Source: Neptunitalea lumnitzerae
Lineage (GTDB): Bacteria; Bacteroidota; Bacteroidia; Flavobacteriales; Flavobacteriaceae
DNA: 64,000 bases
NCBI RefSeq assembly: GCF_027924185.1
Contig: NZ_BRVO01000001.1
Coordinates: forward strand, 1,178,001 to 1,242,000
Direction: 5' to 3'
The translations under genes and the position numbers were made by a program. Below the pieces are notes generated by a model that searched no databases, was not told where the DNA came from, and saw only the letters and a program-made list of their open reading frames with translations. Positions 1 through 64,000 of this stretch are shown here, one piece after another; positions within the stretch are counted from its first letter, which is position 1, and every line of letters begins with the position of its first letter.

Positions 1-2
1 TT

Positions 3-191
3 AAGTATTTAAAATTTTTCGAAATAGTATATTTGATAATCGCTATTATTTCTATCTTCGAAGTGATTAGAGAGTATATAAGTTTTCAACAGATAAACTA
101 TTTATTTTTAATGTTTGGTGTGGTATCTATTGGTATGTACTTCTTTAGGAGGTTTATGCGTAAGAAGATGGAGCGCCGAAACCAGGAATAG
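3..191 (+). CDS. Small two-TM membrane protein, 5' end outside window
   Basis: An open frame runs from the window edge to a TAG at 189-191 and gives at least 62 residues. Two hydrophobic stretches (about residues 6-22 and 36-53) are followed by a very basic tail (RRFMRKKMERRNQE), so it is a small double-pass inner-membrane protein with a positive cytoplasmic end. The start codon is not in the window. It lies 17 bp upstream of the CNNM/CBS gene on the same strand, so the two are probably cotranscribed. I do not recognise a named family. Confidence 0.65.
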   Translation, partial: KYLKFFEIVYLIIAIISIFEVIREYISFQQINYLFLMFGVVSIGMYFFRRFMRKKMERRNQE

Positions 192-208
192 TTTAAATTT
201 AATAAGTT

Positions 209-1453
209 ATGGAGATTTCCATTATTGTAATTTGTTTGGTTTTATCTGCGTTTTTTTCGGGGATGGAGATAGCTTATGTGTCTTCTAACAAAATACATTT
301 GGAGATTGAGAAAAAGCAAGAAACCTTACTTGCTAAGGTGTTAACATGGTTAACACGCCGTCCATCAAAGTATATTGCTACTATGTTAGTAGGTAATAAC
401 TTGGCTTTGGTGATTTACGGTTTTTACATGGGAGATTTAATTACTACAATGCTCCCAATGCATTTGCAAAATCTTTTGGTGCAAACAATTATTTCAACCA
501 TTGTAATTTTAATTACAGCAGAGTTTTTGCCTAAAGTATTCTTTCAGATTTATGCTAATAATTTTTTAAAGATATTATTACTGCCTGCATTTGTTTTCTA
601 TTTACTTTTTTGGCCAATTACTGAGTTTATCATCTGGATGTCTGATATTATTTTAAAATATGTGTTTAAGTCAGATGGTGATAATGTGCAGCTTGCGTTT
701 ACAAAATTAGAGTTAGGAGATTATATTTCTGAACAAATGGAGTCTGTGGATGAGGATGAGAATGTAGATTCAGAGATACAGTTTTTTCAGAATGCGTTAG
801 AGTTTTCTGAGGTAAAGGCTAGAGATGTGATGGTGCCTAGAACCGAGATATCGGCTGTTGATATAAACGAATCTATTCAAACAGTGCGTAATGTTTTTAT
901 TGAGACGGGTTACTCTAAAGTATTGGTTTTTGATGAATCTATAGATGATATAGTGGGGTATGTGCACTCGTTTGATTTGTTTAAAAGGCCTCAAACAATT
1001 AAAGAAGTTTTAATGCCTGTGGGTTTTGTGCCAGAGACAATGTTGATAAGTGAAATTTTAAATGTGCTTATTAAAAAACGAAAGAGTATTGCTGTGGTTA
1101 TTGATGAGTATGGTGGTACTAGTGGTATTTTAACGGTAGAAGATATTGTGGAGGAGCTGTTCGGAGAGATTGAAGATGAACATGATACGGTTGATTTTAT
1201 AGAAGAACAGCTGGCAGATGATGAGTTTAAATTCTCGTGTAGATTAGAGGTGGATTACCTTAATGAAAAGTATAAGTTAGAGATACCAGAGAGTGAGAAT
1301 TATGGTACTTTAGGTGGTTTTATTGTAAATGATATAGGCGAGATTCCGCAGTTGAATGAGGTTATTACTATTGAGAATTTCCGTTTTACAATTTTAGATG
1401 TTACTTACACTAAAATAAAATTAGTGCATCTTAAAATACTTGACACAGAGTAG
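209..1453 (+). CDS. CNNM/CBS/CorC_HlyC-domain membrane protein (hemolysin-like)
   Basis: The 414-aa protein has the architecture of the HlyC/CorC (CNNM) family: a DUF21 transmembrane domain with four hydrophobic segments in about residues 1-150, a CBS pair (about 205-325, starting VMVPRTEI and ending DEYGGTSGILTVEDIVEELF) and a C-terminal CorC_HlyC domain (about 335-412). Relatives are linked to Mg2+/Co2+ efflux or resistance; the old name hemolysin is misleading. GldE of gliding bacteria has the same domain order, but nothing here (such as an adjacent gldD) supports that name. The next gene downstream is the PpiD-like foldase. Confidence 0.88.
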   Translation: MEISIIVICLVLSAFFSGMEIAYVSSNKIHLEIEKKQETLLAKVLTWLTRRPSKYIATMLVGNNLALVIYGFYMGDLITTMLPMHLQNLLVQTIISTIVILITAEFLPKVFFQIYANNFLKILLLPAFVFYLLFWPITEFIIWMSDIILKYVFKSDGDNVQLAFTKLELGDYISEQMESVDEDENVDSEIQFFQNALEFSEVKARDVMVPRTEISAVDINESIQTVRNVFIETGYSKVLVFDESIDDIVGYVHSFDLFKRPQTIKEVLMPVGFVPETMLISEILNVLIKKRKSIAVVIDEYGGTSGILTVEDIVEELFGEIEDEHDTVDFIEEQLADDEFKFSCRLEVDYLNEKYKLEIPESENYGTLGGFIVNDIGEIPQLNEVITIENFRFTILDVTYTKIKLVHLKILDTE

Positions 1454-1548
1454 TCTAATAAAAAAAATGTAATCCCTTATTTTATTTTTATTATTTCAAA
1501 GAAAATGGTATTTTCGCCCACATTAATTTTTATAATTGTTTAAGCACA

Positions 1549-3645
1549 ATGGCAGTTTTAGAGAAAATAAGAAAGCGTTCCATGTTACTAATTGTAATTA
1601 TTGGACTTTCGTTATTAGCGTTCATTTTATCTAGTTTAGTAGGTAAAGGAAGTTTTACCTTGTTTGGAGATGCAAATAAAATAGGTGAAGTAAATGGAGA
1701 GACTATTAGTTTAGCAGAATTTTCTAATTCTGTACAAGCAGTAACAAGTAATAATCCGAATGCGAGTATTATGAATGCTGTGAACTCTGTATGGAACCGT
1801 GAAGTAAATAACATTATATTAGAAAAGCAATTTGATGATTTAGGAATTCAAATTGATGGAGACCGTATTATGAATCTTGTAAAGCAAAATCCACAAATTG
1901 CTCAAGATCCAAGATTTTTAAATGAGAATGGGGTTTTTGATCCTCAAAAATTCAGAAATTTTATTGCTGATATGAAAGCTGGTGATCCTGCTGGTTATGA
2001 GCAATGGAAAGCTACAGAAGAAAATATTATTGCTTCTGCTAAGCAAAGTATTTTCTACGATTTAATTCAGGCTGGTTTAGGAGTAACTGAAAAAGAAGGT
2101 GAAGTGCGTTATGCAGAAGATAGTGATATGGTAAACTTTACATATGTACAAGTGCCTTACACTTCTATAGCAGATTCTACTGTTACCGTTTCTGATAGTG
2201 AAATAAAAAGCTATATCAATGAGCATAAAGAAGAGTTTGAAGAAGATGCAAAAAGAGATGTACGTTTTGTTGTTTTCGAAGAGAAGGCTTCTGAGGCTGA
2301 CTTAAACACTATTAAGGATCGTTTAAATGAGATGTTAGTTGTAAAAGCAAATAGTGTAGATACTATTAATTTTGTGAATACAACTGATTTAGTTGGTTAT
2401 ACTGCTGAAAATTCTGAAATAAAGTTTGATTCTGCATATGTACAGAAAAGTGCTTTACCAAAACAATATGCTGATACTTTATATAGCTTAAAGGTGGGTC
2501 AAGTATACGGACCATATGAAGATGGAGATTACTTCAAAATTTCTAGAATGGTTAGCAAAAAAGCAAACGGAAATGTAAAGGCAAGTCATATTTTAATTGC
2601 TTATGATAGTATTCCGAATGCTCAGTTGAAAGAAGATAGAAGTGAGGCTCAAGCGGAAACCTTAGCTAATAGCTTAATGGCTAGAATTAAAAAAGGAGAA
2701 GATGTAAATGAGTTAGCTAAAGAGTTTTCTGAAGATCCTGGTGTGGCTTCAAATAATGGTACTTATGATAATATTAGACCAGGGCAAATGGTGCCTGAGT
2801 TTGATGAATTTATTTTTAATAATCCTGTTGGAAGTGTAGGAGTGGTTAAAACTCAGTTTGGTTTCCATGTTATTAAAGTAGAAGATCAGTACGAAACTGT
2901 TAGCTTAGCTACAGTTGCATTAAAGAAAGATGCGTCTCAAGAAACTATCAATGATACCTACAATGAGTCTAATAAGTTCTTATATGCTGTTACCGAAGAG
3001 GATAAAGATTTTGAGGCTACTGCTAAAGAATTCGGACAAGAGGTTAAGATAGATAAAGGTGTTGAGGAATTAGCTGCTGGCTTAACAGGTGTGGCAAATC
3101 AACGTTCTATTGTGAGATGGGCTTTTGAAGATGGAACGAGTGTTGGAGATATTAAAAAATTCAATGTAAGTGGTGGTTACGCAATTGTTCAAGTAACGGG
3201 AGTGACAAAAGAAGGTCTTGCTTCAGTTGAAAGCGCTAAGGCTAAAGTAATGCCTATTTTATTAAAAGAGAAAAAGGCTGCTAAAATCATAAACGAAGCT
3301 AAAGGTAAAAGCATGGAGGAGATTGAGGCTCTTTATAATATTAGACGTAGAAGTGCTACTGATGTTAGTTTGAGTAATCCTGCTATTTCTGGAGCTGGTG
3401 CTGAACCTAAAGTTGTGGGTACTGCATTTGGTTTAAATGAAGGTGGAAAGAGTGGGCTTATTGAAGGAGAGAAAGGTGTTTATATGGTAGAAGTTACTAA
3501 GAAAGAAGATTCTCCTAAGCTAGCTAACTATACTAGTTATAGAAATTCTTTAAGACAAACTAATATTCAAAAATACAGCCAGTCTGTGATAGAGGCACTT
3601 AAAAAGTCTGTTGAGATTGAAGATAACAGAGCTAAGTTTTACTAG
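1549..3645 (+). CDS. ppiD: PpiD/SurA-type periplasmic peptidyl-prolyl isomerase
   Basis: The 698-aa protein is anchored by one N-terminal transmembrane helix (about residues 12-32, after MAVLEKIRKRS). A SurA_N-like chaperone region follows, then a parvulin rotamase domain at about 343-447 (KASHILI ... SEDPGVASNNG ... FGFHVIKVED). This matches PpiD-like foldases, which sit on the periplasmic face of the inner membrane and help outer-membrane and secreted proteins fold. The length is close to Bacteroidetes homologues (about 700 aa). The start is the first ATG after a 95-bp AT-rich gap. A strong terminator follows the stop. Confidence 0.9.
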   Translation: MAVLEKIRKRSMLLIVIIGLSLLAFILSSLVGKGSFTLFGDANKIGEVNGETISLAEFSNSVQAVTSNNPNASIMNAVNSVWNREVNNIILEKQFDDLGIQIDGDRIMNLVKQNPQIAQDPRFLNENGVFDPQKFRNFIADMKAGDPAGYEQWKATEENIIASAKQSIFYDLIQAGLGVTEKEGEVRYAEDSDMVNFTYVQVPYTSIADSTVTVSDSEIKSYINEHKEEFEEDAKRDVRFVVFEEKASEADLNTIKDRLNEMLVVKANSVDTINFVNTTDLVGYTAENSEIKFDSAYVQKSALPKQYADTLYSLKVGQVYGPYEDGDYFKISRMVSKKANGNVKASHILIAYDSIPNAQLKEDRSEAQAETLANSLMARIKKGEDVNELAKEFSEDPGVASNNGTYDNIRPGQMVPEFDEFIFNNPVGSVGVVKTQFGFHVIKVEDQYETVSLATVALKKDASQETINDTYNESNKFLYAVTEEDKDFEATAKEFGQEVKIDKGVEELAAGLTGVANQRSIVRWAFEDGTSVGDIKKFNVSGGYAIVQVTGVTKEGLASVESAKAKVMPILLKEKKAAKIINEAKGKSMEEIEALYNIRRRSATDVSLSNPAISGAGAEPKVVGTAFGLNEGGKSGLIEGEKGVYMVEVTKKEDSPKLANYTSYRNSLRQTNIQKYSQSVIEALKKSVEIEDNRAKFY

Positions 3646-3666
3646 AATTTAGTTTATAATATTTTT

Positions 3667-3695
3667 AAAACCTCCTTTTATAGGAGGTTTTTTTT
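3667..3695 (+). terminator. Rho-independent terminator after ppiD
   Basis: Inverted repeat AAAACCTCCT / AGGAGGTTTT with a 5-nt loop, followed by a T tract, 22 bp after the ppiD stop codon. The rest of the gap up to the next gene (3696-3899) holds no recognised gene. Confidence 0.85.
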
Positions 3696-3899
3696 ATGTC
3701 TATACTTCGCGGTTATGTTTATAAAATCACCCTTATGGCTGTTTTTGTAATTGATACTTTTGTTAAATTGCCTTACATTTACTCTATTATTTTGCTTAAG
3801 GTTGCTGAAAACCTTTGTGTTTAAATTTTAGATAAACTCTAGTAATATGCTGGAGTTGATTATTACAAAACCAAATTAACCTAACTAACTATTTACTAC

Positions 3900-4433
3900 A
3901 TGAAAAATCCCCTATGGCTTAGTGCTGCTGTTTGTCTTTTTGCGTTATTTGCTACTGCTCAAGAAAATGCACTTACGAAATCTCAACTGTATAAAACTAA
4001 GTTTAATGATTATACGTTTCTTGAGTTAAAAAAAACAGAGGCTAATGTTGAAAAACTTACCAAACTAATAGAGTTTCCCTTGAGTATAAGAGAAGGTAAA
4101 GGAGGTATTGGCGAAGGATGGGTTCGTTATAAGTTTGATGGTGGCTTAGTGGTAGGTTTTATTGATACGCAGTCACAAGAGTATACAATTGGGCTTGACT
4201 ATATTAAGGCTAATGCTATAACCCTAGATGGTGTAACTGTAAAGGTTGGTGAATCTGTAGAAGCATTAAGTAAAGTATATACTACTGTTCAATTGGAAGA
4301 TAAAACATGGGCTATAAAGTTTGTGATTGACGAAGAGTATTGTTGCCCGGTATTGGTTAAATTTAATCCAGAAACTGATGTGGTTACTGAAATAACCTAT
4401 AAAGTGAATGGAGAAAAAAGATATAGTTTTTAG
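3900..4433 (+). CDS. Secreted hypothetical protein
   Basis: This 177-aa protein starts with a clear signal peptide (MKNPLWLSAAVCLFALFATA, cleavage probable before QENA) and has no further transmembrane segment, so it is probably periplasmic or exported. The mature part looks beta-rich and has a CC pair near residue 143 (EEYCCPV). I do not recognise a family. It stands alone: ppiD upstream is closed by a terminator, and the GHMP kinase gene downstream converges on it with a 4-bp gap. Confidence 0.7.
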   Translation: MKNPLWLSAAVCLFALFATAQENALTKSQLYKTKFNDYTFLELKKTEANVEKLTKLIEFPLSIREGKGGIGEGWVRYKFDGGLVVGFIDTQSQEYTIGLDYIKANAITLDGVTVKVGESVEALSKVYTTVQLEDKTWAIKFVIDEEYCCPVLVKFNPETDVVTEITYKVNGEKRYSF

Positions 4434-4437
4434 TGAT

Positions 4438-5355
4438 TTAAACTAAAATCATTTCGTTATAAGAAAGTATGGTGGTGTAACCTTTTTGTTCAAAATACCC
4501 CATACTTTTTTTGTTTCCTGTTGCTAAAATAAAATCTCCTCCCCAAGCGCCTAAGCTTTTTACCGATCCGTTGTAGTCAGAAAAGTAAAGGTCTTTTACT
4601 TTGGGTTGTTCAAGGTGTTTAGAAAGTATGTCTTCATGAGTGTTTACTAGACTCTCGAATGCTTCTAAAGAAGATGCTTTAATAATCTCTTCTGTGATGC
4701 TAGATAGTTCTTTAACTAAGGTTTTCTTTTTGTTGCCTAACTTTCTGTAGTGTGCTATCCCTTCTTTGCTATTCTGTTTTTTATTTAAGTGGATGAAGAA
4801 TAAATCATCTGTAAAGTTGGGTGAAAAAGAAATAGGGTTTACAGCAGGTTTATTTTGGGTTATTTGATAGGTTATAGGGGTGTTGTTTTGTGCGCAAGCA
4901 ATATCGTAGCCACTTCCTTTAAAAGAGTTCCATAAAAGCTCAAACGCATCTATTTGCGCCCACGAAGCAATGTTGTTTATGAGTGTGGAAGAAGTGCCTA
5001 GCCCCCAATTGTTAGGGAAGCTCAATTGGGTGATAACATCAGCGCCTTTAGTTAAAAAAGCTGGATTAGCTTTTTTTGCAGTGTTTAGAATGTCTAGTAA
5101 CGTAATTGCTTTTTCAGTGTCTGAAGTTTCAATAATGCTGCGAGTGCCTTTAGAAAGTTTATTTAAATCTAAGGTAATAGAGAGCCACTCCTTATTTAAA
5201 TGGTCAAAGCTAGTCCATTTTAAAAGTGAATTATTGGTTTCTGTAACTTTTAGATTTTGTCCAAATTTGGTGGGTAAAGCAAAGCTTAGTGCACCATCTA
5301 GAACTCCATATTCTCCCGTTATTAAAAGTTTTCCGTTACTGTAGTATGTTTTCAT
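4438..5355 (-). CDS. GYDIA-family GHMP kinase (mevalonate-type)
   Basis: The 305-aa protein has GHMP-kinase features: an N-terminal GKLLITGEYGVLDG (residues 8-21), the nucleotide loop WGLGTSS (117-123) and the motif GYDIA (149-153) that names a Bacteroidetes subfamily. It probably phosphorylates an isoprenoid precursor such as mevalonate or phosphomevalonate in the cytosol. Its ATG overlaps the stop of the HMG-CoA reductase gene by 4 bp (ATGA), so the two are translationally coupled and act in one pathway. The exact substrate cannot be decided from sequence. Confidence 0.88.
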   Translation of the reverse strand: MKTYYSNGKLLITGEYGVLDGALSFALPTKFGQNLKVTETNNSLLKWTSFDHLNKEWLSITLDLNKLSKGTRSIIETSDTEKAITLLDILNTAKKANPAFLTKGADVITQLSFPNNWGLGTSSTLINNIASWAQIDAFELLWNSFKGSGYDIACAQNNTPITYQITQNKPAVNPISFSPNFTDDLFFIHLNKKQNSKEGIAHYRKLGNKKKTLVKELSSITEEIIKASSLEAFESLVNTHEDILSKHLEQPKVKDLYFSDYNGSVKSLGAWGGDFILATGNKKSMGYFEQKGYTTILSYNEMILV

Positions 5356-6674
5356 GAGGTAGCTCTTAATTGTTCAAAAGCTGCTACTACAGCACTATGT
5401 GTAGCTGTTTTGTCTTTAAAGTAATTTACAAAATAGGCCTTTTCTTTTTCGGTAGCTCCTAATTGGTTTAAAATGTTTAAAAGGTGCATCTTCATGTGTC
5501 CTTTTTGAATACCGCTGGTAATTAAGCTTCTTACTGCACCAAAATTTTGCGCTAAGCCAGCAACAGCTGTAATTTCCATAAGCTTTTTAGCATCTGGATG
5601 GCCTAGCATTTCTAAAGCAACTTTTACCATGGGGTGTAATTTGGTTAAACCTCCAACGGTTCCTAAAGCAAGAGGAATTTCTATCCAAAATCTAAAAATT
5701 CCGTTTTCTACTTTAGCATGTGTTAAGCTGCTATAAGTTCCGTTTTTAGCCGCATAGGCATGAGCGCCTGCTTCTATAGCTCTAAAGTCGTTACCGGTGG
5801 CAATAACCACAGAATCTATACCATTCATAATTCCCTTATTATGGGTTACAGCACGGTATGGCTCTACTTCGGCTATGCTTACAGCTCTAACGAATTTCTC
5901 TGCAAATTCTTCCGGAGTTAATTCTTTGTCTTCATTTAAGTCTTCTACCTTACAACTAACCTCTGCTTTTACTAAGCAGTTAGGTACGTAATTAGATAAA
6001 ATACTCATTACTATCTGGATGTCTTTTTCAGTTTCGTTAAAACTATTGTAGTTTAAGGCTTCCGCTTTAAAGGTTTTAGCAAACGATTCTAAACAGCTAT
6101 TGATGAAATTAGCGCCCATAGCATCTAGTGTTTCAAAAGCACAATGTAATTGATAGTAGTTAGGGATGCTATTCGTTTTGTCCTTTAGCGTAATGCCTGT
6201 TACACCGCCACCACGTTTTTCCATGTTCTGGGTAATGTCGGCTGCATTTTCTAGCATTAAAGGGGTTACACTCTTGAAAAATTCTTTTAATTTTTCTACA
6301 TCACCATGATACATAAAGTGAACCTGACCAATTTTTTCGGTGCCAATAATTTCGGTTTTAAATCCGCCACGGTCAATCCAAAACTTTGCAGCTTTACTAG
6401 CTGCAGCTACAACAGAACTCTCTTCAATAGCCATAGGTATGGCATAAAGTTGATCGTTTATTTTAAAGTTAGGTGCAATACCTATAGGTAGTAGAAAATT
6501 ACTAATGGTGTTTTCTATAAACTCATCGTGTAGTTTTTGAACTTCAGCATCGGTATGCCAGTACTTTTTTAAAATTTCTATGCCCTCTTCAGGGTTTTTA
6601 AAACTATGTTCTGCAATCCAGTTAATTTTTTCTTCTTTGGTAAGTTTAGAAAATCCTTGTACCGGTTGTTTCAT
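5352..6674 (-). CDS. mvaA: Class II hydroxymethylglutaryl-CoA reductase
   Basis: The 440-aa enzyme interconverts HMG-CoA and mevalonate. Its length and motifs fit the class II (bacterial) type. By family alignment the catalytic residues are E84 (IEESSVVAAAS), K280 (THNKG), D296 (GNDFRAIEAG) and H393 (KGHMKMHL). In Flavobacteria this enzyme feeds isoprenoid synthesis although databases label it degradative. It is the first gene of a two-gene operon with the GYDIA GHMP kinase. Upstream on the minus strand a TATCTTTA box (6703 to 6696) may be the -7 element. Confidence 0.93.
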   Translation of the reverse strand: MKQPVQGFSKLTKEEKINWIAEHSFKNPEEGIEILKKYWHTDAEVQKLHDEFIENTISNFLLPIGIAPNFKINDQLYAIPMAIEESSVVAAASKAAKFWIDRGGFKTEIIGTEKIGQVHFMYHGDVEKLKEFFKSVTPLMLENAADITQNMEKRGGGVTGITLKDKTNSIPNYYQLHCAFETLDAMGANFINSCLESFAKTFKAEALNYNSFNETEKDIQIVMSILSNYVPNCLVKAEVSCKVEDLNEDKELTPEEFAEKFVRAVSIAEVEPYRAVTHNKGIMNGIDSVVIATGNDFRAIEAGAHAYAAKNGTYSSLTHAKVENGIFRFWIEIPLALGTVGGLTKLHPMVKVALEMLGHPDAKKLMEITAVAGLAQNFGAVRSLITSGIQKGHMKMHLLNILNQLGATEKEKAYFVNYFKDKTATHSAVVAAFEQLRATS

Positions 6675-6913
6675 GGGTGTAACTTTTTAAAGCTGTAAAG
6701 ATACATTTTTTAGAAGACAGTGGTTAATGTAAAAGTGTTACTTGGTAGGAAGAATGAGGGGGTGTTATCAAATATCTTTACTATTTCTATTTTTATAACG
6801 TTTCTAAAAAAGAAGTGTATAAAAGCCTTTAAAAGTTAACGTTTAACCAAAAAAGTTTAATAAATTGTGAAATTATTAGTAAACTTGGAATCTTTTAAAA
6901 TATAGTACTATTA

Positions 6914-9079
6914 ATGAATAAGTATAGAGCATTTTTATTTGCATTCGTAGCTGTTTCCGCTCAGCTATTCGCACAAACCAAACAAATTACATTAGAAGAA
7001 ATATGGAGTGGAGCCTTCAGAACCGAAGGAATGGATGAATTGAATTCTTTACAGAATGGTAAGCAATATGCAGTGCTGAATTTTGATCGTGCTTCGCGTT
7101 CAACTTCTGTAGATAAATATGATTATAAAACCTTAGAGAAGACCGAAACAATTGTAAGCTCTAAAGATTTAGACGGAGTTAATTATTTTCTGTCGTATGA
7201 GTTTAGCGCAGACGAAAGTAAATTATTATTAGCAGCAGACCTGCAACCTATTTTTAGACACTCAACTTTGGGTGTTTATTTTGTTTATGACGTAGCTACT
7301 AAGAAACTTACCAGAGTAGCAGATGAACATATTCAAGAGCCTACCTTTTCTCCTGATGCTACAAAAGTAGCGTATGTTAAAGATAACAATATTTATATTA
7401 AAAGCTTAACTGATGGTAGCGTTACCCAAGTAACTGCCGATGGCAAAAACAACGCTATTATTAACGGTGTTACTGACTGGGTGTATGAAGAGGAATTTGC
7501 TTTTGTAAGAGCTTTTGAATGGAATAAGGCGAGTAACCGCATAGCTTATTTAAAGTTTGATGAGTCTGAAGTACCTGAGTTTTCTATGGATGTTTATGGT
7601 AAAGAATTGTATCCATCGCAGTATGAGTTTAAATATCCTAAGGCAGGTGAGAAAAATTCTGATGTAACTTTACATGTGTATAATGTAGATACAAAAGAAA
7701 ACAGTGACCTTTCTGTTGGTTCGTATGAATACATACCTAGAATTGAGTTTACCGAAGACCCTGCTATTGTTGCCGTACAAACTTTAAACAGACACCAAAA
7801 TGATTTGAATTTATATTTCTGTAATGTAGATACAAAGGAGTCTAAAGTGGTATTGCATGAAACCGATAAAGCTTATATTGATGTTACCGATAACTTAACG
7901 TTTTTAGAAGATAATAGTTTTATCTGGACTTCTGAAAAAGATGGTTACAATCACATTTACTGGTATGATGCTACCGGGAAATTGAAAAACCAAATTACAG
8001 AAGGACCGTGGGAAGTAACCGCTTATTATGGGTATAGTGCTAAAGATAAAAGAATCTATTACCAGTCAGTAGAAGAAGGTTCTATTTACCGTGATGTATA
8101 TTCTATTAAAACAAACGGAAAAGGGAAGAAAAAGTTAACTTCTAAAAAAGGAACTAACAGCGCTACCTTTAGTGCAGACTTTAGTTACTTTATTAACAAC
8201 TACTCTAGTGCTACAACACCAACCATGTACACTTTAAACAGTGCAAAAGATGGAGAAGAGTTAAAAGTGATTGTAGACAATAAAGCAGCAAAACAAAAAT
8301 TTGACTCTTACGGAATTACACCTAAAGAGTATAGTACTATTACCGTAAACGGTAACGAGCTTAATATGTATATGATTAAGCCAGCTGATTTTGATGCTAC
8401 TAAAAAATACCCAATGTTTATGTATCAGTACAGTGGCCCGGGTTCTCAAGAGGTTTCAGATAGCTGGTACGGATATAATGATTACTGGCACTTTATGTTA
8501 GCACAACAAGGATATATTGTAGTATGTGTAGATGGTAGAGGTACTGGTTTTAAAGGGGCAGCCTTTAAAAAAGTAACGCAAAAAGAACTAGGTAAGTTTG
8601 AAGTGGAAGATCAAATTGAAGCGGCTCGTATTTTAGGAAAAAGAAATTACATAGATGCAGATAGAATTGGTATCTGGGGATGGAGCTTTGGAGGTTTCAT
8701 GAGTAGTAATTGTATTTTAAAAGGAAACGATGTTTTCTCAATGGCAATTGCCGTAGCACCTGTTACTAGCTGGAGATTCTATGACTCTGTATATACTGAA
8801 AGATACATGACTACTCCGCAAGAAAACGCTAGTGGGTATGATGATAATAGTCCGTTAAACTTTGCAGACCAATTAGAAGGTGCTTACCTTTTAGTACATG
8901 GTACTGGAGATGATAATGTGCATGTACAAAACTCTATGCGTATGATAGAAGAATTAGTACAGGCAAACAAGCAGTTTGATTGGGCAATTTACCCAGATAA
9001 AAACCACGGTATTTATGGTGGTAACACGCGTTTACACTTGTTTACAAAGCTAACCAACTTTGTAAAAGAAAACTTATAA
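6914..9079 (+). CDS. DPP IV-family S9 prolyl oligopeptidase
   Basis: This 721-aa exported serine peptidase has an N-terminal signal peptide (ending AQLFAQ), a DPP IV-type beta-propeller (about residues 60-480) and a C-terminal alpha/beta-hydrolase domain. The catalytic triad is visible as Ser591 (GWSFGGF), Asp666 (HGTGDDNVH) and His698 (DKNHGIYGG). Such enzymes remove X-Pro dipeptides in the periplasm. Two POT di/tripeptide transporter genes follow at 19 and 38 bp spacing, so the operon appears to couple peptide trimming with uptake. Confidence 0.93.
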   Translation: MNKYRAFLFAFVAVSAQLFAQTKQITLEEIWSGAFRTEGMDELNSLQNGKQYAVLNFDRASRSTSVDKYDYKTLEKTETIVSSKDLDGVNYFLSYEFSADESKLLLAADLQPIFRHSTLGVYFVYDVATKKLTRVADEHIQEPTFSPDATKVAYVKDNNIYIKSLTDGSVTQVTADGKNNAIINGVTDWVYEEEFAFVRAFEWNKASNRIAYLKFDESEVPEFSMDVYGKELYPSQYEFKYPKAGEKNSDVTLHVYNVDTKENSDLSVGSYEYIPRIEFTEDPAIVAVQTLNRHQNDLNLYFCNVDTKESKVVLHETDKAYIDVTDNLTFLEDNSFIWTSEKDGYNHIYWYDATGKLKNQITEGPWEVTAYYGYSAKDKRIYYQSVEEGSIYRDVYSIKTNGKGKKKLTSKKGTNSATFSADFSYFINNYSSATTPTMYTLNSAKDGEELKVIVDNKAAKQKFDSYGITPKEYSTITVNGNELNMYMIKPADFDATKKYPMFMYQYSGPGSQEVSDSWYGYNDYWHFMLAQQGYIVVCVDGRGTGFKGAAFKKVTQKELGKFEVEDQIEAARILGKRNYIDADRIGIWGWSFGGFMSSNCILKGNDVFSMAIAVAPVTSWRFYDSVYTERYMTTPQENASGYDDNSPLNFADQLEGAYLLVHGTGDDNVHVQNSMRMIEELVQANKQFDWAIYPDKNHGIYGGNTRLHLFTKLTNFVKENL

Positions 9080-9098
9080 TAAAACTAACTAACAATAT

Positions 9099-10664
9099 AT
9101 GAGTCACGTTATTGATAAACATGAAAAGGAACTCTTCGGACATCCGGTAGGGTTGTATATACTATTTTTTACCGAAATGTGGGAGCGTTTTTCGTATTAC
9201 GGAATGCGTGCATTGCTTACCCTATATATGACGGCTTCTACTTTAGGAACAGATGATAGAGGAGCAGGATTAGGATGGACAGAATCTGAAGCTTTGGCTT
9301 TGTATGGTTGGTATACCATGTTGGTGTATGTCATGTCTATACCTGGAGGGATGATAGCCGATAAATTAATAGGGCAGAAAAAATCTGTACTTGTTGGAGC
9401 TATTATTTTATGTATAGGACATGGTGTTTTGGTATTAACAGATACTTGGGCATTCTACACAGGTTTAGGATTGGTAATTTTAGGTGTTGGTTTATTGAAA
9501 CCTAATATCTCTACGATGGTAGGAGGTTTGTATAGACAAGGAGATATTAGAAGAGATAAAGGATTTAGTATTTTCTATATAGGTATTAATACAGGGTCTT
9601 TATTAGCAACCATTTTTGTTGGGCTAGTAGTAGCTGAGTGGGGATGGCATGCTGGTTTTGGATTGGCTGGTATTGCTATGGTACTTGGTTTAATTGTGTA
9701 TATCTGGGGACAAAGGTTTCTTACACATGTGGGAAATTTAGATTCAGGCTCTAAAGATGAAGTAGATGAAGTCTCTTACCCACATTTATACTCAGATCTT
9801 TTTAAATCGCCATTACAATTAGGTATTAGTGTTTTATTAGTAGTGTTGAGTGGTATTGGTTGGTATTTTATGGACTGGGGCTACGGAATGCTGTTTTTAT
9901 TCATTACAGCAATTGCAGCTTTAATGATGATGATTTATAAAGAATTACCAAATCAAATTTATAAAGATAGGTTTGTAGTAATGTTATTATCATTTATCAT
10001 GGTAATCATATTCTGGGGTGCTTTTGAACAGGCTGGAGGTTTAATGAACTTATATACCGATGAAAAAACCAATCGTGTGTTATTTGGGTACGAAATTCCT
10101 ACCGTAATGTTCCAGAGTTTAAATGCTGGTTTTATTATCATTTTTGCTACCATCGTAGCAGGTATTTGGGCTAAAAGAAAGCTGAAAGGAAAAGAATCTT
10201 CTTCACTATTTAAAATGGCTATAGGTATCATTATTATGGGATTTGGTTTCCTATTTATGGTGTTTGCAGCTATGGAATATCAAAAAACGGGGACTTCTAA
10301 TTTGTTATGGTTAGTATTTGCATACTTATTCCATACGTTAGGGGAGTTGTGTATATCGCCAGTGGCATTGTCTTTTATTACCAAATTAACACCAGTAAAA
10401 TATGCTTCGTTAATGATGGGGGTTTATTTTGCTGCTACAGGGTTAGGGAATAAAGTAGCCGGAATTATTGGAGAGTCTGCTTCTGAATTTGGTGAGTATT
10501 CTGTGTTCTTAGGTATTTTAGTATTTACAGTAGTTATAGGTGGATTGTTTGTGGCAATTAAAAAACCGTTAATTCGTCTTACGCACGGTGCTGAAGATAA
10601 TGAACATGATTTGTCTCACGAAGACAATAAGGGGCCGGAATTAGAAAAATTTGAAGAAGCTTAG
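9099..10664 (+). CDS. POT-family peptide transporter (first copy)
   Basis: The 521-aa polytopic membrane protein opens with the POT signature FFTEMWERFSYYGMRALLTLY (residues 23-43, containing ExxERFxYY) and has 12 or more hydrophobic segments. It belongs to the proton-dependent oligopeptide transporters (PTR2/DtpT type), which import di- and tripeptides through the inner membrane. It follows the DPP IV gene by 19 bp. The C-terminus is acidic and hydrophilic (EDNEHDLSHEDNKG). The next gene is a diverged paralogue. Confidence 0.93.
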   Translation: MSHVIDKHEKELFGHPVGLYILFFTEMWERFSYYGMRALLTLYMTASTLGTDDRGAGLGWTESEALALYGWYTMLVYVMSIPGGMIADKLIGQKKSVLVGAIILCIGHGVLVLTDTWAFYTGLGLVILGVGLLKPNISTMVGGLYRQGDIRRDKGFSIFYIGINTGSLLATIFVGLVVAEWGWHAGFGLAGIAMVLGLIVYIWGQRFLTHVGNLDSGSKDEVDEVSYPHLYSDLFKSPLQLGISVLLVVLSGIGWYFMDWGYGMLFLFITAIAALMMMIYKELPNQIYKDRFVVMLLSFIMVIIFWGAFEQAGGLMNLYTDEKTNRVLFGYEIPTVMFQSLNAGFIIIFATIVAGIWAKRKLKGKESSSLFKMAIGIIIMGFGFLFMVFAAMEYQKTGTSNLLWLVFAYLFHTLGELCISPVALSFITKLTPVKYASLMMGVYFAATGLGNKVAGIIGESASEFGEYSVFLGILVFTVVIGGLFVAIKKPLIRLTHGAEDNEHDLSHEDNKGPELEKFEEA

Positions 10665-10702
10665 ATTAATATAAAGAGATTATTATTTCGTTTTGAAAGA
10701 TT

Positions 10703-12274
10703 ATGAATACAAAAAGTAACGAAGAAGTTTTTAGTTTACTTGGACATAAACCAAGTTTATTTGTTCTGTTTTTTACAGAAATGTGGGAGCGTTTTTCTTA
10801 TTATGGAATGCGTGCTCTTTTAGTATTGTTTTTAACAACATCATTAACCGATGGTGGATGGGCTTGGAGTAATGAAGATGCGCTATCGCTATATGGTATT
10901 TATACGGGGCTTGTATATTTAACCCCTATTATTGGAGGTGTTATAGCTGATAAGCTTTTAGGTTATCAAAAAGCAGTTGCTTTGGGTGCCTTAATTATGA
11001 CTTTAGGTCATGCCTCTATGGCTTTGGAAACACCTATGTTTTTATATATTGGTTTGGGATGTTTAATTATTGGTAACGGACTTTTTAAACCAAATGTTAC
11101 TTCTATAGTTAGTGGATTGTATGATAAGCATCAAGAGAAAAAAGATGGTGCTTTTACTATTTTCTATATGGGGGTAAATGCTGGTGCATTCTTAGGAATA
11201 ATGTTATGCGGATATATTGGCGAAAACTTTAGTTGGAGTCTAGGATTTGGATTAGCTGGTGTATTTATGTTGTTAGGGATGCTGCAATTTTGGTTTGGAC
11301 GTACGATTTTTGAGGGTATTGGATTATCTCCAAAAGAAGATACACATCAAAAAGATTTAGAAGCAGAAGAGAAAAAACCTCATGATGCAAATGTTGAAGT
11401 AAAAGAAACACATGTGCCTGCAAAGGTTCAAGCCGATAGATACATTGTAGTTGGAGTGTTAGCATTCTTTACAATTTTCTTCTGGGCAGCTTTTGAACAA
11501 GCAGGTGGTTCTATGACTATTTTTGCTAAGAATTATACAAATAGACTTTTAGAAGGTGATGCAGCTACAACTTTTAAAATAGTAGATGCTATCATAACAC
11601 TAGTTCCACTAGTAGTGATAACGATTGTGATTTATAAGTTGTTTGTTCAAACATTTAAAAAAATTACCCTATCCAATATTATCTTAGGTTTCAGTTTTCT
11701 TATAATCTGGGGTATTGTACTTTGGAAAGTAACTAGAGAATTTAGTGCTGATTCTACAGAAGTACCTGCGTCATGGTTTGGTATTTTGAATTCCTTATTC
11801 ATTATTACATTGGCACCGCTTATTTCTAAAATTTGGGAAAGTAAATACAATCCTTCTGCTGCAGTAAAATTTGGTGTCGGTTTGATTCTTTTAGGTGGTG
11901 GATTTGCTTTTTTAGCTTTCGGAGCGAACAGTATTCCTCAGGGTGCTGAAACAGCTGCAGTAAGTATGGTATGGCTTATTTTAGCATACTTACTACATAC
12001 ATTAGGTGAGTTATTTTTATCTCCGGTAGGGTTGTCTTATGTGAGTAAGCTTGTTCCTGCTAAATTGATTGGTCTAATGTTTGGTATATGGTATCTAGCA
12101 ATTTTTATTGGAAATACTGCGGCAGGACAACTAGGAGGATTGATAGATAAGATTACAGCTGAGTATTCTTTAACAACGTTCTTCTTGATATTTACTATTG
12201 TTCCAGCAGTTGCAGGTTTCTTATTAATATTGGTGAACCCATTACTTAAAAAATTAATGCATGGTGTAAGGTAG
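10703..12274 (+). CDS. POT-family peptide transporter (second copy)
   Basis: The 523-aa paralogue of the preceding transporter shares the POT signature (FFTEMWERFSYYGMRALLVL) and the late motif LAYLLHTLGELFLSPVGLSY. It differs by a long charged cytoplasmic loop (about residues 210-245, rich in K, E and H) between the two halves. A tandem pair of POT genes behind a DPP IV peptidase suggests that the two differ in specificity or affinity, which is inference. Confidence 0.92.
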   Translation: MNTKSNEEVFSLLGHKPSLFVLFFTEMWERFSYYGMRALLVLFLTTSLTDGGWAWSNEDALSLYGIYTGLVYLTPIIGGVIADKLLGYQKAVALGALIMTLGHASMALETPMFLYIGLGCLIIGNGLFKPNVTSIVSGLYDKHQEKKDGAFTIFYMGVNAGAFLGIMLCGYIGENFSWSLGFGLAGVFMLLGMLQFWFGRTIFEGIGLSPKEDTHQKDLEAEEKKPHDANVEVKETHVPAKVQADRYIVVGVLAFFTIFFWAAFEQAGGSMTIFAKNYTNRLLEGDAATTFKIVDAIITLVPLVVITIVIYKLFVQTFKKITLSNIILGFSFLIIWGIVLWKVTREFSADSTEVPASWFGILNSLFIITLAPLISKIWESKYNPSAAVKFGVGLILLGGGFAFLAFGANSIPQGAETAAVSMVWLILAYLLHTLGELFLSPVGLSYVSKLVPAKLIGLMFGIWYLAIFIGNTAAGQLGGLIDKITAEYSLTTFFLIFTIVPAVAGFLLILVNPLLKKLMHGVR

Positions 12275-12314
12275 TGATTCTTATGCCGTCTATACTTTTA
12301 TAAAAAACTTATCT

Positions 12315-12797
12315 ATGAAGAAATACGTATTACTATTATTGTTTGTTGGAGTGGTATCTTTAGGGTACGCCCAAGATAAATCTGAGTTAACTTGGCATAC
12401 CGATTTTAATGATGCAAAAAGAATAGCTGAAAAAGAAAACAAGCCTTTAATGTTATTTTTTACCGGAAGTGATTGGTGCGGATGGTGTAAAAGACTTCAA
12501 AAAGAGGTTTTTCAACAACAAGATTTTGTTACATGGGCTAAAGAAAACGTAGTTCTTTTAGAGTTAGATTTTCCTAGAAGAAAACAATTGGAGAAACAAC
12601 AACAATTACAGAACTATTTTTTACAGCAAAAGTTTGGTGTGAGAGGTTTTCCTACCATTTGGTTTGCTAGTTTTAAGACAACCGAAGGTCAAGATGATAT
12701 TATACAAATTGATAAAGCGTTGGGTTCTGTTGGGTACGTAAGAGGTGGAGTTGATGCCTGGCTTCAAAGTGCTAATCAGATATTAGCTAAAAAATAA
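12315..12797 (+). CDS. Secreted thioredoxin-fold protein
   Basis: A signal peptide (MKKYVLLLLFVGVVSLGYAQ) precedes a thioredoxin-like domain with the active site C55-G-W-C58 (GSDWCGWCKRLQKEVF) and the cis-proline context RGFPTIWF. At 160 aa it resembles the DUF255/Thioredoxin_7 type of periplasmic disulfide reductase. It is the last gene of the peptide-use operon, 40 bp after the second POT gene, and is followed by a terminator. Its client protein is unknown. Confidence 0.88.
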   Translation: MKKYVLLLLFVGVVSLGYAQDKSELTWHTDFNDAKRIAEKENKPLMLFFTGSDWCGWCKRLQKEVFQQQDFVTWAKENVVLLELDFPRRKQLEKQQQLQNYFLQQKFGVRGFPTIWFASFKTTEGQDDIIQIDKALGSVGYVRGGVDAWLQSANQILAKK

Positions 12798-12822
12798 GTA
12801 AATATTATAATTCATAATATAG

Positions 12823-12854
12823 AATCCCGAAGTAATTATGCTTCGGGATTTTTT
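12823..12854. terminator. Terminator between thioredoxin gene and comEC
   Basis: Inverted repeat AATCCCGAAG / CTTCGGGATT with an 8-nt loop followed by T residues on the plus strand. It closes the plus-strand operon and touches the end of the converging comEC gene. Confidence 0.85.
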
Positions 12855-14880
12855 AGTTTATAACATAGGCTCCTTGTGTATTGGTGTTGTGAAAAGTGAT
12901 GTGCCGCAACTCACATTCTTTTTGCCATCGTTTTAGTAAATAGGGGTAATTGTTGGCATCTGCAATGATGGTATTTGGTTGTATTGTGGTTAGTAGTCTC
13001 GCCATGTTTAGTTTAGGACTTTGGGTGAGTATTACAATATCAATGGGCTTATGGTTTAGTTGATATACTGCAGCGCTGTCTACCACTAGTATGTGCTGAT
13101 TCTTGTACTGGTAGTAATGTTGTAATGGGTTTTGTTTTACAGTGTTTATATAGGCACCTGCTTTGTATTGCTTTAATAGGTAGTTGGAGTTTTCTAAGAT
13201 TGATGTTGTATACAGGTGTAATGTTTGTTGATTTTGTATACCTACAGTATGACTTCCGTAGGTGTTAAATACAATCAGCTGTTGTTGCTGTTTGCTGTAA
13301 TAATTTAAATAATACAGATAGCCTTGTAGTGCTAGCACTAGACATAAGGAGGAGTACAATAGTTTTTTATGTTTATAAGTAAAAGCTAGTATGGCTATAA
13401 ATAATAGGCAGTAGGTTAAAATAAGCAGGTTGTTATCAAAATAAATATTTTCTAGGGTTCCATTTTTTACGGTTGCAATATTATTCACCAAGGTGTTCAT
13501 GCTGTATATGCAATATGATAAGCCTTTTACCAGTATGGGACTGGTAATACCCAAAGCAGCTAGCAGAATTACTAGAAAACCATATCCTAGTAAAATACTC
13601 ATAAAGGGAACAATACATAGGTTTCCAATAAAAAATAGCAAAGGATATTGATGAAAATAGTACAAACTTATGGGGAGCAGGGCTAGCTGTGCGGCAAGCA
13701 TTACTGTAGTCATGTTCCAAAAATATAAGATGATGCTATTGCTGGGTCTCCATAGATGGGCTAGTAAGGGTTGTATAGTAAGAATACCTAGTACCGCAAT
13801 ATAGCTTAATTGAAAACTAGCCATAAACAGCATATTAGGCTTTATAAGCAATAAAAAGAAGGCGGAGGCCATAAGTGTATGTACGCTATTTTGAGGACGC
13901 TTTAAATGCAGCGCTATGGTAACAAAGGTAAACATGGTAACAGCTCTGGTAACCGAGGGCGATAGCCCTGTAATAAATGCAAAACACCAAAGTAGGATAA
14001 CCATAAGTACACCGCTTATCCAAATTCCTGTGGTGGTGTTTCTCAGGGGTAGTAGCACATAATATAAAAGCATTACCAAAATGCTAATGTGCAAACCAGA
14101 AATAGCCAATAGGTGTATTACGCCGGCGTGTATATAGTCTTTATATAAATCTTCCGATATATTTTGTCTTTGTCCTAAAAATAAAGCTTTGGTTACTTCT
14201 AGTTCGTCTCCTGATAGTCGGGCTTTCTTGAGGTTATTAATGATCTTAGAGCGTAGTCTAGTTGCAAGTAGTGTTAAGTTGGTAGGTAAGGTATCTGTAA
14301 TATAGTAGTTTTGTGAGGTTAAGTTACATTGTCCATACACCTGTTGATGTTGCATATAGCTTGCGTAGTTAAACTCATACGGATTTAAAGGTGGTGGAAT
14401 CTTCTTTATTTCGGTATAGCAGAAGAGTCGTAATCCTAGTAAATTAGATTGTGTGCTATCTTTTGGCTGTTTCACTATTACTTTTCCGGTAGTTGATTGT
14501 CCGTTTATGTGAGTTATAGTACCAATATATTTATAGTAATAATCAGAGGGTTTTAAGGTTTCTGTAATTTCAATAGATAGTTTTTGAGGTGGGGAGGTTG
14601 TGTGATGGGTGTAGTGACTAGGGTATAATGTATCTTGATGAACCAAATAGGTAAACCAGCCGATTAATAGTGTAGCCAAAAAAATGGTAGCACCAAAGTA
14701 AATGGTTTGCTGAAATTTATTTGATGCTATCCGGTATAAGTATAGCGATGTGCCTAAAGTAATAGCTAGTAAAAAACTGATAACTTTAATAGAAACGCCA
14801 GAGAATAGGTGTGCCAAGCTAATACCTAAAATAAGTAGCAAGCATAGTTTAATAAGTGTAAAATGAAATAGGTGCTTCAC
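12853..14880 (-). CDS. comEC: ComEC/Rec2-family DNA-uptake channel protein
   Basis: This 675-aa polytopic protein has the ComEC order: N-terminal membrane helices, a DUF4131-like region, and the competence domain with the signature HLLAISGLHI preceded by ALFLGQRQNISEDLY. A C-terminal soluble part resembles a degenerate metallo-beta-lactamase domain (DIVILTQSPKLNMARLL in place of a full zinc motif). It would form the inner-membrane channel for transforming DNA. The gene stands alone on the minus strand. Natural competence cannot be concluded from this gene alone. Confidence 0.9.
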   Translation of the reverse strand: MKHLFHFTLIKLCLLLILGISLAHLFSGVSIKVISFLLAITLGTSLYLYRIASNKFQQTIYFGATIFLATLLIGWFTYLVHQDTLYPSHYTHHTTSPPQKLSIEITETLKPSDYYYKYIGTITHINGQSTTGKVIVKQPKDSTQSNLLGLRLFCYTEIKKIPPPLNPYEFNYASYMQHQQVYGQCNLTSQNYYITDTLPTNLTLLATRLRSKIINNLKKARLSGDELEVTKALFLGQRQNISEDLYKDYIHAGVIHLLAISGLHISILVMLLYYVLLPLRNTTTGIWISGVLMVILLWCFAFITGLSPSVTRAVTMFTFVTIALHLKRPQNSVHTLMASAFFLLLIKPNMLFMASFQLSYIAVLGILTIQPLLAHLWRPSNSIILYFWNMTTVMLAAQLALLPISLYYFHQYPLLFFIGNLCIVPFMSILLGYGFLVILLAALGITSPILVKGLSYCIYSMNTLVNNIATVKNGTLENIYFDNNLLILTYCLLFIAILAFTYKHKKLLYSSLCLVLALQGYLYYLNYYSKQQQQLIVFNTYGSHTVGIQNQQTLHLYTTSILENSNYLLKQYKAGAYINTVKQNPLQHYYQYKNQHILVVDSAAVYQLNHKPIDIVILTQSPKLNMARLLTTIQPNTIIADANNYPYLLKRWQKECELRHITFHNTNTQGAYVIN

Positions 14881-14931
14881 ATAGCTAAGCTACAGGAAGC
14901 CGTTATGGTAAAGAAGTGGTTATCCGTAAAT

Positions 14932-15474
14932 TTAATTATCTAAAATTAACTTTTCAGTCACTTGTTCTCCTGTGTTATAGTCGGTACCGTAAAATAGAAT
15001 GTAATCTGCTTTTATATGTAGCCCCCCACTTTTTAGTTCTATAAAAAGTTTGTCAATAAACATTTTTCTATGGTTAATAGTGGTGTATACTTTGGGTTGT
15101 TTTTCGTTGTTTAAACATAAATATAATTCAAGATCTTTAGATGCGGCCAAATGCATTTCGTACAGATTGTTATTAACACAATCAGATATAATTCCGTATG
15201 CCAATCTTCTTTGTATAGCGGTTAAGCTCTTTCGGGTACCAGTGTTTCCTTCATACACAATTCGGTATACATCAATTGGATCATTCTTGTCTATATGGTT
15301 GTTCGTAATCTTAGCATCATATACATAAGTGTTATGATTCTTGCTATGTTGAATATAAAACAGTCGGTTCTTATTGTAGGTTGGGGTAGGGTAGTTGTCT
15401 TGTGCTTGCATACCATAGCCTATACACATAAGCAGTACAAATAATAGGGTGTTGGTATGGTTGCTTTTAAGCAT
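14932..15474 (-). CDS. Secreted DUF4833-like hypothetical protein
   Basis: The 180-aa protein carries a signal peptide (LLFVLLMCIGYGMQAQ) and a core reading LFYIQHSKNHNTYVYDAK ... DPIDVYRIVYEG, which resembles the DUF4833 family from memory. Function unknown, probably periplasmic. It lies 51 bp upstream of comEC on the same strand and may be cotranscribed with it. The family assignment is tentative. Confidence 0.6.
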   Translation of the reverse strand: MLKSNHTNTLLFVLLMCIGYGMQAQDNYPTPTYNKNRLFYIQHSKNHNTYVYDAKITNNHIDKNDPIDVYRIVYEGNTGTRKSLTAIQRRLAYGIISDCVNNNLYEMHLAASKDLELYLCLNNEKQPKVYTTINHRKMFIDKLFIELKSGGLHIKADYILFYGTDYNTGEQVTEKLILDN

Positions 15475-15820
15475 GCATTTTTTGTTTTAGATGTATCAAG
15501 GTACTCAAAAATATTAAAATAAAACAAGATGTGTATTTTTAGTTAAAAAAGGTTATTGTTTGGTATTCAAGTTTTTATATGGTTTTTAATTGAAAGCGAT
15601 AGAGGTATAAAAATAGGGTAAACTTCTAATATATAATCATCTATGAAGAAAATGTGAAAAATAATAAGAATACTTATTTGTAGCTATTTTATATTGAAAG
15701 GAAAGGGCTATCTTTGAAAAAGAAAATTAAATAGTGCCGTTAGAACCGAAATCCACCCCCTAGCATAACGGAATTTTAGAAGAGTAGAGAATTATAATTA
15801 TTAAACGAAAAGTTTAGATA
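15475..15820. other. 346-bp intergenic region, divergent promoters
   Basis: AT-rich gap between divergently transcribed genes. A perfect TAnnTTTG -7 box (TATCTTTG, 15709-15716) points toward the plus-strand membrane-protein gene. Downstream of it an inverted repeat CCGTTA / TAACGG (about 15738-15772) would fold in the 5' leader. No gene or RNA element is recognised. Confidence 0.4.
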
Positions 15821-16183
15821 ATGAAAGTTGCTTTGTTTATAACGTTAGGGTTAATTATTTTGGTGGTATCACTTTGTTCGGTGATAAAATTATTGGTTAT
15901 GGTAACCGATAGAGTAACCGAAAAACTAGCTAAAGCTTATTGTAACAAACACGGGTATCTTTACATACGCGTAGAGGTATTACCAGAAGACTATGTGCTA
16001 CATTTTGAAGCACACGGACATATCTTTTTAGCCAATTTTAATATAGACAAAAACAAAAATCTTATTTGGACAGGTGCTAATCCCGAAAAGGTTATCGCTA
16101 ATTATATAGAGAACGAAGGACTCCCTACTCCTGAAATGTTCAACGGAGTTTCTGCTCAAAAAATACTCAAGAACGTAGGCTAA
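15821..16183 (+). CDS. Single-pass membrane hypothetical protein, paralogue A
   Basis: This 120-aa protein has one N-terminal transmembrane helix (about residues 4-28) and a small soluble domain. The core YCNKHGYLY ... FEAHGHIFLANFNI ... LIW aligns with the following gene at the same positions, so the two arose by duplication. No known family is recognised. It lacks an RxxxxH HEPN motif and has only one helix, so it does not look like the Cas13b accessory proteins Csx27 or Csx28. Confidence 0.65.
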   Translation: MKVALFITLGLIILVVSLCSVIKLLVMVTDRVTEKLAKAYCNKHGYLYIRVEVLPEDYVLHFEAHGHIFLANFNIDKNKNLIWTGANPEKVIANYIENEGLPTPEMFNGVSAQKILKNVG

Positions 16184-16347
16184 TAGCTGTAAGAAGTAAG
16201 ATTTTACATTGAAAAAATAAAAATTTAAGAGATTGCCAATTTTATTTTTTCTATATTTATGTGCTTATATAAGTACTACCCGTCGATAGGTTTTTCATAA
16301 TTCATGTAGCGTTATATAAGCGTTTGTTATTTATAATAAAGCTTTAT

Positions 16348-16710
16348 ATGGCTGTTTTAAGTATTCTTACATATCTCTTACTTGGGCTTTTTAGCGTCAT
16401 CATTATCTTAATGCTAGCAATGAAATTTTGGGTATATGTGCAAGATAAAGAAGCTAGATTTATAATAGAAGAATATTGTAAGCTTCACGATTTTCAGTTT
16501 GAAACCATGTCGGTACATCCTAATCATTATCAAGTAGCAGCAACCAAAGGTGGTACAAAATTTATAGCTTCTTTTTCTATAGGTGAAGAAAACCGAATCA
16601 TCTGGAATCAATTTTCGTTAGTAGATCAACACCGAAGAAAATTTAGCAAGGTAGTCCCTGCTAATATTCAAAATACCAATACACCTTCTGAACATATCAA
16701 TGCGATGTAA
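16348..16710 (+). CDS. Single-pass membrane hypothetical protein, paralogue B
   Basis: The ATG at 16348 gives 120 aa, exactly the length of the preceding paralogue; an upstream TTG at 16324 in the same frame is less likely. One transmembrane helix (about residues 5-30) precedes a soluble domain with the shared pattern YCKLHDFQF ... TKGGTKFIASFSI ... IIW. The pair is diverged, which suggests an old duplication. The function is unknown. The accessory region with hicAB and cas13b follows. Confidence 0.62.
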   Translation: MAVLSILTYLLLGLFSVIIILMLAMKFWVYVQDKEARFIIEEYCKLHDFQFETMSVHPNHYQVAATKGGTKFIASFSIGEENRIIWNQFSLVDQHRRKFSKVVPANIQNTNTPSEHINAM

Positions 16711-16717
16711 TTTAGTA

Positions 16718-16847
16718 TGCTTACTCCCAAATGGAGATGCGTACGCCTAAGTGATACTGAAAGATGTTCAGCATGACGAGTTTGGTATTTGTTTGTATAG
16801 CAATGTTTCGTCACCTTGAACTTGATTCAAGGTCTCATCTGAGTAAG
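16718..16847. repeat. Palindromic interspersed repeat, diverged copy
   Basis: A decayed unit of the window-wide repeat: GATGTTCAGCATGACG (16763-16778), a spacer, then a complete half-unit CGTCACCTTGAACTTGATTC..AAGGTCTCATCTGAGTAAG (16809-16847). It lies between paralogue B and hicA. The arms ACCTTGAA / TTCAAGGT still pair. Confidence 0.75.
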
Positions 16848-16920
16848 AATTCCCTTTTAAATATGGTAAACAGTATTCAAAGTCAAAATGTTACCTGTAA
16901 ATTACAAGTAATAATTTTAA

Positions 16921-16954
16921 TATAACATTTTTGTTATATAACTATTTTGTTATA
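16921..16954 (+). promoter_or_regulatory. Tandem palindromic operator of hicAB
   Basis: Two perfect inverted repeats of the form TATAAC-N6-GTTATA (16921-16938 and 16937-16954) share two bases and sit 7 bp before the hicA start. HicB antitoxins carry a DNA-binding domain and usually repress their own operon, so these are probable HicB sites. Their 16-bp phase could allow cooperative binding. Confidence 0.65.
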
Positions 16955-16961
16955 ATTTTAC

Positions 16962-17144
16962 ATGAAATCAAACGAGCTTATCAAGTTAATAGAGGCGGAT
17001 GGATGGTTTTTGGTTAGAACTAAAGGGAGTCATCATCATTTTAAGCATGATGAAAAAAAGGGATTAGTCACTATACCACACCCAAAAAAGGATATCCCAA
17101 CAGGAACAGCCAATGCCATTTTAAAACAAGCCGGACTTAAATAA
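16962..17144 (+). CDS. hicA: HicA-family mRNA interferase toxin
   Basis: The 60-aa protein is a full-length HicA: a dsRBD-like fold with the catalytic histidine region KGSHHHFKH (about residues 21-29), a GLVTIPHPKKDIPTGT strand and the C-terminal ILKQAG. HicA toxins cleave mRNA independently of the ribosome. The antitoxin gene starts 7 bp downstream. The tandem operator upstream suggests autoregulation. It lies next to the cas13b locus, so two RNA-cleaving systems adjoin here. Confidence 0.92.
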   Translation: MKSNELIKLIEADGWFLVRTKGSHHHFKHDEKKGLVTIPHPKKDIPTGTANAILKQAGLK

Positions 17145-17151
17145 AGGTGTT

Positions 17152-17562
17152 ATGGAGAAGACAATTTATGTGTATGTAGAAAAGGCCGAGGACGGCACTT
17201 ATTGGGGTACTTCTAAAAACATACCCGGAGTGGTAAGTGCTTTTGGAAACTCGCTAGAGGAGTTGAAAAGTAATTTTAAAACAGCTTTTGCCGATTATAT
17301 CGAGGTTGCCACTGAAGAACAAGAAGATTGGTTAGCGGAGGTAGCCAATTGTACCAACTTTGTGTACGAGCTAGACTTAGCCTCTTTCTTTAAGCTAGTT
17401 CCTGAAATTAAAATCTCAGCCATAGCCAAAAAAGCAGGGGTAAATGCTTCCCTAATGCGTCAATATGTAACAGGTAAAGCCAATGCCTCAGAAGAACGTA
17501 CCAAACAAATAGAACAAGCCATACACGAACTAGGTAAGGAGTTGTTATCGGTGAGCTTTTAG
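17152..17562 (+). CDS. hicB: HicB-family antitoxin with HTH domain
   Basis: The 136-aa protein has the HicB_like partial RNase H fold at the N-terminus (about 1-70; EKAEDGTYWGTSKNIPGV) and a helix-turn-helix at the C-terminus (about 85-132; ISAIAKKAGVNASLMRQYV). It would neutralise HicA by binding it and repress the operon at the tandem palindromes. It ends 120 bp before the end of the converging cas13b gene; a palindromic repeat copy lies in between. Confidence 0.92.
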   Translation: MEKTIYVYVEKAEDGTYWGTSKNIPGVVSAFGNSLEELKSNFKTAFADYIEVATEEQEDWLAEVANCTNFVYELDLASFFKLVPEIKISAIAKKAGVNASLMRQYVTGKANASEERTKQIEQAIHELGKELLSVSF

Positions 17563-17627
17563 GTTTTTGGTAGCTGGATAGTTGAAAGTTCACGGTTGAC
17601 AGTTTATGGTTGAAAGTACCCCAGAGC

Positions 17628-17666
17628 CGTCACCCTGAACTTGATTCAGGGTCTCAACAGAGTAAG
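17628..17666. repeat. Palindromic interspersed repeat, half-unit
   Basis: One half-unit CGTCACCCTGAACTTGATTC + AGGGTCTC ... GAGTAAG lies at the convergence point of hicB and cas13b. The hairpin ACCCTGAA / TTCAGGGT could act as a bidirectional terminator. Confidence 0.8.
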
Positions 17667-17682
17667 CATCATTTTTCAGGGT

Positions 17683-20600
17683 TTAGTTTGATTGTACTAA
17701 CTGAGCATTTACCGTTTCCTTTAGCTCCGTAATACTTTGTTGAACAAAGGAAAGAATTACTGCACTATAGGATTCTAAATTACTTTCCTGTACAAATGCT
17801 TTTATAAGATGATAGAACTCTTTTTTAGGAAGTTGATTGTGTGCAAATTTGTTTCGAATAAGTATTATTAAAAACATTTTCTGAACAAGGGTTGATTTAC
17901 TTTCGACTTCTGAAATACTTATTTTTTTGAAAGAGTGTTTTTCATCGTTGTCCAACCAAGTAACTTCCTCCTCGTTTGCAAGCTTATATTTTTTTAAAAT
18001 ACCTTGAGACAGATATTTTTTGAAATTAGGGTTGCCATCCTGTTCTAATTCGGTTGGGTGGTTTGTACCGTTAAAGCCCCATTTTTGTAAAATCCATTGT
18101 TCAAACTCTTGAATTTCTTTGAATAATATATTCCTGCGGATTACCTCATACGAATAGTCTTTTATTTCTAGTTCTTCTTCTAGTGCTGTTTTTTCATAAT
18201 ATTTGGAGGTATCATAAGATAATAGTGTTTGTACTTTTTCGTCTTGCAGATACTTTTTAAATTTACCTAGTTCTTTAATCTTAACCGCAGGTTCTTTTAT
18301 TTGTCCATGCTCATACGGAACCGTCATGCTCCATACAAAATTGGACTTTATAACATTGTCGCTTTTGTCTCCCACTTCGCGCTGGCTTTGTTCTCTGGCT
18401 TTCTTTTCTTCCGCTAAGCGTTCTTCTTGTGTTAAGTACAATTGCGCTAGCGTTATATGGGCAGCAGATCCAAAACTTTCTTTACATAAAGCATTGGCTA
18501 TTAATAGCAAAAAGACATCTTGAATTTGTGTTTTTTTAATTTTAAGGTCTTGCTTTTGCTTGAAAGACTTAAAATTAGGGTCGTCTTGGGTTAGAAAAAC
18601 ATCTTGGTAATCTCTTGGGTAGCTATAAAAACGTTGGTAATTGGTATGATGGTAAAAATGACTGTACCAGTCAGCATACTGTTCTGGGTTATCGGCAATG
18701 TGTACCCCACGTATGTAAGTGGGTTTGGCATCAAAAATACCTCTCGGAAATACCAAAGGTTTTGCCAGTAATTTGTTTTTCTGATTTTCTAAACTGTCAA
18801 TAGTATACAGGCGTTTATAGAAAATATCCCAAAGGTGTTGTTGCTTTACAAACTGTTTTAAGCGTTTGTTTTCATTTTTAAAGCCTTGTATTTGGGTTAG
18901 CAGAGCGTTCAATGTTTTTTGTCGGTTGCTGAGGTAGGCTCTATAAAAAGTATCAAAGAAACGCTGTTCAAATGCTGTGTAAATACCTGCGCTCCATGTA
19001 TGTTGGTCTTGTTTAAAATTCCAAAATTGCTCTAGCAGATGTAACGCTTCTTTAGGTTTTTGCTGGTAATAGGCTAATAATTCCTGTAACTGACTATGGT
19101 GATACCCTTTCCACTGACTTCGGCCAGATGGCGGCATAAACCGTTTAAGGTCTTCTGCTAGCCAGGTGGCTTCCTGTCCCAATTCCCGATTGGTGAAAAT
19201 TACTTTTCTTGTGTTTCTATAGTCTTTAAACGCTTTCGTATTATTATCAATAAGAGTTAGTTTTTCTTGGGTAACGTCTATTTCGGTTTGTATAGCAGCT
19301 ATTAGCTTGTTGGTGTCTATGGTTTCTTGTGCCTTGGCTCTGCGTAAGTTTTTGGTAATCTCGGAAGAAGAAAGTGCATCAGTAGTTTTGTAATTACGAA
19401 TGGTCTCATGCCGTTCTATCAGTTTTTTTACTAAGATGGTTTCAATTTCTTCTCCTGTTTTTTTGTGTACCAATAAATCATATAACAAAGCAGGGAGCTC
19501 GTTAAGCGAAAGCATGGCAGTGGGCATTCCCATTGCAATAGACTTATAACTTTTTGGTTTTAGGTCTTTATCTATAAAACCTGCAATCTGCTGTTTGGTA
19601 GGTTTGTCCTCTTTTCTTTTGCTATAAGTTTTAGTCTCTAAACCTCTTGCTTTTGATAGGTTTATATAGAGTTCTTTTGCTCCTGAAACATCGCTTTTAC
19701 TTAAATCAATAAATACCGGAATATTATCTGCTACAAAGTTATATGACGGATTAGGAAACAGTTCCCAACCGGTATCTGCGGGCGCTTGGTCTTTTAAAAA
19801 ATAGTCGGTTTTTAAATTGGTTACCTCCGATAGCTTGCCAAACACTTTTATTTTTTCTTTAATAACCCGTTCTGTACTATACTTGGTGCCCTCAATTTTT
19901 TTGGTACGGGCATCGTGCACGTAATTCCCTAAATGTAGTTGAAATTTTAGGGTAGGGAAATTGGCAAATTCATCTAAGTAGCGCAATACAAAATAGGCAA
20001 ATTTGTTTTCGTATCGTTTTCTAATTACCGGATGTATTACCGTAGCGTCCTCTAAATTATGTATCTTTTTCCCTTCTGTAATGTATTGGTTTATATCCTC
20101 TACAAATTGGTCTTTTTGTGCTTGTGTAAAGGTTTGGTATAAAGCATCGGGTACTTTGCTTAACTCATCTATAATTTGTACCAAAAGTGTCTCTTGAGAG
20201 AATCCTGTGGTTAACCTGTTTTTAACCCCTTTAAAGCTTAAATGCCTAAACACCCAATGGGTAGCCATGTATTTTAAGCTATTATTGTTTCGGTCAATTT
20301 CTTTATCTTCATTTTTAACTACTTTGCCTTTAAACCCTCTAATGTTACTACGCAAATCTTCTCCTTGTTTGCGGGTTAAAAACAACCCTAGCAAAAACAG
20401 CAATCCGCTTTCAGAAATAGCAATGCCGTTTTCGGCAGGCGTGTCTCTATTGTAAGCCGATTGGTAATTGGCATTCACACCATCTTTATACGTAAGGTGC
20501 CAAAAGGCATCGTTTAGTACCCCGTTTTTAATAGCCAAGGGTTCTAGGTTTACTTTTTCCCCTTTTGCTTTCTGTTCTTTTAACGTAGCTAGTTTTAGTG

Positions 20601-21171
20601 TTTCAAGGGTTTCTAATTCCTTACCCAATTCCTTTTTAAGCAAATGTCTAGAGCCGTCCGATTTTACCTTGTACTTTTTCACGTCAGCAATGGTTTTTAA
20701 AAACAGTTCATCTAAAAGGTCATATACATCGGGGTTTATGTGTATAGGTGCATGGTAATGATGGGTGTAGAAATTACGTAAACTTTCTATAGTGCTTAAA
20801 AAGGTAAGCATACTGTTTTTAAAATGTGCTCTACGTAATTGATCTCTATTTCCTTTTTTAGCAAACTTTTCATGGTCTATAGGTAAGTACAGGTACTGCA
20901 CCATTGGTAGGTGTTGTTTTAAAAAATCAACCCCAATTTCATAATCGGTAATGGTTTTTTGTTCGGTAAAATAAAGGTCAAATGCTCTTATATAATTTTT
21001 CTGTTTTTGGTCTCCTTTATTTTTAGGGTTAAAACGTTCCTCAAAAGCTGTAAAAACAGCATCTATATTATTTTGCGCTAAGTTTAAAAAACCTGCAAAA
21101 TAATGCTTATCGGTAATGCTGGTATGCGTATAATAAATGCCTTTTCCAATAGGCTGGGTAGTATGTTCCAT
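17683..21171 (-). CDS. cas13b: Cas13b, type VI-B CRISPR RNA-guided RNase
   Basis: The 1162-aa protein has the Cas13b layout with one HEPN motif near each end: R132-NFYT-H137 (SLRNFYTHHYH) and R1106-NKFA-H1111 (LIRNKFAHNQLP). Both are intact RxxxxH nuclease motifs; the two HEPN domains together form the RNase centre in this family. The long middle part is lysine-rich. Length fits the 1100-1250 aa typical of Cas13b. Family enzymes process their own crRNA, cleave target RNA and then cut bystander RNA. A VI-B-like array lies 162 bp upstream, separated by a terminator. No csx27, csx28, cas1 or cas2 is adjacent. The frame is unbroken. Confidence 0.95.
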   Translation of the reverse strand: MEHTTQPIGKGIYYTHTSITDKHYFAGFLNLAQNNIDAVFTAFEERFNPKNKGDQKQKNYIRAFDLYFTEQKTITDYEIGVDFLKQHLPMVQYLYLPIDHEKFAKKGNRDQLRRAHFKNSMLTFLSTIESLRNFYTHHYHAPIHINPDVYDLLDELFLKTIADVKKYKVKSDGSRHLLKKELGKELETLETLKLATLKEQKAKGEKVNLEPLAIKNGVLNDAFWHLTYKDGVNANYQSAYNRDTPAENGIAISESGLLFLLGLFLTRKQGEDLRSNIRGFKGKVVKNEDKEIDRNNNSLKYMATHWVFRHLSFKGVKNRLTTGFSQETLLVQIIDELSKVPDALYQTFTQAQKDQFVEDINQYITEGKKIHNLEDATVIHPVIRKRYENKFAYFVLRYLDEFANFPTLKFQLHLGNYVHDARTKKIEGTKYSTERVIKEKIKVFGKLSEVTNLKTDYFLKDQAPADTGWELFPNPSYNFVADNIPVFIDLSKSDVSGAKELYINLSKARGLETKTYSKRKEDKPTKQQIAGFIDKDLKPKSYKSIAMGMPTAMLSLNELPALLYDLLVHKKTGEEIETILVKKLIERHETIRNYKTTDALSSSEITKNLRRAKAQETIDTNKLIAAIQTEIDVTQEKLTLIDNNTKAFKDYRNTRKVIFTNRELGQEATWLAEDLKRFMPPSGRSQWKGYHHSQLQELLAYYQQKPKEALHLLEQFWNFKQDQHTWSAGIYTAFEQRFFDTFYRAYLSNRQKTLNALLTQIQGFKNENKRLKQFVKQQHLWDIFYKRLYTIDSLENQKNKLLAKPLVFPRGIFDAKPTYIRGVHIADNPEQYADWYSHFYHHTNYQRFYSYPRDYQDVFLTQDDPNFKSFKQKQDLKIKKTQIQDVFLLLIANALCKESFGSAAHITLAQLYLTQEERLAEEKKAREQSQREVGDKSDNVIKSNFVWSMTVPYEHGQIKEPAVKIKELGKFKKYLQDEKVQTLLSYDTSKYYEKTALEEELEIKDYSYEVIRRNILFKEIQEFEQWILQKWGFNGTNHPTELEQDGNPNFKKYLSQGILKKYKLANEEEVTWLDNDEKHSFKKISISEVESKSTLVQKMFLIILIRNKFAHNQLPKKEFYHLIKAFVQESNLESYSAVILSFVQQSITELKETVNAQLVQSN

Positions 21172-21194
21172 AGTAGTTTTTTGTTTTAGCTACC

Positions 21195-21238
21195 GTTAGT
21201 AACTGTAGGAGGCTGTAATTACTACAGCAGTTACCAAC
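21195..21238 (-). promoter_or_regulatory. Hairpin in the cas13b 5' leader
   Basis: An imperfect inverted repeat (GTTAGTAACTGTAG at 21195-21208; CTACAGCAGTTACCAAC at 21222-21238, with a 3-nt bulge) lies 24-67 nt before the cas13b ATG. Read on the cas13b strand it starts GTTGGTAACTG, close to the first bases of the crRNA-strand repeat (GTTGTAACTGG). Whether it is a regulatory structure is inference. Confidence 0.45.
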
Positions 21239-21249
21239 TGTACGAATCT

Positions 21250-21257
21250 TAAAGATA
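21250..21257 (-). promoter_or_regulatory. Candidate cas13b promoter (-7 box)
   Basis: TATCTTTA on the minus strand matches 7 of 8 positions of TAnnTTTG and lies about 80 nt upstream of the ATG. A start here would place the leader hairpin in the mRNA. No convincing -33 box is seen. Confidence 0.3.
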
Positions 21258-21294
21258 CTAACTTTTTATAGAAGTAACGTAGTGTGTAAAAAAT

Positions 21295-21329
21295 AAAAGG
21301 CGTAGCTGCGCTAAACAGCTACGCCTTTT
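21295..21329. terminator. Bidirectional terminator between CRISPR array and cas13b
   Basis: A perfect 14-bp inverted repeat (AAAAGGCGTAGCTG / CAGCTACGCCTTTT) with a 7-nt loop has T tracts on both strands. It ends 3 bp before the first repeat of the array. It would stop an array transcript on the minus strand before cas13b, and any plus-strand transcript before the array. Confidence 0.85.
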
Positions 21330-21332
21330 TTT

Positions 21333-21764
21333 GTTGTGAATAGCCTACAAAATTAGACCAGTTACAACATCTATAACCGTAATGAGGTTAGAGCTTTAGT
21401 TGTGAATAGCCTACAAAATTAGACTAGTTACAACGGTGTATATAACAGCAAGGGCGAATTGATTGTTGTGAATAGCCTACAAAATTAGACCAGTTACAAC
21501 GGTGTATATAACAGCAAGGGCGAATTGATTGTTGTGAATAGTCTACAAAATTAGACCAGTGACAACCAACGCCTGTTAATCCTAACGATGCAGTTAGTTG
21601 TGAATAGCCTACAAAATTAGACCAGTTACAACAGACATTGGGTAGTTCATCTGCTAATGTGAGTTGTGAATAGCCTACAAAATTAGACCAGTTACAACGG
21701 AAAGTTGAAAAATTTCAAAAGTGAATTAGTTGTGAATAGCCTACAAAATTAGACCAGTGACAAC
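21333..21764 (-). CRISPR. Type VI-B CRISPR array, 7 repeats and 6 spacers
   Basis: Seven 36-bp repeats start at 21333, 21399, 21465, 21531, 21597, 21663 and 21729. Every spacer is 30 bp. The plus-strand repeat begins GTTGTGAATAGCCTAC and ends GACCAGTTACAAC, so it has the VI-B GTTG...CAAC ends. The minus strand carries the central TTTT that VI-B crRNAs show, and its ends (GTTGTAACTGG, TTCACAAC) resemble the Bergeyella repeat, so I place the crRNA on the minus strand, as cas13b. Repeats 2, 4 and 7 have one or two substitutions; 4 and 7 share GTGACAAC. Spacers 2 and 3 are identical. Confidence 0.97.
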
Positions 21765-22012
21765 ATACTTAAAATACCTCTAAAATTCTCTTTGTTTACA
21801 AGGGTATCCATAACTTCTTAGCATTTAAAAAATGAAACAATTAAGGTATTTGTTACTGCAAAGTACGGCATTTTTTTATTTCTATGAGAACTCTTTAACC
21901 CTTAAAGATTGGATAATACCGTGAAAACTTCCTATTCTCAATACAACAAATGTCTATCGAAATTCACCCGAACTGACGGGGTTTTCTGGTGTTTGTTAGT
22001 ATCACAATGTTT
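21765..22012. other. AT-rich flank of the CRISPR array, possible leader
   Basis: No gene is seen. If the array is transcribed on the minus strand, this is its upstream side. A TACTTTGC box (21865 to 21858 on the minus strand) could be a -7-like element about 95 bp before the outermost repeat, but no -33 box is evident. Leader function is inferred from position. Confidence 0.3.
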
Positions 22013-22344
22013 CGTCACCCTGAACTTGATTCAGGGTCTCATTCGAGTAATCTAATCTGTACGTGAGCTACTTGTGCGATGCTGAATCGAGTTCAGCATG
22101 ACGAGTTTGGTATTTGTTTGTATTGCAATGTTTCGTCACCCTGAACTTGATTCAGGGTCTCATCATAGTAAGCTAATTAGTACGTGAGCTACTTTTGAGA
22201 TGCTGAATCAAGTTCAGCATGACGTTTTGGTATTTGTTTGTATTGCATAGTTTAGTCACCTTGAACTTGATTCAAGGTCTCATTCGAGTAATCTAATCAG
22301 TATTTAAGCTACCTGTGCGATGCTGAATCAAGTTCAGCATGACG
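22013..22344. repeat. Palindromic interspersed repeat, three tandem units
   Basis: Three units of about 91 bp recur with a 120-121 bp period, starting at 22013, 22134 and 22254. Each runs from CGTCAcCCTGAACTTGATTC to AAGTTCAGCATGACG and contains two hairpins and inverted CGTCA/TGACG ends. The linker between units (GTTTGGTATTTGTTTGTATT region) is conserved too. The cluster ends 12 bp before the GIY-YIG stop codon. Confidence 0.9.
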
Positions 22345-22355
22345 AGTTTGAAATA

Positions 22356-22637
22356 TTAAAAGATTTCAATTCTTTTCATTTTAGGGTTTTGTTTCTTAAT
22401 AAGATTGACTTTCCAGTCTCTACGCCAATTTTTTAATTGTTTTTCCCGTGCAATAGCAAGTTTTATATTAGTGAATTCTTCATAATAGATGAGATCTGTT
22501 AAAGTGTATTTAGATGAGAATTTACTTCCAATCCCATTTATATGTTTGCTTATTCTTTCGTTTAGATTACTTGTTACTCCAACATAGAGAGTAGTTCTGT
22601 ATTTGTTAGTTATTATGTATACATAAGATGTTTTCAA
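22356..22637 (-). CDS. Single-domain GIY-YIG nuclease
   Basis: The 93-aa protein is a lone GIY-YIG domain: SYVYIITN (residues 4-11, GIY position), LYVGVTSNLNERISKH (17-32, YIG position with the catalytic-type Arg28), then a YYEEF segment and a basic C-terminus (KQLKNWRRDWKVNLIKK). There is no UvrC or DNA-binding extension. Such short proteins are common in multiple copies in Flavobacteria, with unknown roles. Here it is enclosed by copies of the palindromic repeat at both ends, so it may be linked to that family. Confidence 0.9.
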   Translation of the reverse strand: MKTSYVYIITNKYRTTLYVGVTSNLNERISKHINGIGSKFSSKYTLTDLIYYEEFTNIKLAIAREKQLKNWRRDWKVNLIKKQNPKMKRIEIF

Positions 22638-22719
22638 GATTCAGTGTTTTGTTTATGAAGATCTGTATATTTTGATTGTAATTATTACTGATATCCTTAA
22701 TTAACAAAATGGAAACTAA

Positions 22720-22810
22720 CGTCACCCTGAACTTGATTCAGGGTCTCATCTGAGTAAGTTAATCTGTACGTGAGTTACTTGTGCGATGCTGAATCAAGTT
22801 CAGCATGACG
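22720..22810. repeat. Palindromic interspersed repeat, one full unit
   Basis: A complete 91-bp unit from CGTCACCCTGAACTTGATTC to CAGCATGACG, in the same orientation as the three units on the other side of the GIY-YIG gene. It lies between that gene and the dppC-like gene. Confidence 0.9.
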
Positions 22811-22827
22811 GTTAAAGTAGGAGACTT

Positions 22828-23937
22828 TTAATTCTTCACGTCAAAAGCATCTCTTAGGGCGTTGCCCACTAGCATAAAAGCCATTACCAGTGTCATAATA
22901 GCAATACCGGGTATTAGGGCTAAATAGGCTTTGCCTAGTATAATGTAGTTGTAATGATCTTTAATCATAGCACCCCAACTAGGTATAGGGGGTTGTGCGC
23001 CAATACCTAAAAAGCTAAGTCCGCTTTCTACTAAAATGGCTGCTGCAAAATTAGCTGCCGATATTACTATTACCGGTGCCAATATATTAGGTAGTATGTG
23101 TTTGGTTATAATGCGGGCGTGGCCATAGCCCAACGCCTTTGCTGCGGTAATGTATTGCATTTGTTTGGCACTTACCATTTGCCCACGTACCACACGGGCA
23201 ACTTCTACCCACATGGTAAGCCCTACGGCTATAAATACTTGCCAAAAGCCTTTGCCTAAAGCTAGGGTAATACCAATAACCAATAACAGGGTAGGGATGC
23301 TCCAGGTTACATTAATAAGCCACATAATAAAAGCATCTACCTTACCACCAAAATATCCGGCAATACTTCCTAAGCTTACGCCCACTAATAACGATATAAA
23401 CACAGCCACAAACCCTATAGAAAACGATATTCTGGTACCAATTAAAAGTCGGCTTAGTAAATCGCGTCCATATTTGTCGGTACCTAGTAAAAAGGTTTGT
23501 TGTTTAATATAAGTTTCTTCAATGTTTTTGGTGTTGGTAGTACTAAAGGTGGTTTGTAAAGCCGTTGCTTTTTCTAAGGCTTGGGTAGCTTCTGGGTTAT
23601 ATTCGGTATAATACAGGCTATCTTTGGTAAAACGGTAGGTGTTTATAGGTATTTCGGTACTTCCGTTTTGCTTGCCAAAAAAGGCGGTTTTTAAAAACGA
23701 TTCTTCTACGGGTTTTTGTGTAGGTAAGGTAAGCATCTGTACACTAAACCCTGGTTTTTTAGAGTGAATGGACAAATGCATTTGGTTGGCATTCTCAGAA
23801 TTGTCTGGTGCCAGTGCATACGCAAACACTGCTATAAGTCCGCATAGCACTACAATAGTCAAACTAAAAACGCCCCAAAAGTTCTTTTTAAACTTTTGGA
23901 GCGCCAATGTTGTTAATGAACCCTGTGCACTACTCAT
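22828..23937 (-). CDS. Oligopeptide ABC transporter permease (DppC/OppC type)
   Basis: The 369-aa membrane protein has the N-terminal OppC_N segment, a periplasmic insert (about 45-150) and the BPD_transp_1 domain with the EAA-like motif YITAAKALGYGHARIITKHILPN and the ending LSFLGIGAQPPIPSWG. It would form half of the channel of a dipeptide/oligopeptide ABC importer. No DppB, ATPase or binding protein is adjacent, so its partners are encoded elsewhere. It lies 10 bp downstream of the tail-specific protease gene on the same strand. Confidence 0.9.
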   Translation of the reverse strand: MSSAQGSLTTLALQKFKKNFWGVFSLTIVVLCGLIAVFAYALAPDNSENANQMHLSIHSKKPGFSVQMLTLPTQKPVEESFLKTAFFGKQNGSTEIPINTYRFTKDSLYYTEYNPEATQALEKATALQTTFSTTNTKNIEETYIKQQTFLLGTDKYGRDLLSRLLIGTRISFSIGFVAVFISLLVGVSLGSIAGYFGGKVDAFIMWLINVTWSIPTLLLVIGITLALGKGFWQVFIAVGLTMWVEVARVVRGQMVSAKQMQYITAAKALGYGHARIITKHILPNILAPVIVISAANFAAAILVESGLSFLGIGAQPPIPSWGAMIKDHYNYIILGKAYLALIPGIAIMTLVMAFMLVGNALRDAFDVKN

Positions 23938-23947
23938 AAAGGGTAAC

Positions 23948-26119
23948 TTATTGTGCGTTACGGGCTAATTTATTTTTTTTACCAAACGATACATGTAAAT
24001 CTTCTAATACATTTACAGCCTCGTCAATGTAAACATCTTTCGTCATGCTTGTGTACCAACGTTCTCTTTTCTCTTTCAGTTCTTCGTCGGTTTCAAATTC
24101 TTTTTGCTCGTATGGTAATGCGTTAAATGTTAAGTCAGATTTGTAATCTTTTAAAACATCAAACTGTTTAGCAAAATTCTCATCTTTTTCAATTTCCGCA
24201 AGGTAAGCTTTATAGCTTAACGGAAACTCGTTATCGTCTTGCTGCTCTCTTATCCATTTAGCGTTGGTATCAATTAATGCTAATTGCTCATTGTTAGCCA
24301 TACGTTTTTTGCTGTTAGCAATAGTTTGGTCATAATCTATATAACCTTCCCAAACATCGTAGGTTGCCGGAGCAATTTTATCGTATGGTAATGGGTTGCG
24401 TTGGTCTTTTTCACCTACTTCAATATAGCTATATCTGTCTGGTACTACTACATCACTTTTCACACCTTCTAATTGGGTAGATTCTCCGTTAATACGGTAG
24501 AACTTCTGGGTAGTAACCTTTAAAGCTCCTAAATCTCCTAAGGTATTGTTTTTGAAAAACTGATTTAAGTCGTAAATATTTTGTACGGTACCTTTACCAT
24601 AAGTTTGTTTACTACCAATAATAATAGCACGTTGATAATCTTGCATAGCAGCAGCTAAAATTTCAGAAGCCGAAGCAGATAATTCATTTACTAAAATAAC
24701 TAACGGACCATCCCATTGTACAGAAGAATCTTTGTCTTTTAAAACTTCTCTTCTTCCGTTGGTAGCTTTTACTTGTACTACAGGGCCATCTTTAATAAAT
24801 AAACCTGCCATGTCTACCACGGTTTTAAGAGATCCACCTCCGTTATCTCTAAGGTCAATAATAAGACCTTCCATACCTTCAGCTTTTAAACGCTCAATTT
24901 CTTTAGCCATATCAGAAGCAGCGTTTCTGCTGTTCTTATAGTCGTCAAAATCTACATAAAATTGTGGAAGGTTTACGATACCAAATTTTCTTTTGTCTTT
25001 CTTAATTAAGGCTGTTTTAGCGTAACTCTCTTCTAAAACAACTTCATCTCTAATAATAGAAACAACCTCTATAGTACCATCTACACGTTTAACCGTTAAT
25101 TTAACCTCGGTACCTTTAGGGCCTTTAATTAATTTTACGGCATCATCAATACGCATGCCTACTACATCTACAGGAGCTTCGTCTCCTTGTGCAACTTTCA
25201 GAATTTCGTCTCCTACTTCTAACGATTGCTCTTTCCATACAGGTCCACCAGAAATAACCTCAATAATGGTAATGTTATCTCTTTTCTTTTGTAGTCTTGC
25301 CCCAATACCTTCAAATTTACCACTCATACGAGTATCAAATTTTTCTTTGTCTTCTGGTGCAAAATAAAATGTATGTGGGTCAAATTCTTCTACAATTGCA
25401 TTTAAGTAGATAGAAAACCAGTCTTTACGTTCAAAATCGTTTAGAATATCAAAGTAGTCATCTAAATTTTTAAGGGTAGATTCTCTCGCTTCTTTTTCAT
25501 TTTCTTCAGCAGATTTTCCTGCTTCTGCAATGGTTTCCTCATCTACGTCATCTTTGCCTTCTTCAATAGCTTTTAGAGCAGCTTCTTTGTTGTCTAATCT
25601 ACCAGCATAACTAGTGATGGTAGAAAATTTTAAAATTTTTCTCCAACGCTCTTTTAGCTCTTTTTCATTTTTAGCATATGGTAGCTCTTCATAGTCTACA
25701 TTAATGGTTTCATTAACGGTAAAGTCAAAAGGTTTATCTAAAATTTCTTTATAAATTCCTTTCGCTTCTTCCATTCTAGCTAACAAACGGTCGTGAGTTA
25801 GGTTAAAGAAATCCAGGCTATAACTTTTAATTTCATCATCAAGCTGATCACGATAGGCATCAAACTCATCAATATCACTTTGTAAAAAGTAACGTTTTTG
25901 AGGGTCTAAGTTCATGATATAATTATCATAAACATCTGCCGAAAACGAATCGTTAATGTCTTTAGGGCTATAATGACCTTTTTCTAAAACATATGATATC
26001 AGCTCTATGAGTAGTTTATCCTTATCTGAATTTTCATTTTCAAACGACGTTGCTGTAAAGCTACAAGATGCCGCCGAAATTAAAACGGCAAATAGCAGGT
26101 AATACAAGTTCTTTTTCAT
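23948..26119 (-). CDS. prc: C-terminal processing (tail-specific) protease, S41A
   Basis: The 723-aa protein has a lipoprotein signal (SAASC lipobox near residue 19), an N-terminal helical region, a PDZ domain (about 245-335) and an S41 peptidase domain whose Ser/Lys dyad region reads ELSASASEILAAA and GSKQTYGKGTVQN. A DUF3340-like C-terminal part follows. Prc trims proteins at their C-termini in the periplasm and affects cell-wall enzymes. The dppC-like gene follows 10 bp after its stop. Confidence 0.92.
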   Translation of the reverse strand: MKKNLYYLLFAVLISAASCSFTATSFENENSDKDKLLIELISYVLEKGHYSPKDINDSFSADVYDNYIMNLDPQKRYFLQSDIDEFDAYRDQLDDEIKSYSLDFFNLTHDRLLARMEEAKGIYKEILDKPFDFTVNETINVDYEELPYAKNEKELKERWRKILKFSTITSYAGRLDNKEAALKAIEEGKDDVDEETIAEAGKSAEENEKEARESTLKNLDDYFDILNDFERKDWFSIYLNAIVEEFDPHTFYFAPEDKEKFDTRMSGKFEGIGARLQKKRDNITIIEVISGGPVWKEQSLEVGDEILKVAQGDEAPVDVVGMRIDDAVKLIKGPKGTEVKLTVKRVDGTIEVVSIIRDEVVLEESYAKTALIKKDKRKFGIVNLPQFYVDFDDYKNSRNAASDMAKEIERLKAEGMEGLIIDLRDNGGGSLKTVVDMAGLFIKDGPVVQVKATNGRREVLKDKDSSVQWDGPLVILVNELSASASEILAAAMQDYQRAIIIGSKQTYGKGTVQNIYDLNQFFKNNTLGDLGALKVTTQKFYRINGESTQLEGVKSDVVVPDRYSYIEVGEKDQRNPLPYDKIAPATYDVWEGYIDYDQTIANSKKRMANNEQLALIDTNAKWIREQQDDNEFPLSYKAYLAEIEKDENFAKQFDVLKDYKSDLTFNALPYEQKEFETDEELKEKRERWYTSMTKDVYIDEAVNVLEDLHVSFGKKNKLARNAQ

Positions 26120-26325
26120 TCTTCCGTGTGTTCTGTTAAAAAAATATTACTTCGTAATCTACAACAATTTTTATAGATTCTTCGAAATTACATAAAAAAC
26201 CATGCCAGTAGTACATTGCGCTACTAATTTTTTGTTAAACCACAAAACATAACGTAATTGTTAAAAGAAAATCAGGGCTTTAGTTTTGAAACACCAGATA
26301 CATTAAAAAACAATCTATATTTACT

Positions 26326-26333
26326 TACTTTTG
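26326..26333 (+). promoter_or_regulatory. Candidate surE promoter (-7 box)
   Basis: TACTTTTG matches the Bacteroidetes TAnnTTTG -7 consensus and lies 22 bp upstream of the surE ATG, in the gap that separates it from the divergent prc gene. No clear -33 TTG is found at the usual distance. Confidence 0.45.
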
Positions 26334-26355
26334 TAATTAAAATTAGACCTTTTAC

Positions 26356-27138
26356 ATGGAAGCACAAGAAAGACCATTGATATTGGTAACCAATGATGAT
26401 GGAATTACCGCACCAGGAATTCGTAAGTTAATAGAAATTATGAACCAGTTGGGAGATGTGGTAGTGGTAGCACCAGATAGTCCGCAAAGTGGCATGGGGC
26501 ACGCTATTACTATCAACTCTACATTGTATTGTAGCCCGTTAACCATAGATGATGGTATGCAAATTGAATATAGTTGTAGTGGTACTCCTGTAGATTGTGT
26601 GAAGCTTGCTGTAAATGAGTTGCTAAACCGTAAACCAGATTTGTGTGTTAGTGGTATTAACCATGGCGCTAACTCATCTATCAATGTTATCTATAGTGGT
26701 ACTATGAGTGCAGCGGTAGAGGCTGGTATAGAGGGGATTCCTGCTATAGGGTTCTCGTTATTAGATTACAATTGGGAAGCAGATTTTGGACAGGCAGAAG
26801 AATACATTAAGCGTATTGCAGAAACAGTACTTAAAAAAGGAATGCCTAGCGATGTGGTGCTGAATGTAAATATACCGAAACTTAAAAAAGAAGATATAAA
26901 AGGTATTAAAATATGCCGACAAGCAAAAGCATACTGGAAGGAAGAGTTTGACAAGCGTACCAATCCGCAAGGAAGAAATTATTATTGGCTTACCGGAAAG
27001 TTTGTGAATGAAGATAAAGGAGAAGATACCGATGAGTGGGCATTGGCTAACAACTATATTTCTGTAGTACCAGTACAGTTTGATTTAACTGCACACCATG
27101 CTATTCAACGTTTAAATACTTGGGGACTCAATGATTAA
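26356..27138 (+). CDS. surE: 5'/3'-nucleotidase SurE
   Basis: The 260-aa protein has the SurE signatures: TNDDG (residues 12-16, metal-binding Asp pair), VVAPDSPQSGMGHAIT and CVSGINHGANSSINVIYSGTMSAA. SurE is a metal-dependent phosphatase of nucleoside monophosphates in the cytosol. The gene heads a plus-strand operon with a small membrane protein (8-bp overlap) and lpxB. The length is normal for the family. Confidence 0.95.
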   Translation: MEAQERPLILVTNDDGITAPGIRKLIEIMNQLGDVVVVAPDSPQSGMGHAITINSTLYCSPLTIDDGMQIEYSCSGTPVDCVKLAVNELLNRKPDLCVSGINHGANSSINVIYSGTMSAAVEAGIEGIPAIGFSLLDYNWEADFGQAEEYIKRIAETVLKKGMPSDVVLNVNIPKLKKEDIKGIKICRQAKAYWKEEFDKRTNPQGRNYYWLTGKFVNEDKGEDTDEWALANNYISVVPVQFDLTAHHAIQRLNTWGLND

Positions 27139-27424
27139 GAAAGAAGTTTTTATTGGTTTTATAGTAGGTATTATAGCCAATGTGTTTGGGGTATTGTTAT
27201 ACTGTTTAGTGGTATACGCTATTTACCATACGGGAATAGAAGAAACCATTACAAGGTCTAGAAGTCAAGGAAATTTATCTAAAGTAATTGCTTTAGGGGC
27301 TGTTGTAAATGTATTGGCTTTCTTTGGGTTTTTAAAAATAAAAAGAGATTACCGTGCCAGAGGTGTTATTTTGGCTACCATTTTTATGACCTTACTAACC
27401 TTTATTGAACACTATATTTTATAG
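27131..27424 (+). CDS. Three-TM hypothetical membrane protein
   Basis: The 97-aa protein has three hydrophobic helices (about residues 5-30, 50-68, 75-95). Its start overlaps the surE stop by 8 bp and its stop is 2 bp before lpxB, so it is translationally coupled to both. I recognise no family. The position between surE and lpxB suggests an envelope role, which is inference. Confidence 0.8.
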   Translation: MIKKEVFIGFIVGIIANVFGVLLYCLVVYAIYHTGIEETITRSRSQGNLSKVIALGAVVNVLAFFGFLKIKRDYRARGVILATIFMTLLTFIEHYIL

Positions 27425-27426
27425 TT

Positions 27427-28539
27427 ATGAAATATTACATTATTGCCGGGGAGGCTTCGGGCGATTTACATGCGTCTAACTTAATGAAAGAATTAGTGGC
27501 TGAAGATGCCAATGCTGATTTTAGATTTTGGGGAGGCGATTTAATGCAACAAGTGGGCGGTACTTTGGTAAAGCATTACCGAGACCTTGCCTTTATGGGG
27601 TTTGTAGAAGTTGCAGTAAACCTTAAAACTATTTTAGGAAATATTAAATTTTGTAAAAAGGATATAGAAGCTTACCAGCCCGATGTAATTATTTTTGTAG
27701 ACTACCCTGGGTTCAATTTTAGAATTATGGAGTGGGCTAAGGTAAAAGGGTTCCGTACGCATTACTATATTTCTCCACAAATTTGGGCTTGGAAAGAAAA
27801 TAGAATAAAAGCTATTAAAAGAGATGTAGACGAAATGTATGTAATTCTTCCTTTTGAGAAAGAGTTTTACGAAAAGAAGCATCAGTTTCCAGTACATTTT
27901 GTTGGGCATCCGCTTATTGATGCTATTAGTAATAGAAAACAAGTAGACCCTGCTGTTTTTAGAAAAGAAAATGGGTTAGATGATAAACCAGTAATTGCTT
28001 TATTACCAGGTAGCCGTAAACAAGAGATTACTAAAAAGCTTTCAGTAATGCTTAGTGTTATCAACGATTTTAAAGCATATCAGTTTGTAATTGCGGGTGC
28101 ACCTGGACAAGAACCTGCGTTTTATGAGCAGTTTATAGGCAATGCTAATGTACATTTTGTAACAGGCAAAACGTATGACTTACTTAGTATTGCAGAAGCG
28201 GCTTTGGTTACTAGTGGTACGGCTACTTTAGAAACGGCTTTGTTTAAAGTGCCAGAGGTGGTGTGCTATAAAAGTAGTTGGCTATCTTACCATATAGCAA
28301 AACGTGTAATTACCTTGAGTTATATTTCTTTGGTAAACCTTATTATGGATAAAGAGGTGGTGAAAGAATTAATTCAGGGCGATTTAAACACAGCTAATCT
28401 TACCAAAGAATTGAAGAAAATATTAGATCCTGAGTACAGAGAAAAAGTTTTCCTAGATTATTATGAACTTGAAAAGAAATTGGGTGGTAAGGGCGCTAGT
28501 AAAAAGACAGCCCAATTGATATTTTCAAAAATCACTTAG
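27427..28539 (+). CDS. lpxB: Lipid-A-disaccharide synthase
   Basis: The 370-aa glycosyltransferase (GT19) joins UDP-diacylglucosamine and lipid X to form the disaccharide of lipid A. Motifs include YIIAGEASGDLHASNLM at the N-terminus, YISPQIWAWKENRIKAIKRDVD, HFVGHPLID and LLPGSRKQEI, followed by ALVTSGTATLETALFKVP. The length is typical. It ends the surE operon. The next lipid A gene in the window is lpxH (minus strand, near 55 kb). Confidence 0.96.
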   Translation: MKYYIIAGEASGDLHASNLMKELVAEDANADFRFWGGDLMQQVGGTLVKHYRDLAFMGFVEVAVNLKTILGNIKFCKKDIEAYQPDVIIFVDYPGFNFRIMEWAKVKGFRTHYYISPQIWAWKENRIKAIKRDVDEMYVILPFEKEFYEKKHQFPVHFVGHPLIDAISNRKQVDPAVFRKENGLDDKPVIALLPGSRKQEITKKLSVMLSVINDFKAYQFVIAGAPGQEPAFYEQFIGNANVHFVTGKTYDLLSIAEAALVTSGTATLETALFKVPEVVCYKSSWLSYHIAKRVITLSYISLVNLIMDKEVVKELIQGDLNTANLTKELKKILDPEYREKVFLDYYELEKKLGGKGASKKTAQLIFSKIT

Positions 28540-28577
28540 ATTTAATATTTTTAAACCCCAATAACTAACAAACCTAC

Positions 28578-29195
28578 ATGAAAAAATTACTTTTTGTACT
28601 CCTTGGTGCATGTGTTGTTACCAGTTGCTCGTCTTCTAAAACTATAAAGACATCTAAAAGCTATAAGCAAACGCACAACACAAATACAACAGTAACAACT
28701 TCTACCAATGCACCTGACAATACACCATACTCTGTTACGGTGGGCGCTAATACCGGGAAAACTGTAAAAGGTAGAGGAGAGGCAAAGGGTGAACGTACTA
28801 CTACAGAACTTCTAGTAATAGATAATATTATTAACGAGGCATTAGGTTATCTAGGTACCCGATATAAATATGGTGGAACAACGGATAAAGGGATGGATTG
28901 TTCTGGTTTAGTATACACTTCATTTTTAAGTCAGAATATTGCGGTGCAACGTTCTTCTTATTTGCTTTCAGAAGAAGGAAAATCAGTTTCTATCAAAGAT
29001 GTTTTACCAGGTGATTTGTTATTTTTTATTACCGGTAAAGGGCGAAAAATTAATCATGTTGCCATGGTTATAGAAGCCTCTCCAAACGATGTGAAATTTA
29101 TTCATAGTACCACTTCGAGAGGCGTTATTATATCTTCTATCCAAGAAGGCTATTGGGGGAGTGCTTTTAAATTTGCTCGTAGAATGCAGCTTTAA
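28578..29195 (+). CDS. NlpC/P60-family lipoprotein peptidase
   Basis: The 205-aa protein has a lipoprotein signal (VVTSC, Cys17), a low-complexity Thr/Ser/Asn linker and a C40 peptidase domain from about residue 80. The catalytic cysteine is C108 (MDCSGLVYTSFL) and the histidine lies in KINHVAMVIE. Such enzymes hydrolyse peptidoglycan stem peptides. It follows lpxB by 38 bp and may be cotranscribed. Confidence 0.92.
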   Translation: MKKLLFVLLGACVVTSCSSSKTIKTSKSYKQTHNTNTTVTTSTNAPDNTPYSVTVGANTGKTVKGRGEAKGERTTTELLVIDNIINEALGYLGTRYKYGGTTDKGMDCSGLVYTSFLSQNIAVQRSSYLLSEEGKSVSIKDVLPGDLLFFITGKGRKINHVAMVIEASPNDVKFIHSTTSRGVIISSIQEGYWGSAFKFARRMQL

Positions 29196-29232
29196 TAATG
29201 TTATTGCCTTTTAGATTAAATCCAAAGAGTAT

Positions 29233-30276
29233 TTATTGTTGACTGTCCAATAAGGTTTTTATAGTTTCTGTTAACACGTGTAAGTTTCCATTTTTTTGAT
29301 TGGTGGCAAGTATAATGTATACGTCGTCTTCTAAATAGTGGGTTGCTAACGATTCAAAGTTTTGTGCCGACCCATGATGTTGATGTTTCACAAGCGTGTT
29401 TCCTTCCCACTTGGTACTACCCAAGGCTAATTGGGTATTGGCTGGTTGAGATAGTAATTGTAATGACTGTTTATTGATGATTTTTTCATTATCTAGTTGA
29501 CGGAACCATTGATATAAATCGGTAGTGGTTAAGCTGAACAATATGTAAGGATAATTCATTTTAAAACGGTCAGCTTCAAAATTAGCGTTAAAAGGTTCGG
29601 CCATATTTTTACTATCGGAATACGGGAATTTTGCTGGAATTACTGCTCCGTTTAAGTTGTATGGTGTGAAAAGATGATTCTTTACATAGCTGTCAAAGTC
29701 TTCTCCTGCAATGCTGGTTACAATGCGGTTTAGTAAGATAGGACTGCAATTGGTGTATAGGTAATCGGTTCCTGGTTTAAATTGTAACGTAGCCTCATTT
29801 TTAATAAAACTCATTAAGTTGGTTTCATTGATTTCTGTGCCCTGCTGAAAAAAACGCCCCCATGGAATTTGTGGTAGACCAGTACTATAATTAAGTAGCT
29901 GGGCTATAGTAATTTGGTTACTCCATTCAGGTAAATTTTTTAAGTATTTGCTAATGGTATCAGTAACTTTTAATTGGTGCTGTTCTCTTAACTGCATAAT
30001 AGCCGCTGCAGGGAATTCTTTGTAAATAGAACCAATGTTAAAACGGTAAGTCTCGGTAAGTAAATCTTTCTTATTGGCCGTGGCGTAACCATAAGATTTT
30101 TGCAGCAAAATGGTATTGTTTTTTACTACCAAGATGTTTCCGTTAAACTCATTTTTTTTGTGGTAGCTGCTAAGCAGTGAGTCAATTGATTTAGGTGTAG
30201 TAATGTTAGTTTTTTGAAAGGCTAACAACTGCAAAGGGAGTAGCAAAACAATAATTAAATGGTTTCTAAATTTCAT
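29233..30276 (-). CDS. Beta-lactamase-family serine hydrolase
   Basis: The 347-aa exported protein (signal ending LQLLAF) has the class C beta-lactamase/DD-peptidase fold: SxxK at S83-I-Y-K86 and the YxN motif in DYLYTNCSP (about residue 170), with GTEINETN and HHGSAQNFES later. It is probably a periplasmic esterase, peptidase or penicillin-binding protein-like hydrolase; resistance cannot be inferred. It converges with the NlpC/P60 gene. Confidence 0.85.
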   Translation of the reverse strand: MKFRNHLIIVLLLPLQLLAFQKTNITTPKSIDSLLSSYHKKNEFNGNILVVKNNTILLQKSYGYATANKKDLLTETYRFNIGSIYKEFPAAAIMQLREQHQLKVTDTISKYLKNLPEWSNQITIAQLLNYSTGLPQIPWGRFFQQGTEINETNLMSFIKNEATLQFKPGTDYLYTNCSPILLNRIVTSIAGEDFDSYVKNHLFTPYNLNGAVIPAKFPYSDSKNMAEPFNANFEADRFKMNYPYILFSLTTTDLYQWFRQLDNEKIINKQSLQLLSQPANTQLALGSTKWEGNTLVKHQHHGSAQNFESLATHYLEDDVYIILATNQKNGNLHVLTETIKTLLDSQQ

Positions 30277-30421
30277 AACGATTTCTGTTTTTTTGATTGT
30301 AATGATACCACTATTAGAGTAGTGTACATTATTAATGTTACAGTTTTTTCGTGTTAATTAAAAAATAGATATTTAATAGATGCATTGTAATTCAGTTGTT
30401 TATGGGTGGGGATGGCTGATT

Positions 30422-31708
30422 TTACATCCACTCATTAACCCTGTTGGCGTCTAATTTTAAAAATATAAAAAGTAAAATAGTAAAGCCCCACAGGCCAGAA
30501 CCTCCATAACTAAAGAAGGGTAACGGAATACCAATAGTAGGTAATAAACCAATAACCATACCTATGTTTACCATAAAGTGTATGGTAATAATTCCGGCTA
30601 CTGAATAGCCATAAATTCTACTAAACTGTAGCTTTTGCCGTTCTGCTAAATAGATGATTCGTAATATGAGTATAGAAAATAATACGACTACTGCAGTGGT
30701 TCCAAAAAGTCCCCATTCTTCTCCCACAACTGAGAAAATATAGTCGGTATGTTGCTCTGGTACATAATTACCTCTGGTACGTGTACCCTCTAAAAATCCT
30801 TTTCCAGATACGCCACCAGAACCAATAGCGGTTTCAGATTGGTAGGTATTATAACCAATATCTCTTTTTAACTGTTGTAGTTTTATGGGGTTTTGCTCAA
30901 GGCGTAGCCATAATCTAAAACGGTCTCTGTGGTGCTGTTTAAATACGTTTTTGTAAATAAGTGGCGTGCCTAAAGAGATGGTAGTACTCATTAAAAAAAA
31001 CAAAACTAACGGCAGTATTTTTACCTTTCGGTCTCTGCTTTTTCTAAATATAAAATAATATGCGGTTAGCAGTAAAGCTATGGTAACAAGCGTAATTACC
31101 GAGCCAAATTTTATAGTAACAATAAATATAATAGCTAGTGATAACGCTAATAAAATATAAATACCTGGTAAGCCCTCTCTGTACATTACATAAATAAATA
31201 TGCTATATACCAACGTGCTTCCTGGGTCTGGTTGTAGCAGTATTAAAAACGCAGGAATACCTATAATAATCAACGCTTTCAATTGGTCTTGCCAATGCTT
31301 TATATTGGTCTGTATATCGCTGAGGTATTTAGCAAAGGCTAATGAGGTAGCTATTTTAGCAAACTCAGAAGGTTGAATTGTGAAGCTTCCTATCCCATAC
31401 CAAGCTCTAGCACCATTTACATTTTTACCTAATATAAAAAGTCCGGCTAACGATATCATTGCAACAATGTAAATAACACTGGCAAACCGTTCATAAAACT
31501 TAGCTTCAATGGCTAGTACAAATAATATAATAACAAGGCTTAGTCCAATAAATATAAGTTGTTTGCCGTAAACGCTATCAATATTGAATTGTTCAATTTC
31601 ATCTAAGGGTACAGAAGCAGAGTAAATGTTTACCCAGCCAAATAAAACCAGAAGAACATAAATTAGAATACTTAACCAATCTATTTTTTTTACTACGGTA
31701 CTGCTCAT
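30422..31708 (-). CDS. rodA: Rod shape-determining SEDS glycosyltransferase RodA
   Basis: The 428-aa SEDS-family membrane protein polymerises glycan strands with PBP2 in the elongasome. The family ending GLLPTIGIPLPFFSYGGSG is present. Its ATG overlaps the mrdA stop by 4 bp. It is the last gene of the mreB-mreC-mreD-mrdA-rodA run. A long insert between helices (about 225-300, with HHRDRFRLWLRLEQNP) fits Bacteroidetes RodA. Confidence 0.96.
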   Translation of the reverse strand: MSSTVVKKIDWLSILIYVLLVLFGWVNIYSASVPLDEIEQFNIDSVYGKQLIFIGLSLVIILFVLAIEAKFYERFASVIYIVAMISLAGLFILGKNVNGARAWYGIGSFTIQPSEFAKIATSLAFAKYLSDIQTNIKHWQDQLKALIIIGIPAFLILLQPDPGSTLVYSIFIYVMYREGLPGIYILLALSLAIIFIVTIKFGSVITLVTIALLLTAYYFIFRKSRDRKVKILPLVLFFLMSTTISLGTPLIYKNVFKQHHRDRFRLWLRLEQNPIKLQQLKRDIGYNTYQSETAIGSGGVSGKGFLEGTRTRGNYVPEQHTDYIFSVVGEEWGLFGTTAVVVLFSILILRIIYLAERQKLQFSRIYGYSVAGIITIHFMVNIGMVIGLLPTIGIPLPFFSYGGSGLWGFTILLFIFLKLDANRVNEWM

Positions 31709-33582
31709 TCGTCTTTGTCGGTAAGGCCTTCAGGGTTTAAATATTTGTTGTATTCGTCTTCTAAACTACTGTTTAGCATTCGTTTTTCAAGGTCTGTTCT
31801 AGATATTTCACCATGAATATACTTCTCAATCATTAAAGAAGCAATAGGGGCAGCATAGGTAGAACCCCAATAACCATTTTCAACAAAAACAGCTACTGCA
31901 ATTTGCGGGTCTTCAATAGGTGCAAATGCTATAAAAATAGAGTGATCTTTTAATTGGTATCGCTTACCGTCTATTACGGTAAAATTTTCTGCGGTACCGG
32001 TTTTACCACCAATATTAATACCAGCAATGCGAGCCCCTCTAGCTGTACCAATATTAGAATTATATACCTCAAACATTCCTTCTATAATAGCATCGTAATG
32101 TTCAGCGGCTATAGAGGTGTATTTAGGTTTGGTAAAATTCTCGTCGGTAATAGGTTGGTTGTTGATTTCTTTAATAATGTGAGGCGTATAATAATGCCCT
32201 CTGTTGGCTATGATAGCTGCCACATTAGCCAACTGAATAGGAGTAGTTAAAATTTCTCCTTGTCCAATAGAGTTAGAGATGCTATTAGTAGCAAACCAAC
32301 GGTGTTTACCATACATGCGGTTGTAGGTGGCACTATCGGGTATTTTACCTTTTCTACCAGTGGCAAGGTCGTTATGTAAATAATCTCCTAGGCCAAAACT
32401 TTTCACGTGGTCAGACCATACTTGCATACCTTCGGCAGCAGTTGGATATTTTTCAATAGTTTTACGGTAAGCATTAGCAAAATAAGCATTACAACTTCTG
32501 GTAATACCATTTTTAAGATTGTTTACCGTACCGCTAGGGCAGTGACATGCCATAAATCTGTTTCTACCATAATGGTAGCCATGGTAGCAAGTAACTTTAG
32601 TATTTTGGTCTATAACGCCCTCTTCAAGAGCAATTAACCCATTGATAAGTTTAAACGGAGAACCTGGTGGGTACTCGGCTAATAAACCTCGGTCAAATAA
32701 GGGTTTTGCAATAGAGTCGTTATATAATTTGGTGTAGTTTTTAGAACGTTTTCTACCTACTAAAAGGTCAGGATCGTAGTAAGGAGCACTTACCAAAGCA
32801 AGTATTTCACCACTCTTTGGGTCAATAGCCACAATACCACCTCGTTTGTTTACCATTAGTTGTTCCCCATAAGATTCCAAGGTTTCGTCAATGGTAATGG
32901 TAAGGTCTCTACCTTGTACGGGGAGCGTATCGTAACGCCCGTTTTTGTACGGACCTATAACTCGGTTATAAATATCCTTTTGAATAAAGTTTACGCCTTT
33001 TTTACCACGTAAATCATCTTCGTATACTTTTTCTACACCGCTTCTACCAATAAGTTCTCCTTGTTGGTATCCTTTTTTATTTTTGGTTTCCCAATCGTTT
33101 ACTTCAGAAATATACCCCAATACATTAGCGCCAGACGTTGTTTGATAGTCACGTAGCATACGTTTCTGTACATAAAACCCTGGGAATTTGCGCATTTTCT
33201 CTTGAATACCGGCATATTCTTTTTTGCTGAGCTGTTGTACAATTACAGAAGGTAATTTAGGAGAGTAGCGAATAGCTTTATTCATTCTATTGTCAAACTC
33301 TTCTCTTGTAATATCAAGCAGTTTGCAAAGCTCTAGCGTATCAACTTTGGTAACATTTCTAGGTATCACCATAATATCATACGCAGGGGCATTACTCACC
33401 ATTAACTTGCCATTTCTGTCGTAGACATATCCTCTTTCAGGATAGTGGTATTTGGAGTCAATTGCAATGTCATCTAAAAAACCATAACTCACCTCATCAT
33501 CTAGCACCTGCAAGTACAATAGACGGCTAAAAAAAGTAATAGCCAATACTAAAATAAACGCAGATAAAGCAATTCTTCGCAT
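31705..33582 (-). CDS. mrdA: Penicillin-binding protein 2
   Basis: The 625-aa class B PBP has an N-terminal membrane anchor (about residues 5-25), a PBP dimer domain and a transpeptidase domain with S308-PFK311 (YPPGSPFK), the SxN-type motif TRSCNAYF and KTGTAE. It cross-links peptidoglycan during cell elongation, working with RodA. The gene overlaps rodA by 4 bp and starts 3 bp after mreD. Confidence 0.96.
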   Translation of the reverse strand: MRRIALSAFILVLAITFFSRLLYLQVLDDEVSYGFLDDIAIDSKYHYPERGYVYDRNGKLMVSNAPAYDIMVIPRNVTKVDTLELCKLLDITREEFDNRMNKAIRYSPKLPSVIVQQLSKKEYAGIQEKMRKFPGFYVQKRMLRDYQTTSGANVLGYISEVNDWETKNKKGYQQGELIGRSGVEKVYEDDLRGKKGVNFIQKDIYNRVIGPYKNGRYDTLPVQGRDLTITIDETLESYGEQLMVNKRGGIVAIDPKSGEILALVSAPYYDPDLLVGRKRSKNYTKLYNDSIAKPLFDRGLLAEYPPGSPFKLINGLIALEEGVIDQNTKVTCYHGYHYGRNRFMACHCPSGTVNNLKNGITRSCNAYFANAYRKTIEKYPTAAEGMQVWSDHVKSFGLGDYLHNDLATGRKGKIPDSATYNRMYGKHRWFATNSISNSIGQGEILTTPIQLANVAAIIANRGHYYTPHIIKEINNQPITDENFTKPKYTSIAAEHYDAIIEGMFEVYNSNIGTARGARIAGINIGGKTGTAENFTVIDGKRYQLKDHSIFIAFAPIEDPQIAVAVFVENGYWGSTYAAPIASLMIEKYIHGEISRTDLEKRMLNSSLEDEYNKYLNPEGLTDKDE

Positions 33583-33585
33583 ATC

Positions 33586-34095
33586 TTATTGTTTTTTCTT
33601 GAACATGGAGATAGAAAACAAAATTAGTACCAATGTAAGTATACTGGATAATAAAGTTTTCTGAATCACATACATCATATTTGCAAAGCTAAAACTCTCA
33701 ATAAAAAATAAGGTAAGGTGATGTGTTAAAATCATCAAGGAGATATAAATCAATCTTTGAGAAAATGGTGACTGTGCAATTTTTTGTCCTTGTTGTTGGT
33801 AACTTACCCCAAAAGAAAAACGCATATAAGGTTTTCTAAGGTAGCCTATAAGTACACTTGCGGCTGCATGTGCACCACCGCTGTCGCTAAATAAATCTAC
33901 AGATAGGCCTAATAAAAACGATAAGAAAATAAATAGTAGCCTATTATCTTTATCGCTAATAGGAAAGGTAATGATAAAAAGAATGTATAGATACGGATTG
34001 ATATATTGCGATAAATTAATAGTGTTTAAGAGTGTTACTTGTAGCAACACCAATACAATAAAACGTACGCTTTGTAATAGAACGGCATTATTCAT
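33586..34095 (-). CDS. mreD: Rod shape-determining protein MreD
   Basis: The 169-aa protein is very hydrophobic with about five membrane helices and no other domain, as MreD proteins are. Identity rests on position between mreC and mrdA, size, and the LFSDSGGAHAAASVLIGYL segment. It overlaps mreC by 8 bp. Confidence 0.92.
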   Translation of the reverse strand: MNNAVLLQSVRFIVLVLLQVTLLNTINLSQYINPYLYILFIITFPISDKDNRLLFIFLSFLLGLSVDLFSDSGGAHAAASVLIGYLRKPYMRFSFGVSYQQQGQKIAQSPFSQRLIYISLMILTHHLTLFFIESFSFANMMYVIQKTLLSSILTLVLILFSISMFKKKQ

Positions 34096-34918
34096 TTTCA
34101 GTAGTTTCTAGGAGTTGTTCTATTTCGTTTTTATCTTTATTTTCTATAATGTATACATAACCAACGTTGGTCATATCATTGTTTAATTTTACATCAATGA
34201 TATAAGCATTACCAGATTGGTTAAACGTAAACTTTTCAACAGTACCTACTAAAATACCTTTAGGAAAGATAGAAGACATACCACCAGTAATAATAGTGTC
34301 TCCTATTTTTATATTGGCTTGCTTAGGGATGTCTGTTAATTGTACTTTTCTATAATCCTTTTTTTCGTTCCAACTTAACGTACCAAAATGGTTGGTGTTT
34401 TTAAGGGAAGCATTGATTTGGGAATTGGTATTTAAAACCGATTGAACCACAGCATAATTTGCAGAAGTGTTTTCTACAATACCTATAATACCGCCAGAGG
34501 TAATAACTCCCATATCTTCTTTAATACCTTGGTGAGAGCCTTTGTTAATTAGCAGGTAGTTTTTAGGTGCTTTATAGCTGTTTTTGTATACTTCTGCTCT
34601 GTGTAATACATAATTGGTTGTACTATCAGTAGAAGAGGTTACTGTACTATCAATTTCAGAAATACCATTTTTTAGTAATTCCTCTCGCAATCTAATGTTC
34701 TCATCAATAAGCCTGTTATTATAGGTTTTTAATGAAAAGTAATCAGAAATATTTGTCACAGTACCGTAAACACCGCCACTAATAAAATTAGCAGAGTTTA
34801 TAAAAGTACTTCGGTGAAAAATATGAGAATGAATAGTAATTCCTAAAGAAAAACAGAAAAGCAGCAGAAATAGCAAAAAGTTTTTATTTCTAACAATAAA
34901 AATGATTATCTGCCGCAT
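34088..34918 (-). CDS. mreC: Rod shape-determining protein MreC
   Basis: The 276-aa protein has one N-terminal helix (about residues 10-30), a coiled-coil stretch (IDENIRLREELLKNG) and the beta-rich periplasmic MreC domain with GSHQGIKEDMGVITSGGIIGIVE and ITGGMSSIFPKGILVG. It links the MreB scaffold to PBP2 in the periplasm. It starts 10 bp after mreB. Confidence 0.95.
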   Translation of the reverse strand: MRQIIIFIVRNKNFLLFLLLFCFSLGITIHSHIFHRSTFINSANFISGGVYGTVTNISDYFSLKTYNNRLIDENIRLREELLKNGISEIDSTVTSSTDSTTNYVLHRAEVYKNSYKAPKNYLLINKGSHQGIKEDMGVITSGGIIGIVENTSANYAVVQSVLNTNSQINASLKNTNHFGTLSWNEKKDYRKVQLTDIPKQANIKIGDTIITGGMSSIFPKGILVGTVEKFTFNQSGNAYIIDVKLNNDMTNVGYVYIIENKDKNEIEQLLETTENE

Positions 34919-34928
34919 TCAAATACTA

Positions 34929-35957
34929 TTATTTTATTAAGATGTTTTTAAATCTGTCTAAATTTTTCAAAGCAATACCTGTACCTCTAACAACCGCTCT
35001 TAGTGGGTCTTCTGCAATGTACACAGGAAGGTCAGTTTTTTGTGAAATACGTTTGTCTAAACCTCTAAGCATAGAACCTCCACCGGCTAAATAAATACCC
35101 GTATTATAAATATCGGCTGCAAGTTCTGGTGGTGTTTGCGATAAGGTTTCCATTACCGCATCTTCTATACGAAGAATAGATTTATCTAAAGCTTTGGCTA
35201 TTTCACGGTACGATATCATTACTTGTTTAGGTTTTCCTGTTAACAAGTCTCTACCTTGAATAGACATTTCATCTGGCGGCATTTCTAAATCATCAGTAGC
35301 CGATCCGATGTTGATTTTTACTTTTTCAGCAGTTGTTTCACCAATGTATAAGTTGTGTTGCGTACGCATGTAGTAAATAATATCGTTGGTGAAAACGTCT
35401 CCTGCAATTTTAACCGATTTATCGCATACAATACCCCCTAAGGCAATTACTGCAATTTCGGTAGTACCACCCCCTATGTCAACAATCATGTTTCCTTTAG
35501 GTTGAATGGTATCTATCCCGATACCTATGGCTGCTGCCATAGGTTCGTGAATAAGATATATTTCTTTTCCGTTAACACGTTCTGCAGATTCTTTTACAGC
35601 ACGCATTTCTACTTCTGTAATTCCGGAAGGTATACATATAACCATTCTAAGAGAAGGTGGTAATATCTTTTTCTTTAACGCAGGGATACTTTTAATCAAA
35701 CGATTAATCATTTGCTCCGATGCGTCAAAGTCTGCAATTACACCATCTTTTAGTGGTCTTATTGTTTTTATATTCTCATGGGTTTTACCTTGCATTAAAT
35801 TGGCTTCTTTTCCAACCGCAATTATTTTTCCCGTAACTCTGTCCCGTGCTACAATAGACGGGCTATCCACCACCACTTTATCGTTGTGAATAATCAAGGT
35901 GTTTGCTGTACCAAGGTCAATAGCAATTTCCTCGGTAAAGAAATCAAAAAATCCCAT
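34929..35957 (-). CDS. mreB: Actin-like cell-shape protein MreB
   Basis: The 342-aa actin homologue has the phosphate-1 motif IDLGTANTLI, the phosphate-2 motif IVDIGGGTTEIAVIALGG and the adenosine motif YLAGGGSMLRGLDKRI. It polymerises under the inner membrane and guides elongation. purH lies 56 bp upstream on the same strand, so the shape genes may be read through from it. Confidence 0.97.
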   Translation of the reverse strand: MGFFDFFTEEIAIDLGTANTLIIHNDKVVVDSPSIVARDRVTGKIIAVGKEANLMQGKTHENIKTIRPLKDGVIADFDASEQMINRLIKSIPALKKKILPPSLRMVICIPSGITEVEMRAVKESAERVNGKEIYLIHEPMAAAIGIGIDTIQPKGNMIVDIGGGTTEIAVIALGGIVCDKSVKIAGDVFTNDIIYYMRTQHNLYIGETTAEKVKINIGSATDDLEMPPDEMSIQGRDLLTGKPKQVMISYREIAKALDKSILRIEDAVMETLSQTPPELAADIYNTGIYLAGGGSMLRGLDKRISQKTDLPVYIAEDPLRAVVRGTGIALKNLDRFKNILIK

Positions 35958-36013
35958 GTATCCTTTTTCTCGTTTTTTTTATTGTGTTTACCTTATTTAT
36001 AAAGGTAGTAAAA

Positions 36014-37546
36014 TTAATGTTTAAAATGTCTAACTCCTGTAAATACCATTGAAATATTGTGGTTGTTACAGTAATCAATACTTAATTCATCTTTAATAGA
36101 TCCTCCTGGTTGAATAACACTAGTGATTCCTTCATTTCCGGCAATCTCTACACAATCAGGGAATGGGAAGAAAGCATCACTTGCCATTACAGCTCCATTT
36201 AAGTCAAATTCAAAAGATTTTGCCTTTTCAATAGCTTGTCTAAGAGCATCTACACGACTTGTTTGCCCTGTTCCGCTAGCACAAAGTTGTCCGTTTTTAA
36301 CCAATACTATGGTATTAGACTTAGTGTGCTTACAAATTTTAGAAGCAAACAGTAAATCATCTAACTCGGTTTCAGATGGTTTATTGTTAGTTCTGTATGT
36401 TAAAATATCTTTAGTGTCTGTAATGGTGTCTTTGTCTTGAACTAAAACCCCGTTAAGGCAAGTTCTAACATTAGATTCTGGTAATTCATTTGTTTTTTGA
36501 ATTAATAGAATTCTGTTTTTCTTACCTTTTAATATTTCTAAAGCTTCTTCGCTATACGAAGGTGCAATAACTACTTCACAGAATAAGCTATGGATTTCTT
36601 CTGCAGTTGCAGCGTCTATTTCTTTATTGGTAATTAAAATACCACCAAATGCAGAAACAGGGTCTCCTGCTAGGGCATCTAAATACGCTTGTTTAACAGT
36701 AGCTCTTGTTGCAACACCACAAGCGTTGTTGTGTTTTAAAATAGCAAAGGTAGGATCGTCATTTACAAACTCATTGATTAAGTTAACTGCTGCGTCTACA
36801 TCTAATAAGTTGTTATATGATAATTCTTTACCGTGTAATTTATCAAACATAGCATCAAAATCTCCAAAGAAGAACCCTTTTTGGTGTGGGTTTTCTCCGT
36901 AACGTAATGCTTGTCCTTGGTGCTCACTTACTTTAAATACTACTTCTTCTTTTTCTGAGTTGAAGTAGTTAAAGATAGCTGTATCATAGTGAGACGATAC
37001 TCCGAAAGATTTTGTAGCAAAACGTTTTCTTTCTGCTAGTGTGGTAGCTCCTTCGTTTTTAGTAATTACTTCTAAGAATTCAGCGTAATCTTCCATAGAA
37101 GAAATACAAACAGTGTCTTTAAAGTTTTTAGCAGCTGCACGAATAAGAGAAATACCTCCTATGTCAATTTTTTCAATAATATCCTGCTCAGAAGCTCCGC
37201 TTGCTACGGTTTTTTCAAATGGATATAAATCTACAATCACAACATCAATTTGTGGAATTTCATATTGCGCTAGTTCTTCTAAATCCTGCGGATTGTCTTG
37301 TCTGTTTAAGATACCTCCAAAAACCTTTGGGTGTAAAGTTTTTACTCTACCTCCTAAAATTGATGGGTAACTTGTAACATTTTCTACAGGAACCACACTA
37401 ATACCAAGGTCATTGATGAATTTTTCGGTTCCACCTGTTGAATAGATGGTAACGCCAAGTTCGTCAAGCTTTTGTACGATAGGTGCTAATCCGTCTTTAT
37501 TAAATACTGAAATTAATGCTGATGATATTTTTTTTACTGTATCCAT
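36014..37546 (-). CDS. purH: Bifunctional AICAR transformylase/IMP cyclohydrolase
   Basis: The 510-aa enzyme catalyses the last two steps of IMP synthesis. The N-terminal MGS-like cyclohydrolase part contains IYSTGGT and the Bacteroidetes-typical ILGGRVKTLHPKVFGGIL; the transformylase part contains RYGENPHQKGFFFG and the LKHNNACGVA segment. Family length is about 510-530 aa. A TACTTTTG -7 box lies just upstream on the minus strand. Confidence 0.96.
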   Translation of the reverse strand: MDTVKKISSALISVFNKDGLAPIVQKLDELGVTIYSTGGTEKFINDLGISVVPVENVTSYPSILGGRVKTLHPKVFGGILNRQDNPQDLEELAQYEIPQIDVVIVDLYPFEKTVASGASEQDIIEKIDIGGISLIRAAAKNFKDTVCISSMEDYAEFLEVITKNEGATTLAERKRFATKSFGVSSHYDTAIFNYFNSEKEEVVFKVSEHQGQALRYGENPHQKGFFFGDFDAMFDKLHGKELSYNNLLDVDAAVNLINEFVNDDPTFAILKHNNACGVATRATVKQAYLDALAGDPVSAFGGILITNKEIDAATAEEIHSLFCEVVIAPSYSEEALEILKGKKNRILLIQKTNELPESNVRTCLNGVLVQDKDTITDTKDILTYRTNNKPSETELDDLLFASKICKHTKSNTIVLVKNGQLCASGTGQTSRVDALRQAIEKAKSFEFDLNGAVMASDAFFPFPDCVEIAGNEGITSVIQPGGSIKDELSIDYCNNHNISMVFTGVRHFKH

Positions 37547-37566
37547 TTGTAATTAATAATAAAGTG

Positions 37567-37574
37567 CAAAAGTA
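37567..37574 (-). promoter_or_regulatory. Candidate purH promoter (-7 box)
   Basis: TACTTTTG on the minus strand is a full TAnnTTTG match about 20 bp before the purH ATG. No purine riboswitch-like structure is seen in the short leader. Confidence 0.42.
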
Positions 37575-37693
37575 ATTTTTTTTACTGAATATAATAGTGC
37601 TTAATTCAGGTAAGTGCAACATTATAGGAACTTTAAAGGATAAAAAAAAGTTTTTTAAAAATATACTGCTCTGCAGTGTTAAAATTGTAACAT

Positions 37694-38947
37694 ATGCTAA
37701 TCTATTTTCGCGTTTTTGGAGAGAGTTTCAATTTTGCCATTAATGCATTACGCAATAATAAATTACGAACGTTTTTATCGTTGCTGGGCGTAACCATAGG
37801 TATCTTTTCTATTATTGCGGTGTTGGCTGCGGTAGACTCTTTAGAGCGAAATATAAAAGAGAGTTTGTCTGGTATTGATAAAAATACCATGTATTTAACC
37901 AAATATAGCTTTGGTCCTACAGAGGTGCCTACTTGGCGACGTGATAATTTTCCGCAGGTAACTTATGAAGAGTTTGAGTATTTGCAACGTAATGTTGGAG
38001 ATATTGATGCTATTAGTTATACCATTTTTGGATTGAATGAATCGGTGAAATACCAAGGGAAAACCATTAGCGGAGTGCCTGTAGTGGCGGCTACTAACGA
38101 TATTGCAGAAATTGAAAATGTAAAAATTGATAACGGACGTTTCTTTTCAGAGGTAGAGTCTGTAACCGGTGCGCCAGTGGTTGTGTTGGGAAATACCTTA
38201 GCAGAAAACCTATATGGAAGTAGTAACCCAATGGGGACTGTAATACGTGTTTTTGGTAGAAAACTAACAGTGATAGGAGTGTTAAAGAAGTTTGGAGAGG
38301 GTATGGGAGATTCTCCTGATGAAAAAGTGTTTTTACCTGCTAATTTTGTGAGGAGCTTTACAAATGGTGGTGCCGAGGGTATCCCTGCGGCTATTGCTCT
38401 GCGCCCTGTGAAGGGTGCCGATCCGGCAGCGTTTGAAGAGGTGCTAACACAAAAGTTAAGAGCTAAAAGAGGGTTGAAGTTTGAAGATCCTGATGACTTT
38501 TTCTTGAATAAGATATCAATGTTTACCGAATTGATTGACGGAATCATTGCCATGCTAACTTTAGTAGGTGCTGTTATTGGAGGATTCTCTATTGTTGTTG
38601 GTGGTTTTGGTATTGCTAATATTATGTTTGTTAGTGTGAAAGAACGTACCAATTTAATTGGTATTCAAAAGTCTTTAGGAGCTAAACGACAGTTTGTTTT
38701 ATTCCAATTTTTGTTTGAAGCTATTGTTTTGTGTTTAATTGGTGGTGCTGCTGGGATTTTCTTAGTTTGGATAGCTACTCTTATTGCTAGCTCATTGGTG
38801 GGTGACTCTTTTGAGTTTGTGCTGTCTTTTGGAAATATCATTTTTGGTGGAGTAATAGCAATAGTTATTGGATTGGTTTCCGGAATTATTCCGGCATTTC
38901 AAGCTTCAAGATTAGATCCTGTGGAGGCTATTAGAACCGGAATGTAA
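37694..38947 (+). CDS. MacB/FtsX-type ABC transporter permease
   Basis: The 417-aa protein has the MacB layout: an N-terminal helix (about 24-44, NNKLRTFLSLLGVTIGIFSI), a large periplasmic MacB_PCD domain (about 45-270) and three C-terminal helices in an FtsX domain (IGIQKSLGAKRQFVLFQFLFE, ending FQASRLDPVEAIR). No ATPase is adjacent. The substrate is unknown; relatives act in lipoprotein or drug efflux. A strong terminator follows. Confidence 0.9.
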   Translation: MLIYFRVFGESFNFAINALRNNKLRTFLSLLGVTIGIFSIIAVLAAVDSLERNIKESLSGIDKNTMYLTKYSFGPTEVPTWRRDNFPQVTYEEFEYLQRNVGDIDAISYTIFGLNESVKYQGKTISGVPVVAATNDIAEIENVKIDNGRFFSEVESVTGAPVVVLGNTLAENLYGSSNPMGTVIRVFGRKLTVIGVLKKFGEGMGDSPDEKVFLPANFVRSFTNGGAEGIPAAIALRPVKGADPAAFEEVLTQKLRAKRGLKFEDPDDFFLNKISMFTELIDGIIAMLTLVGAVIGGFSIVVGGFGIANIMFVSVKERTNLIGIQKSLGAKRQFVLFQFLFEAIVLCLIGGAAGIFLVWIATLIASSLVGDSFEFVLSFGNIIFGGVIAIVIGLVSGIIPAFQASRLDPVEAIRTGM

Positions 38948-38977
38948 TTTAGAATTGTACCTTGTTTAGTTGATACT

Positions 38978-39016
38978 AAAAAGGCGTTTTTGATTTTATC
39001 AAAAGCGCCTTTTTTT
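38978..39016. terminator. Strong hairpin terminator between converging genes
   Basis: Arms AAAAAGGCGTTTTTGAT and ATCAAAAGCGCCTTTTT pair over 17 positions with one mismatch around a very short loop, followed by T residues. It can serve the ABC permease (+) and lies 84 bp from the end of the adenine deaminase gene (-). Confidence 0.85.
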
Positions 39017-39099
39017 ATGATAGTGTTTTGTTTTCCTTTTATTTTTTCGACTTCAATAGCTGAAAATAAGGTTAATTTATAGGGTTGTTTGCGATGAAA

Positions 39100-40725
39100 T
39101 TATACATTTAGAGAAGTAAACTCAAACTTTTTACCACTAAATAATCCTTTGTCAGATAGTTTTAGGTCGGGTATTACTAATAACGCCATAAACGATAGTG
39201 TCATAAACGGAGCTTTTAAAGTGCTGCCCAATGCTTTGGCATGGGCGTCTGCAGTTTCATATAAGGTGCCCGTTTCCCAACCATCTTTATCACTAATAAT
39301 GCCGGCAACAGGTAAAGGAAGTACCGTGGTCTTATGAGAATCAGTAGCACAAATTCCTCCAGTATTTTCAATAATAGTATTTACTGCTTTGCATAGGGCT
39401 TCGTCTGAAGTTCCTACAGCAATAATGTTATGGCTATCGTGCCCAACAGAACCTGCTATAGCACCTTCTTTTAAACCAAAATTTTTAATAAAAGCAATGG
39501 CTGGAGGTGTGTTGCTGTACCTATTTACCACCGTCATTTTTAGAATGTCGTTTTCTGTATCCGATACCAAATTACCGTTTACCACCTTTGGGGTGCAGTG
39601 AATTTCGTTGGTAATAAGCTCTCCATCTAAGGCTTCAATTACTCTAATTGGGTTGGTTGTTGCTGCACTTAAGGTAAAGTCGGAAACTGTTTTTAAAGAA
39701 GTGTTGAAATTATTAGGTGTATCAAAAGCAACAGGATGAATATCTGAAGTACCTTCTTTAGCTACTACCGTACCATTTATATACGTTTCTAAAACTTTAA
39801 AATCTTTTAAGTCTTCTACAATAATAAAATCGGCGGCATCACCTTCTTGCAACAGTCCAATGTTCATGTTGTAATGTTTCACCGGGTTTATGCAGGCTGC
39901 TTGTAATACTTTATAAACATCTACACCGTAGGCTACAGCTCTTGCACAAAGTTGGTTTATGTGCCCTAATACCAAATCATCTGGGTGTTTGTCGTCTGAA
40001 CAAAACATCATGTTTTTGTAGTTATCAGCCAATAGTGGAATTAAAGCATTAAAGTTTTTAGCGGCACTTCCTTCTCGTATCAATATTTTCATGCCCAACT
40101 CTAATTTTCCTTTTGTCTCTTCGTAGGTAAAACATTCATGGTCGGTAGTAATACCAGCCGAAGCATATTTTTTAGCATCGTCTCCCATGAGTCCGGGCGC
40201 GTGCCCATCTACTGGTTTGTTGTAGTGTTTAGCCCATGCTATTTTTTTAAGTACTTCTTCATCATCAAATAAAACTCCGGGATAATTCATCATTTCTGCC
40301 AAATAATAAATATCTGGAGATGCTAATAACTCTTTAATGCCATCGGAGTCAATGACGGCACCGGCGGTTTCAAAATTTGTAGCCGGCACACATGAAGGAG
40401 CCCCAAAGTGAAATTTGAAGGGTACTTTTTTCCCGTTTTCTATCATAAATTGTACACCTGGTACGCCTAAAACATTAGCAATTTCATGCGGGTCTGAAAT
40501 AGTACCCACAGTACCATGAATAACCGCCAAACGTGCAAACTCAGAAGGTACTAGCATTGAGCTTTCTATATGTATATGAGCATCTACAAAGCCGGGTAGA
40601 ATGTAATTAGACACGGTGGCATCTATTTTTTCTACACGCTCTATTTTTCCTTCCTTAATGGTTACTTGAGCTGCATAGGTAGTTTTGTTTGTAATGTCTA
40701 CAAGGTTTCCTGTAACGGTGTACAT
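39100..40725 (-). CDS. ade: Adenine deaminase
   Basis: The 541-aa amidohydrolase converts adenine to hypoxanthine and ammonia. It has the metal site [29 protein letters not shown], the VDGHAPGL segment and the C-terminal [13 protein letters not shown] motif of the Ade family. The length is normal. It joins purH as a purine gene here but is in a separate transcription unit. Confidence 0.94.
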
Positions 40726-40781
40726 AGTCTTATTATTTTAAGTCTTAAAATAACAAAAAATTAGCCCATGCATCAAATAAA

Positions 40782-41792
40782 TTAATTCACAACTTTTACG
40801 GTATGTGTAGAGATAAGGGCATCGTTAATATAAAGATGTACATCGTAAAAACCACGATGCTTAAAAATGTAGTCTATATGTAGCGTGTTGCGATGAACGC
40901 TAAAAGATTCTGGTGCTACCTCAAAGGTACTGCTACCATTGTCAATAGCTAGCGTTACCTTATCTACGGTTACCGAATCTAAAAGTTGTAAGGAGTAGCT
41001 GAAATGTTCATTTTTTTTAATGTCATATCGCATTTTTTCAGGCGAGCAATACAATGCCAAATTGCTGTAGGCACTTCCGTAAAGCTGAGGTGTTTTTAAA
41101 AACGTATTAAAATTGGTCGTGGTGTTTTCAAGTAATAACCATCTGGGGTCTTCAGGATAATGATTGATAGCCATTAGTTCTGGTTCAGCCAAAAAGAAAC
41201 CATCGTTATATTTAAACATAAAGTAATTCGTAGCTGGATTAGGAATGCCTGCTGCCCAAGTAGGATCGCACAAATACCATTTTTCATTTAAGTAAACAGC
41301 ATTCCATGAGTGGTTGGGTGCGGTAAGTTTATCCACATCAATAGTACTGGTGCGGGCATAACCATTTACAATTTCGCAAGGTATTTGAGCCTGTTGGGCT
41401 AATTGTTGTAATAGGTAAGAATAGCCGGTACAAATGGTACGATGCTTTTTAATAAGTTGTTGAATGGCTATGTGTTTAAACTTTTGGTTCCATTTAGTTA
41501 GCTTTTCAGGATTGTTTTTAAATTGGTGGCGTTTGCCCATATTACGGGCATACAACCCATAATCGTTAGCAATGTTTATACAAACCCATTTATAAAGCGC
41601 TCGGAAACGTTCTACATCGGTATCTAAGTTAGCGGTAAGTTTCTCTGTAAGTTGTGGGATGTTTGTTAAACGCTCGTTTTTATAAACAAGAGCTAAGCTG
41701 TCTGCCTTTTTAAAGTCTATATGGGCAAAGTCGCTTTTTTGTGCCTGCGCCTGAAATATAAAAAGGAGCGTAAAACAATAGAAAATTTTCAT
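40782..41792 (-). CDS. Exported transglutaminase-like protein
   Basis: The 336-aa protein has a signal peptide (LLFIFQAQA) and a transglutaminase-like core with the Cys in TICTGYSYLLQQLAQQAQIPCEIVNGYA (catalytic CxGY context), His in NHSWNAVYLNEKWYLCD and Asp in the adjacent DPTWAAG. The C-terminal part is beta-rich. It may be a periplasmic peptidase. It is preceded 10 bp upstream by a carboxypeptidase-regulatory-like protein on the same strand. Confidence 0.85.
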   Translation of the reverse strand: MKIFYCFTLLFIFQAQAQKSDFAHIDFKKADSLALVYKNERLTNIPQLTEKLTANLDTDVERFRALYKWVCINIANDYGLYARNMGKRHQFKNNPEKLTKWNQKFKHIAIQQLIKKHRTICTGYSYLLQQLAQQAQIPCEIVNGYARTSTIDVDKLTAPNHSWNAVYLNEKWYLCDPTWAAGIPNPATNYFMFKYNDGFFLAEPELMAINHYPEDPRWLLLENTTTNFNTFLKTPQLYGSAYSNLALYCSPEKMRYDIKKNEHFSYSLQLLDSVTVDKVTLAIDNGSSTFEVAPESFSVHRNTLHIDYIFKHRGFYDVHLYINDALISTHTVKVVN

Positions 41793-41802
41793 GAATACAT
41801 CC

Positions 41803-42204
41803 TTACTCTTTAGATCGTTTAGATTTATAAGGTTTCTCAGAGTTAGGTGCTCCGGTAAATGTTACATATTCTTCTTCTAAAGTAACTTCAATAAAGCTGG
41901 TGTCGTCTTTTAATTTTATCTCCTGAGTTTTAAAACCCAAATAACTTATTACCAGTACATCACCTGTACTTAGTTTTTTAGGAAAAGTAAAGGCTCCATT
42001 TTTGTCGGTTACGGTACCTTCTGTAGAACCTTTTAATGAGATGCCTACATTTTCTAACGGGCCATCGGCAGCAGATACCTTTCCGGTAACAGTACGTTCA
42101 GTGGTTTGTGCCTGTAGGGTGTTTGTTAGGCAACCCATGCACATAAATAAAATAAAAACACCTAAAGTTTTTATCGCGCTTGTGGTAATTGATGTTGTTT
42201 TCAT
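41803..42204 (-). CDS. Small exported CarboxypepD_reg-like protein
   Basis: The 133-aa protein has a signal peptide (ending NTLQAQ) and one carboxypeptidase-regulatory-like beta-sandwich (about 38-112; VTGKVSAADGPLENVGISLK ... GAFTFPKKL ... VLVISYLGFKTQEI). In Bacteroidetes this domain normally starts TonB-dependent receptors; here it stands alone without a barrel. It is probably cotranscribed with the transglutaminase-like gene. A TATCTTTA box lies about 120 bp upstream (42330 to 42323). Confidence 0.83.
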   Translation of the reverse strand: MKTTSITTSAIKTLGVFILFMCMGCLTNTLQAQTTERTVTGKVSAADGPLENVGISLKGSTEGTVTDKNGAFTFPKKLSTGDVLVISYLGFKTQEIKLKDDTSFIEVTLEEEYVTFTGAPNSEKPYKSKRSKE

Positions 42205-42452
42205 ACGAGTTATATTTTTGTTACACTAAAACTAATAGCTGTATGTATACTTTAAAACCTACAGTTAGGGAACATGGCATTTGAATGAGGGAATGCACCT
42301 CATTTATAAAAAGCTTTCTTTTTAAAGATACAAAATTAGAAGATTACACCGTGTTTTTTTAACGGTTTGAAAAAGTGGGCGGTAAGGTTTATAGTAAGCT
42401 ACTGCCAATTTTATTCCGTAACTTCGCTATTACAAATAAAATACTTTGCACT

Positions 42453-42881
42453 ATGAAGAATACAGTAACAACCAAGTGGTTGGGCGATATGAAATTTGAA
42501 AGTGATAACCCAAGTGGTTTAAACTTAACTATTGATGCTGGAGAAGAAAGTGGCGGACATGGAGAAGGATACAGACCTAAGGCACTTATGTTGTCTGCTT
42601 TAGCTGGTTGTAGTGGTTTAGATATAGCATCGTTAATAAAAAAAATGAAGCTAGAGGTAGAAGAGTTAGATATTGTTACCAATGCAGAACTTACCGAAGA
42701 GCACCCAAAGTATTATAATAAGGTGAGTATTGACTATAATTTCTACGGAGATAACCTAGACGAAAAGAAGCTGAAAAAAGCAGTTGACTTATCAGTAGAT
42801 AAATACTGTGGCGTTATGGAAATGTTTAGACAGTTTGCTGAGGTTACTATTAATATTAATTACAAACCTGCTAAAAAATAA
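42453..42881 (+). CDS. OsmC-family protein
   Basis: The ATG at 42453 gives 142 aa; an in-frame extension to 42375 exists but adds nonconserved sequence. The OsmC/Ohr fold is indicated by KALMLSALAGCSGLDIASLIKKM and the late conserved cysteine in VDKYCGVMEMF (a C...C pair as in peroxidatic OsmC proteins). It probably reduces organic peroxides. A TACTTTG box lies at 42442-42448, too close to the start for a confident promoter. recJ follows after 11 bp. Confidence 0.88.
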   Translation: MKNTVTTKWLGDMKFESDNPSGLNLTIDAGEESGGHGEGYRPKALMLSALAGCSGLDIASLIKKMKLEVEELDIVTNAELTEEHPKYYNKVSIDYNFYGDNLDEKKLKKAVDLSVDKYCGVMEMFRQFAEVTININYKPAKK

Positions 42882-42892
42882 AGAGCGCACCT

Positions 42893-44590
42893 ATGCGTTG
42901 GAAACTTCAACCCAAACCTGATGCAGATAAGGTACAGCATTTGCAACAAGCTTTAGGGGTAGATACTTTTGTGGCTACCTTATTGGTGCAACGTGGTATT
43001 GAAACCTTTGAAGCAGCTAAAGATTTTTTTCGTCCGCAATTAAGTCATCTTCACGATCCATACCTGATGAAAGATATGGAAAAGGCGGTAGCCCGTATTG
43101 AAGAAGCCATTGCGAATGGAGAACACATATTAGTATACGGAGATTATGATGTAGATGGTACCACAGCGGTATCGTTAATGAGTAGTTACTTGTTAAGTAT
43201 TTACCCTGCAGTGGCTACCTATATACCAGATAGATATAATGAAGGTTATGGGGTAAGTTACCAAGGGATTGATTTTGCTTATGATAATGAGGTAACCTTA
43301 ATTGTTGCCTTAGACTGTGGTATTAAAGCAGTTGAAAAAGTAGCCTACGCCAAAGAAAAAGGGATTGATTTTGTAATATGCGATCACCACCGTCCGGGAG
43401 CTACGGTACCCGATGCGGTTGCTGTGCTAGACCCTAAACAAGAAGATTGTAATTACCCGTATGATGAGCTATGTGGTTGTGGTGTTGGGTTTAAGTTAAT
43501 ACAAGCCTTAGCTGCAAATAGGGAACAAACCATTACCGATTTAATTCCGTATTTAGATTTAGTTGCTACGGCTATAGCGGCAGATATTGTGCCTATTACT
43601 GGAGAAAATAGAGTGCTGTGTTATTACGGACTTAAAGTAATTAATTCGCAACCCCGAGTTGGGATTAAAGCACTTATTGGGGAGCTGAAGAAAAAAGAAC
43701 TTACCGTTACCGATGTGGTATTTATTATTGCCCCACGAATAAATGCAGCAGGGCGTATGGAACATGGGCAACACGCAGTAAACTTGCTTACAGAAACAGA
43801 TGAAGCTCAGGCTACATTTTTTGCGAAGGATATTGAAGAGTACAATGCCAACCGCCGTAGTTTAGATGAACAAATTACACAGGAGGCCTTAGCGCAAATA
43901 CAAGACCTAAAGGAAGAAAACAATAGTACTAGTGTTGTGTATGATGAAAGTTGGCACAAGGGGGTAATAGGTATTGTAGCTAGTAGGCTAACAGAAACCT
44001 ATTTTAGGCCTACTTTGGTGTTTACTAAAAGTGGTGAGAAGTTAGCGGCTTCGGCACGTTCGGTACCAGGGTTTGATGTATATAATGCTCTGGAGGCCTG
44101 TGCTGATTGCATTGAACAGTTTGGTGGACACAAATATGCGGCAGGACTCACCTTGTTGCCAGAACAATACGATGTCTTTAAAGCTAAGTTTGAAGCGGTA
44201 GTAAAAGAAACAATAGATACTAAGCTGCTAACCCCAGAAATTACTATTGATGAGGTAATACCGCTAGAGGCTATTAATGCGAAGTTTTACCGAATTATAA
44301 AACAATTTGCACCTTTTGGTCCCGGAAATATGACACCTGTGTTTATGACGGAGCAGGTAACCGATACCGGCTGGGGAAAAAAGGTAGGCGAAACAGGAGA
44401 CCATTTGCGTTTTGTGTTGGATGCTCCTTTGCCAGGAGAGCGCAAAAATTTAACCGGCATAGGTTTTGGTCTTGGAGATAAATATGAACTAATCACCCAT
44501 AAAAAACCATTTGCTATTGCTTATACCATTGATGAAAATGAATGGCAAGGTACCGTAAGTTTGCAATTACGGGTTAAAGATTTGAGGTAG
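42893..44590 (+). CDS. recJ: Single-stranded-DNA exonuclease RecJ
   Basis: The 565-aa protein has the DHH phosphoesterase motifs (VYGDYDVDGTTAVSLM, the DHHRPG motif, LDCGIKAVEK), the DHHA1 domain (GHKYAAGLTL) and an OB-fold C-terminus. RecJ degrades ssDNA 5' to 3' in recombination and repair. The last codons (KDLR-stop) lie in a 27-bp sequence repeated perfectly 1.9 kb downstream. The gene appears intact despite this. Confidence 0.95.
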   Translation: MRWKLQPKPDADKVQHLQQALGVDTFVATLLVQRGIETFEAAKDFFRPQLSHLHDPYLMKDMEKAVARIEEAIANGEHILVYGDYDVDGTTAVSLMSSYLLSIYPAVATYIPDRYNEGYGVSYQGIDFAYDNEVTLIVALDCGIKAVEKVAYAKEKGIDFVICDHHRPGATVPDAVAVLDPKQEDCNYPYDELCGCGVGFKLIQALAANREQTITDLIPYLDLVATAIAADIVPITGENRVLCYYGLKVINSQPRVGIKALIGELKKKELTVTDVVFIIAPRINAAGRMEHGQHAVNLLTETDEAQATFFAKDIEEYNANRRSLDEQITQEALAQIQDLKEENNSTSVVYDESWHKGVIGIVASRLTETYFRPTLVFTKSGEKLAASARSVPGFDVYNALEACADCIEQFGGHKYAAGLTLLPEQYDVFKAKFEAVVKETIDTKLLTPEITIDEVIPLEAINAKFYRIIKQFAPFGPGNMTPVFMTEQVTDTGWGKKVGETGDHLRFVLDAPLPGERKNLTGIGFGLGDKYELITHKKPFAIAYTIDENEWQGTVSLQLRVKDLR

Positions 44591-44600
44591 GTTTTTAGGG
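44574..44600 (+). repeat. 27-bp direct repeat, left copy (recJ 3' end)
   Basis: The sequence starts TTAAAGATTTGAGG and ends TAGGTTTTTAGGG; it covers the last recJ codons, the stop and 10 bp beyond. An identical copy lies at 46462-46488. The two bracket the ATPase/TOPRIM module, as attachment sites or a target-site duplication would. Confidence 0.93.
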
Positions 44601-44661
44601 TTTGTAAAGGATTAGTAATGTATCCTATTACTTTTTCAGTATTTTTGATTAAATTTAAGTT

Positions 44662-45894
44662 ATGACTAAGGTGAGCGATAAAGTAACAAATACATATATT
44701 GAAAAGGTACATCTTAATGGTTTTAATACTATTAAAAATTTGGATGTGTCTTTACAAAATGGTTTAAACATTATAATTGGAAAGAATGCCTCTGGGAAAA
44801 CTAATTTCATGACTTTTTTGAATGAGATTTTCGAAGATTTGGAATTGCCAGTTATTGATTTTGATGTAAATGTGTATTTGAATGGGCGTGTAGAGTATGA
44901 GTATCGAGCTTATAGTAATGGTCAAGATTTGCAGGATATAGGAATTACTAGAATTAAGGATTTAAATAGTTTAAGTGAGAGTGTTAGTAAGACTGCTTAC
45001 TACCTAGTTAATAATAAAATGGTGGAACCTCTAGATGTTATATCTAATGAATATAAAGTAAATAGGGTGTTGATAAAACATGGTGTTCCTTCTGAATATG
45101 ATCTGGTTAATCATCCTTGGAACTTTAACGTTTATGAAGGGAATCGGTACAAGGGTATGTTGCCACTTTTAAGAAAATCTAGAGAGACGCCTTCTTTTGT
45201 ATCTGATTTATCCCTTTCATTTTTTTTTAATTCAATAGGGTTACCTAAAGATCATGGATTAAAAAATATAGAATTGGTGAAAAGTACTATTAGAGAAACA
45301 GGTGAAGTTTTTTTTAAAAGTATTAAAGAGAAGTTAAAAAGATTTACATTAATTCAAGATGTCAGATTATCTGAGAATTTGAATCTTTTTTTTGATGATT
45401 CTAATGATTTACTTAGTTTAAATAATTTATTTCTTGAATTTTATGTAAATAACAATTGGTTGCCTTTTTCTAGTCTGTCAGATGGAACTAAAAGATTATT
45501 TTATATTATTTCAGAATGTAATAGTTTAAAATACAAGGGTGAAATTAAAATGAAAGATGATGTAGGAGTTAATTTTAATATTGATAATCGCAATAAGATT
45601 ATTTTATTGGAAGAACCAGAGTTAGGCTTACATCCGCATCAGTTGATGAATTTACTCCAATTTTTAAAGGAAGAGTCTTTAAATAAGCAAATTATTATAA
45701 CCACACATTCTCCAATGGTGTTAGATGTTTTAGATAAAACTGAATTGGACAGAATAATTATTGCTTCTTATAGTTTAGAGGAGAAGAGAACTTTAATGAG
45801 ACACTTAAGTGAAGAGGAAAAAGAAAAGGCGCAGCTATACATGGAGGATGACTATTTAAGTGATTATTGGAAGTATTCAGATCTAGAAGAATAA
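44662..45894 (+). CDS. AAA/ABC-type ATPase (OLD/RecF-like) of a putative defence module
   Basis: The 410-aa protein has Walker A G40-KNASGKT47 after an N-terminal LxGFNTIKNLDVSL segment, an ABC-like signature region SSLSDGTKRLFYI, Walker B with E317/E318 (ILLEEPELGLHP) and the switch histidine in ITTHSP. This is the AAA_15/AAA_21 type found in OLD, Gabija and PARIS-like systems. It has no own TOPRIM domain; the next gene, 5 bp downstream, appears to supply it. The gene looks more AT-rich than recJ. A TATTTTTG box (44640-44647) lies just upstream. Its role in defence is inferred. Confidence 0.85.
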   Translation: MTKVSDKVTNTYIEKVHLNGFNTIKNLDVSLQNGLNIIIGKNASGKTNFMTFLNEIFEDLELPVIDFDVNVYLNGRVEYEYRAYSNGQDLQDIGITRIKDLNSLSESVSKTAYYLVNNKMVEPLDVISNEYKVNRVLIKHGVPSEYDLVNHPWNFNVYEGNRYKGMLPLLRKSRETPSFVSDLSLSFFFNSIGLPKDHGLKNIELVKSTIRETGEVFFKSIKEKLKRFTLIQDVRLSENLNLFFDDSNDLLSLNNLFLEFYVNNNWLPFSSLSDGTKRLFYIISECNSLKYKGEIKMKDDVGVNFNIDNRNKIILLEEPELGLHPHQLMNLLQFLKEESLNKQIIITTHSPMVLDVLDKTELDRIIIASYSLEEKRTLMRHLSEEEKEKAQLYMEDDYLSDYWKYSDLEE

Positions 45895-45899
45895 TAGTT

Positions 45900-46478
45900 A
45901 TGGTAATAGCATTAGTAGGGGAAGCTCCCAATGATACGGATTCAATAGCAAATTTGCTTTCAAGAAAGTATGATTCGGGTTTTGATTTTATACCCTTACT
46001 GAATAGAACAAATGGTAGCGATTTGGATTCTCAAAAAACAAAAAGGTTACTACGAAACGAGTATGAGTTTGAAAAGCGAAAAGGAAATGCCATTGATGTT
46101 GTAATTTTTGTTAGAGATTTAGATGGGCTCGCTAGTAATAGTCATCAAAGAACTATTAGGGATGATTATTTTACTAATTTTAATAGTGTTGTAGATAGAA
46201 AGGGGATATACCTTTTAAATATCTATGAAATAGAAGCATTGATTTTGGCAGATATTAAAACTTTTAATGCTAAATATAATACTACTGTAGAACAAGTTGA
46301 GGATTCTATGTTAATCGAAGAGCCTAAAGAATTTCTAAGGGGGCAAAAAGTGGGGTATTTCGAATCTCATAACCCTGAAATATTCGGACTTTTAGATTTT
46401 GAAACGGTATATTCTAATTGTAATTATTTTAGTCTTTTTATAGATAGATTTAATAGGTTGATTAAAGATTTGAGGTAG
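45900..46478 (+). CDS. TOPRIM-like/DUF4276-like partner protein
   Basis: The ATG at 45900 gives 192 aa, 5 bp after the ATPase stop; an upstream TTG would overlap the ATPase gene. The N-terminus VGEAPNDTDSIANLL places E8 as the TOPRIM-type glutamate, D73-x-D75 (IFVRDLDG) as the DxD motif, and E110/E112 (IYEIEALILAD) as further acidic residues. It is probably a small TOPRIM-fold nuclease driven by the ATPase. Its last codons (KDLR-stop) come from the right direct repeat, so its natural C-terminus may have been altered at insertion. Family naming is tentative. Confidence 0.72.
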   Translation: MVIALVGEAPNDTDSIANLLSRKYDSGFDFIPLLNRTNGSDLDSQKTKRLLRNEYEFEKRKGNAIDVVIFVRDLDGLASNSHQRTIRDDYFTNFNSVVDRKGIYLLNIYEIEALILADIKTFNAKYNTTVEQVEDSMLIEEPKEFLRGQKVGYFESHNPEIFGLLDFETVYSNCNYFSLFIDRFNRLIKDLR

Positions 46479-46488
46479 GTTTTTAGGG
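46462..46488 (+). repeat. 27-bp direct repeat, right copy
   Basis: Identical over 27 bp to 44574-44600. It overlaps the 3' end of the TOPRIM-like gene. The unit from one copy to the next is 1888 bp and contains only the two-gene module. Confidence 0.93.
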
Positions 46489-46608
46489 GTAGACGTAGTT
46501 TAAGGTATATAAAATAAGTAATAAGGTTCATGTTGTATTAAGCTTAGGGTTTTAACAAATAAAGTGTCTAATTCTCAATGTTAAGTTTTTGATGTTAAGA
46601 ATGTTTCA

Positions 46609-46641
46609 TTTGTAATTACGCGTAAAAAAATCTTATATTTG
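46609..46641 (+). promoter_or_regulatory. Promoter of the metalloprotease gene
   Basis: TTTG at 46609-46612 and TATATTTG at 46634-46641 fit the Bacteroidetes -33 and -7 boxes with a 21-bp spacer. The gene starts 65 bp downstream. The preceding 46489-46608 holds no feature. Confidence 0.5.
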
Positions 46642-46705
46642 GTAACTAACTGAAAACCAATACCGATTTTTTCTCGTATACATTTATGAGATAATAGCGA
46701 TACCT

Positions 46706-48469
46706 ATGATAGCCAACACCCAAACTCAGAAGCTTTGTACAGTCCTTTATTTGCTGTGTGCTTTCCTATTTAGTACAGGGGTGTATGCACAGTTAACTTC
46801 CAGAATTACTTTAGAAAATCAGGTAGCTGCAGCCTCTACAATAGTAGAAGGTAAGATTTTACATAGTGAGAGTTTTTGGGATGCTAACCAAGATAATATT
46901 TATACGTTACATACCGTAGAGGTAATTAAGAAATTTAAAGGCTTGGTGCCATCTACTATTCAAGTAGTAACTGCGGGTGGTACTGTAGGTTTAAATAGCG
47001 AAGAAGTATTTCCTGCATTGCATTTAAGTAAACAAGATGTAGGGATGTTTATGTTACAACCTAGTCAGGTCACTTTTTCCATAGATTTTGGTTTTCCGAT
47101 ATACGAAGTGTATAGTGATTTACAAGGGTTTTACCAGTACAATAGCTATTTAGATGCGGCTGCTAATAGTAATACGCAAGTAAAAGGTATTGCTACTTTG
47201 TATGCAAATATCATGCAATTAACCGGTGTAAAATACAATGTGGTTACAGCAGGTAAAGCTGGTGCAACAGATGCTACAGCGGCACCACAGGGTCCGTTAG
47301 CTATAACTCAATTACAGCCTTTAAATGTTACGGCGGGTACAGCCACAGTGATTACTATTAACGGTACTGGTTTTGGAAATACTCAAGGGTTTGTAAAATT
47401 TAAAGATTCAAATACAGGCGGATTAACAACTTATACAGCTTTAGATTCTCAAATTTTAAGTTGGTCTAATACTGAGATAAAGGTTGAAGTTCCCGCATTT
47501 GCTGGTAGTGGTTTAGTTCAGATACAAACCAGTAGTGGTAGTAGTATGAATTCGTTAGATGCATTGGATATAGTATATGCAGAAACTAATGTTATTAGCG
47601 ATGCTGTTAATCCGGGTGATTTAGTGTCTTATCCCAATCAGCATATCAGTGTAGATAATGGGGGGTATCTTTTTCAATTGAATAGCAGTTTTGCTTCTAA
47701 TTCCGAGGCTTTTAATAGTTTTAAAGATGCTTTAGAAGCGTGGACATGTGGAACTCAAATGAATTGGAAATTAGGGGTAACTACCAACCTGAATACAACA
47801 GCCACCGATGGAATAAGCTTGGTACGTTTTGATAATGGAAATGAATTGCCAGTAGGTATTTTAGGAAGATGTACCGTGAGAAGTTCTGGGTGTTTTTCTG
47901 GGAGTGGAATAGATTGGTATGTTACAGAAATGGATTTGCGCTTTGATGATGCTACCAATTGGAATTTTAGTCAAAATAATCCTTCTTTAAGTGAATTTGA
48001 TTTTGAAAGCATTGCGCTGCATGAATTAGGACATGGAAGATTGTTAAACCATGTTATAGATACCCAAGAAGTAATGCATTATGCAATAACTCAAGGCGAG
48101 GTAAATAGAACTTTAAGTGTATATGATATTGATGGTGGAGTAGACATCCATTTAAGAAGTACCTTGGGAGGCTATTGTTCTCAAGAGGCAATGATGGATA
48201 AAGCATGTATAAATAATGTAACAAGTGTAAATAATAGTCAGGTATTTATATATCCTAACCCTGCCAATGATGTATTATATATTGATTTTGAAGAGGGGAA
48301 TATTTTTAAACAAATTAATCTTTACGATGCTAGTGGTAGAAGAGTTTACAACCAATTTACTAATGCAGTGCAAAACAAAATAGATGTTAGTCTGTTAAGT
48401 ACTGGGCTGTATGTATTAGAGTTGGTGGGTGAAACAGATTCACTAAAAAGAAAACTACTGATAGAATAA
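46706..48469 (+). CDS. Secreted matrixin-like metalloprotease with T9SS sorting domain
   Basis: The 587-aa protein has a signal peptide (LLCAFLFSTGVYAQ), an N-terminal domain, an IPT/TIG domain (about 195-290; ITQLQPLNVTAGTATVITIN), a zinc-protease domain with H439-E440-LGH443-GRLLNH449 and a Met-turn (EVMHY), and a C-terminal T9SS type A sorting domain (about 513-587, VFIYPNPANDVLYIDF to KRKLLIE). It should be exported through the type IX system and act outside the cell. The HExxHxxxxxH pattern fits metzincins. Substrate unknown. Confidence 0.9.
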   Translation: MIANTQTQKLCTVLYLLCAFLFSTGVYAQLTSRITLENQVAAASTIVEGKILHSESFWDANQDNIYTLHTVEVIKKFKGLVPSTIQVVTAGGTVGLNSEEVFPALHLSKQDVGMFMLQPSQVTFSIDFGFPIYEVYSDLQGFYQYNSYLDAAANSNTQVKGIATLYANIMQLTGVKYNVVTAGKAGATDATAAPQGPLAITQLQPLNVTAGTATVITINGTGFGNTQGFVKFKDSNTGGLTTYTALDSQILSWSNTEIKVEVPAFAGSGLVQIQTSSGSSMNSLDALDIVYAETNVISDAVNPGDLVSYPNQHISVDNGGYLFQLNSSFASNSEAFNSFKDALEAWTCGTQMNWKLGVTTNLNTTATDGISLVRFDNGNELPVGILGRCTVRSSGCFSGSGIDWYVTEMDLRFDDATNWNFSQNNPSLSEFDFESIALHELGHGRLLNHVIDTQEVMHYAITQGEVNRTLSVYDIDGGVDIHLRSTLGGYCSQEAMMDKACINNVTSVNNSQVFIYPNPANDVLYIDFEEGNIFKQINLYDASGRRVYNQFTNAVQNKIDVSLLSTGLYVLELVGETDSLKRKLLIE

Positions 48470-48508
48470 CAGCTTTTAACATTTTATTATTTAGAATGAG
48501 TATAAATA

Positions 48509-48540
48509 ATTTGTATCTTTGATAAGGTCAAGATACAAAT
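48509..48540 (+). promoter_or_regulatory. Palindrome overlapping a promoter
   Basis: Perfect 11-bp arms ATTTGTATCTT and AAGATACAAAT flank a 10-nt loop. The left arm and loop contain TATCTTTG (48514-48521), a full -7 match. The right arm touches the first ATG of the next gene. It may be an operator or an mRNA hairpin. Confidence 0.5.
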
Positions 48541-48901
48541 GCTTATGAATAAGAATATTTATATACTTCACAGAAACGATTTTGGAATTGCTTTTATGTG
48601 GAAGAAGCCTAAAAAAGTAACTTCAGAAAAAATACAATTAATATTTAGAGATATAGGGTTTTACCTTACGTATAACGAGTTTAAAGAGTTTAAACAATGT
48701 GTAGCCGATACCCGCGACAGTATAGCAGATTGTGGTTTTGGCTGTTATGGTGATTGCCGATCATTATTGTTAAGAACGCCTTTAAAGCAGTTAGATGTGG
48801 CTATTAGTTTTGAAGAGTTAGAAGAGATAGAAGATTTGATACATGGAGCTCTGTTTAGAATACAGTTAGAATTGTATTTAGAGGAAGTGGCTAAAAATTA
48901 A
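48539..48901 (+). CDS. Small cysteine-containing hypothetical protein
   Basis: The 120-aa soluble protein (or 118 aa from the ATG at 48545) reads IYILHRNDFGIAFMW near its start and has a cysteine cluster DCGFGCYGDC (about residues 60-69), which could bind metal. The C-terminus is acidic and helical. It resembles a conserved Bacteroidetes family (possibly DUF6686, from memory). A palindrome covers its promoter. Function unknown. Confidence 0.75.
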   Translation: MLMNKNIYILHRNDFGIAFMWKKPKKVTSEKIQLIFRDIGFYLTYNEFKEFKQCVADTRDSIADCGFGCYGDCRSLLLRTPLKQLDVAISFEELEEIEDLIHGALFRIQLELYLEEVAKN

Positions 48902-48967
48902 AAATATTGATTCTCCTCATTTAAAAAATAGCTACTTTTCTTCCTTTATTGTTAGTAAATTCACTTC

Positions 48968-50254
48968 ATGGAGAAACACGACGCATTTGCGGCCTTACGC
49001 TATAAAGAATTTAATGTTTTTCTAACCATTAGATTCGCCTTAATTTTTGCATGGACCATGCAATTTGTAATTATACAGTGGGAAGTATATCACCTTACAA
49101 AAGACCCTTTATCACTTGGTTATGTTGGTTTGGTAGAGGTAATACCTGCAGTATGTATGGCGTTATTTGCGGGACATTTGGTAGATAGTAATGAAAAACG
49201 CGGATTGCTTTTAAAAGTAATTGCAGGGTTTAGTGTAATAAGTTTGGCTATGTTTCTGTTAACATGGCCAGCTATAAATAGTAATTGGCCTAGTAACTAC
49301 ATATTGTATGGTATTTATGGTTGTGTTTTTTTAGGGGGCTTTGTACGCTCTTTTGTGGGGCCTACCGTATTTGCCTTATTGGGGCTCATAGTACCAAGAA
49401 AAATATACCCGAATGCAGCTACTTGGAATAGTTCTATACGTCAGGTAAGTTTGCTTTGTGGTGCAGCAGCTGGTGGTTTTACCATCCATTTGTTAGGTAC
49501 GCATGGAGCTTTAGCTATTGTTTTTTTCTGTGTGTTGGTAGCATTTCTTTTTGCGCTAATGATTAAAAAACGAGCACTACCCGTAAAAAATACTACCGCT
49601 ACAGAGCAGAAAGAGTCGGTTTTTTACAGTTTGGCAGAGGGTCTAAAATTTGTGTTAACCAATAAAATTATATTAGGAGTATTGGCTTTAGATATGTTTG
49701 CTGTATTGTTTGGTGGGGCGCGTGCCTTACTGCCAATTTTTGCCGAAGATATTTTAAAGGTAGGTTCTAAAGGTTTCGGTATTTTAGAGGCAGCACCCGC
49801 CGTGGGAGCGCTTATAACCATGGTTATTTGTGCCTTTTTACCGTTATATAAGAATACCGGGAAAAAACTATTAATTGCAGTTTTTGGTTTTGGGGTTAGC
49901 ATTATCATGTTTGGGGTATCTACCAATTTTTACTTGTCTGTTTTTGCTTTGTTTTTAAGTGGAGTAACCGATGGTATTTCCATGGTGATACGACAAACAA
50001 TTCTACAATTACGTACGCCAGACCATATGCGTGGTAGGGTAGCATCTGTAAATTCAATATTTATTAGTTCATCTAACGAAATGGGATCGTTTGAAAGTGG
50101 TTTTACCGCCAAGTTAATGGGTACGGTAGTAGCAGTTATTTTTGGTGGCTGTATGACGCTATTAACGGTTGTAGGTATGGCAGGAATGATACCACCTTTA
50201 CGAAAACTTGATTTACAGAAAGATGTTTCTGAACATCAGGATGACGGAAAATAA
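48968..50254 (+). CDS. MFS transporter (MFS_3-like)
   Basis: The 428-aa protein has about 12 membrane helices and the loop motif AGHLVDSNEKR between helices 2 and 3. It resembles EntS-like MFS_3 proteins (FGGARALLPIFAEDIL; DHMRGRVASVNSIF). It probably exports a small molecule; the substrate cannot be told. It starts 66 bp after the preceding small gene. Confidence 0.88.
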   Translation: MEKHDAFAALRYKEFNVFLTIRFALIFAWTMQFVIIQWEVYHLTKDPLSLGYVGLVEVIPAVCMALFAGHLVDSNEKRGLLLKVIAGFSVISLAMFLLTWPAINSNWPSNYILYGIYGCVFLGGFVRSFVGPTVFALLGLIVPRKIYPNAATWNSSIRQVSLLCGAAAGGFTIHLLGTHGALAIVFFCVLVAFLFALMIKKRALPVKNTTATEQKESVFYSLAEGLKFVLTNKIILGVLALDMFAVLFGGARALLPIFAEDILKVGSKGFGILEAAPAVGALITMVICAFLPLYKNTGKKLLIAVFGFGVSIIMFGVSTNFYLSVFALFLSGVTDGISMVIRQTILQLRTPDHMRGRVASVNSIFISSSNEMGSFESGFTAKLMGTVVAVIFGGCMTLLTVVGMAGMIPPLRKLDLQKDVSEHQDDGK

Positions 50255-50379
50255 TCTTGTTCTTAAAGAACGACATTTATCAGTATTACTGGGGTATTAT
50301 GTTGTAATTTTGACCTGATTTTTAACACAACAGTTCTACTTCAAATTTGGTAATTAATACATGGCTAAAATTGAGATGT

Positions 50380-51141
50380 ATGAATAGAAATGAACCTTTA
50401 CAAACAGGTACATTATTATTGGAAATAGGAGCCTTATTAATGACTTCTGGAGCGAATACCAATAGGGTAAGAGTAACCATAAAGCGTATAGCAGAAAGTT
50501 ATGGTTATACAGCAGACTACCTAATAACTCATAGGGCAATTATGTTAACCCTTAGTAGCGAAGAGCAGCAAGAGTTTAATCAAATAAAACAAACCTATGG
50601 CTTTGTGCCTAATTTTAAGGTAGTAAGTGGTATTAGTAGGTTAAGCTGGGAAATAGCTAATGAGCAGGTTTCTCTAGAGGAAGCTGCTAAAGAGGTGGAG
50701 CGCTTAAAACAGCTGCCACATTATTCAAGATGGGTTATTTTGGCTGTAGTGGGGTTGGCATGTAGTTCTTTTTGCAGACTTGCAGGGGGTAGTTTTTTTG
50801 AAATGGCTATTGTATTTATAGCATCATTTACAGGGTTGTTCTGTAAGCAAGAATTGGGGAAAAGGCAAGTAAATGCTTATGTAGGTGTTTTTATGGCGGC
50901 TTTTGTAACCACATTAGTTACAGGAGGAGTGGCTAAATTTTTTAATTATGAACATGAGAATATTGCTTTTATTACCGCTATTTTATATTTAATACCAGGG
51001 ATTCCTTTTATCAATTCAACCTCTGATATTCTAGATGGTAATTCTTTAAACGGGGTTGTACGTGCAGTTAATGGCTTTGCTATTTCTTTTGCTATTGCCT
51101 CAGGATTAATTTTTGCATTATTAATTTATAATTTAGTTTAG
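50380..51141 (+). CDS. ThrE-like threonine/serine exporter, N-terminal half
   Basis: The ATG at 50380 gives 253 aa; a TTG at 50347 in frame is less likely. The DUF1212 (ThrE N-terminal) signature is seen in LLLEIGALLMTSGANTNRV and the helix-rich C-terminal half (about 125-253). The second half is encoded 2 bp downstream as a separate gene, so ThrE is split as in YjjP/YjjB. It would export threonine or serine, by family knowledge. Confidence 0.88.
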   Translation: MNRNEPLQTGTLLLEIGALLMTSGANTNRVRVTIKRIAESYGYTADYLITHRAIMLTLSSEEQQEFNQIKQTYGFVPNFKVVSGISRLSWEIANEQVSLEEAAKEVERLKQLPHYSRWVILAVVGLACSSFCRLAGGSFFEMAIVFIASFTGLFCKQELGKRQVNAYVGVFMAAFVTTLVTGGVAKFFNYEHENIAFITAILYLIPGIPFINSTSDILDGNSLNGVVRAVNGFAISFAIASGLIFALLIYNLV

Positions 51142-51143
51142 GA

Positions 51144-51656
51144 ATGAATACATCGGTGTTACTAGAAAGTTGGATATGGTTTGGTATTGCAGCGGTTGGT
51201 TTTGCAGTTTTATTTAATGTGCCTAAACGTACATTGCTCCCTATTTTTTTAATGGCAGCCTTAGGAGGTACTTTAAAATTGATATTAGTACAAAATACAG
51301 AAAATGTAGTCTTAGGAACTTTATGCGGAGCCGTTCTGGTTGGTTTCCTAAGTATTTATGCTGCACATTTGCGTCATTCACCACCGTTTGTGTTTGCTAT
51401 ACCTTCCGTTATACCTATGGTGCCAGGCTCTTTTGCCTATCACACGATGAAGGGTGTCATAAAATTAAGTGGACACGTAAACGCTTTAGAGTTTAATAGT
51501 TTGTTACGCGAAACCGTAAATAGTGGCTTAAAAACATTGTTTATATTATTGGCTATTTCCATAGGTGTATTTGCACCTATGTTAATTACAAGAAGAAATT
51601 CGGCAAAAGAGATTAATATACGGATTCCCGTTTTGAAATCTAAACGAAAATCATAA
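51144..51656 (+). CDS. ThrE-like exporter, C-terminal half
   Basis: The 170-aa protein is a ThrE_2/DUF3815 domain with five helices and the motif AIPSVIPMVPGSFAYHTMKG. It lies 2 bp after the N-terminal half, which indicates coexpression in one complex. The C-terminal tail is basic. Confidence 0.87.
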   Translation: MNTSVLLESWIWFGIAAVGFAVLFNVPKRTLLPIFLMAALGGTLKLILVQNTENVVLGTLCGAVLVGFLSIYAAHLRHSPPFVFAIPSVIPMVPGSFAYHTMKGVIKLSGHVNALEFNSLLRETVNSGLKTLFILLAISIGVFAPMLITRRNSAKEINIRIPVLKSKRKS

Positions 51657-51784
51657 CTTTATAACATTATCAGAGTCAAGCAATAGTAATAGTTTGTTAC
51701 GCTCCTTAGATGTTATCAGGTAAATTATTGATTTTAGTATGCTGAGTAACGGTTACAGCCTAAAATACCTACTATTGGGTATTT

Positions 51785-51792
51785 TATATTTG
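51785..51792 (+). promoter_or_regulatory. Candidate promoter of the 51856 gene (-7 box)
   Basis: TATATTTG matches TAnnTTTG 63 bp before the ATG. It overlaps the end of a short hairpin AAAATACC / GGTATTTT (51762-51786) that could instead end the ThrE transcript. Confidence 0.35.
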
Positions 51793-51855
51793 AGGAAAAA
51801 AAAGGAATATTGTTAGGAATACTTTTTAAGCCTTAATAAAAATAAATAAACAATT

Positions 51856-52359
51856 ATGAAAGTTTTGCAAGTTTGCGGGAATTTAGATGTCCCGAATACA
51901 GAGGTAACGGTAAAAACTATGTTGCCTAGCTTAAAGCATGGAGGAAGTTACTCGTATGAATCGTTTTACAACCTTAGTGTGAGTGATGGTTCAACAGATT
52001 TCTACGTGATTTTAGGAGTTTTAAAAGTAACTTCTGAAGTGGTTGGTAAATTGGCCGATTATAAAACTGACGCCATTACTTTACAACAGGTAACCAATAG
52101 TAAATTTGATTATACGTCTACTACGGTAGAAAACCCTTTAAGTGTTTCAGTGGATTTAGCTGAGGTAGGGGTTACAGATACCATTCACTTTATTTCAATT
52201 CATGAGGATGACTTTGTATTAGGTGATGGTGGAGAAGAGGTTTTAACACTTATTAAAAGTAATATTTTAGATAACCTTTCTTCTGCTGATTACAAAGCTA
52301 TGGTTTACCCTAAAGATGGGGATGGAGGTCCGCTAAAAACCGCAGGATGCGTTTTCTAG
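51856..52359 (+). CDS. Hypothetical soluble protein linked to the histidine kinase
   Basis: The 167-aa protein has no signal peptide or membrane helix, looks beta-rich and has few cysteines (QVCGN at the N-terminus, AGCVF at the C-terminus). I recognise no family. Its last 13 bp overlap the start of the histidine kinase gene, so they are coupled; it may modulate that sensor, which is inference. Confidence 0.72.
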   Translation: MKVLQVCGNLDVPNTEVTVKTMLPSLKHGGSYSYESFYNLSVSDGSTDFYVILGVLKVTSEVVGKLADYKTDAITLQQVTNSKFDYTSTTVENPLSVSVDLAEVGVTDTIHFISIHEDDFVLGDGGEEVLTLIKSNILDNLSSADYKAMVYPKDGDGGPLKTAGCVF

Positions 52360-54143
52360 AAAATACAGTTTATATTAAATTTTATATGGCAATGATACTA
52401 GGTATCATTGCCATATCGTGTTATGGACAAAAAGCTGACCTCGAAATTTTTGAGAGTCTTGTAGAAAACGACAATTACCTAGAGGCTATTGAGAAATCAA
52501 AGTCGATAGAGACTTCAGAATTAGATTCAACTGACCTCGCTAATTACTTCTATTTACTTTCAAAGGCATATAGATCTAATAACGACCAATCAAGCGAGAT
52601 GTTCTATTTAATGAAGTCTAGAGATGTTTATAAAAATCTTCAGATACCAGATAGTTTAGATCAGGTAAATTTTTCAATTATCTCTGTCCTTATTAATAAT
52701 TCTGATAGTCTAGACGAGATTAGCTTGTATGTGAAAGAATATCTGGAAGAGGCAGAAAAAAATCAAGATCATAAAAAATTAGGAAAGATTTATCATCGGC
52801 TTGGTATTGAGTTAAACGCAGACTATCCCTTTGAATCTTTAAAGTATTTTAGAAAGGCACTAGCTGAAATTCAACAAACAGATGAAGAATTTATTGAAGG
52901 TAGAATATATCAAGGCTTAGGAGCTACCTTTGCAAAGGATACTATCATGAAGTTAGATTCAGCCTTAGTTATGATTGATAAGGCTATGAAAATTTATAAA
53001 AAGCAAGATGAAAAGAGTTTTCAGGCTTTACTTTTTATAAATAGAGGAGTTATTTTTACTAAAAAAGGAGACTATCAAAAAGCGTTGGAAGCTTTTCATT
53101 CTGCAGACACTTCTAAGTTGGATAAGTTTAAGCGCTTGGTGAAACCTTATATTTATGGACATAGGGGCAATATGTTTAAGGCTAAGGGGGATTATAAAAG
53201 TGCTTTGGAAGAATATGAAAAGAAGCAGATTTTTATGGACTCCTTACACTTAGAAGATCAAAAGAGAGCCATTAAGGATATTGAGACCAAGTACAAAACA
53301 GCTGAAAAGGAACTTGAGAACCAGAAGTTAGTAAGTGAAGTGAAAATTAAAAATTACTCTCTTGTTTCTGCGGGCATTCTTTTGGTGTTGTTGCTAGTAA
53401 CAGGGGTGTTGTTATATACTTTTATTACTAAAAAGCGTAAAATAGCAGAACAAGAAAAAGCTATTCAGGTACAAAAAATGCAAACCATGCTTAGAGAGCA
53501 AGAATTGCATGAGATTGACGTGATGTTAGAAAGTCAAGAAAAAGAGCGTCAACGAATTGCGAATGATTTGCATGATAACTTAGGAAGTTTACTATCGGCA
53601 TTAAAATTAAATTTTAATACCTTAGGAAAACGAGAAATACATGATGAGAACTCCAGAAGACTTTTTGAAAAGACAGAGGAGTTAATTAACGAAACATATG
53701 TGCAAGTGCGTAATATTTCGCATTTGAAGAATTTAGGTGTAGTTGGTAAAGAAGGATTATTAACGGCTGTGAAAAAAATGGCCGAAAAGATGAGTGTTAT
53801 TAATGAGTTACAGTTTAATGTAATTCCGTTTGGATTAAGTAACCGATTGGAAAGTAACTTAGAAATTACACTGTTTAGAATGATACAAGAGCTTTGTTCT
53901 AACATTATAAAACACTCAGGAGCTAATGAGGTGAATATTTACCTTACACAGCACGATACGCACCAACTAAACGTAATTATTGAAGATAACGGAAAAGGAT
54001 TTGATCCTAAAGTAATGAACAAAGAGAATTCCGGTATTGGATTAAAAAACATTGAAAAGAAAGTAGAGCAACTGGGGGGAACCTTTACTATTGATTCTTC
54101 AGAGAATAAAGGGACTACCATAATAATTGATATTCCGTTATGA
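52347..54143 (+). CDS. TPR-containing sensor histidine kinase (HisKA_3)
   Basis: The 598-aa protein has a signal sequence (KFYMAMILGIIAISCYGQ), a periplasmic TPR region (about 30-310), one membrane helix (about 337-361), a coiled coil and a HisKA_3 domain with the phosphoacceptor H409 (IANDLHDNLGSLLSALK). A HATPase_c domain follows (ELCSNIIKHSGA, DNGKGFD, GIGLKNI). The start at 52347 is chosen because it adds the basic n-region; an alternative ATG is at 52386, inside a hairpin. It pairs with the response regulator that overlaps its stop by 4 bp. Confidence 0.9.
   Translation: MRFLENTVYIKFYMAMILGIIAISCYGQKADLEIFESLVENDNYLEAIEKSKSIETSELDSTDLANYFYLLSKAYRSNNDQSSEMFYLMKSRDVYKNLQIPDSLDQVNFSIISVLINNSDSLDEISLYVKEYLEEAEKNQDHKKLGKIYHRLGIELNADYPFESLKYFRKALAEIQQTDEEFIEGRIYQGLGATFAKDTIMKLDSALVMIDKAMKIYKKQDEKSFQALLFINRGVIFTKKGDYQKALEAFHSADTSKLDKFKRLVKPYIYGHRGNMFKAKGDYKSALEEYEKKQIFMDSLHLEDQKRAIKDIETKYKTAEKELENQKLVSEVKIKNYSLVSAGILLVLLLVTGVLLYTFITKKRKIAEQEKAIQVQKMQTMLREQELHEIDVMLESQEKERQRIANDLHDNLGSLLSALKLNFNTLGKREIHDENSRRLFEKTEELINETYVQVRNISHLKNLGVVGKEGLLTAVKKMAEKMSVINELQFNVIPFGLSNRLESNLEITLFRMIQELCSNIIKHSGANEVNIYLTQHDTHQLNVIIEDNGKGFDPKVMNKENSGIGLKNIEKKVEQLGGTFTIDSSENKGTTIIIDIPL
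52384..52416 (+). promoter_or_regulatory. Perfect 15-bp hairpin at the kinase start
   Basis: ATATGGCAATGATAC and GTATCATTGCCATAT pair perfectly around a 3-nt loop (TAG). The structure spans the in-frame ATG at 52386 and the signal-sequence codons. It could mask translation of the kinase or end the upstream transcript. Confidence 0.6.
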
Positions 54144-54751
54144 TACGAATAGTTATAGCCGAAGACCATCAGGCGTTAATAGATGGCGTAAAATTATCGT
54201 TGGAATATGAAAATGAAATTAGTGTAGTTGGAGAAGCTAACGACGGAGAAGGACTTATAGAGCTGGTAGCAAAGTTGCGTCCAGATATGGTAATTACTGA
54301 TATTAGAATGCCGAAATGTGATGGTATTACTGCTGCACAAAGAATTAGTGAAGAATATCCTGATGTGAAAATAATAGCCTTTAGTATGTTTGACCAACCG
54401 GAAGCTATTTCACAAATGAAGGCAGCCGGGGCGTCTGGTTATGTAATGAAAAACTCTTCATTAAAAACCTTATTGAATGCTATTTTTACCGTAAACGAAG
54501 GGAACCAATTTTTTGATGATAAAATTATTATTGGGGCAGAGAAATCTGATGAAAAAATAATTTTAAGTAAACGAGAAAAGGAGATATTAGTGCTCATTGG
54601 ACAAGGTAAGACTTCCTCGGAAATTGCCGATGTACTTTTTATAAGCAAAAGTACTGTAGATACGCATAGAAGAAATATTCTACGTAAAATAAACGTACAT
54701 GGTAAAACCGATTTACTACGCTTTGCTATAGAGCGTAAATATGATTTTTAA
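54140..54751 (+). CDS. NarL/LuxR-type response regulator
   Basis: The 203-aa protein has a receiver domain with the phosphoacceptor D54 (MVITDIRMPKCDG), acidic pocket E8-D9 and K104-region MKNSS, and a LuxR HTH (about 140-200; LSKREKEILVLIGQGKTSSEIADVLF). It is the cognate regulator of the kinase, with which it overlaps by 4 bp. Its stop overlaps that of lpxH (convergent) by 4 bp. Confidence 0.93.
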   Translation: MIRIVIAEDHQALIDGVKLSLEYENEISVVGEANDGEGLIELVAKLRPDMVITDIRMPKCDGITAAQRISEEYPDVKIIAFSMFDQPEAISQMKAAGASGYVMKNSSLKTLLNAIFTVNEGNQFFDDKIIIGAEKSDEKIILSKREKEILVLIGQGKTSSEIADVLFISKSTVDTHRRNILRKINVHGKTDLLRFAIERKYDF

Positions 54752-55506
54752 AGTTCGTATTTTTTCAGTTCTAGGGTGGTGCCATCAAAAACAGCATAGG
54801 TGTAATAGCCTATCCAATCACCTAAATTTAAATATTTAGAATTTTTTTTCAGGTCAATTTCCATAGGTAAATGGCGGTGTCCAAAAACAAAATAATCATA
54901 ATGGTTGGTTTCTAATTTGCGTTTGCAATACTGAACCAGCCATTCGTTATCTTCTCCTAAAAACACAACGTCATCATCACCACTAATCAGTTTGTTTTTA
55001 ACCGATAAGTATTGTGCCATACGTACTCCAATATCTGGGTGCAACCATCTAAATAACCATTTAGAAAACGGATTGGTAAACACTTTTTTCATTCTTTTAT
55101 AGCCTTTGTCACCTGGACCTAATCCGTCTCCATGACCTATAAAAAAAGAAGTGTTGTTAAATTCAAATACTTTTGGTTTGTGGTATACAGGTATGTTGAG
55201 TTCTTCTTCAAAATAACCATTCATCCATAAATCATGGTTGCCTACAAAAAAGTGAATAGGAATACCCGAATCGGAGATTTCAGCTAACTTGCCCAATACA
55301 CGTACAAAACCCTTTGGTACTACTGTTTTATATTCAAACCAAAAATCGAATAAGTCGCCAAGTAGAAAAATTGCAGCTGCATCTTCTTTAATTTCATCTA
55401 GCCACTTTACAAACGTATGCTCTCTTTGTAGACTGTCCGCTTTATTTGGAGCTCCTAAATGATTGTCGGACGCAAAATATACTTTTTTACCTTCGGGTAA
55501 TTGCAT
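54748..55506 (-). CDS. lpxH: UDP-2,3-diacylglucosamine hydrolase
   Basis: The 252-aa calcineurin-like phosphoesterase has the metal motifs DNHLGAPN, GDLFDFWFEY, FVGNHDLWM, IGHGDG and FGHRHLPM. LpxH removes UMP from UDP-diacylglucosamine to give lipid X, the substrate of LpxB (27.4 kb). The gene stands alone on the minus strand. Confidence 0.9.
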   Translation of the reverse strand: MQLPEGKKVYFASDNHLGAPNKADSLQREHTFVKWLDEIKEDAAAIFLLGDLFDFWFEYKTVVPKGFVRVLGKLAEISDSGIPIHFFVGNHDLWMNGYFEEELNIPVYHKPKVFEFNNTSFFIGHGDGLGPGDKGYKRMKKVFTNPFSKWLFRWLHPDIGVRMAQYLSVKNKLISGDDDVVFLGEDNEWLVQYCKRKLETNHYDYFVFGHRHLPMEIDLKKNSKYLNLGDWIGYYTYAVFDGTTLELKKYEL

Positions 55507-55599
55507 AATTCTTTTTTAATAAGGGCTAAGATACTATTTACGCTAAAAATTTTAAACTACTTGTTTTAATTTTGTTTTCGGTTAGCCTAAGTGTGCTAT

Positions 55600-56052
55600 T
55601 TATGCATTATCGCTAGCAAACCATTCAGCATATGATGAGTCGGTTTCTTGTAAGCGTAAAGAGAATAGTTTTATGTTTTCTGGGAGTCTATCTCCAATTT
55701 TTTTAGCAAAATCTATCACCATCATTTCACTGGTAGGTTGGTAATCTACCAACAATACATTGTGATCTCTTTTGGCTAATTCTTCTGCTAATTCTACATG
55801 AGGCGTATTTTTGTTAAATACCGTAGCATGGTCAAATACGTCTACAATTTCTTCAGTAACTATTTTTTTAAGATCACCAAAATCTATTACCATTCCATAT
55901 TTTACATTAGAAGTATCGGTTATAGGATTACCAATTACTGTAACGGAAAGTTTATAGCTATGGCCATGAACATTTTTACATTTTCCATCATATCCGTAAA
56001 GTGCATGTCCGGTTTCAAAGCTAAATTGTTTGGTAATTCTAATAGTACTCAT
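55600..56052 (-). CDS. queD: 6-carboxytetrahydropterin synthase
   Basis: The 150-aa protein is of the PTPS/QueD family: FSFETGHALYGYDGKCKNVHGHSY gives the zinc histidines and the catalytic Cys of the CxxxHGH type. A late segment PTSEMMVIDFAKKI follows. QueD makes the queuosine/7-deazapurine precursor. No other que gene adjoins. A TACCTTTG box (56079 to 56072) is 20 bp upstream of the start. Confidence 0.92.
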   Translation of the reverse strand: MSTIRITKQFSFETGHALYGYDGKCKNVHGHSYKLSVTVIGNPITDTSNVKYGMVIDFGDLKKIVTEEIVDVFDHATVFNKNTPHVELAEELAKRDHNVLLVDYQPTSEMMVIDFAKKIGDRLPENIKLFSLRLQETDSSYAEWFASDNA

Positions 56053-56071
56053 GTTATAAAATATTTGCTGG

Positions 56072-56079
56072 CAAAGGTA
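56072..56079 (-). promoter_or_regulatory. Candidate queD promoter (-7 box)
   Basis: TACCTTTG on the minus strand is a full TAnnTTTG match at a fitting distance from the ATG. No preQ1 riboswitch-like structure is apparent in the 20-nt leader. Confidence 0.42.
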
Positions 56080-56156
56080 CGGAATAATATTAATCCTATG
56101 TCTTTAAATCATTGATGATGTTTTTATGTTATAGAAACTCCGTACTTCACTATTAG

Positions 56157-56622
56157 CTCATAAACTTACTCAGATGGGATCCTGAATCAAGTTCAGGATG
56201 ACGGAACACTATATATAAACACCCTCGTCATGTTGAACTTGATTCAACATCTCACAAGTGGCTCATAAACTCACTCAGATGGGATCCTGAAATCGAAGAT
56301 TCAACGGAGTTCACCAAGTTCAGGATGACGGAATACTCTCTATATATAAACACCCTCGTCATGTTGAACTTGATTCAACATCTCACAAGTGGCTCATAAA
56401 CTTACTCCAATGAGATCCTGAACTAAATTCAGGATGACGGAACACTCTCTATATATAACCACCCTCGTCATGTTAAACTGGTTTCAACATCTCACAAGTG
56501 GCTCATAAACTCACTCAGATGGGATCCTGAAATCGAAGATTCAACGGAGTTAATCAAGTTCAGGATGACGCTATGCTCTCAACAAACAACTAATCCTCGT
56601 CATGTTGAACTTGATTCAGGAT
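56157..56622. repeat. Palindromic interspersed repeat cluster, inverted orientation
   Basis: Four alternating pairs of the hairpins CCTGAA..TTCAGG and GTTGAA..TTCAAC recur at about 120 bp, here reversed relative to the cluster near 22 kb. In two units (56286-56324 and about 56526-56564) the hairpin loop is enlarged by a 24-nt insert starting ATCGAAGATTCAACGG. The last unit is a hybrid (GTTGAAC..TTCAGGATG). The gap 56053-56637 holds no gene. Confidence 0.9.
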
Positions 56623-56637
56623 GTGGTGTTATACCTT

Positions 56638-57018
56638 TTAGCTTACTAATCCTTCAAACAGCTGGTTCAGCGTTTCTTCTAAATTGTTACTAAAGCCGGG
56701 ATGTGGTCTGGAGGTTTGTATGCAAGAGCTTCTAACAGCAGTAAGCCATCGGAATCTGTCTGCTAAATCCATCGCTCCAATTCGGCCGCCATGAGTACCG
56801 TTACAAACTTTTACAAAAGACGCTAAGTTTTGCTCAAATACCTCCACATCAGCTTCTTTATCAAAGAGCAGTATTTTTTCGGAATGTAGCGCATATTGTA
56901 CCGCCAAATATTTTGCACGCTTACAGAATAGAATAATACCTGCGTTAATAAATTCTTCTCTTTCAACCTTAGGCACAATTCGTATTACGGCATATTCATA
57001 TAAGTACTTTTCTGGCAT
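56638..57018 (-). CDS. DUF3037 protein
   Basis: The 126-aa soluble protein matches DUF3037: YEYAVIRIVPKVEREEFINAGIILFC at the start and ADRFRWLTAVRSSCIQTSRPHPG in the second half. Function unknown. Its start overlaps the end of the HipA-like kinase gene by 23 bp. This pairing is common in bacteria and suggests a joint function. Confidence 0.85.
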   Translation of the reverse strand: MPEKYLYEYAVIRIVPKVEREEFINAGIILFCKRAKYLAVQYALHSEKILLFDKEADVEVFEQNLASFVKVCNGTHGGRIGAMDLADRFRWLTAVRSSCIQTSRPHPGFSNNLEETLNQLFEGLVS

Positions 57019-57790
57019 CTTGAGCTTCTTTTACAAAAATTTCTGAATTAGCTATTCGTCGAATTAAAAATTGTGCATATACCTCGCGCATACTTTCCGG
57101 ACTTTCAGATCCGTCAGGCGAAATTAACCAAGTATCGGGTATCAAGTTTACAATGTTTCTAAGTGCTTCTTCGGTAAGAATACTTTTAAATTTGGTATTA
57201 GCCTTGTCTAGCATAGTGGCTTGTGGTAGCAATACATGGTCTTTTATATAAGTAAACGGACTTAACGCATGTTTTTCCCAGTTTACCCATGAGTGATGAA
57301 AAAAGAAAGATGCACCATGATCTATCAACCATAACTCTTTATGCCACATAAGCATGTTGGTATTTTTAAAGGTACGGTCTACATTGGTTATAAAAGCATC
57401 TAACCATACAATTTCAGAGGCTGTTTGAGCATCTACTTCAGTAACTAAAGGGTCAAAATTAATAGCGCCCGATAGAAAATGTAATGCAAGGTTTAGTCCT
57501 TGACTTCCTTGTAATAAATCCTGAATTTCTTCATCTCCTTCTGTTCTTCCAAATGCTGGGTCTAATTCTGCATATACAAGTTCAGGTACTTTAAAGCCCA
57601 TTAATCGGGCAATTTCACCTCCTAGTAATTCTGCAATTAAGGCTTTTTCTAAATGGCCTGCACCTCTAAATTTAACCACATATTTAAAGCCGTCATCGGC
57701 ATCTGCTAAGGCGGGTAAAGAACCGCCTTCTCTCAGGGCTAAAATATAACGCGTTACGTTAACGGTGCGTAATTGGTTAGTTGCATCCAT
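56996..57790 (-). CDS. HipA-like kinase-fold protein
   Basis: The ATG at 57790 gives 264 aa (MDATNQL); the longer frame to 57853 runs through the promoter and is rejected. The protein has a kinase-like fold related to HipA: KYVVKFRG (ATP-lysine strand), GGEIARLMG, WLDAFITNVDRTFKNTNML (catalytic N-D-R type loop) and LWLIDHGASFFF (DxG-like). It is probably a Ser/Thr kinase or kinase-fold regulator. No HipB partner is adjacent; DUF3037 overlaps its 3' end. Confidence 0.85.
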   Translation of the reverse strand: MDATNQLRTVNVTRYILALREGGSLPALADADDGFKYVVKFRGAGHLEKALIAELLGGEIARLMGFKVPELVYAELDPAFGRTEGDEEIQDLLQGSQGLNLALHFLSGAINFDPLVTEVDAQTASEIVWLDAFITNVDRTFKNTNMLMWHKELWLIDHGASFFFHHSWVNWEKHALSPFTYIKDHVLLPQATMLDKANTKFKSILTEEALRNIVNLIPDTWLISPDGSESPESMREVYAQFLIRRIANSEIFVKEAQDARKVLI

Positions 57791-57807
57791 TTTTTTACAA
57801 TAAAAAA

Positions 57808-57848
57808 CAAAGGTACTAAAAAACATAACCTTAAATAATATACATTTG
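57808..57848. promoter_or_regulatory. Divergent promoters
   Basis: TACCTTTG on the minus strand (57815 to 57808) fits the HipA-like gene start at 57790. TACATTTG on the plus strand (57841-57848) fits the oxygenase start at 57874. Both are full TAnnTTTG matches, 25 bp apart. Confidence 0.5.
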
Positions 57849-57873
57849 CGCACTTATTTTTTGTAACCAAACA

Positions 57874-58521
57874 TTGTTAACAACAGAATTGTATGAGCAA
57901 TTGGATTTCGTTGAAAATCCACTCTACGAGAAGGTTATTACAGACTTACTTAACCAACAGTATAGTGTTGTAGAAGATTTTTTTACTCCGGAAGAAGTAG
58001 TGCAGTTGCGCGCTTCATTGCAGGATAAATACGAAGAAGATGCTTTTAAAAAGGCTGCTATTGGCAACCGTGTAAATGAAAGTATTGTAAAATCGGTACG
58101 TGGTGATTTTATTTTATGGCTGAACGAAGCAGAAGCCAATGCCGCAGAAACTACCTTTTTTAACCGTATAAACGATTTTATATCGTATATGAACCGTACC
58201 TGTTTTATGGGTATTTTGTTTAAAGAGTTTCACTATGCGTTGTACCCTGAAGGTACTTTTTACAAACGACATTTAGATACGTTTCAGAATGATGATAGAC
58301 GAAAACTGTCTATTGTTTGTTATTTGAATGAAGAAGATTGGAAACCTGAATACGGAGGTGAATTGGTTATTTATACCAATGACAATAGAGTAGAAGAAGA
58401 AAAGGTGTTTTACCCGCTTCCTGGGCGTGTGGTTATATTTGAAAGTCAGATTTTAGAGCACGAAGTAAAACCTGTTAAGCAACCAAGGTTAAGTATTACC
58501 GGTTGGCTTAAAACAAGGTAA
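57874..58521 (+). CDS. 2OG-Fe(II) oxygenase
   Basis: The 215-aa protein has the iron-binding triad H133-x-D135 (YKRHLDTFQNDD) and H196 (ILEHEVKP), plus the 2-oxoglutarate-binding Arg in PRLSITGW. Such prolyl-hydroxylase-like enzymes hydroxylate proteins or small molecules. The likely start is TTG at 57874: no in-frame ATG occurs before residue 110, and the promoter is just upstream. Confidence 0.9.
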   Translation: MLTTELYEQLDFVENPLYEKVITDLLNQQYSVVEDFFTPEEVVQLRASLQDKYEEDAFKKAAIGNRVNESIVKSVRGDFILWLNEAEANAAETTFFNRINDFISYMNRTCFMGILFKEFHYALYPEGTFYKRHLDTFQNDDRRKLSIVCYLNEEDWKPEYGGELVIYTNDNRVEEEKVFYPLPGRVVIFESQILEHEVKPVKQPRLSITGWLKTR

Positions 58522-58564
58522 ACGCTTTGTTTACATAATAATGGTTTGAGCTTGCTTAGGTAGT

Positions 58565-58738
58565 TTATTCTTTTCGTTTGTTTTTAAAATACGAAAACAT
58601 AAGATACGCAAAAGCAGCCAATACAATTAAAGGTAATAAATACCCAATTAGCACCCCGATGACATAAGAGTTGTCGGGTGCATTTTTTATTTTTTCTTCA
58701 ATATCAGGTTGCTGAAATAAGGTAATTAACAAGTTCAT
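58565..58738 (-). CDS. 57-aa small single-pass membrane protein
   Basis: ATG at 58738 opens a 57-codon frame MNLLITLFQQPDIEEKIKN ... ending FKNKRKE. One helix (about residues 26-50, VIGVLIGYLLPLIVLAAFAY) precedes a basic tail. It starts 1 bp after the enoyl-CoA hydratase stop on the same strand, which supports coupled translation. A plus-strand hairpin with a T tract (58651-58690), which may end the oxygenase transcript, lies inside it. Family not recognised. Confidence 0.65.
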   Translation of the reverse strand: MNLLITLFQQPDIEEKIKNAPDNSYVIGVLIGYLLPLIVLAAFAYLMFSYFKNKRKE

Positions 58739-58739
58739 T

Positions 58740-59501
58740 TTACTTCTTATTTTTAAATGAAGCTAAAGCTTCTTTAGTAAAAGGCGAAAGTACTAATCTT
58801 CCTGAAATTTCTGCATTATCAAATAATAATTCTTCCCAATTTTCAGTGCCCTCCCATAAAGTATGTTTCATGGCTCTTAATGCCGCCGGATTATATGTTG
58901 TTAATTTATCGGTTAATTGTAGTAAAGCGGTATCTACATCTTTAATAGATTCAAAAACTTGCGTGTAAAGACCTTTCTTTAAAGCCCATTGTGCCGATTT
59001 CCAATCTTGAGCATTTAAGGTTAAATCTGCCAAAGCTGTTTTACCTATTTTGCGTTCTACGGCAGGCGCAATTACAAACGGACCAATGCCTATACTAAAT
59101 TCAGAAAGTTTTATCTGGGCACTTTCGGTAGCCATTACATAATCACAGGCTGCTACAAGTCCAACACCGCCGCCAACAGTTTTACCTTGTACTCTACCAA
59201 TAATAAGTTTGGTACAACTACGCATAGCATTTAATACATTGGCAAAGCCACTAAAAAAAGCAATGCCCTCTTCCATGTTTTTAATTTCTAAAAGTTCATC
59301 AAACGAAGCACCAGCACAGAAGGCTTTTTCACCTGCACTTTGTAGTACTAGCGCGGTAATAGTTTTATCGTTAGAAACTTTTTCAATGGCTTTGGTAAGC
59401 TCTTTCAACATAGCAGAAGGAAACGAATTACTAGCAGGATGGCCAAAAGTAATGGTAGCAATTTTGTTAGTAACAACGGTTGTAATGGTACCTTGTGTCA
59501 T
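58740..59501 (-). CDS. Enoyl-CoA hydratase/isomerase family protein
   Basis: The 253-aa crotonase-fold protein has the oxyanion-hole segments AFCAGASFDELLEI and GRVQGKTVGGGVGLVAACDYVMA and the family ending. It acts on acyl-CoA thioesters, in fatty-acid or amino-acid breakdown. The usual second catalytic Glu position in the SIGIGPF region reads I/G, so hydratase activity is uncertain. A MATE gene lies upstream. Confidence 0.88.
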   Translation of the reverse strand: MTQGTITTVVTNKIATITFGHPASNSFPSAMLKELTKAIEKVSNDKTITALVLQSAGEKAFCAGASFDELLEIKNMEEGIAFFSGFANVLNAMRSCTKLIIGRVQGKTVGGGVGLVAACDYVMATESAQIKLSEFSIGIGPFVIAPAVERKIGKTALADLTLNAQDWKSAQWALKKGLYTQVFESIKDVDTALLQLTDKLTTYNPAALRAMKHTLWEGTENWEELLFDNAEISGRLVLSPFTKEALASFKNKK

Positions 59502-59536
59502 TATAATAGTTTTGGGTCTTCCCCAAAAATAACAAA

Positions 59537-60880
59537 TTATGTAGAAGTGTGTAAATACTTACTTCTAAATTTTAATACAGGACCAATAGACCTTATCAGC
59601 ATCCAAACGGTAAAGGCTATCCAAATACCGTAGAGTTCTAAACCCGTATAGTGTGTAATGGTAACTACGGGTATAAAGCCAAAAAGGGTAGCAACAATTA
59701 ATAAGTTTCTTAAAAATTTAGCTTCTCCTAATCCTTTAAAAATACCGTCAAACATAAAGGCTATGGAGTTGATAGGCTGCATGAGTAATACCATCCAAAA
59801 CACAGAGTAGAAGGCGGCTAGTACTCCTTCATCTTTATTAAACAGTAAGCCTATTTGGTTATATAGCACCACACAAATAGCAATAAGAATACAGGCTATA
59901 GTGATGGCGTATTTACAAATATCAATACTTAAAAACCATAGTTTTTTGTATGCCTTTTGCCCTAAAAGTTTTCCTGAAATAGCATTACCAGCATTGGCAT
60001 AGCCATCAATAAAGAAAGAGAAAAACAGCCAAATGTTCATTAAGATACTTTGTGCTGCAATACTATTTTTACCGTACACCGTGGCTAATCTGCTGGCTAC
60101 TACCATGGCAACATTTAAAAAGAAGGTTCTAATAAATAAGTTACCACTCATAATAAGCAATGCCCGTAAATTAGGATTAATGGTTTTGCTAATTTTAAAA
60201 CCAAATGGAGTTTTATAAGTATAAAATAAAATAGCCATGAAAAGCATGGTAAGCTGCGCTATAACACTAGCAATAGCAGCCCCTTGCAAATGCATAGCCG
60301 GTATGAAACCATCAATACCATATACCAAGGTAAAATCTAACCCAATATTTACAGCAGCGCCCACCAAGCTACATATCATAGCCCATAGGGTATTTTGCAT
60401 ACCCCTAAATACGCCAAATATAGCAAAGGTTACCAAAGTAAGCGGATAGCCCAAAGCCCTAATAAAATAATAGCTTTCAGCATAGGCTAGAATTTTTCCT
60501 TCGGCTTCAAAAATGGTTGAAAAAATAAAGTGCGATCCTGCGGTAGTAATTACCAATAGGAGCAGGCTAAGTAACAGGTTTAACCCTATAACCTGCGGAA
60601 CCAAGGTTTTTACGGCATGTAATCGGTTTTCGCCAAGGTGTTTAGAAACCATTGCAGAAATGGCCGTTTTGGTCTGTGCTAGAATCCAAATAAGTGCCGA
60701 TAAAAACGAACCAACAATACCCGCAGCCGCCAAAGCTTCTACAGAGTTTTCTTTAACATTACCCAATACCGCAACATCGGTTATGGAAATAAGAGGTTCT
60801 GCTATACCTGCAAAAATAGCAGGTAGTGCAAGCTTGTTTATTTCCCAGAAGCTGACTTTGGTAGTACTGTTTTTCGTCAT
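59537..60880 (-). CDS. MATE-family efflux transporter
   Basis: The 447-aa protein has about 12 helices in two MATE halves (EINKLALPAIFAGIAEPLIS at the start; the second half from about residue 235). It resembles the DinF-type branch. Such transporters export drugs or metabolites with H+ or Na+. It lies 35 bp upstream of the enoyl-CoA hydratase gene on the same strand. Confidence 0.9.
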   Translation of the reverse strand: MTKNSTTKVSFWEINKLALPAIFAGIAEPLISITDVAVLGNVKENSVEALAAAGIVGSFLSALIWILAQTKTAISAMVSKHLGENRLHAVKTLVPQVIGLNLLLSLLLLVITTAGSHFIFSTIFEAEGKILAYAESYYFIRALGYPLTLVTFAIFGVFRGMQNTLWAMICSLVGAAVNIGLDFTLVYGIDGFIPAMHLQGAAIASVIAQLTMLFMAILFYTYKTPFGFKISKTINPNLRALLIMSGNLFIRTFFLNVAMVVASRLATVYGKNSIAAQSILMNIWLFFSFFIDGYANAGNAISGKLLGQKAYKKLWFLSIDICKYAITIACILIAICVVLYNQIGLLFNKDEGVLAAFYSVFWMVLLMQPINSIAFMFDGIFKGLGEAKFLRNLLIVATLFGFIPVVTITHYTGLELYGIWIAFTVWMLIRSIGPVLKFRSKYLHTST

Positions 60881-60929
60881 GCCTGCAAAGGTCGGGATTA
60901 TTTTTAAATTTTAGAATGAATGCACATCC

Positions 60930-61774
60930 CGTCATTCTGAACTCGATTCAGGATCTCATCTGAGTAAGTTTTTGAGCTACTAGTGAGATGTTGAATCAAG
61001 TTCAACATGACGAGGGGTAGTTTTTTGTTGAGTGTGTTCCGTCATCCTGAATTTAATTCAGGATCTCATCCGAGTAAGTTTTTTGAGCTACTAGTGAGAT
61101 GTTGCATCCAGTGCAACATGACGTAGGGTGATTTTTGTTGAGAGTGTCCCGTCATCCTGAATTTAGTTCAGTATCTCATCTGAGTAAGTTTTTTGAGCTG
61201 CTAGTGAGATGTTGCATTCAGTTCAACATGACGAGGTATAGTTGTTTGTAGGGAGTTTTGCGTCATCCTGAACTCGATTCAGGATCCCATCCGAGTAAGT
61301 TTTTTAAGTTACTAGTGAGATGTTGAATCAAGTTCAACATGACGTAGGGCAGTTGTTTGTAGGGGTTTTTGCGTCATCCTGAATTAAGTTCAGGCTCCCA
61401 TCTGAGTGAGTTTATGAGCTACTAGTGAGATGTTGAATCAAGTTTAACATGACGAGGGGTAGTTGTTTGTAGGGAGTTTTGCGTCCTCCTGAATTTAGTT
61501 CAGGATCCCATCTGAGTAAGTTTTTTGAGTTACTAGTGAGATGTTGCATCTAGTTCAACATGACGTAGGCTGATTTTTTGTTGAGAGTCGTGCGTCATCC
61601 TGAACTTGATTAAGGATCCCATCTGAGTGAGTTTTGAGCTGTTAGTGAGATGTTGAATCCAGTTCAACATTAGTTGTTTGTAGGGAGTTTTGCGTCATCC
61701 TGAATTTAGTTAAGGATCCCATCTGAGTGAGTTTTGAGCTGTTAGTGAGATGTTGAATCCAGTTCAACATGATG
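60930..61774. repeat. Palindromic interspersed repeat cluster, eight tandem units
   Basis: Eight units of 80-90 bp recur with a period near 110 bp, beginning CGTCATcCTGAA at about 60930, 61041, 61150, 61261, 61372, 61480, 61593 and 61693. Each has a TCCTGAA..TTCAGGA hairpin, a conserved GAGTAAGTTTTTGAGCTACT linker and a GTTGAATCAAGTTCAAC hairpin. The two last units are the most decayed. The 1-kb gap between the MATE and Usp genes holds no gene besides this cluster. Confidence 0.92.
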
Positions 61775-61885
61775 AGGGGAGTGGTGCTATGGTAAGCAAC
61801 AGTTTACAATGTTTACATTATGATATCTTGCTGACTTCTTGATAATTAAAAATAAAATCCTATTTTTAAAGAAAACTAACCAATT

Positions 61886-62683
61886 ATGAAAAACATCCTG
61901 GTTCCTGTGGGGACATCTCCCAATGCGTTAAAAACATTGCAGTATGCGGTAGATTTTGCTGCCGATTTTTTCTGCGATGTATATGTAATGCAAGCCTACA
62001 CAGTTTTGGCAACCATGGGTATGACATCTAACATGCATGAGGTAGTTGGTAAAAATACCGTATACCAGTTAGAAGAGCTTATAAAGGCGGTAGATGCTAA
62101 AGGGGTACAAATAAAAATACTAACCTATGAAGGAGGCGTTTTAGAGGCTATCAAGAAAATTAGTGAAGAATTGTGGGTAGATTTAATTGTAATTGAACCT
62201 AAAAGTACCGATATACGTGATGAGGTGTACTTAGGAAAAACTACTGGAAGTATTATTAAACAAACCGATATACCTACCCTTATTGTACCAGAAGATTATG
62301 AACACCACCCAATAACGTCTATACTTACCGCATTTAAATCGGGTATTGTAAAAAACCGTAGCAAACTAGTGCCGCTGAAAGAAATTAAAGAGAAGTACAA
62401 TGCTAGTGTAGAACTACTTTTGGTGAAAACGCCGGGCTATAACGAGGAGGATCTAGTAATAGATAGCGGACTAAAAGAGTTGAGTACAGGGGTTTCACAT
62501 GCCGAAAGTGCTACTACTTTTCAGGGGGTATTACAACATATTCAGTTAGTTAACCCAGAAATGTTGTGTGTATTTAGAAGAAAGCGTGGTTTTTTTTCGA
62601 AGTTATTAGAAAAAAATGTAATATTGAAACGTGATTTTCACTGTACAACACCACTCTTGGTGCTCTCGGTGAAAAAATATTAG
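61886..62683 (+). CDS. Universal stress protein, tandem-domain
   Basis: The 265-aa protein has a first UspA domain (ILVPVGTSPNALKTLQYAVDFA to GKTTGSIIKQTDIPTLIVPE, about 1-137) and a second, more diverged one (about 138-265). The ATP-binding G-x2-G-x9-G(S/T) motif is seen in the first half only partly (LGKTTGS). It probably acts in stress response; the direct role is unknown. The stop codon TAG ends on the first base of the following tRNA gene. Confidence 0.87.
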   Translation: MKNILVPVGTSPNALKTLQYAVDFAADFFCDVYVMQAYTVLATMGMTSNMHEVVGKNTVYQLEELIKAVDAKGVQIKILTYEGGVLEAIKKISEELWVDLIVIEPKSTDIRDEVYLGKTTGSIIKQTDIPTLIVPEDYEHHPITSILTAFKSGIVKNRSKLVPLKEIKEKYNASVELLLVKTPGYNEEDLVIDSGLKELSTGVSHAESATTFQGVLQHIQLVNPEMLCVFRRKRGFFSKLLEKNVILKRDFHCTTPLLVLSVKKY

Positions 62684-62756
62684 GGGATGTAGCTCAGCTG
62701 GCTAGAGCGCTTGACTGGCAGTCAAGAGGTCGTGGGTTCGACTCCCATCTTCTCCA
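62683..62756 (+). tRNA. tRNA-Ala (GGC)
   Basis: A 74-nt cloverleaf: acceptor GGGGATG / CTTCTCC, D arm GCTC..GAGC, anticodon stem CTTGA / TCAAG with loop CTGGCAG (anticodon GGC), T arm GTGGG TTCGACT CCCAT and discriminator A. The G3-U70 wobble pair, the identity element of tRNA-Ala, is present. One U-U mismatch occurs in the acceptor stem. CCA is not encoded. Confidence 0.95.
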
Positions 62757-62764
62757 CAACATAT

Positions 62765-62797
62765 AAAACCTCTGCACCTTTGGTTGGAGGTTTTTTT
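62765..62797 (+). terminator. Terminator after tRNA-Ala
   Basis: Arms AAAACCTC and GAGGTTTT with a 14-nt loop and a T tract, 9 bp after the tRNA. Confidence 0.85.
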
Positions 62798-62915
62798 GTG
62801 GGGTTAATCTACTGCCTTTTTTAACTTTAAGTAAGAAATAAGGGTACTCTTTTTCAGAGAATAAACAGGAATGTTGTGTATTTTTATACTCATATAACAA
62901 TTTACCTATCATTAA

Positions 62916-63698
62916 ATGAAAACCTTAATTAAACTTACATTTATATTAATTTTAATTTTCAGCTGTTCCAATGAGAACAAAACTAAACCTAAAACAGACT
63001 TAGCGAAAAAGGTAAATTACGGTACTATAATTTCTGAATATCTAGAATCTAGAAAGAATGAACCAACTCTGATTTTTAATAACACATATTACCCGAATAA
63101 AAGATTTAATATTAGACTTGCTGAGAATGATATCAAATGGTCGGAAAAAGATAACGCACTAGAAATTATAATCAATGGAACAAAAGTAAATACATCAGAA
63201 AAAGTTACATTGAATAATACTTGGGGAGAAAATGTGGATAGCGTGAATTTTGCAAACACTGTGAGACAAATCAAATTTTACGAATCAGATTCTCTCCTGG
63301 GTTTTGTACTTACCAATGAGCCTTGCTCAGGATTGGCATGTTCGGTTAATTATCAATTGATTTATGATTTAAAGACAAAAAGCGAGAGTTATTTTGGAAG
63401 ATTTAAAACGGGTTTTGAATTAGAATTGTATGATTTCAATCATGATTCAAGAATCGATTTTTTAAGCAAAACGTTATATGGTAGAAAGGAACAAATGATG
63501 GATACTACAGAATTTATAATGTATAGTCAAACTGAAAAAGGAAATTTCCAAGAATTTAGAACTGAAGAACAAAATAGATTTACCTTCAGACATATTTATC
63601 CGGCAATTTATCCTGGACAAAATAAAGACACTGTAGTGGATAAATTTGAGGAAAATTGGATTGAAAAAATAAATAATAAAGTCAGCCAACAACGGTAG
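62916..63698 (+). CDS. Lipoprotein of unknown function
   Basis: The 260-aa protein has a lipoprotein signal (LIFSC, Cys17), followed by a soluble domain rich in beta structure; CSGLACSVNYQL (about residues 138-149) holds two cysteines. A segment DFNHDSRIDFLSK resembles an EF-hand/FG-GAP-like loop, so it may bind Ca2+. No family is recognised. Confidence 0.7.
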   Translation: MKTLIKLTFILILIFSCSNENKTKPKTDLAKKVNYGTIISEYLESRKNEPTLIFNNTYYPNKRFNIRLAENDIKWSEKDNALEIIINGTKVNTSEKVTLNNTWGENVDSVNFANTVRQIKFYESDSLLGFVLTNEPCSGLACSVNYQLIYDLKTKSESYFGRFKTGFELELYDFNHDSRIDFLSKTLYGRKEQMMDTTEFIMYSQTEKGNFQEFRTEEQNRFTFRHIYPAIYPGQNKDTVVDKFEENWIEKINNKVSQQR

Positions 63699-64000
63699 TT
63701 ATAGCACAAATCACTGTAAGAGATAAACTATACTAGTCGCTTTAGAGCGGCTTTGTTGTTTTAACGGTATGGATGTTGGTCTGGAGCTTAAAGCAGTTTA
63801 ATGTTCGTTTAGGAATCTAAGTCAAATTCAGATTTTATTTTGTAAGAATTTTGAAAATCAGCACTTTTTCGAAAATGTTAAAGTCGTCATTTTTTTGAAG
63901 CCAAAAGACTTTTTAAGCCTCTTTTTTTTTCATGGGCAATTTAAAAATCACCAAACTATGCTAAATAAAATGAACTTAAAAATTTGATGTTAAAAGGCTT
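63699..64000. other. Gene-free end of window
   Basis: Nothing is recognised in these 302 bp besides a weak hairpin GTCGCT / AGCGGC with a T-rich tail (about 63736-63760) that may end the lipoprotein transcript, and AT-rich sequence. Confidence 0.4.

Follow-up and report, generated by a model that had tools for sequence, protein, structure and literature searches.

A type VI-B CRISPR locus of Neptunitalea lumnitzerae comprising Cas13b and a CRISPR array without csx27, csx28, cas1 or cas2

The Cas13b effector

The window analyzed here is a stretch of 64,000 nucleotides from contig NZ_BRVO01000001.1 of Neptunitalea lumnitzerae (assembly GCF_027924185.1). On its minus strand it carries cas13b (17683..21171), which encodes an intact type VI-B effector of 1162 amino acids. 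This open reading frame is identified as Cas13b by two independent profile libraries, namely NCBIfam VI_Cas13b (NF038190; 5e-264 and 878.9 bits at a curated cut-off of 150 bits) and the PADLOC Cas13b profile (857 bits). Homology with Cas13b of Bergeyella zoohelcum (BzCas13b, PDB 6aay) extends over the full length (E 1.1e-140). Both catalytic RxxxxH motifs are found near the ends of the protein, i.e. RNFYTH of HEPN1 (residues 132-137; 20761..20778, minus strand), which aligns with LRNFYTH of BzCas13b, and RNKFAH of HEPN2 (residues 1106-1111; 17839..17856, minus strand). In an alignment of 12 Cas13b sequences R132, H137, R1106 and H1111 are unchanged, and the same holds for Lys424 (19900..19902, minus strand), which aligns with K393 of Prevotella buccae Cas13b (PbuCas13b), reportedly a residue of pre-crRNA processing. 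An earlier note made from the sequence alone had described an intact effector of this length with exactly these four HEPN residues, and had proposed a profile search and a tree as checks; both place the protein inside Cas13b.

In the phylogenetic reconstruction the protein groups with Cas13b of other Flavobacteriaceae and with that of genome G895, the one sequence of this group that comes from another family of the class, with support 100/100; the branching order near long-branched rows is unsure. Members of the clade range from 1046 to 1171 amino acids. This means that the length is ordinary and the suggestion of the note that the protein might differ from studied Cas13b in size falls away, while the suspected difference as such has a concrete basis in a swapped segment of the Lid region (see below). 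Compared with the gene of Neptunitalea chrysea, and with the segment of residues ~487-552 and the last residues left out, dN/dS is 0.17, hence cas13b is under purifying selection. An AlphaFold model (pLDDT 38.6, four-sequence alignment) was unusable.

CRISPR array and regulatory elements

Upstream of cas13b and in the same direction lies a CRISPR array (21333..21764, minus strand) with the repeat GTTGTAACTGGTCTAATTTTGTAGGCTATTCACAAC in crRNA sense, comprising seven copies of 36 nt and six spacers of 30 nt at a start-to-start spacing of exactly 66, transcribed toward cas13b; it is the adjacent VI-B-like array of the earlier note. The repeats are nearly identical among themselves and one internal copy equals the N. 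chrysea repeat exactly. Two adjacent spacers are identical, leaving five distinct ones, and no second copy of the array occurs in the genome. Its 36-nt hairpin repeats of the form GTTG...CAAC and its spacers of ~30 nt mark the array as one of type VI-B, to which the family score, the paired HEPN motifs and the clustering in the tree also assign the locus.

The array leader (21765..21964, minus strand) is kept in N. chrysea. Published VI-B arrays have a leader-repeat hairpin, in which the first repeat pairs with the leader and not with itself (PMC13187072). Such a hairpin is not predicted here: the repeat folds on itself (-9.4 kcal/mol for the leader-proximal copy) and pairing with the leader does not exceed that with shuffled leaders, both for the own leader and for that of N. 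chrysea. Array and cas13b are probably separate transcripts because an intrinsic terminator able to act on either strand (21295..21329, minus strand) is located between them, and in its stem two base pairs differ from those of N. chrysea by compensatory changes. Closer to the cas13b start follows an 11-bp hairpin (21195..21238, minus strand), present as a single copy in the window and kept in N. chrysea, that has GTTG/TAACTG in common with the CRISPR repeat and is possibly a regulatory element. That it acts as a repeat-like autoregulatory element was considered but is kept only as a lead, as nothing comparable was found before the other cas13b genes. No Rfam families were detected near the locus.

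Neither phages nor plasmids yielded a match to the array. When the five distinct spacers, cut into 20- to 30-mers, were compared with IMG/VR, two matches were obtained, both with a single spacer and inside a motif coding for YNSKGEL; one of the two open reading frames encodes a relative of a Polaribacter phage protein. They were rejected as protospacers because a degenerate search found this motif in unrelated phage proteins, so it is generic. A 20-mer match of another spacer was taken as chance (7/30 mismatches). Thus, no protospacer was firmly identified among phages, plasmids and IMG/VR, and Cas13b was not found on viral contigs.

Accessory and adaptation genes

Profile searches for Cas1, Cas2, Csx27 and Csx28 found none of them, either near the locus or in the whole genome (3.85 Mb, 11 contigs, 99.85% complete), which extends to the genome what had been noted for the surroundings of the locus. 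The Cas1 and Cas2 profiles were positive in other genomes used as controls. For Csx27 and Csx28 the control genomes gave no match and real genes from other loci served as positive control: the Csx27 profile matches the gene beside Cas13b of genome G616 and the Csx28 profile the genes beside Cas13b of G938, G951 and G965. With locus and genome searched, the system belongs neither to VI-B1 (csx27) nor to VI-B2 (csx28).

The genome of N. chrysea, a member of the same genus, contains two Cas1: the first belongs to a II-C locus, the second to a type I-like operon. GTTGTGAAT opens both the repeat of this II-C locus and, on the opposite strand, the VI-B repeat. Neither cas9 nor cas1 nor the array of the II-C region has a match in the genome of N. 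lumnitzerae. The VI-B arrays of both species have no spacer in common, which indicates that the spacers were acquired after the two arrays parted. Spacer memory looks frozen at present, because the genome is now devoid of any Cas1 while N. chrysea has two.

Among 400 sampled genomes of the family six contain a Cas13b above the cut-off. Together, eight loci of Flavobacteriaceae were compared (the present one, those of N. chrysea, Mesonia oceanica and F. jejuense, and those of genomes G299, G022, G016 and G593) and in none of them was a csx27- or csx28-like reading frame found within the stretch examined, which in G299 and G016 is a short contig. In Flavobacterium columnare the VI-B locus was described as Cas13b alone, without adaptation genes or csx27/csx28, and its array uses Cas1 of a II-C system in trans (Hoikkala et al. 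2021, PMC8092290). Moreover, csx27 is marked as dispensable in a 2025 classification (PMC12669027). For these reasons the minimal layout of Cas13b and array is already known, and its presentation as unusual in the earlier note does not hold. What is added here is a genome with no Cas1 left, the apparent exchange of the cassette between species and the putatively swapped Lid-region segment.

Elsewhere, four loci (L070-L073, from genomes G1107, G916, G790 and G623) encode divergent Cas13b-like proteins of 1118-1205 amino acids adjoining a 2TM protein that resembles PycTM/CBASS 2TM effectors and not Csx27 or Csx28. The effector of L073 has no PADLOC match, yet an array of 32 repeats adjoins it.

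Evolution of the locus

Between N. lumnitzerae and N. chrysea every flanking gene scored shows a dS from 1.09 to saturation. For whole cas13b the value is 0.36, and 0.32 (bootstrap 0.27-0.37) without the segment of residues ~487-552 and the last residues; the high identity stops at the cas13b stop codon. Since dS of cas13b is far below that of all scored neighbours, array and cas13b appear to form a cassette that reached the same site in both species, either by exchange within the genus or from one shared source. No further gene was seen travelling with it. Small membrane-protein genes nearby (15821-16710) have a dS >2 and are, unlike the cassette, vertically inherited and diverged.

On both sides of the cassette REP-like palindromic repeats (CGTCAYCCTGAACTTGATTCAGGRTCTCA) are found (16753-16850, 17628-17667, 21984-22350 and 22691-22816), which recur elsewhere in the window (56147-56620 and 60927-61770) and might act as recombination sites. 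A small GIY-YIG domain protein with no aligned counterpart in N. chrysea is encoded between the array and an oppC-like gene (22356-22637). In N. chrysea (L002) a stretch of ~1.39 kb that includes the cas13b 3' end occurs twice with 100% identity (10231-11621 and 19088-20478, 8857 bp apart). The duplicates bracket a polyamine gene cluster (arginine decarboxylase, agmatinase, deoxyhypusine synthase and RimK), relatives of which are located elsewhere in the genome of N. lumnitzerae, on two contigs.

Within Cas13b itself the similarity to N. chrysea is interrupted. Identity amounts to 92% in residues 1-486 and 88% in residues 551-1145 but to 25% in residues 487-550. The segment of residues ~487-552 (19516..19713, minus strand) represents a version, here called A, that is also found in G299, G022 and G593 (z about 11-15), whereas the segment of N. 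chrysea matches that of Mesonia (z about 12); comparison of the own segment with N. chrysea or Mesonia yields z of 0-4. In the whole-protein tree the two Neptunitalea proteins have that of Mesonia as their nearest outgroup. These data are best explained by an intragenic swap, in which recombination would have given the lineage of N. lumnitzerae another version of a ~65-residue segment. The dS of 1.49 within the segment (few sites), against 0.32 outside, makes hypervariability alone a less likely cause. By sequence alignment only, the segment falls between residues 396 and 494 of PbuCas13b, i.e. in the Lid region, and in Cas13bt3 the Lid is a guide-contacting domain (PMC7613696).

From these observations a wider but rather speculative proposal can be derived: Csx-free Cas13b of marine flavobacteria may swap at least two interchangeable Lid-region versions of ~65 residues while the cassette moves between species, whereby the swap would alter guide handling or evade phage anti-CRISPRs, and the effector would have stayed under selection with its memory frozen after the loss of Cas1/Cas2. 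The two Neptunitalea proteins, ~90% identical and set apart mainly by a single Lid-region segment, offer a natural experiment on the role of this segment.

Proposed mode of action

We consider it quite probable that the locus is an intact and self-sufficient VI-B interference module, with the effector acting alone and a memory that is now fixed. The array would be transcribed leftward from its conserved leader up to the terminator before cas13b, and cas13b separately. By analogy with studied homologs Cas13b would bind the repeat hairpins and process the pre-crRNA itself, with participation of Lys424 in the Lid, to spacer-repeat guides. Binding of a complementary phage transcript would bring the two HEPN motifs together to an active RNase, and the activated enzyme would presumably cut target as well as bystander RNA and thus stop the infected cell. 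Neither a Csx27/Csx28 modulator nor a membrane pore would be involved. Because the genome lacks Cas1 and Cas2 the memory would be fixed at present, and the six spacers may have been acquired earlier, either by Cas1 acting in trans from a CRISPR system lost since then or in a different host, prior to transfer of the cassette.

A different reading is that Cas13b works together with an unrecognised partner replacing Csx27/Csx28, be it the HicA/HicB-like toxin-antitoxin pair (16962-17562), the small membrane proteins, two in number, encoded at 15821-16710, or a gene farther away; reliance on local membrane or toxin genes had been envisaged in the earlier note, too. HicAB lies 120 bp from the end of cas13b, a HipA gene is located near the Mesonia array and other VI-B-like loci have other membrane partners such as PycTM-like 2TM proteins. 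But HicAB is convergent with cas13b and missing beside cas13b of N. chrysea, the membrane proteins with their dS above 2 did not travel with the cassette (cas13b 0.32), and by inspection no accessory gene is common to both Neptunitalea loci and those of Mesonia or Flavobacterium. We therefore regard local partners as disfavoured and a partner in general as improbable.

Slightly less credit still can be given to the idea of a decaying relic that has lost its adaptation genes and drifts without useful immunity. It would fit the absence of Cas1/Cas2 from the genome, the short array of six spacers with one duplicate, the lack of identified spacer targets, the partial cas13b duplicate in the sister species N. 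chrysea and a fragmented cas13b in genome G052. Against drift speak the intact reading frame of cas13b with retained catalytic residues and a dN/dS of 0.17, as well as the compensated terminator pairs and the nearly identical repeats. The self-sufficient module is thus preferred, and the locus is a natural example of Cas13b retained without a known helper or any adaptation genes in the genome. It can serve to test whether Cas13b alone defends its native host.

Comparison with known systems

The VI-B system of F. columnare, also from Flavobacteriaceae, shares the reduction to Cas13b and array with neither csx27/csx28 nor adaptation genes in the locus. It differs in retaining a II-C system, from which Cas1 serves the VI-B array in trans, whereas the genome of N. 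lumnitzerae is without Cas1/Cas2. The N. chrysea locus is similar, with an 86% identical Cas13b, the same site between conserved flanks, the order array-terminator-cas13b and the leader in common; all spacers, the Lid-region version, the two Cas1 in the genome and the partial cas13b duplication set it apart. Cas13b of Bergeyella zoohelcum shares full-length homology and the HEPN motifs, and the repeat of this species is presumably of the same kind, but its locus is said to include csx27, which is absent here. Finally, Prevotella buccae Cas13b (PDB 6dtd; genome G938, locus L068) belongs to the same family and has the aligned processing lysine but is only ~22% identical, is accompanied by Csx28 and has its array after csx28 instead of before cas13b.

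What the first reader, a model, noticed from the sequence alone, without database searches (positions are those of the whole stretch)
44574..46488. 27-bp perfect direct repeat brackets the module and duplicates the recJ 3' end
The same 27 bp (recJ codons KDLR-stop plus 10 bp) occurs at 44574-44600 and 46462-46488. The unit is 1888 bp and contains only the two genes, with no integrase. Insertion at the 3' end of recJ kept recJ intact and also supplied the last codons and stop of the TOPRIM-like gene. This is how integrative elements that target gene 3' ends behave, so the unit may be a mini-island mobilised in trans.
Basis: partly seen in the sequence, partly recalled or inferred. Interest (0 to 1): 0.85.

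Follow-up and report, generated by a model that had tools for sequence, protein, structure and literature searches.

The report
Integrase-less defence-like cassette after recJ
A compact two-gene cassette that looks like an anti-phage system was inserted from outside exactly at the end of the recJ gene, leaving a perfect 27-base duplication at both borders, but it carries no gene that could have moved it, so how it was inserted remains open.

Summary
TTAAAGATTTGAGGTAGGTTTTTAGGG occurs at 44574-44600 and 46462-46488 and nowhere else in the genome, even allowing 3 mismatches. The 1888-bp unit holds only an OLD/AriA-type AAA ATPase and a DUF4276 protein (TOPRIM-like motifs), most like the candidate defence system HEC-01. 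It is an insertion: the only congener held has recJ followed directly by the homologous downstream region, and removing one unit makes the two genomes collinear. The module has low G+C and a patchy distribution.

'Mini-island mobilised in trans' is only partly supported. The duplication fits attL/attR, but none of 20 family relatives has a duplicated recJ end or a detectable integrase near it, and no related site was found near the genome's recombinases, in 397 family genomes, or (exact matches) in viral contigs. Nine homologous modules in other Bacteroidota are equally compact but have no flanking repeats; in one genus the module is present in some species and cleanly absent in another. The repeat is therefore the scar of this one insertion, not a conserved part of the module. 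A recombinase acting in trans (or since lost) and a one-off illegitimate insertion remain about equally possible.

The parts
42893..44590 (+). recJ (single-strand exonuclease); its 3' end is the insertion site
   Evidence: ORF; full-length recJ matches in 37 of 40 relatives, 89% aa identity in the congener
44574..44600 (+). left copy of the 27-bp direct repeat (attL-like / duplicated target): recJ codons KDLR, stop and 10 bp
44601..44661 (+). 61-bp leader of the module; contains TATTTTTG (44640-44647), a match to the Bacteroidetes -7 box TAnnTTTG as known from memory
   Evidence: read from sequence; no sigma-70 excess or Rfam match
44662..45894 (+). OLD/AriA-type ABC/AAA ATPase, 410 aa (AAA_21, AAA_15; PADLOC AriA / HEC-01A)
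45900..46478 (+). DUF4276-family protein with TOPRIM-like motifs (GE...D; RDLD), 192 aa; weak HEC-01B match; last four codons and stop lie in the right repeat
46462..46488 (+). right copy of the 27-bp direct repeat (attR-like / duplicated target)
46489..46705 (+). original downstream flank of recJ, homologous to the region following recJ in the congener without the module

Best explanation
A two-gene, HEC-01-like putative anti-phage module (OLD-type ATPase plus TOPRIM-like DUF4276 protein) was acquired horizontally and inserted as a unit into the 3' end of recJ. Shown: the insertion, its borders, the unchanged recJ reading frame and the empty state in a congener. Inferred: one 27-bp copy is the original recJ end and the other arose with the insertion, so the repeats are att-like borders. 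The likeliest route, by a small margin, is integration of a circular or excised form at the recJ 3' end by a recombinase not encoded in the unit (supplied in trans at the time, or lost with the rest of a larger element). A one-off duplicative insertion is nearly as likely. The module now behaves as resident cargo with no sign of current mobility. Inferred from homologues, its product would be a two-component defence in which the ATPase senses infection and controls the TOPRIM-like effector.
For: Perfect 27-bp repeat at the borders, unique in the genome and beyond chance. The congener G001 lacks the module and becomes collinear with the window when one repeat unit is removed; recJ stop to next conserved block is 146 bp in the window versus 137 bp. 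The ATPase gene has the lowest G+C of the 39 large ORFs in the window, 0.285, and the DUF4276 gene 0.307. Homologues are patchy: absent as an intact gene from all other genomes of a 397-genome family sample, scattered over other families and phylum members. Several homologues are broken. The same module is present or cleanly absent between arsC and fumC in congeneric species of another family. The repeat covers the last codons, stop and a few bases beyond, the usual position of 3'-end integration sites (established knowledge).
Against: No recombinase in the unit and none in the genome whose neighbourhood holds a related site. No other copy of the site in 397 family genomes beyond two chance-like 3-mismatch hits, and no exact match in viral contigs. 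Nine homologous modules in other genomes have no flanking repeats. recJ 3' ends in 20 family relatives carry no such duplication and no detectable integrase nearby. No excised circle or second occupied recJ site was seen.
Confidence: 0.5

Rival explanations
1. One-off illegitimate or homology-assisted insertion of a foreign fragment. The 27-bp duplication is a by-product of staggered breakage and fill-in or template switching at recJ, and the truncated end of the DUF4276 gene borrowed its last four codons and stop from recJ.
For: Homologous modules sit equally tightly between host genes without repeats, so the family needs no att sites. The KDLR tail lies exactly where homologues end variably, 0-5 residues after the last conserved helix. 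No recombinase with a related site was found.
Against: Both ends would have to fall by chance within 61 bp of the first gene's start and within the last codons of the second, in frame. A 27-bp duplication is unusually long for such repair (general knowledge).
Confidence: 0.38
2. Decayed larger integrative element (CIME-like remnant): an element with an integrase once lay between these att sites and internal deletion left only two genes.
For: attL/attR-like repeats kept without integration or transfer genes is the definition of a CIME (PMC5704250).
Against: No integrase or mobilisation remnant, and no space for one: 61 bp on the left, and overlap of gene and repeat on the right. Homologous modules elsewhere are also minimal.
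Confidence: 0.15
3. Transposition with a long target-site duplication, such as the 24-29 bp known to me for the IS1202 group, by a transposase acting in trans.
For: Duplication length is within that range (from memory).
Against: No transposase, and no terminal inverted repeats visible at the inner borders: TTTGTAAAGG at the left end versus TCAACCTATT read inward from the right end (sequence; the inverted repeats show none there).
Confidence: 0.04
4. Chance repeat or assembly artefact.
For: None beyond the lack of read data.
Against: Chance expectation about 9e-7; the unit lies inside a 1.68-Mb contig and matches the empty-site comparison.
Confidence: 0.02

Closest known systems
CIMEs (cis-mobilizable elements; PMC5704250)
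   Same: Direct-repeat borders at a gene 3' end, cargo only, no integrase
   Different: att function not shown; no related integrase or partner element found; no trace of a decayed larger element
H47 genomic island of E. coli (PMC5426353)
   Same: Small island bounded by direct repeats, no recombinase of its own; its excision needs neither RecA nor any of the host's 16 site-specific recombinases
   Different: 13 kb with long imperfect repeats and excision shown by PCR; here 1.9 kb, 27-bp perfect repeat, no excision data
HEC-01 (Hma-embedded candidate 01, PADLOC)
   Same: Adjacent AAA ATPase (HEC-01A, 6e-23) and DUF4276-type partner (HEC-01B, 4.9e-6); 7 of 9 homologues match the same HEC-01B model
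   Different: Partner match weak; not embedded in an Hma locus here; function untested
PARIS (AriA/AriB) and other OLD-family systems
   Same: Best PADLOC match of the ATPase is AriA (2.9e-27); retron Ec78 PtuA, PtuA, AriA, GajA and OLD chains in the PDB match its profile; ATPase plus TOPRIM-like partner
   Different: Partner is DUF4276, not the DUF4435/AriB family; AriB was not detected

Membership tests
CIME / integrase-less mini-island | Direct repeats at both borders, one reconstituting the target gene | tested here: met
CIME / integrase-less mini-island | Empty site with a single copy in a relative | tested here: met
   congener has one recJ end and no module; the exact junction bases have diverged
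CIME / integrase-less mini-island | A cognate integrase or related element using the same site | tested here: not met
   none found in own genome, family sample or viral contigs
CIME / integrase-less mini-island | Excision as a circle or transfer | not testable with these tools
   needs PCR or reads
HEC-01 | HEC-01A-type AAA ATPase | tested here: met
   E 6e-23 (the AriA model scores higher, 2.9e-27)
HEC-01 | Adjacent HEC-01B (DUF4276) partner | tested here: inconclusive
   E 4.9e-6, 7 of 9 homologues hit PDLC04207; all 9 hit DUF4276 but the window copy is below the Pfam cut-off (24.7 v 30.2 bits)
HEC-01 | Anti-phage activity | not testable with these tools
   needs an infection assay
PARIS | AriB (DUF4435) TOPRIM partner | tested here: not met
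   partner matches DUF4276 / HEC-01B only
TOPRIM effector | Catalytic E and DxD motifs on a TOPRIM fold | tested here: inconclusive
   Invariant G7 E8, D12, D73 L74 D75 and E110, E112 over 9 homologues; fold model has pLDDT 45 and is not usable; no significant PDB profile match
Xer/dif-type module (pdif-like) | 28-bp site with XerC and XerD half-sites in inverted arrangement | tested here: inconclusive
   the symmetry test has no power (E. coli dif itself is not significant in it); by eye no inverted half-sites
IS1202-like transposition | Terminal inverted repeats inside the duplication | tested here: not met

The most novel reading that the evidence does not exclude
A minimal (1.9 kb) defence cassette that integrates site-specifically at the 3' end of recJ using a recombinase supplied in trans, with its attachment site built into the coding end of its own effector gene, so that insertion completes the effector while restoring recJ.
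Probability: 0.2. Interest if true: 0.7.

Novelty: new member of a known kind. Interest (0 to 1): 0.38.

Why it matters
Small defence gene pairs are scattered through genomes without obvious vehicles. This locus is a fresh example with both borders readable, so the question of how such pairs move can be tested here. The comparison also shows that related pairs come and go as equally tight units with no repeats, which argues that site-specific integration is not their general route.

Tried and rejected
Searched phage and plasmid records and viral contigs for the proteins: no match. Searched for the 27-bp site in 397 family genomes: two 3-mismatch hits, neither near recJ. Searched viral contigs for recJ as a provirus flank: none. 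Looked for a promoter, terminator or RNA family: nothing above background. Symmetry test of the repeat: no power. AlphaFold model of the DUF4276 protein: too poor to use, so no fold search was made. The idea that the module family carries conserved attachment sites was rejected.

Full report
Observation. The repeat TTAAAGATTTGAGGTAGGTTTTTAGGG is present at 44574-44600 and 46462-46488, 1888 bp apart, with no mismatch. Searching the whole 3.85-Mb genome with up to three mismatches returns only these two copies. From base composition about 9e-7 such pairs are expected in the window. Other long direct repeats in the window are CRISPR repeats and dispersed intergenic repeats; among 429 kb of comparison sequence all repeats of 25 bp or more fall in one repetitive gene. 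The left copy holds the last codons and stop of recJ, the right copy the last codons and stop of the DUF4276 gene.

It is an insertion. The only other genome of the genus that is held has recJ at 89% protein identity and the same neighbourhood without the two genes. When the two flanks of the window are joined with one copy of the repeat, the sequence aligns with the congener through recJ, the intergenic region and the next gene with only small gaps; the distance from the recJ stop to the next conserved block is 146 bp against 137 bp. The intergenic bases at the junction have diverged, so the congener does not show which copy is original. The ATPase gene has the lowest G+C of all large ORFs in the window (0.285; DUF4276 gene 0.307; recJ 0.409).

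What the module is. The first gene is an OLD/AriA-type ATPase (AAA_21 3e-26, PADLOC AriA 2.9e-27, HEC-01A 6e-23). A profile of seven homologues matches retron Ec78 PtuA, PtuA, AriA, GajA and OLD in the PDB. The second is a DUF4276-type protein (3.2e-5, below Pfam's cut-off for this copy, but all nine homologues hit it) and a weak HEC-01B match (4.9e-6; 7 of 9 homologues hit the same model). Across nine homologues the residues GE (7-8), D12, D-L-D (73-75) and E110/E112 are invariant, which fits a TOPRIM active site; the structure model was too poor to test the fold. By analogy with PARIS and other OLD-family systems the pair would be a sensor ATPase with a nuclease effector. This is inference.

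Relatives of the module. Homologous pairs were found in Flavobacterium bernardetii after purB, in four phylum members, two of them with a stop counted in the matched stretch, and in further Bacteroidia. None of the other genomes in a 397-genome family sample holds an intact copy; one holds a tail remnant. In every intact case examined the two genes alone sit tightly between host genes. In one family four genomes carry the pair between an arsC-like gene and fumC; one congener has arsC directly followed by fumC and no pair, and a fifth genome from another family also has the pair just upstream of fumC. None of the nine other loci has direct repeats clearly above the shuffled background (the best is one 13-base match in one locus against a shuffled maximum of 12). 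The repeat in the window is therefore a feature of this insertion and not of the module family.

How it got there. A repeat covering the last codons, stop and a few bases of a gene is what 3'-end integration leaves. Against a trans-acting integrase in the present genome: five matches to the tyrosine recombinase family exist. Two are short Xer-like proteins (about 300 aa), one is a 421-aa integrase lying next to a 46-bp tRNA-associated repeat, one is broken and one is weak; no neighbourhood contains anything like the 27-bp site, and the resolvase family is absent. recJ ends in 20 family relatives show no duplication within up to about 15 kb, and tblastn with the genome's integrase and Xer-like proteins finds no integrase there. 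The site is absent from viral contigs by exact match. Homologues of the DUF4276 protein end variably, 0-5 residues beyond the last conserved helix, so the KDLR tail may equally be the module's own attachment sequence or a recJ end borrowed at insertion. I put a recombinase-mediated event (in trans or since lost) slightly ahead of a one-off duplicative insertion, because both borders are so tightly fitted to the genes and the duplication is long, but the evidence does not decide.

Comparison with the known. The arrangement works like a CIME, an element that kept attL and attR but no integration genes (PMC5704250), or like the E. coli H47 island, which excises although it encodes no recombinase (PMC5426353). 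Membership is not established because no cognate recombinase or excision was seen. The cargo is best described as HEC-01-like; it is not PARIS, because the partner is not AriB.

Verdict. A real, well-bounded and probably recent insertion of a putative defence pair. The mobile mini-island reading is possible but unproven.

Noticed in passing
window 17683-21171 (-), array 21333-21764: Type VI-B CRISPR-Cas13b effector (PADLOC Cas13b 5.6e-258) with an adjacent array of seven 36-bp repeats at 66-bp spacing.
   Followed up: partly
window about 16766-22790 and 56223-61700: Dispersed intergenic repeats with palindromic cores (e.g. TGCTGAATCAAGTTCAGCATGACG, CGTCACCCTGAACTTGATTCAGGGTCTCAT), some in tandem units of about 121 bp.
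   Followed up: no
L125-L129 (arsC/dcd - module - fumC), L140, L142: The same ATPase/DUF4276 pair recurs just upstream of fumC in two families; one congener (L140) is empty there, another (L142) has about 690 bp of other sequence between arsC and fumC: a possible small insertion hotspot.
   Followed up: partly
L109 (window genome, contig C2:884000-903900): Putative tRNA-associated integrative element with a 421-aa integrase, bounded by a 46-bp direct repeat (positions 1498 and 10893), with several other direct repeats of 26-64 bp beyond it.
   Followed up: no
L088 7451-7552 (also L052): Degraded tail of the DUF4276 gene in another family member, left as a remnant in a short open frame.
   Followed up: no
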